Positions 1-41,544 of a stretch of DNA of 41,544 bases are shown here, in pieces. The notes under the pieces are model-generated. The model saw nothing but the letters and a program-made list of their open reading frames with translations, was not told where the DNA came from and searched no databases. Every line of letters begins with the position of its first letter. Position 1 is the stretch's first letter. Source of the stretch: Candidatus Woesearchaeota archaeon (lineage in GTDB: Archaea > Nanobdellota > Nanobdellia > Woesearchaeales > GW2011-AR4); NCBI GenBank assembly GCA_016184145.1, contig JACPDF010000026.1:1-41544 (forward strand), in the 5' to 3' direction. The position numbers were made by a program, and so were the translations under genes.

Positions 1-248
1 ATTCTATATTTTCTGAATTATGAAATTTTTCCGGCATTTCAGCTAAAAATCCATTATTAAATATAAAACTTGCCAAAAACAATAATTTATCTTCCAGTAA
101 TTGCTGGAGTAATGCTTAAGGTGTGAATATTAGAATTAAATTTTGAAAAAGTTGCTATTATTATTTGTTGATATCTGGTTATGGTTAGTATATTGTTATT
201 CCTTGTAAATTCTTGGCTTTATGCAAAAAAAATTGAATTGAATGCAAG

Positions 249-527
249 TCAATATCTGGGTCTTGTCGTGCGACGAACTGTTTTCATTATGACATAAATT
301 GTAATGAATAATAAAGCTAAGATAGCTGCGACTTTGAAGCTCATAGAAGAAAGTTGTGTTGAGAGATCAGAAGATTCATTTTCTTTAGTATATGTTATTT
401 TTTCATCTCTCTCTAATTTATCTGCAAAAAATTTTGTATACACATATACTGTAGAGACTATAATTATAGCTATCATTGTTATGTTGATTAGAATATATAG
501 CAAAATAGGCTTTTGTTCTGTTGCCAT
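249..527 (-). CDS. hypothetical small membrane protein (two predicted TM segments)
   Basis: 92-aa ORF with hydrophobic segments near N-term (ILLYILINITMIAIIIVSTVYVY) and C-term (VAAILALLFITIYVIM). Confidence 0.5.
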   Translation of the reverse strand: MATEQKPILLYILINITMIAIIIVSTVYVYTKFFADKLERDEKITYTKENESSDLSTQLSSMSFKVAAILALLFITIYVIMKTVRRTTRPRY

Positions 528-612
528 ATTCTAATATTTAATATTGTCGTATAAATATTTTTTGTATTTATCGGAATCCTTAATCCGATAATTTAAAAGG
601 AAAATTGCATAT

Positions 613-2250
613 TTAATATGAATTTTTTACCATGTAAGGGCCATCTTTTTTATAGCCCAGTTTCGCGAAGTATTGTCTTGCTCCGATTCCAGAAAGTATA
701 ATAATCTTGTTTATTCCATTTTGTTTTGCAATTTCTTCTGCATTGGATAATAATTTTTTTCCTATGCCTTTATGCTGGAAGCTTTCATCTGATTGTTTTC
801 CTATCTCAACTGCTGCTGAATAGACATGCAATTCCCTTATCAATGCGGAATCTTTTGTTATTTCTTCTCTCAAGAACTGTGAAGGGAACCTCAAGCGGCA
901 GTATCCGAATAATATGTCATTTTTTTCATCTTCAGCGGCAATAAAGAATTCTTTCCCCTTGGATGCTTCGTATTCAATTATTTTAATTTTTAAATTATTT
1001 AAGCTGATTTTTTTGTTGGTTATTGAGTTTAATCCTGCTTCCCTTGCCCTTATGTCCCTTGGCTTGATTCCTTTTTGCCCCATTATTTTTTCAACATACT
1101 GCCTTAAATTTGTCCGGTCCACACCTGCAGAGGTTGCATAAGTTGGAATATCCCTTTGAACCCTCATTACCCTAATCCACTCAGGAGCATATGAAAACAT
1201 CTCAGCAATAAATTCAGCAGCTTCTTTTGTTGTCAACGGCTTAAACTTTCCAGCTTTATAGTCGTCATAAAGCTTTGTTCCCGGCATTACCATTGTCGGG
1301 TATATTTTAAGCATATCGGGCTTATAATCCGGATTTTCAAACAATTGTTTCAGCCCTTTCCTGTCCATCTCTTTTGATGTATATGGCATTCCAGGCATGT
1401 AATGGGCATTAATTTTGAAGCCCAGGTCTTTCAGGATTCTTATAGAATCAATATTGTCCTGCACCGTATTTCCCCTGTTCGTTTTTTCCAGAACTTCATC
1501 ATAGATGCTCTGTACCCCTATCTCTGCCCTAGTGCAGCCAAGTTTCAGCATCTGGTTCCCATGCAGTAATTTTCCATAATCGCTTTTTGTCTCTATTGTC
1601 AAGCCAATGCACCTTATTTTTGCTGTTTCGTTTTGCTTTTGCATATTTTCCAATGTAATTTCTTTTTTTCCCAGCAAATTTGCCTTATCCCTGACAATTT
1701 TCATCGAACGCATATTTGCATTTTCAATATTGCCATAATTTTCAACAGAAATCAATTCATTATTAGCATTAAAATTGTTCCATTGTTCTGTTAACTCATT
1801 AGAACTATAATTTTTTATGCCGATATTCTTACTATTTTTTATTTTTCCATTGAGATTATTTTTATTGCCGGTATTTTTGTCTGCAACATTTTTTACATTG
1901 GTTATTTTTTTATTATAATTGTTATCTGGACTATTTTTTATTGCTATCAAATTATTATTGGCATTGTTTTTTTCTTTGCTATTATTGAAAAATAAATCAT
2001 TGATGCTTTCCAATGTTTTTCCATTGCCCAAATCCAGATTTTTGATAAATAATAGCTTCTTATGCATCCTTTCTGTGCGCTTATTGTCCTCGATATTGGC
2101 TGGCATCTCAAAAAATAAGTTGAATTTTTCCTTATCCAAGCCTTTTTCATCGTAGAATAACCTGGAAAAATCATTCATTGCCTTCAGCAGATATTTGACG
2201 AAATATTCCTGGTATATCCAGGGAGAGAAAGGAAATGTGCCACCCTGCAA
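613..2250 (-). CDS. elp3: Elp3-family protein, C-terminal part (rest of radical SAM domain plus GNAT acetyltransferase), with Asn-rich insertion
   Basis: QGGTFPFSPWIYQEYFVKYLLKAMNDF, ETAKIRCIGLTIETKSDYGKLLHGNQMLKLGCTRAEIGVQS and a C-terminal GNAT-like region (FQHKGIGKKLLSNAEEIAKQNG) are Elp3-like; the listed TTG start is just the first start-like codon after the frame change. Confidence 0.85.
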   Translation of the reverse strand: MQGGTFPFSPWIYQEYFVKYLLKAMNDFSRLFYDEKGLDKEKFNLFFEMPANIEDNKRTERMHKKLLFIKNLDLGNGKTLESINDLFFNNSKEKNNANNNLIAIKNSPDNNYNKKITNVKNVADKNTGNKNNLNGKIKNSKNIGIKNYSSNELTEQWNNFNANNELISVENYGNIENANMRSMKIVRDKANLLGKKEITLENMQKQNETAKIRCIGLTIETKSDYGKLLHGNQMLKLGCTRAEIGVQSIYDEVLEKTNRGNTVQDNIDSIRILKDLGFKINAHYMPGMPYTSKEMDRKGLKQLFENPDYKPDMLKIYPTMVMPGTKLYDDYKAGKFKPLTTKEAAEFIAEMFSYAPEWIRVMRVQRDIPTYATSAGVDRTNLRQYVEKIMGQKGIKPRDIRAREAGLNSITNKKISLNNLKIKIIEYEASKGKEFFIAAEDEKNDILFGYCRLRFPSQFLREEITKDSALIRELHVYSAAVEIGKQSDESFQHKGIGKKLLSNAEEIAKQNGINKIIILSGIGARQYFAKLGYKKDGPYMVKNSY

Positions 2251-2252
2251 GA

Positions 2253-2726
2253 TTACATCACATTTTCAGGCACAGAGCCCATTGCAACATAGTGTTCTAA
2301 CCTATTGAATACTCCCAGATATGGATCATAATGGTTTCTTATCGCTCTTCTAGTAGATGGCTCTTTTCCTGTATAGCTTTGAGGGACATTGCCAAAAACG
2401 CTTCCGGGGCCTCCAGGGCAGTATGTGCACGGCCCTATGCCTTCTATTGTATGGGGGCATGGATAAGGATCCGCCATTAAAGCTATTGGAGAAACCCCTG
2501 ATATTGTGCGTACAGGCTTCATGGACAGGATTTTCCTCATTAGATTCCTGTCTTTATCAGAAGCCATTGATGCTATTGTCGCGTTTTTTGGAACTCTATT
2601 GAATTTATACTTGCTTAAAACTTCCAATTTCAGCTTATTGAACCTATTTAAATCGTTAATTTTCCTTTTCTTTGCCTCGGCAAGTATCTCCTTATAGATT
2701 TGTTTTGGCTGCATAATATGCAGCAA
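2253..2726 (-). CDS. elp3: Elp3-family protein, N-terminal part (Fe-S cluster segment)
   Basis: HTIEGIGPCTYCPGGPGSVFGNVPQSYTGKEPSTRRAIRNHYDPY is the Elp3 radical-SAM cluster region; the ORF ends at TAA 2253-2255 exactly where Elp3 should continue. Confidence 0.85.
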   Translation of the reverse strand: MLHIMQPKQIYKEILAEAKKRKINDLNRFNKLKLEVLSKYKFNRVPKNATIASMASDKDRNLMRKILSMKPVRTISGVSPIALMADPYPCPHTIEGIGPCTYCPGGPGSVFGNVPQSYTGKEPSTRRAIRNHYDPYLGVFNRLEHYVAMGSVPENVM

Positions 2727-2868
2727 ATCAAAATTTATTTATAAACTTCACTTAGATTTTTGCATAAGCCTATTTTCCCAAGTTATTTCTGTCATAACAA
2801 GATAGTTACTAATTTAAAGTAGTAAAAATAGAAAGATTTAAAAATTATTAATTTTAACTAGTATACAA

Positions 2869-4260
2869 ATGGACTCTTTAGATAAAAAAGTACTGAAAGA
2901 TGTAAGCGTAGTTTTAACTTCCGGAGGAAAGGGAACAAGAAACAGACCCATTAGCCTCTATTCAGCTACAAGTATGATACCAAAAGGTTTAATGAGGGTA
3001 ATGGGAATTCCATTATCTGAACTGCAAATAGAAATGCTAAGGGCTGAAAGCATAGGGCAATTTTACATTATAACCCGCTATTTAGAAAATAGGGACCAGC
3101 TTTCAAATAGATTTGGCGATGGGAGAGTAAGATTTGGAGTTGATATAGCTTATTCAGAACCCCTTGAAGATATTTTAAACAATGGAAGTGGTGATGCGAT
3201 TTTAAGAAACATAACAAACCATAATATACCCGGCCACAGCATAGTCCTAGCGAATGACAACGTTTACGAGGCTAATTGGACAGAAGCGGTTAAGTTTCAC
3301 AAAGAAAGAGGCGCAGTAATAACAATTTTAGCCACCCAAATGAATCCGAGAGAAACGATAGGGGATTATGGCTTGTTAGATGTTGATAACACCGCTGGCA
3401 AGGTTACGAAAATAATTGAGAAACCTAAATCAGAAAAGGAATTGTTATCTGCTTTAAATTTATCTGTTTCTGCAAGATTAGCTGATATTGTAGCACAAGT
3501 TAATACTGCCGGTTATATTTTAGATAACGCGGCACTTGTGGCAATAGCACAGGAAGATTGGGTTGTATCTGGAAGAAGGAAGAAATCGGGGGAATTTGAT
3601 ATGGCTGGCAACTTAATAAAGGGCCTTGTTGAAAGAGCCTATCCTGTCTATGCTATGGTCATTGACAATTGGGCTGATTTAGGCTCAAATCCTAAATACC
3701 TAAAATCCGTTGAGAGGGCTTTGGCAGGGGAGTTTCCTTCTATAGACAAAGTGCTTGCATCAAGAGGTTATACAAACATAGGTAACAATACATTAGTGCA
3801 TCAAAGGACCTATGAAAGAAGATATAATGGGGGGAAATCATTAAAAGATTTGGTAGAAACTGGCGCAGTTGAAATCGGCCCTAATGTACTTATAGGGAGT
3901 GATGTTAGAATAAAAGAAGGCGTAAAAATTAGATATAGTTCGATAGAGAAAGATAGCAATATTGGCCAAAACGCCGCTGTTTCTCATAGCGTTATTTTTC
4001 CTTATTGCATAATTGGTGAAAATGCAAGAATTGAAAGAAGTATTTTAGGGCTGCAAGTTCACGTTAATTCTTCAGGAGACGAGCCAACAACAATAGAAGC
4101 AAATTCATTTTTAGGACCAGATATAAGTGTTCCTAGAGGGTATCATCTTGTCGGAGTCAGAGTTTTTCCACCTTATGAATTTAAGCCAGATACTCGGACC
4201 ATAGCTGGTAGAATTCTAATGCCAAGCCAACAAAGCTATTTAAAATCTCTTAAAGAGTGA
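2869..4260 (+). CDS. sugar-phosphate nucleotidyltransferase with C-terminal left-handed beta-helix
   Basis: VVLTSGGKGTRNRPISLYSATSMIPKGLMRVMG signature; C-term hexapeptide-like repeats (IGPNVLIGSDVRIKEGVKIRYSSIEKDSNIGQNAAVSHSVI). Confidence 0.85.
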   Translation: MDSLDKKVLKDVSVVLTSGGKGTRNRPISLYSATSMIPKGLMRVMGIPLSELQIEMLRAESIGQFYIITRYLENRDQLSNRFGDGRVRFGVDIAYSEPLEDILNNGSGDAILRNITNHNIPGHSIVLANDNVYEANWTEAVKFHKERGAVITILATQMNPRETIGDYGLLDVDNTAGKVTKIIEKPKSEKELLSALNLSVSARLADIVAQVNTAGYILDNAALVAIAQEDWVVSGRRKKSGEFDMAGNLIKGLVERAYPVYAMVIDNWADLGSNPKYLKSVERALAGEFPSIDKVLASRGYTNIGNNTLVHQRTYERRYNGGKSLKDLVETGAVEIGPNVLIGSDVRIKEGVKIRYSSIEKDSNIGQNAAVSHSVIFPYCIIGENARIERSILGLQVHVNSSGDEPTTIEANSFLGPDISVPRGYHLVGVRVFPPYEFKPDTRTIAGRILMPSQQSYLKSLKE

Positions 4261-4357
4261 TTGAGTTTTAATAGTTTAAATAGTTTATCTAACTAGTCTG
4301 GCTCTACGAGCCCCACAATTCCTATAAAATGGAGCAACTTTAGAACAATCGGCCTAA

Positions 4358-6985
4358 TCAATAACCTATCTTCTCGTTCCTGGTTTTGAAGTATTTTATC
4401 GCTTCTATAATTATTGCGCCTATGCTGGATATGAGCATAATTGCTATAAAACCCAGTATGGGCAAAGGCGTCATGTCAAGGAATCTGCCAAAAGAAGGCA
4501 TAAATATCGATGCTGTTGCGAAAACAAATGAGCCAAATACTGCAAGTATGAGCCACTTGTTCTTGAAAATCCCAACTTTGAGTGCAGGATAGATTATTGA
4601 CCTGCATGAGAATGCCTGGTAAAGCTCAAATGCCGCAATAGTAAGGAAAGTTGCTGTCTGCGCCTGGGCATAATTTCCTATTATAAAGTTGAAATAATAG
4701 AATATGGAGATGGCTGCAACAGTCATTGCAATAGGATAATAAATTAAGTAAGCATGCAGCCCCTTGTATACAGTATCCTTCTGGCTTCTTGGCTTCCTGG
4801 CCATTGCATTGGGCTCGAATGGGTCAGCGCTTAACGCCACAGCCGGCAGCCCGTCAGTAACTAGGTTTATCAGCAATATCTGCGTTGCGGTTATGGGGAC
4901 TGGCCAGCCAAAAAGTATTGCAAGGAAAACAATCAGGATCTCTGCTATGTTTCCTGAGATTAGGTAAGCGAAATATTTCCTTATGTTGTTATAGGTGCCC
5001 CTGCCTTCCTCAATCGCGTTAACGATGGACGCAAAATTATCGTCAGTAAGTATCATATGCGAGGCTTCTTTAGCCACATCAGTTCCTGCAATGCCCATTG
5101 CTATCCCTATGTCTGATTTCTTCAAAGCAGGAGCGTCATTGACGCCATCGCCAGTCATAGCCACGATATGCCCTTTTTTCTTGAGGGCAACAACAATCTT
5201 GTCCTTATGCTCTGGATCGACTCTTGCAAATATGGATACAGCATCAACATATTTGCTTAAGTCATGGCTGTCCATTTTTTCCAGCTCATTGCCCGTCATT
5301 ACCTTGCCTTTTATGCCTATTGCATCTGCTATTGCCTTCGCCGTTATAGCATTGTCTCCAGTAATCATTATTACCCTTATGCCTGCATCGCTGCATTTCC
5401 TTATTGCTTCCTTTACTTCCTCCCTTGGCGGATCTATCATCCCCTGCAAGCCTACAAAAGTAAGATTCTTCTCTGCCTTTGACTTGTCGGTAAAGTGGCC
5501 ATATGCAAAGCCAAGAACCCTTAAAGCGCTGTTTGCAAATTCCTCATTAATCATAAGTATCTCTTTTTTCCTTGCTGCTGTAAGTTTCTTTATTCTGCCT
5601 TTTTCATAAATGGAGGTGCATAAGCCAAGGACAATCTCAGGAGCTCCCTTAACATAAGAAACATCCTTTCCATCAACGTTGTGTATGGTAGTCATAATCT
5701 TTCTTTCAGAAGTGAATAATATTTCATCTTTCCTCGGGTATTTTTCATGCCAAGCTTCCTTGGCCATGCCTGCTTTTGCAGCGCTTACAATCAATGCCGC
5801 TTCTGTAGGATCCCCAACCACGCTGCCGTTATAAAGGGAAGCGTCGTTGTTTAAAGCGCCTATCTGGAGCAAAAGGCCAAGTTCATTGGGATTAATCTTT
5901 TTCTTGTTGAACACAAAGTCCCCTTTTGTATCATAGCCTGAGCCGGTAACCTCAATTACCTTGCCATTGGCATAGATTTTCTTTACTGTCATCTCGTTCT
6001 TTGTCAGGGTTCCTGTCTTATCGGTGCATATTACTGTTGTCTCGCCAAGCGTTTCCACAGAAGGCAGTTTCCTTATTAGAGCATTCCTCTTTATCATCTG
6101 CTTCACCCCTATTGCCAAGCCTACTGTAACGACAGCAGGAAGCCCCTCTGGTATTGCAGCTACCGCAAGAGAAACTGCAACAAGGAAGAACTCGTGCATT
6201 GAGCCTCCTTTGAGTATTCCGGAGAAGAAAACAATTATGGCTACAACAATTGTTAAGACTCCAAGCCACCTTCCAAGCTTGTTCATCTGCTTCTGCAGCG
6301 GAGTTGGCTCTGTCTCTGCTTCCTCTATCAATTCAGCTATTTTCCCTATCTCGCTCTGCATGCCTGTATTTGTTACAACGGCTTTTCCCTTGCCATGAGT
6401 TATTATTGTACCGGAAAAAACCATGTTTAATCTGTCTGCAAGCTGCGTCTTTTCAGGAAGGACTTTGAGATCTTTTTTCACAGGTAGGCTCTCGCCAGTC
6501 AAAGCAGCTTCCTGTGTCTCTAATATCACCAATTCTATGACTCTTGCGTCTGCAGGTATCTTGTCGCCGGTTTGCAGCTTTATTATGTCTCCGGGGACAA
6601 GCAGCTTTGAGTCTATCTCTTTTTCCTTGCCATCCCTTATTACTGCGGCTTTTAAGCTGGCCAGTTTTTTCAAAGCTTCAATCGACTTCTCTGCGTTATA
6701 TTCCTGTACGAAGCCTATTATTGCATTTGCAATCACTATTGCCCCTATTACTATTGCGTCTATTGTCTCGCCAAGGAAAACGGATATTGCAAGCGCTGCA
6801 ATAAGTATATAGATTACAATGCTGTTGAACTGCGACAGGAATATCCTGATGGGAGATATTTTCTTTGCTTCCTTTATCTCATTGTAGCCGTGCTTTTGCA
6901 GCCTTTTCTCTGCTTCTTCCTCTGCAAGGCCTTCTTTTCCCGTCTGTAATTCCTTGAATATATCCTCTATTTTCTTGTAGTGCAT
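4358..6985 (-). CDS. P-type cation-transporting ATPase, Ca2+-ATPase-like (P2 type)
   Basis: CTDKTGTLTKNEMTV phosphorylation motif, TGES, MTGDGVNDAPALKKSDIGIAMG hinge, PEGLPAVVTVGLAIGV in TM4. Confidence 0.95.
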   Translation of the reverse strand: MHYKKIEDIFKELQTGKEGLAEEEAEKRLQKHGYNEIKEAKKISPIRIFLSQFNSIVIYILIAALAISVFLGETIDAIVIGAIVIANAIIGFVQEYNAEKSIEALKKLASLKAAVIRDGKEKEIDSKLLVPGDIIKLQTGDKIPADARVIELVILETQEAALTGESLPVKKDLKVLPEKTQLADRLNMVFSGTIITHGKGKAVVTNTGMQSEIGKIAELIEEAETEPTPLQKQMNKLGRWLGVLTIVVAIIVFFSGILKGGSMHEFFLVAVSLAVAAIPEGLPAVVTVGLAIGVKQMIKRNALIRKLPSVETLGETTVICTDKTGTLTKNEMTVKKIYANGKVIEVTGSGYDTKGDFVFNKKKINPNELGLLLQIGALNNDASLYNGSVVGDPTEAALIVSAAKAGMAKEAWHEKYPRKDEILFTSERKIMTTIHNVDGKDVSYVKGAPEIVLGLCTSIYEKGRIKKLTAARKKEILMINEEFANSALRVLGFAYGHFTDKSKAEKNLTFVGLQGMIDPPREEVKEAIRKCSDAGIRVIMITGDNAITAKAIADAIGIKGKVMTGNELEKMDSHDLSKYVDAVSIFARVDPEHKDKIVVALKKKGHIVAMTGDGVNDAPALKKSDIGIAMGIAGTDVAKEASHMILTDDNFASIVNAIEEGRGTYNNIRKYFAYLISGNIAEILIVFLAILFGWPVPITATQILLINLVTDGLPAVALSADPFEPNAMARKPRSQKDTVYKGLHAYLIYYPIAMTVAAISIFYYFNFIIGNYAQAQTATFLTIAAFELYQAFSCRSIIYPALKVGIFKNKWLILAVFGSFVFATASIFMPSFGRFLDMTPLPILGFIAIMLISSIGAIIIEAIKYFKTRNEKIGY

Positions 6986-6987
6986 CT

Positions 6988-7119
6988 TCAGTTTATGTAA
7001 TAATCTTCCTTTTCAGCTGAAAGCTTTTTTATCTGCTCGAATGTGATTCCTTCAATGTATTTGATGTCCTTGAACTTCTCAACTTCTTTTTTAAGGAAGC
7101 TATTCAATTTTTTCTGCAT
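6988..7119 (-). CDS. small hypothetical protein (43 aa)
   Basis: Read manually: MQKKLNSFLKKEVEKFKDIKYIEGITFEQIKKLSAEKEDYYIN; lies between the ATPase start and ORF 7100-7459, overlapping the latter; not in the supplied ORF track (short). Confidence 0.5.
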   Translation of the reverse strand: MQKKLNSFLKKEVEKFKDIKYIEGITFEQIKKLSAEKEDYYIN

Positions 7120-7459
7120 TTTTATCACCAGCGGAGTTGGCGCCGGAAAACTTTGTTTTCTCAGCGCCCTTTTTCATTTGTTTTATGTTAATCAAGAAAT
7201 ATTCCAAGCAGTCAAGGCCGCAAAAAGAGGCTTTCTTCCTGAAATCATCAGGGCCAAAGATTATTGTGTAGTTATTGGTGTTGTAAGGGTCCAAGCTGTT
7301 GGAGCATGTTGCGCAGTCTTTTGCATGCTGCTTTTCGTGCTCCTTGAGCTTTTCCTGCACTTCTTTAATAATATCCAGCTTTCCCTTCTCTATCTGCTGC
7401 TTTAAAGCAGTTAATTCATAATGCTCCAAGCTGTCTAAAAATTGCCTAAACCTGTACAT
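7100..7459 (-). CDS. hypothetical protein with Cys pairs (CATC ... CGLDC)
   Basis: 119-aa ORF in the ATPase operon orientation; conserved-looking Cys spacing and TIIFGPDDFRKKASFCGLDCLEYFL. Confidence 0.6.
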   Translation of the reverse strand: MYRFRQFLDSLEHYELTALKQQIEKGKLDIIKEVQEKLKEHEKQHAKDCATCSNSLDPYNTNNYTIIFGPDDFRKKASFCGLDCLEYFLINIKQMKKGAEKTKFSGANSAGDKNAEKIE

Positions 7460-7493
7460 TTTACCACCTCGTTTTCATTTTTTTAGGTTTCAT

Positions 7494-7834
7494 GGAAATT
7501 TTTGCTTTCCAGGACACAACAAAATCTTTCAGATTTTGTGTGCAAAAAATGCTATGCATTTTTACGCACCAAAAATCTTTGATTTTTGCGTGTTTTATCA
7601 AAAACCATTGAAAATACCCCGTATTTTCATTTTAGCTCCTCAAATTTTATGTACCATTTATTGGCATCAGCATCAAAAGAGAAGACTACATTGTACTTCT
7701 TGCTTTTGTCAAGGGCAAATAATAATGGCATAGGAATAGTAGTCTCAAAGCTAGAACCTCGTTTGTAGAGTTTCCTCTTAAATTCAGGGGGCATGCTTGA
7801 AAATCCTCTGATTTTCGGCACCAACTACGTTGGT
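7494..7834. repeat. cluster of short perfect hairpins flanking the AbrB-like gene
   Basis: CAAAATCT-ttc-AGATTTTG (7520-7538), AAAAATGC-tat-GCATTTTT (7545-7563), CAAAAATC-ttt-GATTTTTG (7570-7588), GAAAATAC-ccc-GTATTTTC (7610-7628), GAAAATC-ctct-GATTTTC (7799-7816), ACCAAC-tac-GTTGGT (7820-7834). Confidence 0.8.
7627..7794 (-). CDS. SpoVT/AbrB-like small DNA-binding protein
   Basis: MPPEFKRKLYKRGSSFETTIPMPLLFALDKSKKYNVVFSFDADANKWYIKFEE resembles swapped-hairpin AbrB fold; internal ATG at 7794 preferred over the ORF-track start at 7824. Confidence 0.55.
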   Translation of the reverse strand: MPPEFKRKLYKRGSSFETTIPMPLLFALDKSKKYNVVFSFDADANKWYIKFEELK

Positions 7835-7987
7835 TTTTACTTACTAATATACTTATTTGTATACTTATATATAAATCTTTGTTTTGGTATTCCCTTTGAA
7901 TAAGAATAATTACTTATATTTATACTTATTTATTTACTTATTTTTATTATGGATAGGTTTTTATATTTTTAAGAAATCCGCATATAA

Positions 7988-8830
7988 ATGCAAATAGCAC
8001 TAATATCCTCAACAAAAGATCCCGCATCTGTTAACATTAAAGAAATTAACATTAAAGAAACCCTTCTCAATGATTTTAAATTTGTTAAATTAGAAAATAA
8101 ATTTAACAATAATGATGTCTATGGGTATTTGATTGGGAACAAAGATGTAAAATTATATACTATTAATTCTGAGCTGATATTTGCTGATGATTTGGACAAA
8201 AAAATTGATGCTGATGTGCTTATTTTTCTGTCAAAACATAAGGCAGCAGATGGAAGGGCTTCTTTGACATGCCATCCTATTGGGAATTTTGGGGCTAGTG
8301 AGAAAGGCGGGAAAGAAAAAACCCTATGTACTTGTCCAAGTTCTTTGCTGAAGGAAATACTAATTGAACTGAGCAAAAATGTTGAGAATACTGAGTATGA
8401 AGCCACATTGGAATCAACACATCACGGACCTTCCATGGGCAAGCCATTGTTATTTTTTGAACTCGGAAGTACTGAAAAGCATTGGAATGATAAGAATGGG
8501 GCTAAAATTTATGTAAAAACCTTGATGAATGTTTTGCATCAGGAAAATAAATCATATGAAAGCGTTTTTGTTATTGGCGGCCCACATTACAACCATGTTG
8601 CCAACAAGGCAATGCTGAATACAGGCTATGCAGTTGGCCATATATGCCCAAAGCATAATTTAGAAAATCTTGATGAGGAAATGCTGAGGCAGGCAATGGA
8701 AAAAATAATCCCGAAGCCGAAATTTGCCCTTTTGGACTGGAAAGGCCTGAGCAAGGAAAAGCAGAGGATTCTTAAAATGCTGGAGAAGAACAGTATCAAG
8801 TATGAAAGAAGCGACAGGTTTTTTGGATAA
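7988..8830 (+). CDS. dtdA: D-aminoacyl-tRNA deacylase (DtdA/GEK1 family)
   Basis: STHHGPSMGKPLLFFELGSTEKHW, VIGGPHYNHVANKAMLNTGYAVGHICPKHNLENL, LLDWKGL. Confidence 0.9.
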   Translation: MQIALISSTKDPASVNIKEINIKETLLNDFKFVKLENKFNNNDVYGYLIGNKDVKLYTINSELIFADDLDKKIDADVLIFLSKHKAADGRASLTCHPIGNFGASEKGGKEKTLCTCPSSLLKEILIELSKNVENTEYEATLESTHHGPSMGKPLLFFELGSTEKHWNDKNGAKIYVKTLMNVLHQENKSYESVFVIGGPHYNHVANKAMLNTGYAVGHICPKHNLENLDEEMLRQAMEKIIPKPKFALLDWKGLSKEKQRILKMLEKNSIKYERSDRFFG

Positions 8831-8865
8831 TAGTGTAAAGTTAAATTAAGGGTATTATTTTTAAA

Positions 8866-9051
8866 TTTTCAATCCGCCTTCGGCGATTATGGGGTAATTA
8901 GTTTACGTATCTTCTATTTTTAATCTGTTCGCCTTCGGCTCACAATATCTAGTGCTCGGCGTTCGCTTGCAAACATTGCGCTCACGCCTCGCATATCCAT
9001 TGCATCGACTTTTGGCACTTAAGTTGAAATTGTCTGCTAATAGCAAAATTT
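8866..9051 (+). repeat. dispersed intergenic repeat, copy A
   Basis: TTTTCAATCCGCCTTCGGC at 8866-8884, related TTTTAATCTGTTCGCCTTCGGCTCACAATATCTAGTGCTCGGC at 8917-8960, right arm TATCCATTGCAT..GACT..TTG..CTTAA.TTGAAATTGTC....ATAGCAAAATTTA shared with copy B. Confidence 0.8.
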
Positions 9052-9079
9052 ATAAATGAGTTATCACGCAGAAGTTGTC

Positions 9080-10582
9080 ATGAAAAATATAAAGAGGTTT
9101 TTGCTTTTGCAGTCTTTGCTTCTATTCGTTATTCCATATGCCTTTGCCGAGATAAGCATAACTTTGCCTGCTAAGGAAACCTATAATCTGGGAGAAAAAA
9201 TAATGCCAACTATATCGATTAAAGAGGAGCAAAACCATGACGGCTTCTTTAAGCTGCATTTAGTTTGCGATAACTATAATCTGCAGTATTATACAATACC
9301 TATCAAATTGGAGGCAAACATAAGGACTCAGGTGCAGGTCCCGGAACTGCCATTATCCGGCCCGATGATAGGCTCGTGCAGCATTAAGGCAGGCTTGGAC
9401 AAGAATGACGGAACAAATTTTGATGCTGCATCTTCGGCTGGCTTTCTGGTAAGCAATCTAATAAATATAATCACGGAAGAAAACTTGCATTCTGACCCCG
9501 GCAAGGATATTCTAATTCTTGGGGATGTGAGAAAAGCCAGCGGGGAATTGCTGTCAGAAGGGGAACTTTCCATAAATTTCAGGGATGAAAATGAGGGAGG
9601 AAACATAACAGCAGGAAAACTGGAGCATATGCTGCATATAGATGCCAATACTGAAGCAGGAGAATATGCAATAAATATTGCTATAAGAGACAAAGAAGGC
9701 AACCTTGGAGACAAAATAGTGAAGATCGAAATACCCCAGATACCGACAAGCATCCAGAATGAGATTGAGAATGATGTGCTTGCGCCAGGCGATACTTTAA
9801 AGGCAAAGATTGCCCTTTATGACCACACAAATAAGCTGATAAATGTCAGCAACATAAATGTAAAGGTCTTTGATCCTGATGAGAGCCCTATTGCTGAAAA
9901 AGAAGTTCAAAGTTCAGGTCAATTTGAGCTTGGAATTGAAAAACACCAGGCGCCAGGAGTTTACTTCTTATTTAGCTCGTATGAGAATGTAGATCAGCAG
10001 AGCACTTTTACAGTGGTTATGGTAAAGAAAATTGCAATGAAGCAGGAAAACAACATCGTGCATATCGAGAATACAGGCAATGTAAATTATGATGACGAGA
10101 CAACCATAATACTTGAAGGCAATGATAAAAAATACCTGATAAACAAAAAATTGGATCTTAAGCCCGGGGAAAGTATTGAAATAGACCTTTCAAAGGAAGT
10201 GCCTGGAGGTACCTATGATGTAATACTGCCAGAAGAAGCTGTTGAGCAAGAAGAGCCTGCTGGAGAAAATATCATAGCCAATGAAACCAGCCAGGAATCA
10301 TTTGAGGCTGCAAATGTGATAAAAGATGTTCTGATTGAGGACAAGAGGAATGCCATAAAGAAGATTGCTGATGGTTTAAGGGCTGTTACAGGCGCTGTCG
10401 TAAGCACCGCTAGTTATATTGTCTCAAAGCCCAAGCTGGCTTCCATAATCCTTGTCACAATAATCCTTGGCATCATAACCTATTACAGCAGGGATTATAT
10501 AACACAAAGAATAAAAGGGAATAAGCCAGGAGGAGAAACATCAAAGCTGTTCAAGGACTTTAATTTCAAGGAGAAACAATAA
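9080..10582 (+). CDS. secreted/membrane-anchored hypothetical surface protein
   Basis: Signal peptide MKNIKRFLLLQSLLLFVIPYAFA from internal ATG 9080; beta-rich ectodomain; C-terminal TM LASIILVTIILGIITYY; ORF-track start 9056. Confidence 0.75.
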   Translation: MKNIKRFLLLQSLLLFVIPYAFAEISITLPAKETYNLGEKIMPTISIKEEQNHDGFFKLHLVCDNYNLQYYTIPIKLEANIRTQVQVPELPLSGPMIGSCSIKAGLDKNDGTNFDAASSAGFLVSNLINIITEENLHSDPGKDILILGDVRKASGELLSEGELSINFRDENEGGNITAGKLEHMLHIDANTEAGEYAINIAIRDKEGNLGDKIVKIEIPQIPTSIQNEIENDVLAPGDTLKAKIALYDHTNKLINVSNINVKVFDPDESPIAEKEVQSSGQFELGIEKHQAPGVYFLFSSYENVDQQSTFTVVMVKKIAMKQENNIVHIENTGNVNYDDETTIILEGNDKKYLINKKLDLKPGESIEIDLSKEVPGGTYDVILPEEAVEQEEPAGENIIANETSQESFEAANVIKDVLIEDKRNAIKKIADGLRAVTGAVVSTASYIVSKPKLASIILVTIILGIITYYSRDYITQRIKGNKPGGETSKLFKDFNFKEKQ

Positions 10583-10592
10583 AGCTGTTACA

Positions 10593-10982
10593 ATGAAAAT
10601 AGTAAGCCTGGAAGTCAAAAAAATAGGCATAGGCAAATTCTTTCCAAAGGAAAACGCTGTAGAGCTGCGCATTTTGTTTAATGATGGCGCGGATAGGGAA
10701 ATCCTGAAAAATACAGGAATAGATGATCCGCAAGGCGCTGCAGAGCATATACTCTCAAGCTTAAGAAAGCTGGAGAAGAAATTGAATAAAAATGAAAAGG
10801 AAGGTTCCATAATAGACAATTTTGTCAACATAGTGGTTAAGGACGAAGAAGCGCTAATAGAAGAGATTTCAAAGTTTGTGTATAGAGTTGGGCTGGAGAT
10901 TGAAAAAATAAACAGCAAAAAAGATGCAGAAGGTTACCTTGATATGATAAGAAGCCTAAAAAGCCTGAAGCTTGAGCTCTAA
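10593..10982 (+). CDS. hypothetical protein
   Basis: 129-aa ORF immediately downstream, same strand. Confidence 0.6.
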   Translation: MKIVSLEVKKIGIGKFFPKENAVELRILFNDGADREILKNTGIDDPQGAAEHILSSLRKLEKKLNKNEKEGSIIDNFVNIVVKDEEALIEEISKFVYRVGLEIEKINSKKDAEGYLDMIRSLKSLKLEL

Positions 10983-11119
10983 ATTTCTGTCTCGTTTAGC
11001 CAGTCCTGTGCCGTCTTATACGGCTCTATTGTGTCCTCTGCAGCGCAATAAGGGCATCTGTTAGGCACTTTTTCTTTCTCAAACTCGTAATTGCACTTTC
11101 CGCATTGCAGCTTTGTCAT
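10979..11119 (-). CDS. small zinc-ribbon protein (46 aa)
   Basis: Read manually: MTKLQCGKCNYEFEKEKVPNRCPYCAAEDTIEPYKTAQDWLNETEI; CxxC...CxxC. Confidence 0.75.
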   Translation of the reverse strand: MTKLQCGKCNYEFEKEKVPNRCPYCAAEDTIEPYKTAQDWLNETEI

Positions 11120-11166
11120 AAGGCATCCTTAGCAAGATGTATATTTAAATTTTGTGCTAATAAAAC

Positions 11167-11757
11167 TTAAATATCCTTTCTGCGCCTAATATTGGCTGTC
11201 CTACTTGGCCTTGCCTTTTCTGCGCCTTTGCCTTTGTTTCTCAGGCCGCGGGATTTTCTCGCTGATGAAGTTAAGCCCCTAAAAACTCTTCTTGTGTGCT
11301 GCGGCATCGCAATCCAATTTAAGTTTTTGTCTGCAAGAATCTGAGGATGAGCCTTGTCCACCAAGATTACTTCATACCAGAAATGAGTCCCGTCTTCTGC
11401 AACATAATAGCTATTCAAAACCTCGCAATTAGGATATTTTTTCACTGCCCTCTCTTCCGCAACCTGCTGGTAGTTCTTGTCAACGTTTTTTCTCCTGCCA
11501 AAGTGCTTGCTTCTTCTTCCCTTTCTTATTTTTTCCCTTTGCCTTCCGCCTCTGGGAACTCTTTGCCTTACAAGAATAATCCCCTGCTTTGCTTTATACC
11601 CCAAAGAACGAGCCCTGTCCAGCCTTGTAGGCCTTTCAATCCTGACAGTAGAGTCTTGCCTTCTCCACTCAATAAGTCTTTGCCTTAGAATATTTTTTAG
11701 CTCGTCATTCGGCTGCTTCCAAAGCTGCCTTATATGCTGGTACATTCCCATCTTAGC
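11167..11757 (-). CDS. rpl15e: 50S ribosomal protein L15e
   Basis: MGMYQHIRQLWKQP...RPTRLDRARSLGYKAKQGIILVRQRVPRGGRQR...NYQQVAEERAVKKYPNCEVLNSYYV...RVFRGLTSSARKSRGLRNKGKGAEKARPS; start chosen at MGMYQ (ORF track extends to 11802). Confidence 0.95.
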   Translation of the reverse strand, partial: AKMGMYQHIRQLWKQPNDELKNILRQRLIEWRRQDSTVRIERPTRLDRARSLGYKAKQGIILVRQRVPRGGRQREKIRKGRRSKHFGRRKNVDKNYQQVAEERAVKKYPNCEVLNSYYVAEDGTHFWYEVILVDKAHPQILADKNLNWIAMPQHTRRVFRGLTSSARKSRGLRNKGKGAEKARPSRTANIRRRKDI

Positions 11758-11920
11758 CTCCATTAATTTCATTTGAAAGAGTTCAGGTAAGCTACTACCC
11801 ACATCCTCTTAAAACAAAGTATAAACTGTTTATTTATAAAAGTTGTTGTTTATGCCCAGAGGTGAAAAAACAAAACCAAAAGAGTAAATTATATATATCT
11901 GATTATGGTAAAAAATCAAA

Positions 11921-12886
11921 ATGGTAGTAGATAGCCAGAATATGCTTGGGGTAATAAAGGATTTTTCTAAGCAATGCAGGGAAGCTTTAGCCCTGCCGAA
12001 GGGCCTTTCTGTTCAAGGAGAGGTAAAGAATATTGTAGTTGCGGGAATGGGGGGAAGCGCGGTTGGCGGCGACTTGCTGAGGAGCTACATGCGTGATTCC
12101 AAAATACCGGTTTATGTAAGCAGGGACTATAAAGTGCCAAATTTTGTTGACAGCAGCAGCCTGGTTTTTGCTGTTTCATATTCAGGAAACACAGAAGAAA
12201 CCTTGTCTTCTTATTATGATGCCTATGAAAAGAGGGCAAAGATAATTGGCATAACCTCCGGAGGCAAATTGGCAGATGAATGCGACAAAGTAGTTAAGGT
12301 GCCTTCCGGCTTGCAGCCAAGAGCAGCCTTAGGCTATTTATTCTTTCCAATGCTCGGAATATTGCACAATACCGGAATTGCAAAAGTAAGGAATGATGAT
12401 TTAAACGAGATGCTTGAGACTCTAAAAAATACAAAGAAGTTTGACGAGCTTGGAGAGGCTCTGTCAAAAAAATTAAGGGGCAAAATACCAATAATTTACG
12501 CCTCTGAGGCTTTAGGAGCAATAGCCTTCAGATGGAAGACGCAGATAAACGAGAACGCAAAATTGCCGGCTTTCTATAATGTTTTCTCTGAGATGAACCA
12601 TAATGAAATAGCGGGCTACCAGGGGATGGACGGCAAATTTGCCGCTGTTTTGCTCAGGGACAAGAACGACAGGCAGAACATAAAAAGGCGCATGGACATA
12701 TGCAAGGAAATAATGGAAGAAAGAATGACAGTTGAAGAAGTGCATACTCAAGGCAGCGGCTTGCTTGCAAGGATGTTCTCCACAGTATATTTAGGCGACT
12801 TTGTCTCTTACTACCTGGCATTATGGAACAGGGTAGATCCAACTCCAGTGCATATTATCGAGAATATGAAGAGGAAGCTGGGATAA
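11921..12886 (+). CDS. bifunctional phosphoglucose/phosphomannose isomerase
   Basis: VVAGMGGSAVGGDLLRSYM, VSYSGNTEETLSSYYDA, SEMNHNEIAGYQG. Confidence 0.9.
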   Translation: MVVDSQNMLGVIKDFSKQCREALALPKGLSVQGEVKNIVVAGMGGSAVGGDLLRSYMRDSKIPVYVSRDYKVPNFVDSSSLVFAVSYSGNTEETLSSYYDAYEKRAKIIGITSGGKLADECDKVVKVPSGLQPRAALGYLFFPMLGILHNTGIAKVRNDDLNEMLETLKNTKKFDELGEALSKKLRGKIPIIYASEALGAIAFRWKTQINENAKLPAFYNVFSEMNHNEIAGYQGMDGKFAAVLLRDKNDRQNIKRRMDICKEIMEERMTVEEVHTQGSGLLARMFSTVYLGDFVSYYLALWNRVDPTPVHIIENMKRKLG

Positions 12887-12920
12887 GGTAAAATCAAGTT
12901 AAGTGTGCTATAATTACTAT

Positions 12921-13050
12921 TTTTCAATACGCCTTCGGCAAATTCTAGTGCGAAGCCTCGCTGTCTTGCCACATCGCTCGGCTTCGTATATCCATTGCAT
13001 TGACTCTTGACGCTTAAATTGAAATTGTCCTTGGATAGCAAAATTTAAAA
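12921..13050 (+). repeat. dispersed intergenic repeat, copy B
   Basis: TTTTCAATACGCCTTCGGC 12921-12939; right arm TATATCCATTGCATTGACTCTTGACGCTTAAATTGAAATTGTCCTTGGATAGCAAAATTTA closely matches copy A. Confidence 0.8.
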
Positions 13051-13083
13051 TAAATAGGATTTATTCTTATTATTTGGGGGCAA

Positions 13084-15147
13084 ATGCTGCTTAAATCAAT
13101 TAAACTAAACAATATCAGGAGCTATCTTAATCAAAGTATAGATTTTCCTATAGGAAGTTTGCTTCTTTCCGGGGATATTGGCTCTGGAAAAAGCACTATT
13201 TTACTGGCTGTCGAATTTGCCTTGTTTGGCTCCAAGCCAAGTGAATTACCGGCTTCTTCTTTGCTGAGGCATGGCAAGAATGAGGGCTTTGTCGAGCTAA
13301 AATTTGACATGGAAGGCAAAGAGATTGTGATAAAAAGAACGCTGAAAAAAGGAAAAGATGCTATAAAGCAGGAAACTGGGTATATAATAGCTAATGACGC
13401 AAAAAAAGAGCTAAGCCCTGTTGAGATGAAAGCAGAGGTTTTTGACTTATTGGGCTATCCAAGGGATTTGGTTTCTAAGGGCAAGGATTTGATTTATAGG
13501 TATACAGTGTACACACCGCAGGAAGAGATGAAGCGCATTTTGATGGAAGACAAAGACACGAGGCTTAACACGCTGAGAAAAGTGTTTAACATTGACCGCT
13601 ATAAAAAGATAAAGGAAAATTCTGCTGTTTTCATAAGGGCCTTAAAGGAAAAAAGAAGGGAAGTGGAAGGATTTGTCTCTGACTTAGAGGAAAAGAAGAA
13701 GGAAAAAGACGGCATGGACAAGGAGGTTTCCGAGCTGGATGAAAAAATAAAAGAAATTATTCCCAAAGCGGAAAAGGCAAAAAAATCCGTAAAAGAAAAA
13801 AAAGAGAATATTTCCGCTTTTGAGAAAAAAATCAATGAGCTTAACAAATTAAAGAGCAATCTGGATGTCCTTGAAACAGAATTAAAGAATTTGGTCAATG
13901 AAAGGGCAAGGAACAATGATAATATCAGCAGGCTGGCCAAGCAGATTGAAGTTTTGGAAAAGGAATTGGGAAAGGAAATGATAAAGGAGGATAAGCCATT
14001 GAAGGAAAAGATGAATAATATTGAAAAAGAGATTAAAAATATCAACCAAGAAATTGACAGGGCAAAGAAAAAAATCAATGAGTTTCAGTTTAATAAAAAT
14101 AAATCCGAAGACATAATAAAAAAGATTTCTGCAATTGAAAAGTGCCCCTTATGCCTGCAGAATGTCAGCCATGAGCATAAAAGCTCCATAACAGAAAGGG
14201 AAAATAAGGGCATAGAAGAAGCCAATGAAACTATAAAGCTTTATTCTGAAAAAGAAAAAGAGCTTAAAGCCAAGCTGGAAACAATGGAAAAAGAAAAAGA
14301 GGAGCTAAGGAAGGCAGAAAACAAAATTGAGCTGGTGAAATTAAAAATAAAAAATCTTAATGAGAAAAAAGAAGAGGTTATGGTTATTGGGAAGAGTCAG
14401 GAGCAGATAAAAAAGAATATCGGGCAGGTAAATGTAAAAAAAGCCGAGGTTAATGAAAAGGTTAATGAGATGAAAGATGTTGAGGAGCAGTATAGGAAAG
14501 CAAAAATGGATTTGGATAAGGCTTTGGAGGAAGAAAAAAAACTTGACATAGAAAAAAACGGCTTTGAAAGGGAAAAAGAGTCGCTGAGCAGGATTAGCAA
14601 GGTTTTGGAAAAAGAAATTGACAAAAAAATTGAGTCAAAGGGAAGATTAAGCTATTTTGCTGATATGCAGAACTGGCTGGAAGGCTATTTTGTCAATTTG
14701 ATGGGCACGATGGAAAAGCATGTTATGCTCCAAGTGCATCGTGAATTTGATGAATTGTTCAAGGAATGGTTCAACATTTTGATAGAAGACGAGGCAATCT
14801 CTGTAAGGCTGGATGACGAGTTTACCCCAATAGTTGAGCAGAACGGCTATGAAACAAGCATAGAAAGCCTGAGCGGAGGGGAAAAGACTTCTGTTGCTTT
14901 GTCTTACAGATTAGCCTTGAACAAGGTAATAAATGATGTTGTTTCGGGAATAAAGACTAAAGATATCTTGATGCTGGACGAGCCTACTGACGGCTTTAGC
15001 TCGGAGCAATTGGACAAGGTAAGGGATGTCTTAAACCAGTTAAATATGAAGCAAATTATCATTGTAAGCCATGAATCAAAGATAGAGAGCTTTGTGGACA
15101 AGGTTATAAGGGTGGATAAGCAGGAGCATGTGAGCTCAGTGGCTTAA
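13084..15147 (+). CDS. rad50: Rad50/SMC-like ATPase with zinc hook
   Basis: Walker A GDIGSGKST, coiled coils around CPLC hook, ABC signature SLSGGEKTSVALSYRLAL, Walker B DILMLDEPTDGFS. Confidence 0.9.
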   Translation: MLLKSIKLNNIRSYLNQSIDFPIGSLLLSGDIGSGKSTILLAVEFALFGSKPSELPASSLLRHGKNEGFVELKFDMEGKEIVIKRTLKKGKDAIKQETGYIIANDAKKELSPVEMKAEVFDLLGYPRDLVSKGKDLIYRYTVYTPQEEMKRILMEDKDTRLNTLRKVFNIDRYKKIKENSAVFIRALKEKRREVEGFVSDLEEKKKEKDGMDKEVSELDEKIKEIIPKAEKAKKSVKEKKENISAFEKKINELNKLKSNLDVLETELKNLVNERARNNDNISRLAKQIEVLEKELGKEMIKEDKPLKEKMNNIEKEIKNINQEIDRAKKKINEFQFNKNKSEDIIKKISAIEKCPLCLQNVSHEHKSSITERENKGIEEANETIKLYSEKEKELKAKLETMEKEKEELRKAENKIELVKLKIKNLNEKKEEVMVIGKSQEQIKKNIGQVNVKKAEVNEKVNEMKDVEEQYRKAKMDLDKALEEEKKLDIEKNGFEREKESLSRISKVLEKEIDKKIESKGRLSYFADMQNWLEGYFVNLMGTMEKHVMLQVHREFDELFKEWFNILIEDEAISVRLDDEFTPIVEQNGYETSIESLSGGEKTSVALSYRLALNKVINDVVSGIKTKDILMLDEPTDGFSSEQLDKVRDVLNQLNMKQIIIVSHESKIESFVDKVIRVDKQEHVSSVA

Positions 15148-15242
15148 AAGCGATAATTAGTTTATACAAATTTTTTCTTTGCTCTGGATTAAATATTTGC
15201 CTGACCAAAAGATTTAAAAACCCCATATTCTTTTATCGACGT

Positions 15243-15380
15243 ATGGCGTTTGGGGGTAGGAGCCTGGAAAGCATTAAGCATGAAGACAGGGTTAAAGTGT
15301 GCCCTGACTGCGGGAGCAGGGAGATAGATTACGATAAAGGCGAGACTTTCTGCAAGAAATGCGGGTTAGTTCTGGATTAA
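15243..15380 (+). CDS. stand-alone TFIIB-type zinc ribbon protein (45 aa)
   Basis: Read manually: MAFGGRSLESIKHEDRVKVCPDCGSREIDYDKGETFCKKCGLVLD. Confidence 0.8.
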   Translation: MAFGGRSLESIKHEDRVKVCPDCGSREIDYDKGETFCKKCGLVLD

Positions 15381-15398
15381 TATTAAAAGCCAATAAAT

Positions 15399-15794
15399 TT
15401 ATGATAGGGGTATATCAAACATAGAAAAGTTATTTGCAGCAATTATATGACCAGGACGGCCTACCGGCTTTACTCTTGTTGAATAGAGTATTTTGAATAA
15501 AGCACTTACATAATATTCTATGGCTGGTGCACCTGGTGCCTGGACAATTACATGGCTGCTTGTAAGATCTGATTGGTATTGGAATTGATATTTCCCCCCT
15601 ATTGTGCCGGAAACATTGGCCCAAACAAAAAAAGAGTAGTTTTGTATATCCGGCAATAAGGGCAACGAGCTTTTTACTAGCCTATACAGGTCTACATAAG
15701 GTCTTGGCTTATCATTATACGAATTAATCTGACCAATAATGTTATCAATTTTATCCACTAAATTATCAACTGCCCTGTTTTCAGCCGCGCCCAT
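15399..15794 (-). CDS. hypothetical protein
   Basis: 131-aa ORF, no recognised domain. Confidence 0.55.
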   Translation of the reverse strand: MGAAENRAVDNLVDKIDNIIGQINSYNDKPRPYVDLYRLVKSSLPLLPDIQNYSFFVWANVSGTIGGKYQFQYQSDLTSSHVIVQAPGAPAIEYYVSALFKILYSTRVKPVGRPGHIIAANNFSMFDIPLS

Positions 15795-15909
15795 GCGCTT
15801 TACTAATATGCATCAGTTTATAAGTTTTGTTGCCGCACCAACTTCATTGTAAGAATCCAAATAAGGTTTTTTGATAAAGTTTAAATAAGAATTCCTTTGT
15901 TTTCTTGAT

Positions 15910-18900
15910 ATGAAAGGGGTGGTTATAGCATTATTTTTGATTCTTATTCCTAGTGCAAGTGCTGCATGGGAGCAGTACCAGAATGATTTGGGGAATAGAG
16001 GAAAAGCTGATGGAATCGGGTATTTTGATTCAAGCATTGTAATAAATATCACAAATTATTTGGATGGCATGAATTTCCAGCCGCTAGTTTCAGACATTAA
16101 TAATGATGGAAAAAACGAGATTATTATCTTTTCAGGAAACTATTTGAAAATTTTTGACAGTAAGCTAAACCTTATTGATGAGAAATTTGTCGGGAATTTG
16201 CTTGGCCAGCCCAATATATTCGATTTTGACGATGACATTTTTAAGGAAATGATTTTTATTTCAAACATTGCTAATGTCCATTATTTTTTTGCTTATGAGT
16301 ATAATGCTCAATTTAATCAGGAGTTTAATTTTACTGTTTCAAATGGCGGGATTGGGAGTGGCATTAAATGCACTGCATTAGATAGCACAAAAATATGTGT
16401 TTTTATGGATAACAGCCAATATGTCCATATTATTAATATGAACTCAAAAACTGACGAGAGCTATAATACTTCTATATATAATAATACGCTAGAAAAAATT
16501 CCTGCAATCGGAGACTTGCATAATGATGGCAGCTTAGAGGCTGTTTTCTGGTTTGATGAGGATAATGACAACCAATATGGATTAATGGTATTTGACATTG
16601 CCAATAAAAGCCTTGATTTTGGCTTTAATAATAGCGGCGTTGTTGATGACATAATGGTGCCCTATGGCGTTTATAACAATGCATTTGTTTTGAAGGGTCA
16701 TCCTGTTTTAGTCGATTTAAACAATGATGAAAAATTAGAGATTGCAGCCAGCATATTTTACGATGACGGGCAAACAGGCGAAATGACACGCGATGCATTC
16801 ACGGAGTTGTTTGTCCATGGGCATAATGGCAGCCAATTGTTCAGGAAATGCGAGGAAAATCCATCTCAAAATTGCAATGACGGCTCCAGCGTAAACCGGG
16901 GGTGGGAAGGCACAAACCCTTTCGTCTTAGACTCCAATGGGGATGGCATTGAAGATATATGTTTTATTAAGGACAAGAAGCACTATTGGAGCTTCAAAAA
17001 CATGACAATAAACTGCTATAATTATTCCGGCGGAGTTTTGCTTGATGAAGAATTATTCCCTACTGTAGATACAGTAAAAACAGCCACTGTAGCTGATATG
17101 AACAACGATGGCTTTATGGAGATAGCCACAGAAAACAATATTTACAGGCTGGATGGCAGCTCAATTTTCACATATAATTTCAATTCCAACTTTGTTGTTC
17201 CTGTTGACATAGACGGGAATAATGGCTTGGATTTGATATGGTCAAAAGCCAATAAAACAATTGTTTTTTTGGACAACACAAGCTATTCTTTTGATTTGTC
17301 AATAGAAGAAAAAGACATTTCATTTGAAAAAAACAATACAAAGATAACAGTTCATAACAACGGAGATGGTTTTATTGAAAATGCGGAAATTCTTGCGCTA
17401 AATGCGGATACGATGCAAAACCAGACAATAGCTGCGAGCATCAGGGGAAAGAGCAGCATAACGATAAGCTCCAATATAACCCTAAAAGAGGGAGAAGCTT
17501 TGCTTATTCAATTGGACTATGATGATAAGATAAATGAGATTGATGAAAAAAATAATTTTGCTTTTAAGAAATTCGAGGGCTTTCCTTTTGTTTTTGTTTC
17601 TGCTGATTTGGAGATAAATAATCTGGAAGAGGAATTTATTGATTTTATCAAGGATAATTTAAAGTCTTCTTATTACACTAATGATGAAAATAATGCCAAT
17701 GTTAAAATCTACATTGGAAAAAACAATATCTTCAATAAACAAAAAATACTTTTTACAAAGAATAATTTTGGCTATTATTATGACTTTGGGAATATTTACT
17801 ACAAGGATAAAGTTGGCAGCCTGCCTTACAATGGGTTAATTTCCGCTTTCAATGAAAATAACACAATTGGCCAAAACAATATTATCAATATTTTAATTTA
17901 TGGCAATAATATTGACGGGACTATTGCTGCGGCAAAGGAATTCATCAATAAAGAGCCTGATTTTTTAAATATAAACAATGAAAATTCTTTTTTTGTTGAC
18001 GATGAGAATTTAGTTGCTGTAAGAGTTTTTGATTTTTTGCATAACACAGGCAATGGGGATAATTATTTATTGGATAATAACGCCTTTAAAAATATTGTAA
18101 GGAATGCGCTGAGGGATGAGATGTTTACAGAGAAAGATTATACTGTTATTTCTGATTCCGGTGTTAATTTAAGATTAAGGAATTTGAAGCCGAATGCAAG
18201 CGATATGTATATTTCTTATTTAAGTTCAACAGGAATTCCTGTTGAATTGCCGGTTGTTCTGGCGCATGGATTGTTTAGCAACTTATCAACATGGCAGGTT
18301 TTAGGAGCGGAAATTTCAAATACCGGGAGGGACACTTGGCTCATTGAAATAACAGGAGGCCCGGGACAGGATTGCGATGATTGCGTTGATTATACTTTTA
18401 ATGATTTAACGGATGATTATGTTCCATCTTTATTAAATGGTGTTTTAACTTTTACCGGAAAAGATAATATTCAATATGTCGGTTTTTCAAATGGATGCAG
18501 GGCTGCTTTGGACAGCTTGGAAAGGAATAAGTTTGATTCTAATAAAGTTGAGACGTTTGTGGCGGTGGGGTGTCCGGGGGCTTTTGAGGGGAATAGCCCC
18601 ATTGCAAATATTATAGCATCTAGAGATAGGCAGATTTCACAGAGATTACAGTCAAGAAATCTAAGTCATATGTCGTTAAAAGAAATTATTCTTATAGGAG
18701 CACTAGATAGAAATCTTATATCTAGCGATATCACAAATAAAATATCATTGAATCTATGGAAATTTTATGAAGATAAAATTATTTTAAATAACGATACTCA
18801 ACCTGGGAATATAAACGTTTTTAATTTTACTATAATTCAAGGAAATGAATTTGGTTCGAGCGATGGTGTAGTTACAATAGAAGATGAAAGAAAAATTTAT

Positions 18901-19068
18901 CAAAATGTGAATAAGAATTCAAATAATAAAAATCATTTCAGTATTTTTGCTTCACACATAGGTCTTGATGATAAAGAAAGAACAAAGAGTATAATAAGGA
19001 AAACATTAAATAAGGAAAAACTTAATTTTTATGAGAGAACAATAAATTTAATAAATCAGAGCGGTTAA
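15910..19068 (+). CDS. large secreted protein: FG-GAP/VCBS-like propeller, CARDB-like domain, C-terminal alpha/beta hydrolase
   Basis: Signal peptide MKGVVIALFLILIPSASA; repeated D-x-N-x-D-G blades (DINNDGKNEI, DLNNDEKLEI, DSNGDGIEDI, DMNNDGFMEI, DIDGNNGLDLI); CARDB-like LEKNNTKITVHNNGDGFIENAEIL...DYDDKINEIDEKNN; VVLAHGLFSNLSTW and nucleophile elbow GFSNG. Confidence 0.8.
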   Translation: MKGVVIALFLILIPSASAAWEQYQNDLGNRGKADGIGYFDSSIVINITNYLDGMNFQPLVSDINNDGKNEIIIFSGNYLKIFDSKLNLIDEKFVGNLLGQPNIFDFDDDIFKEMIFISNIANVHYFFAYEYNAQFNQEFNFTVSNGGIGSGIKCTALDSTKICVFMDNSQYVHIINMNSKTDESYNTSIYNNTLEKIPAIGDLHNDGSLEAVFWFDEDNDNQYGLMVFDIANKSLDFGFNNSGVVDDIMVPYGVYNNAFVLKGHPVLVDLNNDEKLEIAASIFYDDGQTGEMTRDAFTELFVHGHNGSQLFRKCEENPSQNCNDGSSVNRGWEGTNPFVLDSNGDGIEDICFIKDKKHYWSFKNMTINCYNYSGGVLLDEELFPTVDTVKTATVADMNNDGFMEIATENNIYRLDGSSIFTYNFNSNFVVPVDIDGNNGLDLIWSKANKTIVFLDNTSYSFDLSIEEKDISFEKNNTKITVHNNGDGFIENAEILALNADTMQNQTIAASIRGKSSITISSNITLKEGEALLIQLDYDDKINEIDEKNNFAFKKFEGFPFVFVSADLEINNLEEEFIDFIKDNLKSSYYTNDENNANVKIYIGKNNIFNKQKILFTKNNFGYYYDFGNIYYKDKVGSLPYNGLISAFNENNTIGQNNIINILIYGNNIDGTIAAAKEFINKEPDFLNINNENSFFVDDENLVAVRVFDFLHNTGNGDNYLLDNNAFKNIVRNALRDEMFTEKDYTVISDSGVNLRLRNLKPNASDMYISYLSSTGIPVELPVVLAHGLFSNLSTWQVLGAEISNTGRDTWLIEITGGPGQDCDDCVDYTFNDLTDDYVPSLLNGVLTFTGKDNIQYVGFSNGCRAALDSLERNKFDSNKVETFVAVGCPGAFEGNSPIANIIASRDRQISQRLQSRNLSHMSLKEIILIGALDRNLISSDITNKISLNLWKFYEDKIILNNDTQPGNINVFNFTIIQGNEFGSSDGVVTIEDERKIYQNVNKNSNNKNHFSIFASHIGLDDKERTKSIIRKTLNKEKLNFYERTINLINQSG

Positions 19069-19078
19069 ATATAAAAAG

Positions 19079-19324
19079 ATGGTCAAAAATAGCGTAATAT
19101 GGATTTCTGGAGCAATATTAAGTTTATTAATGGGCACGATAGGGGTAGTAGGCTATCAAAAATGCATAGATAATGTTGGTTGCTTGCTTTATACTTTTAT
19201 TCCTTTATTTCCAGGAATAATATTAAATTTAACAGGACTAAATTCTATAATCGTTAGTCTAATCTTTTGGTTCCTTTTCGGCTCTTTAATCGGCTTTTTG
19301 GTTTATAAGGTAAAGAAGAAATGA
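19079..19324 (+). CDS. small membrane protein
   Basis: 81 aa, hydrophobic segments, follows the hydrolase gene closely. Confidence 0.55.
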   Translation: MVKNSVIWISGAILSLLMGTIGVVGYQKCIDNVGCLLYTFIPLFPGIILNLTGLNSIIVSLIFWFLFGSLIGFLVYKVKKK

Positions 19325-19485
19325 CTAAAGAAGACGGAGAGAGTTTTTCGTCTCCAAAATTATTCTGCCGCCGTAGTTTTTAATTATAAACTTATCAATG
19401 TATTTTCTGTGATAGCAGACCGGATTTAGGAGAAATCGGAGTTAGTTTTTTTCTTTTGTTTTTCTTCGGCTTGTTTTTTAACATG

Positions 19486-19526
19486 TCGGAAATCACAAAT
19501 TCAATAATAATTGTTTTGATTTCCGA
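19486..19526. terminator. 10-bp perfect inverted repeat between convergent genes
   Basis: TCGGAAATCA (19486-19495) / TGATTTCCGA (19517-19526). Confidence 0.45.
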
Positions 19527-19547
19527 TCACGCTCAAAAACCGTTAAT

Positions 19548-20195
19548 TTATTTTCCAAAATTGTGGTTTTTGACGATTTCAAATAGTTCATCCAGAATTT
19601 CTTGAGGAATTTTAACATTCATTTTATTTTTTAATTCTTCCAGAAAACATCCTAATTCAAAAACAGCTTTATCTTTGCCTAGCTCGATCTGTTTTTTAGC
19701 TTCTTCTACCAGCAATTCCCACTTAATTTTCCCAAGATCTATTATTTTTCTTGCATCGTCCTTGTCTTTTAACCTATCAGTTGCACATTTCATTAAAATT
19801 ATGTCATGAGGGTCGGCTATTTTAAGTATTAAATTTTCTCCAAATTGGTGTATACTCTCTGCCCTTTTCTGCATATTTTCAGAAAATACAAAATCTATAA
19901 CATTTACAACAAACAAATCAAATCTTTCATCATTTAGCTTTAACATTTCTGGATGATTCCTTCTTGTTCCGTAAACTTTTATCGTGTCAATTTCTCTATA
20001 GCCAAACGATTTAATGGCGTCTTTAAAAGTATCTTTATCCTTTTCATTTTCAAATACTAAATCAATATCTAATGTGGAATCTTTAATCCCTAAAAACATC
20101 ATTGCTGTACCACCAACAGCATATGCTGTTACTTTTTTATTTAGTATTCTAGCTATGTTTAAGAATAGCTTTTGCTGCTCATCTACGGTTATCAT
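19548..20195 (-). CDS. AbiEii/DUF6036-like nucleotidyltransferase (putative toxin)
   Basis: AYAVGGTAMMFLGIKDSTLDIDLVFENEKD nucleotidyltransferase core; 4-bp overlap with upstream regulator. Confidence 0.65.
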   Translation of the reverse strand: MITVDEQQKLFLNIARILNKKVTAYAVGGTAMMFLGIKDSTLDIDLVFENEKDKDTFKDAIKSFGYREIDTIKVYGTRRNHPEMLKLNDERFDLFVVNVIDFVFSENMQKRAESIHQFGENLILKIADPHDIILMKCATDRLKDKDDARKIIDLGKIKWELLVEEAKKQIELGKDKAVFELGCFLEELKNKMNVKIPQEILDELFEIVKNHNFGK

Positions 20196-20812
20196 TTATA
20201 ATCACTCAAATCATTTTTATTGAAAGGTAGATAAGTTTTCCATGTTTCTTCAACCTGCTTAAAATCTTTTGACTTTAAACCAGGAATAGTATATTCAAAA
20301 TTATACTCTTCTTTTGGTAAGGCATTATTTCTGAATCTATCCGGCATCCCCCTCACCCTCATAATTTTTTTTGCTAGATCATATAATGCTCCGACTTGTC
20401 TTTCTATCCTATTTTTTTTAGCCAGTTGGTAAAGTTCGCTCCAATTAGTTATTTTTTTGAATAATGCCAATGACGCCAATATCGTTCTTAAACTTCCCGT
20501 TTTAATTGCATAAACTAAAGTTTCTTCTAAACTTGGATCTTTTCCGTATATCTTGTATGTTATCGGAGTTGCAATTTTAACTGGAGAATACTTGTTTATT
20601 ATTTCAAAATAACTTGTTCCTTTAAGTTTATTCTCAAATGATATATTATACACTCTTTTGTTATTGCTTAACCGCTTTGTCTTGACATAGCCCTCTTTTC
20701 TTAAACGAAATAAATAGTAAATAGTCTTACCTTTGTTTGTGTTCAATATATTGCTAGCTGAATCGATAGTTTGTACGCCTTCCAGTTTCTTAAGTAATAT
20801 CCCAGTTTCCAT
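20192..20812 (-). CDS. AbiEi-like winged-helix protein (putative antitoxin)
   Basis: N-terminal HTH (IDSASNILNTNKGKTIYYLFRLRKEGYVKTKRLSNNKRVYNI), followed by nucleotidyltransferase gene. Confidence 0.6.
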   Translation of the reverse strand: METGILLKKLEGVQTIDSASNILNTNKGKTIYYLFRLRKEGYVKTKRLSNNKRVYNISFENKLKGTSYFEIINKYSPVKIATPITYKIYGKDPSLEETLVYAIKTGSLRTILASLALFKKITNWSELYQLAKKNRIERQVGALYDLAKKIMRVRGMPDRFRNNALPKEEYNFEYTIPGLKSKDFKQVEETWKTYLPFNKNDLSDYK

Positions 20813-20814
20813 TG

Positions 20815-20884
20815 GTTAAATGTAGCTATAACTAATATATAAACTTTTCTATTTTTATCTAAATAAAGTTAAATGTAGCTATAA
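20815..20884. promoter_or_regulatory. duplicated operator-like 17-mer upstream of the AbiEi-like gene
   Basis: GTTAAATGTAGCTATAA at 20815-20831 and identically at 20868-20884, 53-bp period. Confidence 0.75.
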
Positions 20885-21366
20885 AGATATATAAAGAAAG
20901 TCAAAATTGCTGTTATCAAAGATATTAGACTTAATGGAAAATTGAAATTAAGGCTAAAAATGAAGAAGAAGCATATGAGAAAGCAGATGAGATGCAGCAT
21001 AATCAAGAGTTTTTTCTTATACGTGGTAAAGAAAGATGGAAGAACTTAAAGAAGGCAGTCCGTGATATGTAAAACACTTCATCTGGAAAGGCGATTAAAA
21101 CAAAAACTAATCACCTTCTGCATAAGGCATTTTAATGACTACAAGCCGGAAATTTAACGGGTGTAATTGTTAAGGTGTCTACAAAACAATGGGTATGTAG
21201 TCACCTAAATCAAAATGCCCTATAAATAACGCCTGAAGAAAGTGCCGCTGGCTGGCGGTTCTTAAAATCATAATTTTTTGCAGTGCCGTAAACTTCTGGG
21301 CTAAAGCCAAGAGAAGTTACAAGTCCTGCAATAAGCGCCTTTCTAACTTGCATTTTTATCTTTCAA

Positions 21367-21762
21367 TCAGTGTAAGTTTTTAATTGCCTTATGCCCGCCA
21401 TATACTTTTGATTCCTTTTTTAATTCTGCTAATTTTTGCGATGCTTCAACAGTCTTCGACCCAAAATAGGTTGCCCCATCGCCTAAAATCTTTTCCAAAG
21501 TAGGGTTTGCTGAGGAATTTTCACATGCCCAAATAAACCACACCCATAAAGATTGGTAACAGCTGTAAAGTTTATCTTGCAAATCCTTTCTTAGAGCCAA
21601 TGGTAAATCCGGCTGGTTGATTTCATCCTCCAAATGAAATGCTGCCTCACGAAATGCATATTGAGAGCCAGCATAATAACCATTACTCTTAAAAGCGAGC
21701 GCCCTGTTATACAAAGTTGTTCCCGAAGAAGTATGTTGCAGATTAGTAGCCATACTAACCAC
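21367..21762 (-). CDS. hypothetical alpha-helical protein, paralog of next ORF
   Basis: GTTLYNRALAFKSNGYYAGSQYAFREAAFHLEDE...LQDKLYSCYQSLWVWFIWA. Confidence 0.65.
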   Translation of the reverse strand: MVSMATNLQHTSSGTTLYNRALAFKSNGYYAGSQYAFREAAFHLEDEINQPDLPLALRKDLQDKLYSCYQSLWVWFIWACENSSANPTLEKILGDGATYFGSKTVEASQKLAELKKESKVYGGHKAIKNLH

Positions 21763-21893
21763 TCTGAAAGTTGCAGTATTTAAACTTTTCTATATTTAAC
21801 CACTATAAAGTAGCATAAAATCTAGCATGAATTAGATAGAGAAGCCCAAAATTGCCAGGGCATTTGACTAAATAATTTGTCAATCAAGACTTT

Positions 21894-22331
21894 CTAATTT
21901 TTTGGATATTTCTGTAATTTTTGGTATATTTCTGTGGCTCTTTTTCCATAGTATGTTGCTAAATCATCTTGAGCAACTATAGTTGCCACCCAAACTTTTT
22001 GGTAGCACTTATACAGCTTTTCCAATACTCCACGTATTTCGCTGCGATTGCTGCTAGGACTGGCTGAACTTAGCTTTTGTTCCAGAATACTTAGCTCTTG
22101 TTGAAGAATATCTGCGGCATCATTAAATTTTTCTATAGACGCCTCATAGTTTTTTTCCCTCAGCGACAATGCTTTTTTATAAATCCTTGTGCCTTCAGAG
22201 TCCTGAGCGGTAGTAGGAGTGGTAGCAGAAGGGCTGCGACGTCTCATCGCATCATACCACGGATGCGCTTGCATATAAATTTTTCCATAATCGCTGCAAT
22301 ACCAGCCTAAGAATTCCCTTTCCCGTCTCAA
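21894..22331 (-). CDS. hypothetical alpha-helical protein, paralog of previous ORF
   Basis: GTRIYKKALSLREKNYEASIEKFNDAADILQQE...LEKLYKCYQKVWVATIVAQ. Confidence 0.65.
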   Translation of the reverse strand: MRREREFLGWYCSDYGKIYMQAHPWYDAMRRRSPSATTPTTAQDSEGTRIYKKALSLREKNYEASIEKFNDAADILQQELSILEQKLSSASPSSNRSEIRGVLEKLYKCYQKVWVATIVAQDDLATYYGKRATEIYQKLQKYPKN

Positions 22332-22395
22332 AAAACCAAAACTATTTAAATAAGCTCGATTTTATCGTCTAAAAACAACCAAAGAGGGTGGTAAA

Positions 22396-22638
22396 ATGGG
22401 AAAAGTAATTGCAAGAACAGGTGTCAAAAGGGAAAAAGGATACCTATATTTCCTGGACAAGAAAGGCAATGTTGCCAAAGTCCAGATGAAGAGGGCTGGA
22501 AAAAAGACCAGCAAAACGCAGACAGTTGTTGCCAAAGCAGGCATCAAGAGGAAGGCAGGTTTCCTTTATTACATCGACAGGTCAGGAAACGTCTGCGAAG
22601 CAAAGATGCAGAGAGGCGGAAAGAGGAGGAAGAGGTAA
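22396..22638 (+). CDS. small basic protein with two copies of a ~35-aa motif
   Basis: VIARTGVKREKGYLYFLDKKGNVAKVQMKRAGKK / VVAKAGIKRKAGFLYYIDRSGNVCEAKMQRGGKRRKR. Confidence 0.8.
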   Translation: MGKVIARTGVKREKGYLYFLDKKGNVAKVQMKRAGKKTSKTQTVVAKAGIKRKAGFLYYIDRSGNVCEAKMQRGGKRRKR

Positions 22639-22714
22639 AGTTTCTGCGTTCTTTTTTTTATTTTTTTATATTTCTTAAAAATCCATCATAAATCAGGATT
22701 ACTCATCAGAAAAA

Positions 22715-23209
22715 TCACATAATATAATCGGTATTATCCCTGTCTATGCCGGAAATAAACTCTATGCTCATGTCTTCAGGAGCTTCAAATTCCGTCCCCA
22801 GCACAAGGTTCGGCAGGAATTTTTCCATATCAAGGGCTATTTGAGTGGCTAAATGATTTTTGCCAAAGTATTTTTTTGTTATTTCATAAGAGAGCATCCT
22901 GACTTCGCGCTCATCAAGAATCCCAAGGCTGTGTATATACTCGTGCAGCATAACATGGAACACGTAAGGGTTATAGAGGGCAGGTTTTTTCTGCTTTAGG
23001 CTGTTTAACGGCCTTTTGTTTATTACAATGGTGTTAGCGTCCATAGAATAAAAAGCCCCTAAAAAGGCATGGCCATACACTCCCAGGTCGCTTAAGCCAA
23101 CCAGCAATCCTGCCTGGTCCTTCCCAAGATAATCCTGCACTATTTTTTTTACAAGCCCGAATATATCCGCAAAGCTGTCTGCCTTTTCCAGATGTTTTTT
23201 ATATGGCAT
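22715..23209 (-). CDS. putative zincin-like metallopeptidase (HExxH)
   Basis: YVFHVMLHEYIHSLGILDEREVRMLSYEITKKYFG. Confidence 0.65.
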   Translation of the reverse strand: MPYKKHLEKADSFADIFGLVKKIVQDYLGKDQAGLLVGLSDLGVYGHAFLGAFYSMDANTIVINKRPLNSLKQKKPALYNPYVFHVMLHEYIHSLGILDEREVRMLSYEITKKYFGKNHLATQIALDMEKFLPNLVLGTEFEAPEDMSIEFISGIDRDNTDYIM

Positions 23210-23254
23210 GCAGGGCTATATTGAGCAAGATTATTTAAATTTTGTCTTTAAGCT

Positions 23255-23527
23255 TTAATGCCTTACCTCAAAACCATCAAACTCGTTCTTTGGCTTTTCA
23301 AATTTGACCTTAACTTTGCTCACTTGCGATGCTCCGGGGCTTTTTTTGCAGAACTCAATTAACTTGCCAATCTTTTCCTTTGGTCCCTCTACTATTATCT
23401 CTACTGATCCATCAGGCATATTTCTTGCATAGCCTTTAAGGCCTAAATCTAAAGCAATTTTTTTGGTATTTGACCTGAAAAATACACCCTGCACAAATCC
23501 ATATACTTGAATATTGGCTCTTTTCAC
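23255..23527 (-). CDS. acyP: acylphosphatase
   Basis: IQVYGFVQGVFFRSNTKKIALDLGLKGYARNMPDGSVEIIVEGP. Confidence 0.95.
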   Translation of the reverse strand: MKRANIQVYGFVQGVFFRSNTKKIALDLGLKGYARNMPDGSVEIIVEGPKEKIGKLIEFCKKSPGASQVSKVKVKFEKPKNEFDGFEVRH

Positions 23528-23635
23528 ATTTTAAGCGTTAACTCTTTTTTATTTAAATATTGCCTATCTTCTCAGAATTTTGGGCTTTTAGCCCACTGGA
23601 CATGCTGCATATAGCACTGGACATTTGCGCGTGAG

Positions 23636-23960
23636 GTATATAAAGGACTTATGCCATTAGCTTGCTTATACACCAAAACTAAAACACCCCTTGGTTTATG
23701 ATATTGAGGCAGGCAGGGAAAAGATCTCCGAAAAAAAACTTCCCTGCCCCACCCCCAATTTCAGCGATTATAAGGATATTAAAAAAATCAGTTTAAAAAA
23801 AAACGGCCGCCCAATGCGGCAGAACAGAAGGTTGATACCCATCTGCTGGAAACAGCAGCGAGATGCGAGTGAGCTCGTTGCGAACTCGCTCACAATTCAC
23901 AGGTTCAAATCCTGCAAAGGATAAACTTTTTGGGTGAGACTCCCAGCCGCGGCGCGATCA
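23636..23960 (+). ncRNA. candidate structured non-coding RNA locus (identity unresolved)
   Basis: TATA-like GTATATAAAGG near 23636; hairpins GGCAGGGAA/TTCCCTGCC, GCCGC-CCAAT-GCGGC (23806-23820), CTGCTG-GAAA-CAGCAG (23843-23858), long palindrome 23860-23900, T-arm-like CAGGTTCAAATCCTG (23900-23914); no convincing protein. Confidence 0.4.
23860..23900 (-). repeat. inverted copy of the hairpin module from repeat C
   Basis: Reverse complement GTGAATTGTGAGCGAGTTCGCAACGAGCTCACTCGCATCTC matches 26140-26186 except for a shorter loop. Confidence 0.9.
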
Positions 23961-23993
23961 AATAATCCAATAAGATACGAGGTGACAAGAAAA

Positions 23994-24116
23994 ATGGACT
24001 TAAGCAACGAAACAATAAAAGAGCTGTTTTACAGGCAGATAAAAGAGCTTACGTTAAGAAAGCAAGACAGCTTTGACCTGCAATTCAGCGGCAAATTACT
24101 GGAAGAGAGGTGGTAA
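23994..24116 (+). CDS. small hypothetical protein (40 aa)
   Basis: MDLSNETIKELFYRQIKELTLRKQDSFDLQFSGKLLEERW, preceded by GAGGTGA RBS-like sequence; ORF track starts at 23934. Confidence 0.55.
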   Translation: MDLSNETIKELFYRQIKELTLRKQDSFDLQFSGKLLEERW

Positions 24117-24118
24117 AG

Positions 24119-24268
24119 ATGGAAGAAGAGATTTATCCTGAGGAAAACAAGGAAGAAAATCTTGATGGTGACAGCATTTATTCTGAAATCGTAATAGAGC
24201 AGCTTATTGAGGATGATGAGCTGACTGCTGGGGAAGAAGGGTTCATGGTAGGCTACCTTGATGCGTAA
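24119..24268 (+). CDS. small acidic hypothetical protein (49 aa)
   Basis: Read manually: MEEEIYPEENKEENLDGDSIYSEIVIEQLIEDDELTAGEEGFMVGYLDA, 2 nt after previous stop. Confidence 0.55.
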   Translation: MEEEIYPEENKEENLDGDSIYSEIVIEQLIEDDELTAGEEGFMVGYLDA

Positions 24269-24341
24269 AATATTCAATATAAATTATTTTATTTGACTTG
24301 TTTACACAAAATATAAATACGCTTTCTTATTCACTTTTTCC

Positions 24342-24911
24342 ATGAGGGTGTTGAGCAAAGAGGAATTTAAGCAGGAAAAAGATATCATAAGGAACAAATT
24401 GAAGGAAGAAAACACTGTGTTTATTTATCCTACTGACACTATTTACGGCATTGGGTGCAATGCATTAAACAAAGAAGCAGTTGAGAGAATAAGGAAAATA
24501 AAGCATCGCGCTAATAATCCTTTTTCTGTCATTGCGCCTTCAAAAGAATGGATTGCGGAGAACTGTGAGGTAAATGAGAATGCAAAAGAGTGGATAAAAA
24601 AGCTGCCAGGGCCTTACACATTGGTATTAAAAACAAAAGAGGAGTGCGTGGCAAAAAATGTTGCTCCGGGGCTGAAAACTTTAGGGATAAGGATTCCCGA
24701 CCACTGGTTCTCTGGTTTTGTCAAGGAAATAAGCATTCCAATAGTGTCCACATCTGTAAATATCTCTGGAGGGGATTTCATGACCTCCTTGGAAGATTTG
24801 GATGAGGGTATAAAGGCCAAAGTGGATTTCATAATTTATGAGGGGCCTAGGCAGGGAAAGCCGAGCAAGATTGTTGATTTGACAAGCAAAGTTAAGGTTA
24901 TTGAAAGATAA
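24342..24911 (+). CDS. Sua5/YrdC/YciO family L-threonylcarbamoyladenylate synthase
   Basis: VFIYPTDTIYGIGCNALNKEAVERIRKIKHRANNPFSVIAPS, LPGPYTLVLK, TSVNISGG. Confidence 0.9.
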   Translation: MRVLSKEEFKQEKDIIRNKLKEENTVFIYPTDTIYGIGCNALNKEAVERIRKIKHRANNPFSVIAPSKEWIAENCEVNENAKEWIKKLPGPYTLVLKTKEECVAKNVAPGLKTLGIRIPDHWFSGFVKEISIPIVSTSVNISGGDFMTSLEDLDEGIKAKVDFIIYEGPRQGKPSKIVDLTSKVKVIER

Positions 24912-24961
24912 CACCTCTCGTATAGCAAAAATTTTTAAACGATACTTCTTATCCCTAAATT

Positions 24962-25618
24962 ATGCAAAAACCCAAAGAAGAAAAGAAAGAAACAAAACAA
25001 GATTTACATAAAAAGCTAAAAATACTTGCGGCTGGAGACATACATGGGGACACCAGCTTAGCTGAAAAGCTGGCTGAGAGAGCGCAGAAAGAGAATTGCG
25101 ACCTGGTTATTTTATGCGGAGACCTTACCATGATGGAATCTTCCACTGAAAATATAATAGGGCCGTTTGCAAAGAGGAAGGAAAAGGTTTTGCTTATTCC
25201 CGGAAACCATGAGACTGTTGCTACGGCGGATTTTCTTGCTGATTTATATGGAGTAAAGAATATCCACGGCTACTCTGTTAAGTACAAAGATGTCGGGCTG
25301 TTTGGCTGCGGCGGAGCTAACATAGGACTGCACCAGCTGGATGAAAAAGAAATCTATGATTTGCTCAAAAAAGGATTTGACAAGATAAAATATTTGCAGA
25401 AAAAGATAATGGTTACGCATGTGCATCCTGAAGGCACTAAAATAGAGAAATTCACCCAAATATTTCCCGGGAGCTCTGGGGTAAGGAAAGCAATAGAAAA
25501 ATTCCAGCCGGACATACTGCTTTGTAGCCATGTTCATGAGGCAGAAGGTATAGAAGAGAAAGTAGGCAAGACAAAAGTCATAAATGTCGGCAAGAAAGGC
25601 AGGATAATAGAGATTTAA
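24962..25618 (+). CDS. calcineurin-like metallophosphoesterase
   Basis: AAGDIHGD, LVILCGDLT, LIPGNHE, CSHVHEAEGIEEKVGKTKVINVG. Confidence 0.9.
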   Translation: MQKPKEEKKETKQDLHKKLKILAAGDIHGDTSLAEKLAERAQKENCDLVILCGDLTMMESSTENIIGPFAKRKEKVLLIPGNHETVATADFLADLYGVKNIHGYSVKYKDVGLFGCGGANIGLHQLDEKEIYDLLKKGFDKIKYLQKKIMVTHVHPEGTKIEKFTQIFPGSSGVRKAIEKFQPDILLCSHVHEAEGIEEKVGKTKVINVGKKGRIIEI

Positions 25619-25878
25619 TCGTATTCTTCCATGCCCATTATGTCAAAATCAACAGCTTCCTTCTCTTCCTTTTTTGGCTCTGCTTTCACTTCGGGCTTGC
25701 TTCCGGAATCAGAGCTGCTGAACATATTAAATGCCCCGCCTTCCTGGCTAGAGCTGCTATCGCTAAAGATATCCTGATTGCTCATAATCTCTTTTTCCCC
25801 TACCAGGGATGAGAGCATCTTTATCACTCTTCTTATCTCTTCATGGCTGTCTTCCTTTGTGTCTATGGTGATTTTCAT
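25615..25878 (-). CDS. small conserved hypothetical protein
   Basis: MKITIDTKEDSHEEIRRVIKMLSSLVGEKE..., start at 25878 preceded by AAGGAGATTA RBS-like sequence; ORF track extends to 25974. Confidence 0.7.
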   Translation of the reverse strand: MKITIDTKEDSHEEIRRVIKMLSSLVGEKEIMSNQDIFSDSSSSQEGGAFNMFSSSDSGSKPEVKAEPKKEEKEAVDFDIMGMEEYD

Positions 25879-25967
25879 ATTAATCTCCTTATACCTATAA
25901 ACCGAGAATTTAAACTTTTCTATAAAATAGAACAGGAGCAATTGTGCAGCTTTATGGATAACTATGA

Positions 25968-26242
25968 TTTTCAATCCGCCTTCGGCAGATTATAGTGCGA
26001 GAGTGAATTGTGAGCGAGTGAACAATTTCATCGTGTGCCTAATTTTTACTGCTCGCTCACTCGCATCTCACACGCTCCCTGCCAATACGCTCAAGCCTCG
26101 CGTTTGATTACAGATGCATTCGAGGCAAAAATTTATTGAGTGAATTGTGAGCGAGTTCGCTCTAAAAACGAGCTCACTCGCATCTCACAAAAATTTTTGC
26201 CGAGTGTAATTATTGTGAGCGAAGCGAACGGATTGAATTTTG
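25968..26242 (+). repeat. dispersed intergenic repeat, copy C, with terminal inverted repeats and two internal hairpin modules
   Basis: TTTTCAATCCGCCTTCGGC 25968-25986; CGGATTGAATTTTG 26229-26242 in inverted orientation; GAGTGAATTGTGAGCGAGT at 26001 and 26138; GCTCACTCGCATCTCACA ending 26072 and 26189. Confidence 0.85.
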
Positions 26243-26313
26243 TCCTAAAATTAATATTGCTTACAACAAATACAATAAATTTAAATATAAATTATCAAAT
26301 TAAAAAAAGCGAA

Positions 26314-27093
26314 ATGGCAGATCCGGAAGTTGATGACATCTTTAAGGATTTTGAGTACAAGGTCAAGGGCAAGAAAGAAACAAAAGAGGCTCCAAAACAG
26401 CCAGTAAGGCAATTTGTTGATGATGAGGAAGAGGAAAAGCCCAAAAAACAGCCTGTAAAATACGAGAGATTGCCGCCAAAAAGGCTGCCTAATTATGAAA
26501 AAATAGCGTATATTGCGATAATTCTTGTTTTAGTTGCTTATACTGCAATTGACTGGATGTATTATCATAATGAAGATAATAATAGCGAGAATGCTAGTAA
26601 GATAAGCGTCAAAGTAGCAACTAATGCTACAGAAGCAAACAAGACTGCTGCAGCAAAAAATGAAACAGTTGCAATAGTTAATAAATCTGCGGAGAAAGAG
26701 GAGAACGAGACTGTTAAAGAGGAAGGGAAGCAGCTTTCAGGAATTGTTACCTTAACTATAGACAAGATTTACACCAGTTTAAGCAAGAGCATTAATGATA
26801 CCGGATATATAGACAAGATTGACTTTACTATAGATAACGGCAAAGACAAGGCATTGAAGCCGAGAGTGGACGTTTATGCATATGACAAGGAAATTGAGGA
26901 AAGCTGGCAGACAAGGAGCAGAGGAGTGTATTTGGGAACTGCGATTGAGCCAGGAGGAATGTATGCAGGAAGCATAAGCCTGTCCCCAAAAACCTTCAAG
27001 AACCTTAACATAAATAAAAACGTAAGATTGAACCTGAATGATACGGATACTGGGTTTATAGCTGCAGTTAATGAGGAAGTGGTTATTTCTTAA
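26314..27093 (+). CDS. single-pass membrane protein, hypothetical
   Basis: MADPEVDDIFKDFEYKVKGKKET..., TM IAYIAIILVLVAYTAIDWMYY, extracellular beta-rich domain; ORF track start 26140 runs through the repeat. Confidence 0.75.
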   Translation: MADPEVDDIFKDFEYKVKGKKETKEAPKQPVRQFVDDEEEEKPKKQPVKYERLPPKRLPNYEKIAYIAIILVLVAYTAIDWMYYHNEDNNSENASKISVKVATNATEANKTAAAKNETVAIVNKSAEKEENETVKEEGKQLSGIVTLTIDKIYTSLSKSINDTGYIDKIDFTIDNGKDKALKPRVDVYAYDKEIEESWQTRSRGVYLGTAIEPGGMYAGSISLSPKTFKNLNINKNVRLNLNDTDTGFIAAVNEEVVIS

Positions 27094-27102
27094 CTCAAAA
27101 TT

Positions 27103-27879
27103 TTAGAATACCCTCTGCCAGTTCATCCATATATTGTTAATGACCTCTTTTAATTCCATGCCTTTTATCTCTGCAATCTTTTTGTAGCTTTCAATTATAA
27201 AAGCCGGCTCATTTTTTGTGTCTTTAAACGGGCTTAGATAAGGCGCATCAGTTTCGCAAAAAAGCTGCGTTATCGGGCATAATTTCGCATTTTCCTGGAA
27301 TTGCTGGCTTCTTACAATTGATGTTGGAGAGGTGAGGAACCAGCCGTTGTCTATTATTTTTTTGACTAAAGATTTTTTGCCGCAAAAACAATGCATTATT
27401 ATTTTCTTTAACTTTGAGCTTTGCAGGAGCTCTATGCAGTCTGCTTCTGCTTTCCTTGAATGGACTACAATTGGCTTGCTCATTTTCTCAGCAAGAGAAA
27501 TCATTTTTTCAAACAGTTTTTGCTGGGATTTTGGATCTTCTCCCATGGAATAATCCAAGCCAACCTCGGCGATTGCAGCTATCCTGCTTTTATGCTTTTT
27601 AATGAACTCAATCTCAATATCAACATCAAATTTGTTTTCCTTCAATGGGTAATCACCGGCTTCTATTTCCTTCTGCAAGGTCTGCATTGGATAAATGCCC
27701 AGGCACGGCTTTACAATATCATATTTTTCAGCTATTTCCAAAGCCCTCCTGTTAGTCTCTGGGTTAATTCCTGCTGTGAGAATTACCCTTACCCCAGCCT
27801 TTTTTGCGCTTTCCATAACTTTGCCTAGGCTATCCTTAAAATAAAAATGGTCAAGGTGCGAATGAATGTCTATAAGCAT
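27103..27879 (-). CDS. TatD-family metal-dependent hydrolase
   Basis: MLIDIHSHLDHFYF, AIAEVGLDYSMGEDPKSQQKLFEKMISLAEKMSKPIVVHSRKAEAD, CETDAPYLSP. Confidence 0.9.
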   Translation of the reverse strand: MLIDIHSHLDHFYFKDSLGKVMESAKKAGVRVILTAGINPETNRRALEIAEKYDIVKPCLGIYPMQTLQKEIEAGDYPLKENKFDVDIEIEFIKKHKSRIAAIAEVGLDYSMGEDPKSQQKLFEKMISLAEKMSKPIVVHSRKAEADCIELLQSSKLKKIIMHCFCGKKSLVKKIIDNGWFLTSPTSIVRSQQFQENAKLCPITQLFCETDAPYLSPFKDTKNEPAFIIESYKKIAEIKGMELKEVINNIWMNWQRVF

Positions 27880-28042
27880 ACTAAAAATAAAAACAAAAAT
27901 GTTTATAAATATTGCCAAATAAATGCAGGAATATGGACACTGTAAGGCGGGAAGGGGCATAAGAATTCTGATTTTTTCGTCGTTTATTATTAGTTATTAT
28001 TTTTTTCATTGTTTTGAGTTTTATTGGGTAGGGTTGGTTTTT

Positions 28043-28954
28043 ATGAAAGAGATAAAAGACATAAAACTGGGCAAAAATATGGCGGTCAAAGAATTGGCAA
28101 AGCAGCTTGGTGATTCCGGTTTCCAAGCCCAAAATCTGGGAAAGGCAATTGATATCATAAAGGAAATGATAAGGAATGACGCTGCTATTTTTTTGAGCTT
28201 TACCTCCAACATGACTGCTTCTGGCTTAAGGGGCGTCATTATTTCCATGATAAAATCAGGAAAGATAAAGGCAATAGTCACAAGTTCCGGCTCCATTGAT
28301 GAGGATATCATAAGGGCCAAGCTGCCTTATTTGCAAGGAAGTTTTGAGGCGGATGATGCAAAGCTGGGCAAGGAAGGCATTAACCGCATGGGGAATATTT
28401 TTGTGCCAAATGACAGATATCAATATCTGGAGGAATTCAGCTTAAATGCTTTAGAAGAAATTTACAAAGAAAAAAAGTCATTTACCCCAAGCGAATTATT
28501 GGAAAAAATCGGCAAAAAAATTGAGGGGCAGTCTTTCATTAAGGCAGCGGCAGAAATTAATGTTCCGATTTATTGCCCTGGCATTACTGATGGGGCTTTT
28601 GGGATGCAGCTGGCTTTTTTTAAAAAGAAACACAATGATTTTGAGATTGATGTACTGTCTGATTTTAATAATATAATAAACCAGGCAATGCAATATGAGA
28701 AAACAGCAGGAATAATTTTAGGCGGAGGCATAGCAAAGCACCATACAATAATCTCAAACCTGATGAATAATGGTTTTGATTATGCAGTCTATGTCAACAG
28801 CAGCTCCCCTTACAGAGGATCGTTAAGCAGCGCTACGACAGAAGAGGCAAAATCATGGGGCAAAGTAAAGGAAGATGCAAAATCAATTACAATACATGGA
28901 GATGCTTCAATAATCTTTCCATTGCTTGTTGCGCCCATCGAAGAATTCCTTTAA
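28043..28954 (+). CDS. dys: deoxyhypusine synthase
   Basis: FLSFTSNMTASGLRGVI, PIYCPGITDGAFGMQLAFF, GIILGGGIAKHHTI, SSPYRGSLSSATTEEAKSWGKV; start at internal ATG 28043. Confidence 0.93.
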   Translation: MKEIKDIKLGKNMAVKELAKQLGDSGFQAQNLGKAIDIIKEMIRNDAAIFLSFTSNMTASGLRGVIISMIKSGKIKAIVTSSGSIDEDIIRAKLPYLQGSFEADDAKLGKEGINRMGNIFVPNDRYQYLEEFSLNALEEIYKEKKSFTPSELLEKIGKKIEGQSFIKAAAEINVPIYCPGITDGAFGMQLAFFKKKHNDFEIDVLSDFNNIINQAMQYEKTAGIILGGGIAKHHTIISNLMNNGFDYAVYVNSSSPYRGSLSSATTEEAKSWGKVKEDAKSITIHGDASIIFPLLVAPIEEFL

Positions 28955-29037
28955 AATTTTCCCATAATGTTAAAAACATAAAACTTATATACTTTAATTT
29001 TTCTAACCAAATTCAGTCGTGAACTAGGTTTGAGTAG

Positions 29038-31260
29038 ATGGAAGGAAAAAAAGAACAGCGCAGTGTTCTATATGTCGGGACTTATGTCCCAAGAGAATGC
29101 GGCATAGCTACGTTTACCAATGACCTTATAAGAGCAATGGACAGGAAATTCAATCCTGTGCTTAAGTCAGAGGTTCTAGCAATGAACGACGCTGGAAACA
29201 ATTTCTACAACTATAATGAAAAGGTAAGCTTGCAGATAGATGAGAGCAATATAAACGACTACTTAAATGCGGCAAATGAAATCAACGGCAGGGAAGACAT
29301 CAAGATTGTCAACATACAACATGAGTTTGGCATTTTTGGAGGCGCTTACGGCGAATATCTGCTTCCATTCCTGGACGCAATAAAAAAACCTGTTGTAATT
29401 ACATTGCATACTGTGATTCCTAATCCTAATGAGGCAAGGCGGGAAATCACACGTTCCATAATAAATAAAGCAAGCGCAGTTGTGGTGATGGCAAGCAGCG
29501 CTAAAAAAATCCTAAATGAGGAATATGGCATCCATGACAGCAACAAGATTTTCCATATACACCATGGAGTGCCACAGGTGCCTTTCAGCAACAAAAATGC
29601 AAAGAAGAAGATAAACCTGGAAAACAAAATAATTTTGTCCACTTTCGGCCTGTTGAGCAGGGGCAAGGGGATTGAGTATGCAATAAAAGCCCTTCCTCCG
29701 TTGGTCAAAAAATTTCCGGAATTAATTTACCTTATAATTGGAGAAACGCATCCCCAGGTAAGGAAAAGGGAAGGCGAATCTTACAGAAACATGCTTGCAA
29801 AGCTTGTGGAGGATTTAGGGCTGAGGAGCAATGTAAGATTCTACAACAAATACCACACTTTAAAGGAAATAACCACTTACCTGAGCGCTACTGACATTTA
29901 CATATCCCCTTCCCTGGATGAAAACCAGATAGTCAGCGGGACTTTGTCTTATGCTTTGGGATGCGGGAAAGCAGTTATTGCAACTCCTATAGCTTACGCC
30001 AAGGAAGTCCTATCCAAGAACAGGGGGATTTTGGTTGATTTTAGGAATCCTGAGTCAATTGGAACCGCAATCAATGAGCTGCTGACTAATGAAAACCTAA
30101 AGAAAAACCTGGAAAAGAATGCATACCAGCTCGGCAGGAAGATGATATGGCCCAATGTTGCTGCTGAATACCTAAGGGTGTTCAACAAAGTAATAAGGCT
30201 AAGAGAGGATATAATAAGGAAATTCCCGGCCATAAAGCTCAACCACCTTGTTTCCATGACAGACAATGTAGGCATTATACACCATGCTAAGCATTCAATA
30301 CCAAATAGGAAAACGGGATATACCCTGGATGACAATGCAAGGGCGTTGGTAGCAGCTACTAAGCATTACAGCATCTTCAAGTCTCAGCAGAGCCTTAAGC
30401 TGATAAATACATACCTAAGCTTCATACATTACGCTCAGGAAGAGAATGGGAGATTCCATAACCTGTTCGACTATGAGAAGAGGTCTCTGGAGAAGGAAGG
30501 AAGCGAAGACTCGTTCGGAAGGGCCTTGTCGGCATGCGGCTATGTTGTGTCCAGCAAAGTCCATGAAAACGTAAAAGCAACTGCAAAATTCATTTTTGAC
30601 AATGCAGTAAAGTCTGTTGAAAGCTTAGATTCGCTCAGGGCAAAGGCCTTCTCAATAATCGGGCTTTACCATTACTACAAAAGATACAAGCATTCAGATA
30701 TCCTGGATAAGGCAAGAACTCTTGCAGACTGCCTTGTTCATGCTTATGATGCAAACTCCTCTGGAGAGTGGGAATGGTTCGAGCCTTACCTTACCTACTC
30801 GAACAGCAAGCTTCCAGAGTCCTTGTTCTTGGCTTACCTTATGACAAAAAACGAGAGATACCTGGAGATAGCAAAAAAAACCATTGATTTCCTCTCCAAT
30901 ACACTGATTGTAAATGGCAAGCTGGTGCTGATAGGAAACAAAGGCTGGTATTACAGAAACAGTGAAAGAGCGCTTTATGACCAGCAACCGGTAGATGCGG
31001 CTGCAATGGTCCAGACTCTTCTCATTGCATATAAAATAACAAAAAAGAAATCCTATTACTCAAATGCTGTTCTTGCATTCAACTGGTTTTTGGGCAAAAA
31101 TTCCCTGAACCAGATGATGTATGACGAAGTGACAGGAGGCTGTTTTGACGGCCTGTCTGAAGAAACAATAAATCTGAATCAAGGGGCCGAATCAACAATA
31201 TCCTATCTCCTTGCAAGACTAAACGTGGAAGAATCAAAGCTCCCAAACGCAATAATTTAG
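29038..31260 (+). CDS. GT4 glycosyltransferase fused to C-terminal alpha/alpha-barrel (glycosidase-like) domain
   Basis: YVGTYVPRECGIATFTNDL, ISPSLDENQIVSGTLSYALGCGKAVIATPIAYAKEVL (GT4); then LDDNARALVAATKHY...ALYDQQPVDAAAMVQTLLIAYKIT. Confidence 0.85.
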   Translation: MEGKKEQRSVLYVGTYVPRECGIATFTNDLIRAMDRKFNPVLKSEVLAMNDAGNNFYNYNEKVSLQIDESNINDYLNAANEINGREDIKIVNIQHEFGIFGGAYGEYLLPFLDAIKKPVVITLHTVIPNPNEARREITRSIINKASAVVVMASSAKKILNEEYGIHDSNKIFHIHHGVPQVPFSNKNAKKKINLENKIILSTFGLLSRGKGIEYAIKALPPLVKKFPELIYLIIGETHPQVRKREGESYRNMLAKLVEDLGLRSNVRFYNKYHTLKEITTYLSATDIYISPSLDENQIVSGTLSYALGCGKAVIATPIAYAKEVLSKNRGILVDFRNPESIGTAINELLTNENLKKNLEKNAYQLGRKMIWPNVAAEYLRVFNKVIRLREDIIRKFPAIKLNHLVSMTDNVGIIHHAKHSIPNRKTGYTLDDNARALVAATKHYSIFKSQQSLKLINTYLSFIHYAQEENGRFHNLFDYEKRSLEKEGSEDSFGRALSACGYVVSSKVHENVKATAKFIFDNAVKSVESLDSLRAKAFSIIGLYHYYKRYKHSDILDKARTLADCLVHAYDANSSGEWEWFEPYLTYSNSKLPESLFLAYLMTKNERYLEIAKKTIDFLSNTLIVNGKLVLIGNKGWYYRNSERALYDQQPVDAAAMVQTLLIAYKITKKKSYYSNAVLAFNWFLGKNSLNQMMYDEVTGGCFDGLSEETINLNQGAESTISYLLARLNVEESKLPNAII

Positions 31261-31271
31261 CTGGGTTTTCT

Positions 31272-31847
31272 ATGAAAGAAAAAATTTTGGTCGTAGTTGC
31301 GCATCCTGACGACGAGACAATCTGGATGGGCGGGACCTTGCTTAAAAACCGCAATAAGTGGGATACAACAATTCTCAGCCTGTGCAGAAGAGATGACGAG
31401 GACAGAGCTCCAAAGTTTGCGAAAATCTGCAAAATTTACAATGCCAAAGGCTTCATGTCTGACTTAGAGGACGAGAAGCTGAATAAGATTCCATTACAGG
31501 AAGCAATGAAGAGAATTAAAAAATTTTCAGGCGTCTATGACAAAATCTTTACCCACAACAAGAATGGAGAATATGGGCATATAAGGCACAAGGATGCGCA
31601 CAAGGCAGTAAACAAGATGCTGCAAAGCAGATTGCTGTCATGCAAGGAATTGATTTATTTTTCCTATGAAAAAAAAGGAAAATACGCTTACCCAAAAAAA
31701 ATTTCAGATAGATTTATAAATTTCAAAAAATCTTTCTTAAAAAAAAAGAAACGGCTGATACGTGATGTTTATGGATTCGGCAAAAACAGCTTTGAAGACA
31801 TATGCTGCAGGGGTGCAGAAGCATTTGAGGTTAAGAGGTTAAAATGA
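31272..31847 (+). CDS. PIG-L/LmbE-family deacetylase
   Basis: VVVAHPDDETIWMGGTLLKN, FTHNKNGEYGHIRHKDAHKAV. Confidence 0.9.
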   Translation: MKEKILVVVAHPDDETIWMGGTLLKNRNKWDTTILSLCRRDDEDRAPKFAKICKIYNAKGFMSDLEDEKLNKIPLQEAMKRIKKFSGVYDKIFTHNKNGEYGHIRHKDAHKAVNKMLQSRLLSCKELIYFSYEKKGKYAYPKKISDRFINFKKSFLKKKKRLIRDVYGFGKNSFEDICCRGAEAFEVKRLK

Positions 31848-32983
31848 GGTGTCTTGTTCTTTACGCGCATCCGCCAGAGCCTGATGGGCAGAGCCTGCAG
31901 GGCAATCTGCTTTATAGGGGGATTTTAGCATCTGGAAACAAAGCGACACCATGCCATTTTAGGGACAGCACACAAAAAAAATTCTATTTAAAGCACCTAA
32001 AACCTGATGTTGTATTTGGAGTAGGATTCTGGGGGAATGTCCCAGACATAGTCCAGCAACCATTGAAATATGGTGTCAGGCCTGTGCCATGGTTCAATGC
32101 TGATGGGTGGATTGCCAATTACCAGAACGAATTCAACAGGCTTGAGCTGATGTTCACGACAAGCGAATGGGTAAGGCAGACATACAAAAGAGATGGGGTG
32201 GATATAAGCAAGATTGTTCCTATACACATAGGCATAGACACAGACATGTTCAAGCCCAATGGAAACCAGCATATAACCAAGGCTTTGAGGAGAATGCTTG
32301 GAGTAAAGCAGAATGAAAAGATGATTCTTACTGTAGGAGGAGACACAACATCAAAAGGAAGCCAGGAGATGATGAAAGCCCTTGCTGAAGTTAATGAAGA
32401 ATTCAAAGACTGGAAATACGTATGCAAATCATGGCCCAGCGACTGCGCGAGGGAATGGAGGGAGCATGAAGTTGAGCTTGCTGAAAGCTTAGGCATAAAG
32501 GACAAGGTCGTTTTCATAGACGATGAATTTGACCAGGAGTTTATGGTTCATTTCCTCAATGCAGCCGACATTTACGCTGCTCCTTCAAGACTGGAAGGAT
32601 TTGGCATGATACAAGTGGAAGCCATGTCGTGCGGCAAGCCGGTCATTTCAATAAACAAAATGGGGCCCTCTGAAACAATCATACATAACGAGACCGGGTT
32701 TTTGGCAAGAGTTGCTGAAGAGGTCATGCTTAACCAGGAATGGGTTTATCCTTCCATGGGGTTTGAGAAGCAGCAAATCATACAGTTCCAGGAGCCAAAG
32801 ACGTTTGCCTACAGGGCAGACATAAATGATTTAAGGGACTTTACCTTAAAACTTTTGACAGATGGGGAATTAAGGGAGAGAATGGGCAGTAAAGGAAGAG
32901 AGCACGTTGTAAAGAGCCTTGATTACAGGATAACATCAAAAAAAATGGTGGATATAACGAAGGAAAGGCTTGGGTTAGAGTAA
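31844..32983 (+). CDS. GT4 glycosyltransferase
   Basis: ILTVGGDTTSKGSQEMMKAL, ADIYAAPSRLEGFGMIQVEAMSCGKPVISINKMGPSETI. Confidence 0.88.
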   Translation: MRCLVLYAHPPEPDGQSLQGNLLYRGILASGNKATPCHFRDSTQKKFYLKHLKPDVVFGVGFWGNVPDIVQQPLKYGVRPVPWFNADGWIANYQNEFNRLELMFTTSEWVRQTYKRDGVDISKIVPIHIGIDTDMFKPNGNQHITKALRRMLGVKQNEKMILTVGGDTTSKGSQEMMKALAEVNEEFKDWKYVCKSWPSDCAREWREHEVELAESLGIKDKVVFIDDEFDQEFMVHFLNAADIYAAPSRLEGFGMIQVEAMSCGKPVISINKMGPSETIIHNETGFLARVAEEVMLNQEWVYPSMGFEKQQIIQFQEPKTFAYRADINDLRDFTLKLLTDGELRERMGSKGREHVVKSLDYRITSKKMVDITKERLGLE

Positions 32984-34081
32984 AACTTTTTTCTTCTTTA
33001 AGCTTTCATAAGCCAGAATGTACATCCCAGCATTCCAGGCCTGCAGTTTTCCAAAATGCTCTTTTGTCAAGGGACTTATCCACTCGGCAAAATCGCCATC
33101 GAGGTTTGCTCCTGCAAGCTTTTCAAGCTCTTTTTGTGCTTTGACGAATTTTTTTAGCTTTATTAAGCTGAGAATATAGAATGCGCCTATAAATGTCCAT
33201 ACTCCTCCGTTAAGATAGCGGTATGGTTTCCTGGCATCAGAATCATAGAAATAATCCTGCCAGTATCTGCTTCCCCTTTTTATTGGGGGATAAATTGCCT
33301 TTACAGGATAAGGCTCGTTTATTTTATTTTTTTCAATGTGAGACAAAATTTTCTGAGCTTTTATTTTATCTGCCAAATCAAATACAATTGCAAGAAGATT
33401 TCCTAAACTGTCAAACCATTCTCCCCTTTCCAAGTATCTATTATGGTTTTTCCATCGGTAAGGAAGATAAAAGTTTCCATTCCACAGCTTTGAATCATGG
33501 ATTTCATTAACCGCGGCAAATAATTTTTTTGCATCTTTTTTATTATTAGTTAAATTAAGAACTTTGTAGTATAATGCCTGAGTGTTTATTGCATAGCCGT
33601 ATTTGTGCGGGAAGGCATCCTGCCAGTCTGAAGTGGGAAGCTGAGTAAGCATCCCTTTTTCTCCAGTATCCTGGCATCTTAGCCACAATAAAGCCCTGCC
33701 TATATTTTTTTCATATTTTTTAAATAAGGAATTATCATTATATCTTTTTTTGTAGATATAATGGCCAATAATGTACCATAAGCTGGAATCAATAGATGCA
33801 AAATCAACATGCTGCTTGCGCTTGCTGAACTTGTCAACTGCATTTGGAATTTGCCCGTTTTTGCTCTGATTTTTTGTAAGGGTTGCTATGCTTTGCTTGA
33901 ACGTGTTTTTGAACAGTTTTTCTTTTACAAGGCTGGCTCCGAGAAAACTGATCATGCTGTCTCTCGCCCACACAGCATTATAGCCGTCTATTCCTCCAGA
34001 AGCAAAAAGGCCATTTTTAGTGGAGCATATTTTAATTACTTCCTTTGCCCTTTCACAGCATTTCTCTAACATTTTTAACAA
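32975..34081 (-). CDS. alpha/alpha-barrel glycoside hydrolase (GH15/debranching-like)
   Basis: FASGGIDGYNAVWARDSMISFLGAS, SIATLTKNQSKNGQIPNAVDKFSKRKQHVDFASIDSSLWYIIG. Confidence 0.7.
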   Translation of the reverse strand: MLKMLEKCCERAKEVIKICSTKNGLFASGGIDGYNAVWARDSMISFLGASLVKEKLFKNTFKQSIATLTKNQSKNGQIPNAVDKFSKRKQHVDFASIDSSLWYIIGHYIYKKRYNDNSLFKKYEKNIGRALLWLRCQDTGEKGMLTQLPTSDWQDAFPHKYGYAINTQALYYKVLNLTNNKKDAKKLFAAVNEIHDSKLWNGNFYLPYRWKNHNRYLERGEWFDSLGNLLAIVFDLADKIKAQKILSHIEKNKINEPYPVKAIYPPIKRGSRYWQDYFYDSDARKPYRYLNGGVWTFIGAFYILSLIKLKKFVKAQKELEKLAGANLDGDFAEWISPLTKEHFGKLQAWNAGMYILAYESLKKKKVLL

Positions 34082-34328
34082 TTATTTTATCTTATGTACA
34101 CAACTATTTGTTTGGTCATTTTTTGATTTCACTTTTAATATCATTCTTGCACTGAAAAACAAAATCATAGCCTACGTTTTTGCCTTCATGCTTTTTTATT
34201 GCAAAAACGCTCGGTTATTATTTTTTCTTTTTGCCTTAATATATTAAATTATTTCTGAACTTATGAAATTACGCTTAATTGTAAAACTGGTTCTAAACCT
34301 TATTGGCATTATTTTTTAATTTGATTCT

Positions 34329-35336
34329 TTATTTTAGCTCGTTGCCTATTTTTCTTGCTCTTTTTGGCTTGTCAATATTAATTCCCAAACTAATGCCTGT
34401 TTCCACGAGCAGGTTCCAGCATGCCAAAAGCTGCAGATAGCCGTCGTAGCCAGGCATAGAAGGTATTTTGATCGTAGGAAATAAAGTTTTTCTTGCGCTT
34501 ATTGCAATAACATGCATTCCTACGCCATTTATCAGGGCTTCTTTGAATTTTTTTTCCTCTTCCTTGAACGGCTCTATGACTATAGCTGCTTCGCTTTTGT
34601 CCATTGCCTCTTCTGTTCCATGGACTGCGTAAGTTCCCTCAAGATAGCATGATTTTTTCCTTGTTATTTCGTTTGCTTTTAATGCCGCTTCTTCTGCAAC
34701 CCCATTATTCCTGCCGGCAAAATATAATACTTTTGCTTTAGAGACTTTTGATGCGATTTTTCTGCCAATTTTCATTTCCAAGACTTTTGAAGCTTTTTTC
34801 GAAAGCTCATCCAAGGCATTTTTGTGAATGTTTTTTCCGTTGAGCGCGTATAAGAGATTATGGTAAAATAAAGCTTCCTCTATAACGCTTTTGGTTGCAG
34901 AGATTGCTTTTTCTTCCCCGCAATTAAGAATAAAAGTTCCATTGCTCAGATTTTTTAACAAACTGTTTTTGTTCTCCGTTAAAACAAATTTTGAATAGGC
35001 TTTTGTTGTTTTAAATAATGAAATAACCTCTCTTGTTTTTCCTGAGTTTGAGGCAGCAAACAAAACATAGTCTTTCAGATTTAATTCTGCTGCCTGCCTT
35101 GCTCCCTCAGTATAAATAGCCAATCCGGAGTTATTTTTGAGTGCATTATAAATCATGTTTTTGGCCGGAAAAATCCTTGAGGAGCCTTCTCCTGTAAGAA
35201 ACAGCTTTTTTGTTTTTTTTATCGATTTAACGGGCTTTTCCAAGCTTTTTGCCCTGAAATTTTTTATTATTCCAGGCGCTTCAAGCATCTCCTCGACTAA
35301 TGCAAATTTTTTGTATTTTGCTTCTTTGTTATTCAT
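34329..35336 (-). CDS. SIS-domain phosphosugar isomerase/aminotransferase-like protein (GlmS C-terminal type)
   Basis: LFLTGEGSSRIFPAKNMIY, FAASNSGKTREVISLF, two SIS repeats. Confidence 0.85.
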   Translation of the reverse strand: MNNKEAKYKKFALVEEMLEAPGIIKNFRAKSLEKPVKSIKKTKKLFLTGEGSSRIFPAKNMIYNALKNNSGLAIYTEGARQAAELNLKDYVLFAASNSGKTREVISLFKTTKAYSKFVLTENKNSLLKNLSNGTFILNCGEEKAISATKSVIEEALFYHNLLYALNGKNIHKNALDELSKKASKVLEMKIGRKIASKVSKAKVLYFAGRNNGVAEEAALKANEITRKKSCYLEGTYAVHGTEEAMDKSEAAIVIEPFKEEEKKFKEALINGVGMHVIAISARKTLFPTIKIPSMPGYDGYLQLLACWNLLVETGISLGINIDKPKRARKIGNELK

Positions 35337-35348
35337 AAGCTTGCAGAA

Positions 35349-36374
35349 CTATCTCTCCTTTTTTGTCAGGGATTTCAGCAGATGGTCTATATTTACAGAT
35401 GCTGCTGCGACGTATTTGTCAGCTGCACCATAGTATATGTAAAGCTTTTTGCCGAATAATGCCGTTCCGGTGGGAAACACAACATTATCCACGACTCCTT
35501 CGCGCTCCCATTTCTCTTCAGGCGAGAAAAGCGGCTCATGCAGATGCCCAAGGACTTTTCTGGGGTCTTTCTTGTCGAGCAATGCTGCTCCTGCCCTGTA
35601 GGTCCTGCCTTGATCCATATCATCAACAGCATGATAAATAAGCAGCCAGCCTTTTTTTGTCTCTATAGGTGGTGCTCCCCCTCCAATGTTCCTTGTCTCG
35701 TACCAATGCTTTGACTCAAGCACAATATGATCACATAGGGTACTAAAATGATTCTCCCAGTAATCCAGAGTCAGGTCCTTAAAGTCCCTGAAGTAGATTA
35801 TCTGTATATCCGGCAAGACACGGTGCATCATTGCAAAATTCCCATTTATTTTTTTAGGGAACAAAATTGCATCCTTATCCCATAGCAAGACATCTTTGCC
35901 TACCTTATCCTTATAATAAGACTCAAAAAGGAAATATCTGTCTTTTAGTTTGCCGCATCTCTTGAATAAGTCCTCTGCCCTGTCATAGGTTATTTTTGGC
36001 AATAATTGGCCTCTTTTTGTGAAATTTTTAAGGTTTGTGCTTGTTGCATATGCAATCTTTACATTTTTGCCATCATAGCCAATATAAGTCATGTAGTATT
36101 TCCCATCCAAGAAAACAATCCTCGGGTCTTCGGTGCCTTGGCTTTCAAACTTATGCTCCGGATAAAGTATTGGTTTTTTTGACCTTTCCACTACTTTTAA
36201 CGGGCCCTCAAGCTTGCAGTAGCCTATGCTCGAATAATTGCCTTCCTTTACAGCCCTGTAGAACATATGCACATTGTTGCCTATTTGCATGCATGCAGGG
36301 TTAAAGACGCCCTGACTTTCAAACTCCAAATCTGTAGGCTTTAGAATTATTCCTTCTTTTCTTACCTTAACCAT
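35349..36374 (-). CDS. GH130-family glycoside phosphorylase/hydrolase
   Basis: GVFNPACMQIGNNVHMFYRAV, SQGTEDPRIVFLDGKYYMTYIGYDGK, GGGAPPIETKKGWLLIYHAVDD. Confidence 0.88.
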   Translation of the reverse strand: MVKVRKEGIILKPTDLEFESQGVFNPACMQIGNNVHMFYRAVKEGNYSSIGYCKLEGPLKVVERSKKPILYPEHKFESQGTEDPRIVFLDGKYYMTYIGYDGKNVKIAYATSTNLKNFTKRGQLLPKITYDRAEDLFKRCGKLKDRYFLFESYYKDKVGKDVLLWDKDAILFPKKINGNFAMMHRVLPDIQIIYFRDFKDLTLDYWENHFSTLCDHIVLESKHWYETRNIGGGAPPIETKKGWLLIYHAVDDMDQGRTYRAGAALLDKKDPRKVLGHLHEPLFSPEEKWEREGVVDNVVFPTGTALFGKKLYIYYGAADKYVAAASVNIDHLLKSLTKKER

Positions 36375-36488
36375 CTTAATAATCTTTTCATTCTGCTAGT
36401 ATATAAAAATTGTGTTTAATCCCCATTATTTCCATTAATATAACTCACATCAAAAACTTTTATAAATGCAACATACAAACCAAATGCC

Positions 36489-37256
36489 ATGAAAACCACA
36501 GTAGAAAAAATAAAATCAATGAAAGGCAAGGAAAAAATAGTCATGATTACTGGCTATGATTATTTTACCTCTAAAATGGAGGATGAGGCTGGAATTGACA
36601 TAATATTGATTGGCGACAGCCTTGGCATGGTTGTTTTGGGCTATGAAAATACCTTAAGTGTTACAATGGAAGATATGCTCAGACATACAGCTGCTGTTGT
36701 AAGAGGCGCAAAAAAGGCCTTTATTGTTGCAGATATGCCAGTTGGAACTTTTGATAATAATGAAGATGCTGCTTTAAATGCAGAAGCCCTAATGAAAGTA
36801 GGTGCAGATGCCGTCAAAATAGAAAACAAGCCGGAGATTGCAGAATTTTTAGTGGGAAATAATATTCCAGTCATGGGGCATGTTGGCTTGACGCCGCAAA
36901 CAAAAGAGTTTAAGGTGCAGGGAAAGGATGAGGAAAGCGCAAATGAAATCATGCAGCTTGCAAAACAATGTGAGAAAGCTGGATGCTTTTCAGTAGTTTT
37001 AGAGGGCATTCCAAGGGATTTGGCAAAAAAAATAACTGAAAGCACATCAATACCAACAATAGGGATTGGGGCAGGACCTGATTGCGACGGCCAGGTTTTG
37101 GTCAGCAACGATATGTTAGGATTATATGATAAACTAAGCCCAAAGTTTGCAAAGAGATACGCAGATTTAGGGATAGAGATGAAAAAAGCATTCCAGAATT
37201 ACATTAAAGAAGTTAAAGAAAAAAAATTCCCGGAAGATAAGCATAGTTTTCATTGA
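36489..37256 (+). CDS. panB: 3-methyl-2-oxobutanoate hydroxymethyltransferase (ketopantoate hydroxymethyltransferase)
   Basis: MITGYDYFTSKMEDEAGIDIILIGDSLGMVVLGYENTLSVTMEDMLRHTAAVVRGAKKAFIVADMPVGTF, PVMGHVGLTPQ, IPTIGIGAGPDCDGQVLVSNDMLG. Confidence 0.95.
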   Translation: MKTTVEKIKSMKGKEKIVMITGYDYFTSKMEDEAGIDIILIGDSLGMVVLGYENTLSVTMEDMLRHTAAVVRGAKKAFIVADMPVGTFDNNEDAALNAEALMKVGADAVKIENKPEIAEFLVGNNIPVMGHVGLTPQTKEFKVQGKDEESANEIMQLAKQCEKAGCFSVVLEGIPRDLAKKITESTSIPTIGIGAGPDCDGQVLVSNDMLGLYDKLSPKFAKRYADLGIEMKKAFQNYIKEVKEKKFPEDKHSFH

Positions 37257-37258
37257 AA

Positions 37259-37639
37259 ATGGATAAGGATAAAAGCTCATTGAGGTACAACTGTAAAAGA
37301 GATTTTTTTATTGGAGTTGGCACACTTTTGCTAAATCTATTGCTTATTTATTACTTTTGGCAAAATAACCTTGTGTTAACTTTAGCCCTCATATCCGTTT
37401 CGTTAATCATTCTGTTAAAATTTACAGATAGGCAGGAAACTATATTTTATTTTACCGGATTTTTCCTTGGACCAATCTTTGATCTGATATTAGTTCCAAG
37501 GGGTGTTTGGGATTACGGAAATCCTGCAATTTATGGGATTCCTATATGGCTTTCTCCCTCATATGGGCTTGGAACCTTAATGGTAGTCAAGATTGGCAAA
37601 TCATTATCGGCTTTTTTTGGCTCAAAACAAGAAAAATAG
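37259..37639 (+). CDS. small multi-pass membrane protein in the CoA operon
   Basis: Four hydrophobic segments; GPIFDLILVPRGVWDYGNPAIYGIPIWLSPSYGLGTLMV; ATG 37259 just after panB stop (track start at TTG 37253). Confidence 0.75.
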   Translation: MDKDKSSLRYNCKRDFFIGVGTLLLNLLLIYYFWQNNLVLTLALISVSLIILLKFTDRQETIFYFTGFFLGPIFDLILVPRGVWDYGNPAIYGIPIWLSPSYGLGTLMVVKIGKSLSAFFGSKQEK

Positions 37640-37678
37640 AAATAAACTTTATAAAACCAATGTTTATCCTATTGTTAT

Positions 37679-38899
37679 ATGAAGAGCAGTCTAAAAAACA
37701 AAAACATAGTAATGGGTGTAACCGGCGGAATAGCTTGCTATAAAGTTCTTAACCTAATCAAAAAACTAAGAGATTTAGAAGCTAATGTCCAAGTTATAAT
37801 GACTTATTCTGCAGAAAAACTTGCTGACAAGAAAGATTTTGAAAAGGCATCTGGAAATGAGGTTAAAGACAACTTATTTGAGCCAAATATTGACTATAAG
37901 GACTATATCAAAAAAAACAAGCCTATAAAACACATCTCTTTGGCAGATATTGCTGATTTGTTTTTAATTTGCCCAGCTACTGCTAATATCATAGGAAAAA
38001 TAGCTGGCGGAATAGCTGATGACTTACTTACAACCAGCGTAATGGCAACAAATGCCACTGTTTTAATATGCCCGGCTATGAATGTAAAGATGTGGAAAAA
38101 CCCAATAACGCAAGACAATATAAATAAATTAAAAAAATTAAGATATGAGTTTGTCGAGCCGGAATATGGAGATTTGGCATGCGGCTACAAAGGAGTGGGG
38201 AGATTAGCCAATCCAGACAAAATTGTTGACAGAATAAAGGCAATAGTTGAAAGAAGAAACAACTTGGCTGGAAAGAAAATTCTGGTTACAGCAGGCGCTA
38301 CGTCAGAGGAAATCGATCCGGTAAGGGTCATAACAAACAAAAGCTCAGGAAAGATGGGAGTTTATATAGCAGAGGAAGCCTTTTTGAGGGGAGCTGGTGT
38401 AACTTTAATCAGGGGGGCCAATGCAGTAGAGCCTCAGTATCATTTCAAAGATATAAAAATCAACAATATCAAGGAATTGCTCAATGCAGTCAAAAATAAT
38501 ATAAAAAACAATGATATTATGATTCATGCGGCTGCCGTCTCTGATTTTATGGCCAATAACAGGGCAAAAAGAAAATTAAAAAGCTTTGAAACATTAAACC
38601 TGGAATTAAGCCCGACAACAAAGATATTCGAAAAAATAAAGAAAATCAAGAAGAATATTTTCCTTATAGGCTTTAAGGCCGAATATAAAGTAAGCCAGAA
38701 ATCCCTTATTGACAGGGCGTATGCCTTATTAAAGGATGCGGATGCTGATTTTATTGTTGCAAATGATGTTGGCAGGCGAGGAAGAGGTTTTGACACAGAA
38801 ACAAATGAAGTTTTTGTTGTTGACAAAAATAAAAAAGTGGCGCATTTGCAGTTGGCTGATAAAAGGGTTATAGCAAATAAACTGTTGGATATTATTTAA
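37679..38899 (+). CDS. coaBC: bifunctional phosphopantothenoylcysteine decarboxylase/phosphopantothenate-cysteine ligase
   Basis: NIVMGVTGGIACYKVLNLIKKLRD, ICPAMNVKMWKNP, GKKILVTAGATSEEIDPVRVITNKSSGKMGVYIAEEA, FLIGFKAE. Confidence 0.95.
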   Translation: MKSSLKNKNIVMGVTGGIACYKVLNLIKKLRDLEANVQVIMTYSAEKLADKKDFEKASGNEVKDNLFEPNIDYKDYIKKNKPIKHISLADIADLFLICPATANIIGKIAGGIADDLLTTSVMATNATVLICPAMNVKMWKNPITQDNINKLKKLRYEFVEPEYGDLACGYKGVGRLANPDKIVDRIKAIVERRNNLAGKKILVTAGATSEEIDPVRVITNKSSGKMGVYIAEEAFLRGAGVTLIRGANAVEPQYHFKDIKINNIKELLNAVKNNIKNNDIMIHAAAVSDFMANNRAKRKLKSFETLNLELSPTTKIFEKIKKIKKNIFLIGFKAEYKVSQKSLIDRAYALLKDADADFIVANDVGRRGRGFDTETNEVFVVDKNKKVAHLQLADKRVIANKLLDII

Positions 38900-38900
38900 A

Positions 38901-39785
38901 ATGAGGTCTTTAACAGCAAAAGCGTTTGCCCCCGGAAACATAAGCTGCATATTTGTCATCAGAAAGAATAAAAATCCCGCAAAATCCGGATCATTGGGCC
39001 TTGGCTTTACAATTAATAAAGGAGCGGCAGTTACAATAAAAAAAGCAATCAACAGTAAAGAACGCAATAAAAAAACAATAAAAAAAATTAAAAAAAACAA
39101 AAATATAATTTATTTCAATAATGAAAAAATAAATTTTCCGACTGTAAATTCTGTTATAGAAAAATTGACCAAGGAAAAAGTAATTGTAAATATTAAATCG
39201 GAATTGCCTTTGGGTGCGGGTTTCGGTCTGAGTGGAGCAAGCGCATTGGCAACAGCATACGCATTGAACAAATTATTAAAATTAAAAAAATCAAAAAAGG
39301 AATTGGCATTAATTGCGCATATTGCAGAAGTTGAGAATTTAACAGGTTTGGGCGATGTTATTAATCAATATTATGGCGGTTTTTTAGTAAAATACAAACC
39401 AAGTTATATGTTCAAAGCTGAAAAATTGTCAATAAAAAATAAGCTCATTCATTATAGGTATTTCAACGGATTAGATACAAAAAAAGTTATTTCAAACAAA
39501 AAAATAAAAAATAAAATCAATAAAGCAGGAATAAGTTCATTAAATAAAATAAAAAGCCTAAACAAAAAAGATATTAACCTGAAAAAGCTTATTGGAATAT
39601 CAAAGGAATTTTCCGCCGGAAGCGGATTGCTAAAGAATAATAAGGTAAAAAATGCCATCAAAGAAATTGAAAAAAACAATGGAAATGCATCAATGATAAT
39701 GCTGGGAAATGCTGTTTTTTCCGATAAAAAATTTAGAGGCTCAAAAAAACTGATTATTACAGACAGAGGTGCGCATTTGTTATAA
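38901..39785 (+). CDS. pantoate kinase (GHMP family)
   Basis: AKAFAPGNISCIFVI, GSLGLGFTINKGAAVTI, LPLGAGFGLSGASALATAYALNKLL; located between coaBC and PPS. Confidence 0.9.
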   Translation: MRSLTAKAFAPGNISCIFVIRKNKNPAKSGSLGLGFTINKGAAVTIKKAINSKERNKKTIKKIKKNKNIIYFNNEKINFPTVNSVIEKLTKEKVIVNIKSELPLGAGFGLSGASALATAYALNKLLKLKKSKKELALIAHIAEVENLTGLGDVINQYYGGFLVKYKPSYMFKAEKLSIKNKLIHYRYFNGLDTKKVISNKKIKNKINKAGISSLNKIKSLNKKDINLKKLIGISKEFSAGSGLLKNNKVKNAIKEIEKNNGNASMIMLGNAVFSDKKFRGSKKLIITDRGAHLL

Positions 39786-39788
39786 AAA

Positions 39789-40535
39789 ATGAAAATCCCA
39801 AAATCACATCCAAGACGTGTTTCGCTAACTACCAGAGAAAAAATAGCTGGGGGGGTTAAAAAGGGCATAACTTCCTTGGCCGGATTGGCAGCTCATGGGA
39901 GAGGGGAGGCTTTTGATTACTTAATTGGTGAAAAGACAACAAAGAGCGCAGAAAAATCTATAGAAGCTGCGGCTGCATCTTTGTTATTGGCAAAGAATCC
40001 GGTTATTTCTGTTAATGGTAACACTACAGCATTAGTGCCAAAAGAATTAATACAATTATCAAGATTGCTAAATGCAAAACTGGAAGTCAACATTTTTCAT
40101 CCGTCAAAACACAGAGAATTAAAAATAAAAAACCATTTGCTCAAAAATGGCGCAAAAGAAGTCCTGCTGCCAGATAAAGATACAAGAATAAAATATTTGG
40201 AAAGCAACAGAAAATATGTAAATCCTGATGGAATCCTGAAAGCGGATGTTGTGTTTGTCCCTTTAGAGGATGGTGACAGAACAGAAGCCTTAATTAAAAA
40301 CAAAAAGAAAGTGATTGTTGTGGACTTAAACCCATTGTCAAGAAGCGCCAGAAAGGCTACAATAACAATCGTGGACAACATTACAAGGGCAGTTCCATTA
40401 TTAATCAAAACAATAAAACAATATAAAAGATTCAATGAGATTAGATTGCAAAAAACAATAAAAGGTTACAATCACAAAAAGATACTGAAAGAGGCATTGA
40501 AAGAGATTAATAAAAATTTGAGTAAGGATAAGTAA
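39789..40535 (+). CDS. 4-phosphopantoate--beta-alanine ligase (archaeal phosphopantothenate synthetase)
   Basis: IPKSHPRRVSLTTREKIAGGVKKGITSLAGLAAHGRGEAFDYLIGEKT, PVISVNGNTTALVP, VVDLNPLSRSARKATITIVDNITRAVP. Confidence 0.92.
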   Translation: MKIPKSHPRRVSLTTREKIAGGVKKGITSLAGLAAHGRGEAFDYLIGEKTTKSAEKSIEAAAASLLLAKNPVISVNGNTTALVPKELIQLSRLLNAKLEVNIFHPSKHRELKIKNHLLKNGAKEVLLPDKDTRIKYLESNRKYVNPDGILKADVVFVPLEDGDRTEALIKNKKKVIVVDLNPLSRSARKATITIVDNITRAVPLLIKTIKQYKRFNEIRLQKTIKGYNHKKILKEALKEINKNLSKDK

Positions 40536-40540
40536 GTTGA

Positions 40541-41197
40541 TTATAGTATATGCTTCAAAATTTCCCTCAGGTCTTTTTTTTCTACCACTATATCTGCAAC
40601 TTTTTTAAGCTCGTCATGATGGCAATTGAATGCTATCCCCAATCCTGCTTCTTGGATTATTTTTAGGTCGTTAATATAGTCTCCAACAAAAACGCATTCT
40701 TTTAAGTCTAGGTTTTCTCTTTCTGCAATCTGCCTTAAGGCTTCTGCCTTCTTTTCCATATCAAATTCCGTTGCTCGGACATTCACAATATTCCCCGTTT
40801 CATCAAAAAAGATTTTGCTCAAAAATATATCATCGAAGAACTCATTATAATTGGGGATAAATTTTTCAAGCAGGATATTTAATGATCCGGATATTATTGC
40901 AAGCTTAAGGCCGTGTTTTTTTAATTCATGGAGAGTTTCTAAAGCCCCATCCATTAGCTTTAGACCATTTAATGCCTCTAAAAATTCATCTTTTTTTGCT
41001 CCCTTTTCCTTCCACATCCCTATGTCGTGCTCTGCCCATTGAAGATAGCTTATGTTGCCATTAAAGAAATCATTTCTTGCCTTTTCCCTTCCTTCCTTGT
41101 CTGTCTTAAAACAATCATGAAATACCTGCCAAGAGAACTTCACATTATCTATCAAAGTCCCGTCAACATCGAAGCATACCAGCTTGTAGTTTGGCAT
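40541..41197 (-). CDS. HAD-superfamily phosphatase (phosphoserine phosphatase-like)
   Basis: LVCFDVDGTLIDNV, LAIISGSLNILLEKF, CVFVGDYINDLKIIQEAGLGIAFN. Confidence 0.88.
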   Translation of the reverse strand: MPNYKLVCFDVDGTLIDNVKFSWQVFHDCFKTDKEGREKARNDFFNGNISYLQWAEHDIGMWKEKGAKKDEFLEALNGLKLMDGALETLHELKKHGLKLAIISGSLNILLEKFIPNYNEFFDDIFLSKIFFDETGNIVNVRATEFDMEKKAEALRQIAERENLDLKECVFVGDYINDLKIIQEAGLGIAFNCHHDELKKVADIVVEKKDLREILKHIL

Positions 41198-41471
41198 ATT
41201 ATTTTTGATATATATACTATTTTATTATTATTTTGGTTTTTAACCAATAAATAGCGGATTTTTTACCAGCGAAACATTTAAATAGAGGTTTATTACTCTC
41301 AATGAACCCAAATCACCGCCCATATTTTAGATATTTAAATTCTAAAATTTACATTGGTTATGATCATACTTGATGTTGCTGTCAAGTATGGGTAGTTTTG
41401 TAAAATGCGACCATAGAAGCTTAATTCCCGGTGTATTCAATTTTTTATTGAATGCTCGGAATTGTGCAAAC

Positions 41472-41544
41472 AATTCCCGTTGATCCTGCGGGAGGTTGCT
41501 GCTATTGGGATTCGATTAAGCCATGCAAGTCCAGGGGTTCTTCG
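41472..41544 (+). rRNA. 16S rRNA, 5' end only (truncated by window)
   Basis: AATTCCCGTTGATCCTGCGGGAGGTTGCTGCTATTGGGATTCGATTAAGCCATGCAAGTCCAGGGG matches archaeal 16S 5' end consensus. Confidence 0.95.

Follow-up and report, generated by a model that had tools for sequence, protein, structure and literature searches.

A few eukaryotic retrotransposons are known to insert beside RNA polymerase promoters with base-pair precision. The yeast elements Ty3 and Ty1 insert at a fixed place near promoters, Ty3 via TFIIIB, which contains TBP. Among open-access papers, no earlier report was found of such precise targeting of archaeal core promoters, nor of the same behaviour in archaeal or bacterial DNA transposons; ISfinder and subscription papers lay outside this scope, and the result is no proof of absence. 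As classes of mobile DNA, MITEs and IS5 elements are already known. Prokaryotic MITEs have been reviewed, among them archaeal ones from Sulfolobus, Halobacterium and Haloquadratum, and the Correia elements of Neisseria are MITEs that lie directly upstream of genes and carry promoters (PMC10969869). REP and BIME palindromes are described as having REP-associated Y1 transposases (PMC2817692, PMC3733652). The elements analysed here resemble prokaryotic MITEs in being short and gene-less, with inverted termini, target-site duplications and bursts of near-identical copies, but differ from them in their fixed base-pair distance to a TATA box and, in copies of the A/B type described below, in their internal hairpin modules. 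With Ty3 and Ty1 they share the fixed place of insertion beside promoters, a functional likeness that implies no kinship; the yeast elements, in contrast, are retrotransposons with integrases, are associated with RNA polymerase III promoters and have another duplication length.

The window, i.e. the whole stretch of 41 544 nucleotides that was analysed, carries at its right end (41473-41544) the first part of an archaeal 16S rRNA gene, its sole Rfam match, and the genome is thus archaeal. In a first-pass annotation of the window, three copies of a dispersed repeat had been described, here designated A, B and C. The 5' sequence said to be common to them is present at 8866, 12921 and 25968 as claimed, and a right arm common to A and B was recovered over 70 nt with 81% identity (8986-9055 and 12981-13050). 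A BLAST search of the complete own genome (G000, 1.016 Mb in 38 contigs) with copy A detected copy B (E=3e-13) and an additional copy at C25:20669-20853 (77% over ~190 nt, E=3e-37), and CAATMCGCCTTCGGC was found six times at two or fewer mismatches, four times exactly, in the 1.016-Mb genome. These further copies and match statistics establish a dispersed family that is more than chance. The limits previously assigned to the copies, however, are not the element ends, which lie at 8834-9034 (A), 12887-13029 (B) and ~25937-26265 (C), and the grouping of all three in one family holds for an internal module present in each but not for the termini, as those of C are unlike those of A and B.

Copy A, thus redefined, is a MITE of 201 bp (8834-9034, plus strand) with the ends TGTAAAGTTAAATTAAG... 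and ...CTTAAGTTGAAATTGTC, flanked by the 9-bp target-site duplications GGATAATAG on the left (8825-8833) and TGCTAATAG on the right (9035-9043). Copy B, of 143 bp (12887-13029, plus strand), has the ends GGTAAAATCAAGTTAAGTGTG... and ...CGCTTAAATTGAAATTGTC and lies between CTGGGATAA (12878-12886) and CTTGGATAG (13030-13038). In both cases the two duplications are identical at seven of nine positions, and the left one holds the stop codon of the upstream gene (TAA for copy A), indicating that the original intergenic gap was very small. Extension outward from the earlier limits, done for A, B and another two copies, revealed inverted termini of ~20 bp, and a search of the own genome with the terminal pattern yielded nine matches versus none for the reversed pattern. 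Both ends were present in five elements, namely A, B, C9:16426-16569, C25:20687-20874 and a 79-bp element at C17:15903 which precedes a tRNA gene; the direct repeats of the last three agree at nine, eight and nine of nine positions, respectively. At the C17 locus (L071, 1631-1852), two tRNA genes that seem to contain small introns are located directly behind the insertion. The inverted termini and the constant 9-bp duplication length of these five elements, both of which recur in the relative G256 discussed below, and the size of 79-201 bp, into which no transposase or other gene fits, bear out the earlier description of A and B as MITE-like. Judged by their sequence, A and B are small gene-less transposons that share one precise insertion point, located a few base pairs in front of a promoter.

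In all five elements of the own genome the right duplication is followed, after a short BRE-like spacer of 5 bp (7 bp in one), by a TATA box. For copy A, the spacer CAAAA and the TATA box TTTATAAA occupy positions 9044-9056 (plus strand) with a likely ATG at 9080; for copy B, CAAAA and TTTAAAAT occupy 13039-13051 (plus strand), and the ATG at 13084 opens the gene of a Rad50/SbcC-like ATPase. Measured from the first TATA base, the likely gene starts lie at 31 nt (A), 40 nt (B) and 34 nt (C), distances that fit leaderless or short-leader archaeal transcripts. Given this order of features, the terminal part of the right arm in A and B resolves into inverted repeat, duplication and BRE/TATA of the target gene. 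The right arm does end at a TATA box, as had been noted, but this promoter belongs to the target and is not the element's own.

It had also been proposed that the repeats carry or supply promoters, in which case the TATA box would be part of the repeat and travel along with it. The stretch AGCAAAATTTA common to A and B around the TATA box would agree with this, as would the promoters reported in Correia elements (PMC10969869). However, the duplication separates element and TATA box and thereby identifies the promoter as a pre-existing target, the TATA and spacer sequences vary between copies, and among the G256 copies the TATA box is found on either side of the element, all of which make a travelling promoter highly improbable. 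Correia elements and the present ones are both MITEs placed directly upstream of genes, but the promoter is carried in the former and targeted in the latter. A regulatory RNA leader, another suggestion of the first-pass annotation, is unlikely, since an element upstream of the TATA box is absent from the downstream gene's own transcript, and A and B fold no better than shuffles. The suggestion of a shared regulon site gives way to targeted insertion, which accounts for the common arrangement. Nothing was found that would support a regulon or a leader RNA, and Rfam covariance models matched no known leader or riboswitch in the window.

An independent replicate of this arrangement was provided by G256. 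When 378 genomes of the class were searched for the terminal sequence at one mismatch or fewer, it was detected only in the own genome, G192 and G256, the last of which contains ~41 copies of a related element of ~143 bp, for the most part with 91-100% identity to the copy used as query. Exact 9-bp duplications flank 20 of the 27 complete copies, none of which shows an exact duplication of 7, 8, 10 or 11 bp, and none of 702 mismatched pairings of left and right flanks agreed. With the TATA box defined as TTTAWAWA at one mismatch or fewer, a TATA box follows the duplication at a distance of exactly 5 bp in 21 of these 27 copies (13 on the right, 8 on the left) and at +4 or +6 in none, against a mean background count of 0.22 over offsets 9-35 (binomial 5e-39, the sites being taken as independent insertions, as supported by their differing duplications). 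That elements face either way with respect to the promoter is a further argument against its being a component of the element. In the spacer, positions 2 and 3 are almost always A, as would be expected of a BRE, and an ORF start was found for most sites, usually 24-34 nt past the TATA box.

Insertion at random, with survival only just upstream of core promoters where it would do the least harm in a compact genome, is in keeping with the short intergenic space and with the observed sites, which spare both gene and core promoter. Yet such a process should leave a broad range of distances, and the one-base peak seen in G256 is not expected from random insertion plus selection, which we therefore regard as very unlikely compared with insertion directed to the promoter. 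A comparison of G256 and G192 loci yielded no empty orthologous site, the shared sites being either occupied in both genomes or too diverged. An element in a Candidatus Woesearchaeota assembly (L102, 4655-4882), the sole named genome whose exact terminal match resembles a true copy, has the same termini, a wholly different interior and the opposite orientation to the nearest TATA box. The host of the window may likewise belong to Candidatus Woesearchaeota. A single match of the terminal pattern in viral contigs, situated within a coding gene and without a partner end, was ascribed to chance, as was a Bacteroidetes match with one end only (L103).

The GC-rich part of the repeats proved to be a separate two-hairpin module composed of TTCAATCCG, hairpin 1 and TCGGC-stem-TGCCA-stem'-GCCTCG. 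In copy A the complete module lies at 8919-8991 (plus strand), and a partial module starts at 8866. When A and C were combined as a query, matches were obtained in 31 of 36 family genomes. Covariation is strong in stem 2 of the module, with 38 double-change cells versus 10.8 in shuffles (score 0.494 versus 0.104), and 87.5% of its cells are paired versus 64.4% in shuffles; this covariation indicates that the module is maintained for its structure, whether as RNA or as single-stranded DNA. Hairpins selected upstream of genes as regulatory or terminator elements, with mobility being incidental, would account for the covariation of stem 2 and for the repetition of the module across the family, but no Rfam match was obtained, the folds of whole A and B do not exceed those of shuffles (z 0.95 and -1.23, respectively), and the duplications and the spacing are left unexplained. 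We consider this explanation unlikely, although a regulatory or terminator function of the module hairpins could be a secondary role of elements that insert at promoters.

Copy C (25937-26265, plus strand, its ends estimated by comparison with relatives) represents a second repeat type, a long palindrome that has one module at either end, and its fold reached z = -6.9. The right end of C corresponds to a terminus also present in relatives (AGTAAGTGACATTAATTTTAGG...), some of them with a module at either end. A TATA box, TTTAAATA (26280-26287, plus strand), is located 14 bp beyond the estimated end, with a likely ATG at 26314, and a TATA box exactly 14 bp outside was found at five of the 14 ends collected, C included, two of the 14 looking like false matches. 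Copy C probably has the same target preference as A and B; no target-site duplication was recognised for it, and movement by the same route is therefore rated as no more than likely.

Nested in copy C is a 48-bp hairpin repeat, GTGAATTGTGAGCGAG...CTCACTCGCATCTCAC (26140-26188, plus strand), with a second copy in the window at 23860-23900 on the minus strand. It occurs in well over ten copies in the own genome and also in many relatives (further loci L024-L034, L040 and L041), frequently at the apex of other palindromes. At L032 (1385-1615, contig C31 of the own genome) it lies within a stretch of ~230 nt closed by GCCGAGA...TCTCGGC that resembles a structured RNA; neither ARAGORN nor Rfam matched a tRNA or known RNA at this copy or at 23860.

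Both the module and the 48-bp hairpin are palindromes dispersed outside genes and in this respect are similar to REP/BIME sequences. Together with two Y1 matches in the own genome, this would suit REP-like palindromes moved by a Y1 transposase of the IS200/IS605 type. The repeats do not, however, follow the distribution of this enzyme: G001, G023 and G035 have Y1 without repeats, whereas G003, G007 and G008 have repeats without Y1. In addition, A and B have inverted termini and 9-bp duplications, which IS200/IS605 elements are not known to make, and the modules lie inside elements with such duplications, unlike REP/BIME. A Y1 mover is thus hardly probable, and a transposase making 9-bp staggered cuts is preferred.

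Limited profile searches (PF00872, PF03400 and PF01609) detected no transposase with the MITE termini in any genome. As non-autonomous relics are often without a partner, this lowers only the claim to a named one. IS256 (PF00872), which we presumed from the termini, was represented by one fragment only among 36 family genomes, and IS1 (PF03400), prompted by the duplication length of 9 bp, had no match in 40 genomes; PF01797 did not fit either. Transposases matching PF01609 were present in G256, G192, G149, G368 and G412, the match in G256 being weak and frameshifted and better ones occurring in G192, whereas the own genome had no PF01609 match and hence no IS5-type transposase recognised by this profile beside its putatively IS5-derived elements. 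NF033579 (IS5 family) was the best NCBIfam model for L168, L170, L171, L172, L173, L174 and L178, its cut-off being passed by L168 only.

The IS5-type elements of these relatives follow nearly the same target rule. That at L172 has exact duplications, CCAGTCATA, followed by GAAACC-TATATAAA, and an IS5-like MITE at L112 with similar ends (GGCTCTGTTGAAAAAGTC) has exact duplications, CGAAAGCGG, followed by CAAACA-TATTTAAA; L178, L168 and L174, each with one readable end, have a TATA box at +6, +6 and +5, respectively. The TATA box thus begins at +5 or +6 beyond the 9 bp at L112, L168, L172, L174 and L178, as read by eye and with both ends readable in only two. Stacking of two different elements at a single promoter, immediately in front of its TATA box, was observed at L112 (1330-1520), where the IS5-like MITE adjoins the right end of a GGTAAT-type element, and at L172 (820-1780), where a GGTAAT-type end is combined with an IS5-type insertion sequence. 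SWIM-domain IS5-type transposases occur in both MITE-bearing relatives, at L173 (1447-2631, G192 contig C22), with an apparent N-terminal SWIM zinc finger (CTCPDY...KCKH), and at L177 (1097-1750, G256 contig C2), an internally deleted relative in the genome with the MITE burst; neither has GGTAAT ends, and both, candidates by their presence in these two genomes, were discarded as partners. With the IS5-type elements of relatives (IS5 family, NF033579) the present elements share the 9-bp duplications and a nearly equal TATA distance, but not the termini (GGCTCTG type in the IS5-type elements versus GGTAAT type in the MITEs). From the common target rule, tempered by the differing termini, we infer with moderate confidence that an IS5-like enzyme moved the GGTAAT elements. 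No description of promoter targeting by IS5 elements was found in the open-access literature.

Inverted termini, 9-bp duplications, the lack of a gene, dispersal and the fixed spacing of duplication, 5 bp and TATA box can be read directly from the DNA. We are confident that A and B are best explained as MITEs inserted by a DDE-type transposase, with 9-bp staggered cuts, at a fixed place upstream of BRE/TATA. This enzyme, putatively IS5-like, would cut just upstream of the core promoter, which might be recognised through the BRE/TATA sequence itself or through bound TBP/TFB. Insertion would leave the core promoter intact and wedge 140-200 bp of hairpin-rich DNA between the promoter and the upstream gene. 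The element would thereby spare the core promoter while separating it from its former upstream DNA, and may shield the gene from upstream transcription.

The dozens of repetitions of this base-pair-precise rule in related genomes point to mobile DNA with a capacity to seek out archaeal promoters. More speculatively, there may exist an archaeal lineage of DNA transposons, consisting of IS5-like elements and several MITE families and putatively guided by TBP/TFB on BRE-TATA, that inserts upstream of promoters genome-wide with a precision of one base pair. If true, this lineage would be the archaeal DNA-transposon counterpart of the targeting by yeast Ty3, and integration is predicted to depend on TBP/TFB or on the BRE/TATA sequence, which is testable. 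Each insertion delimits the core promoter on its upstream side and is thus a natural promoter footprint, useful in organisms known mainly from metagenomes. The finding also offers a possible explanation of how bursts of mobile DNA can be tolerated in very compact genomes.
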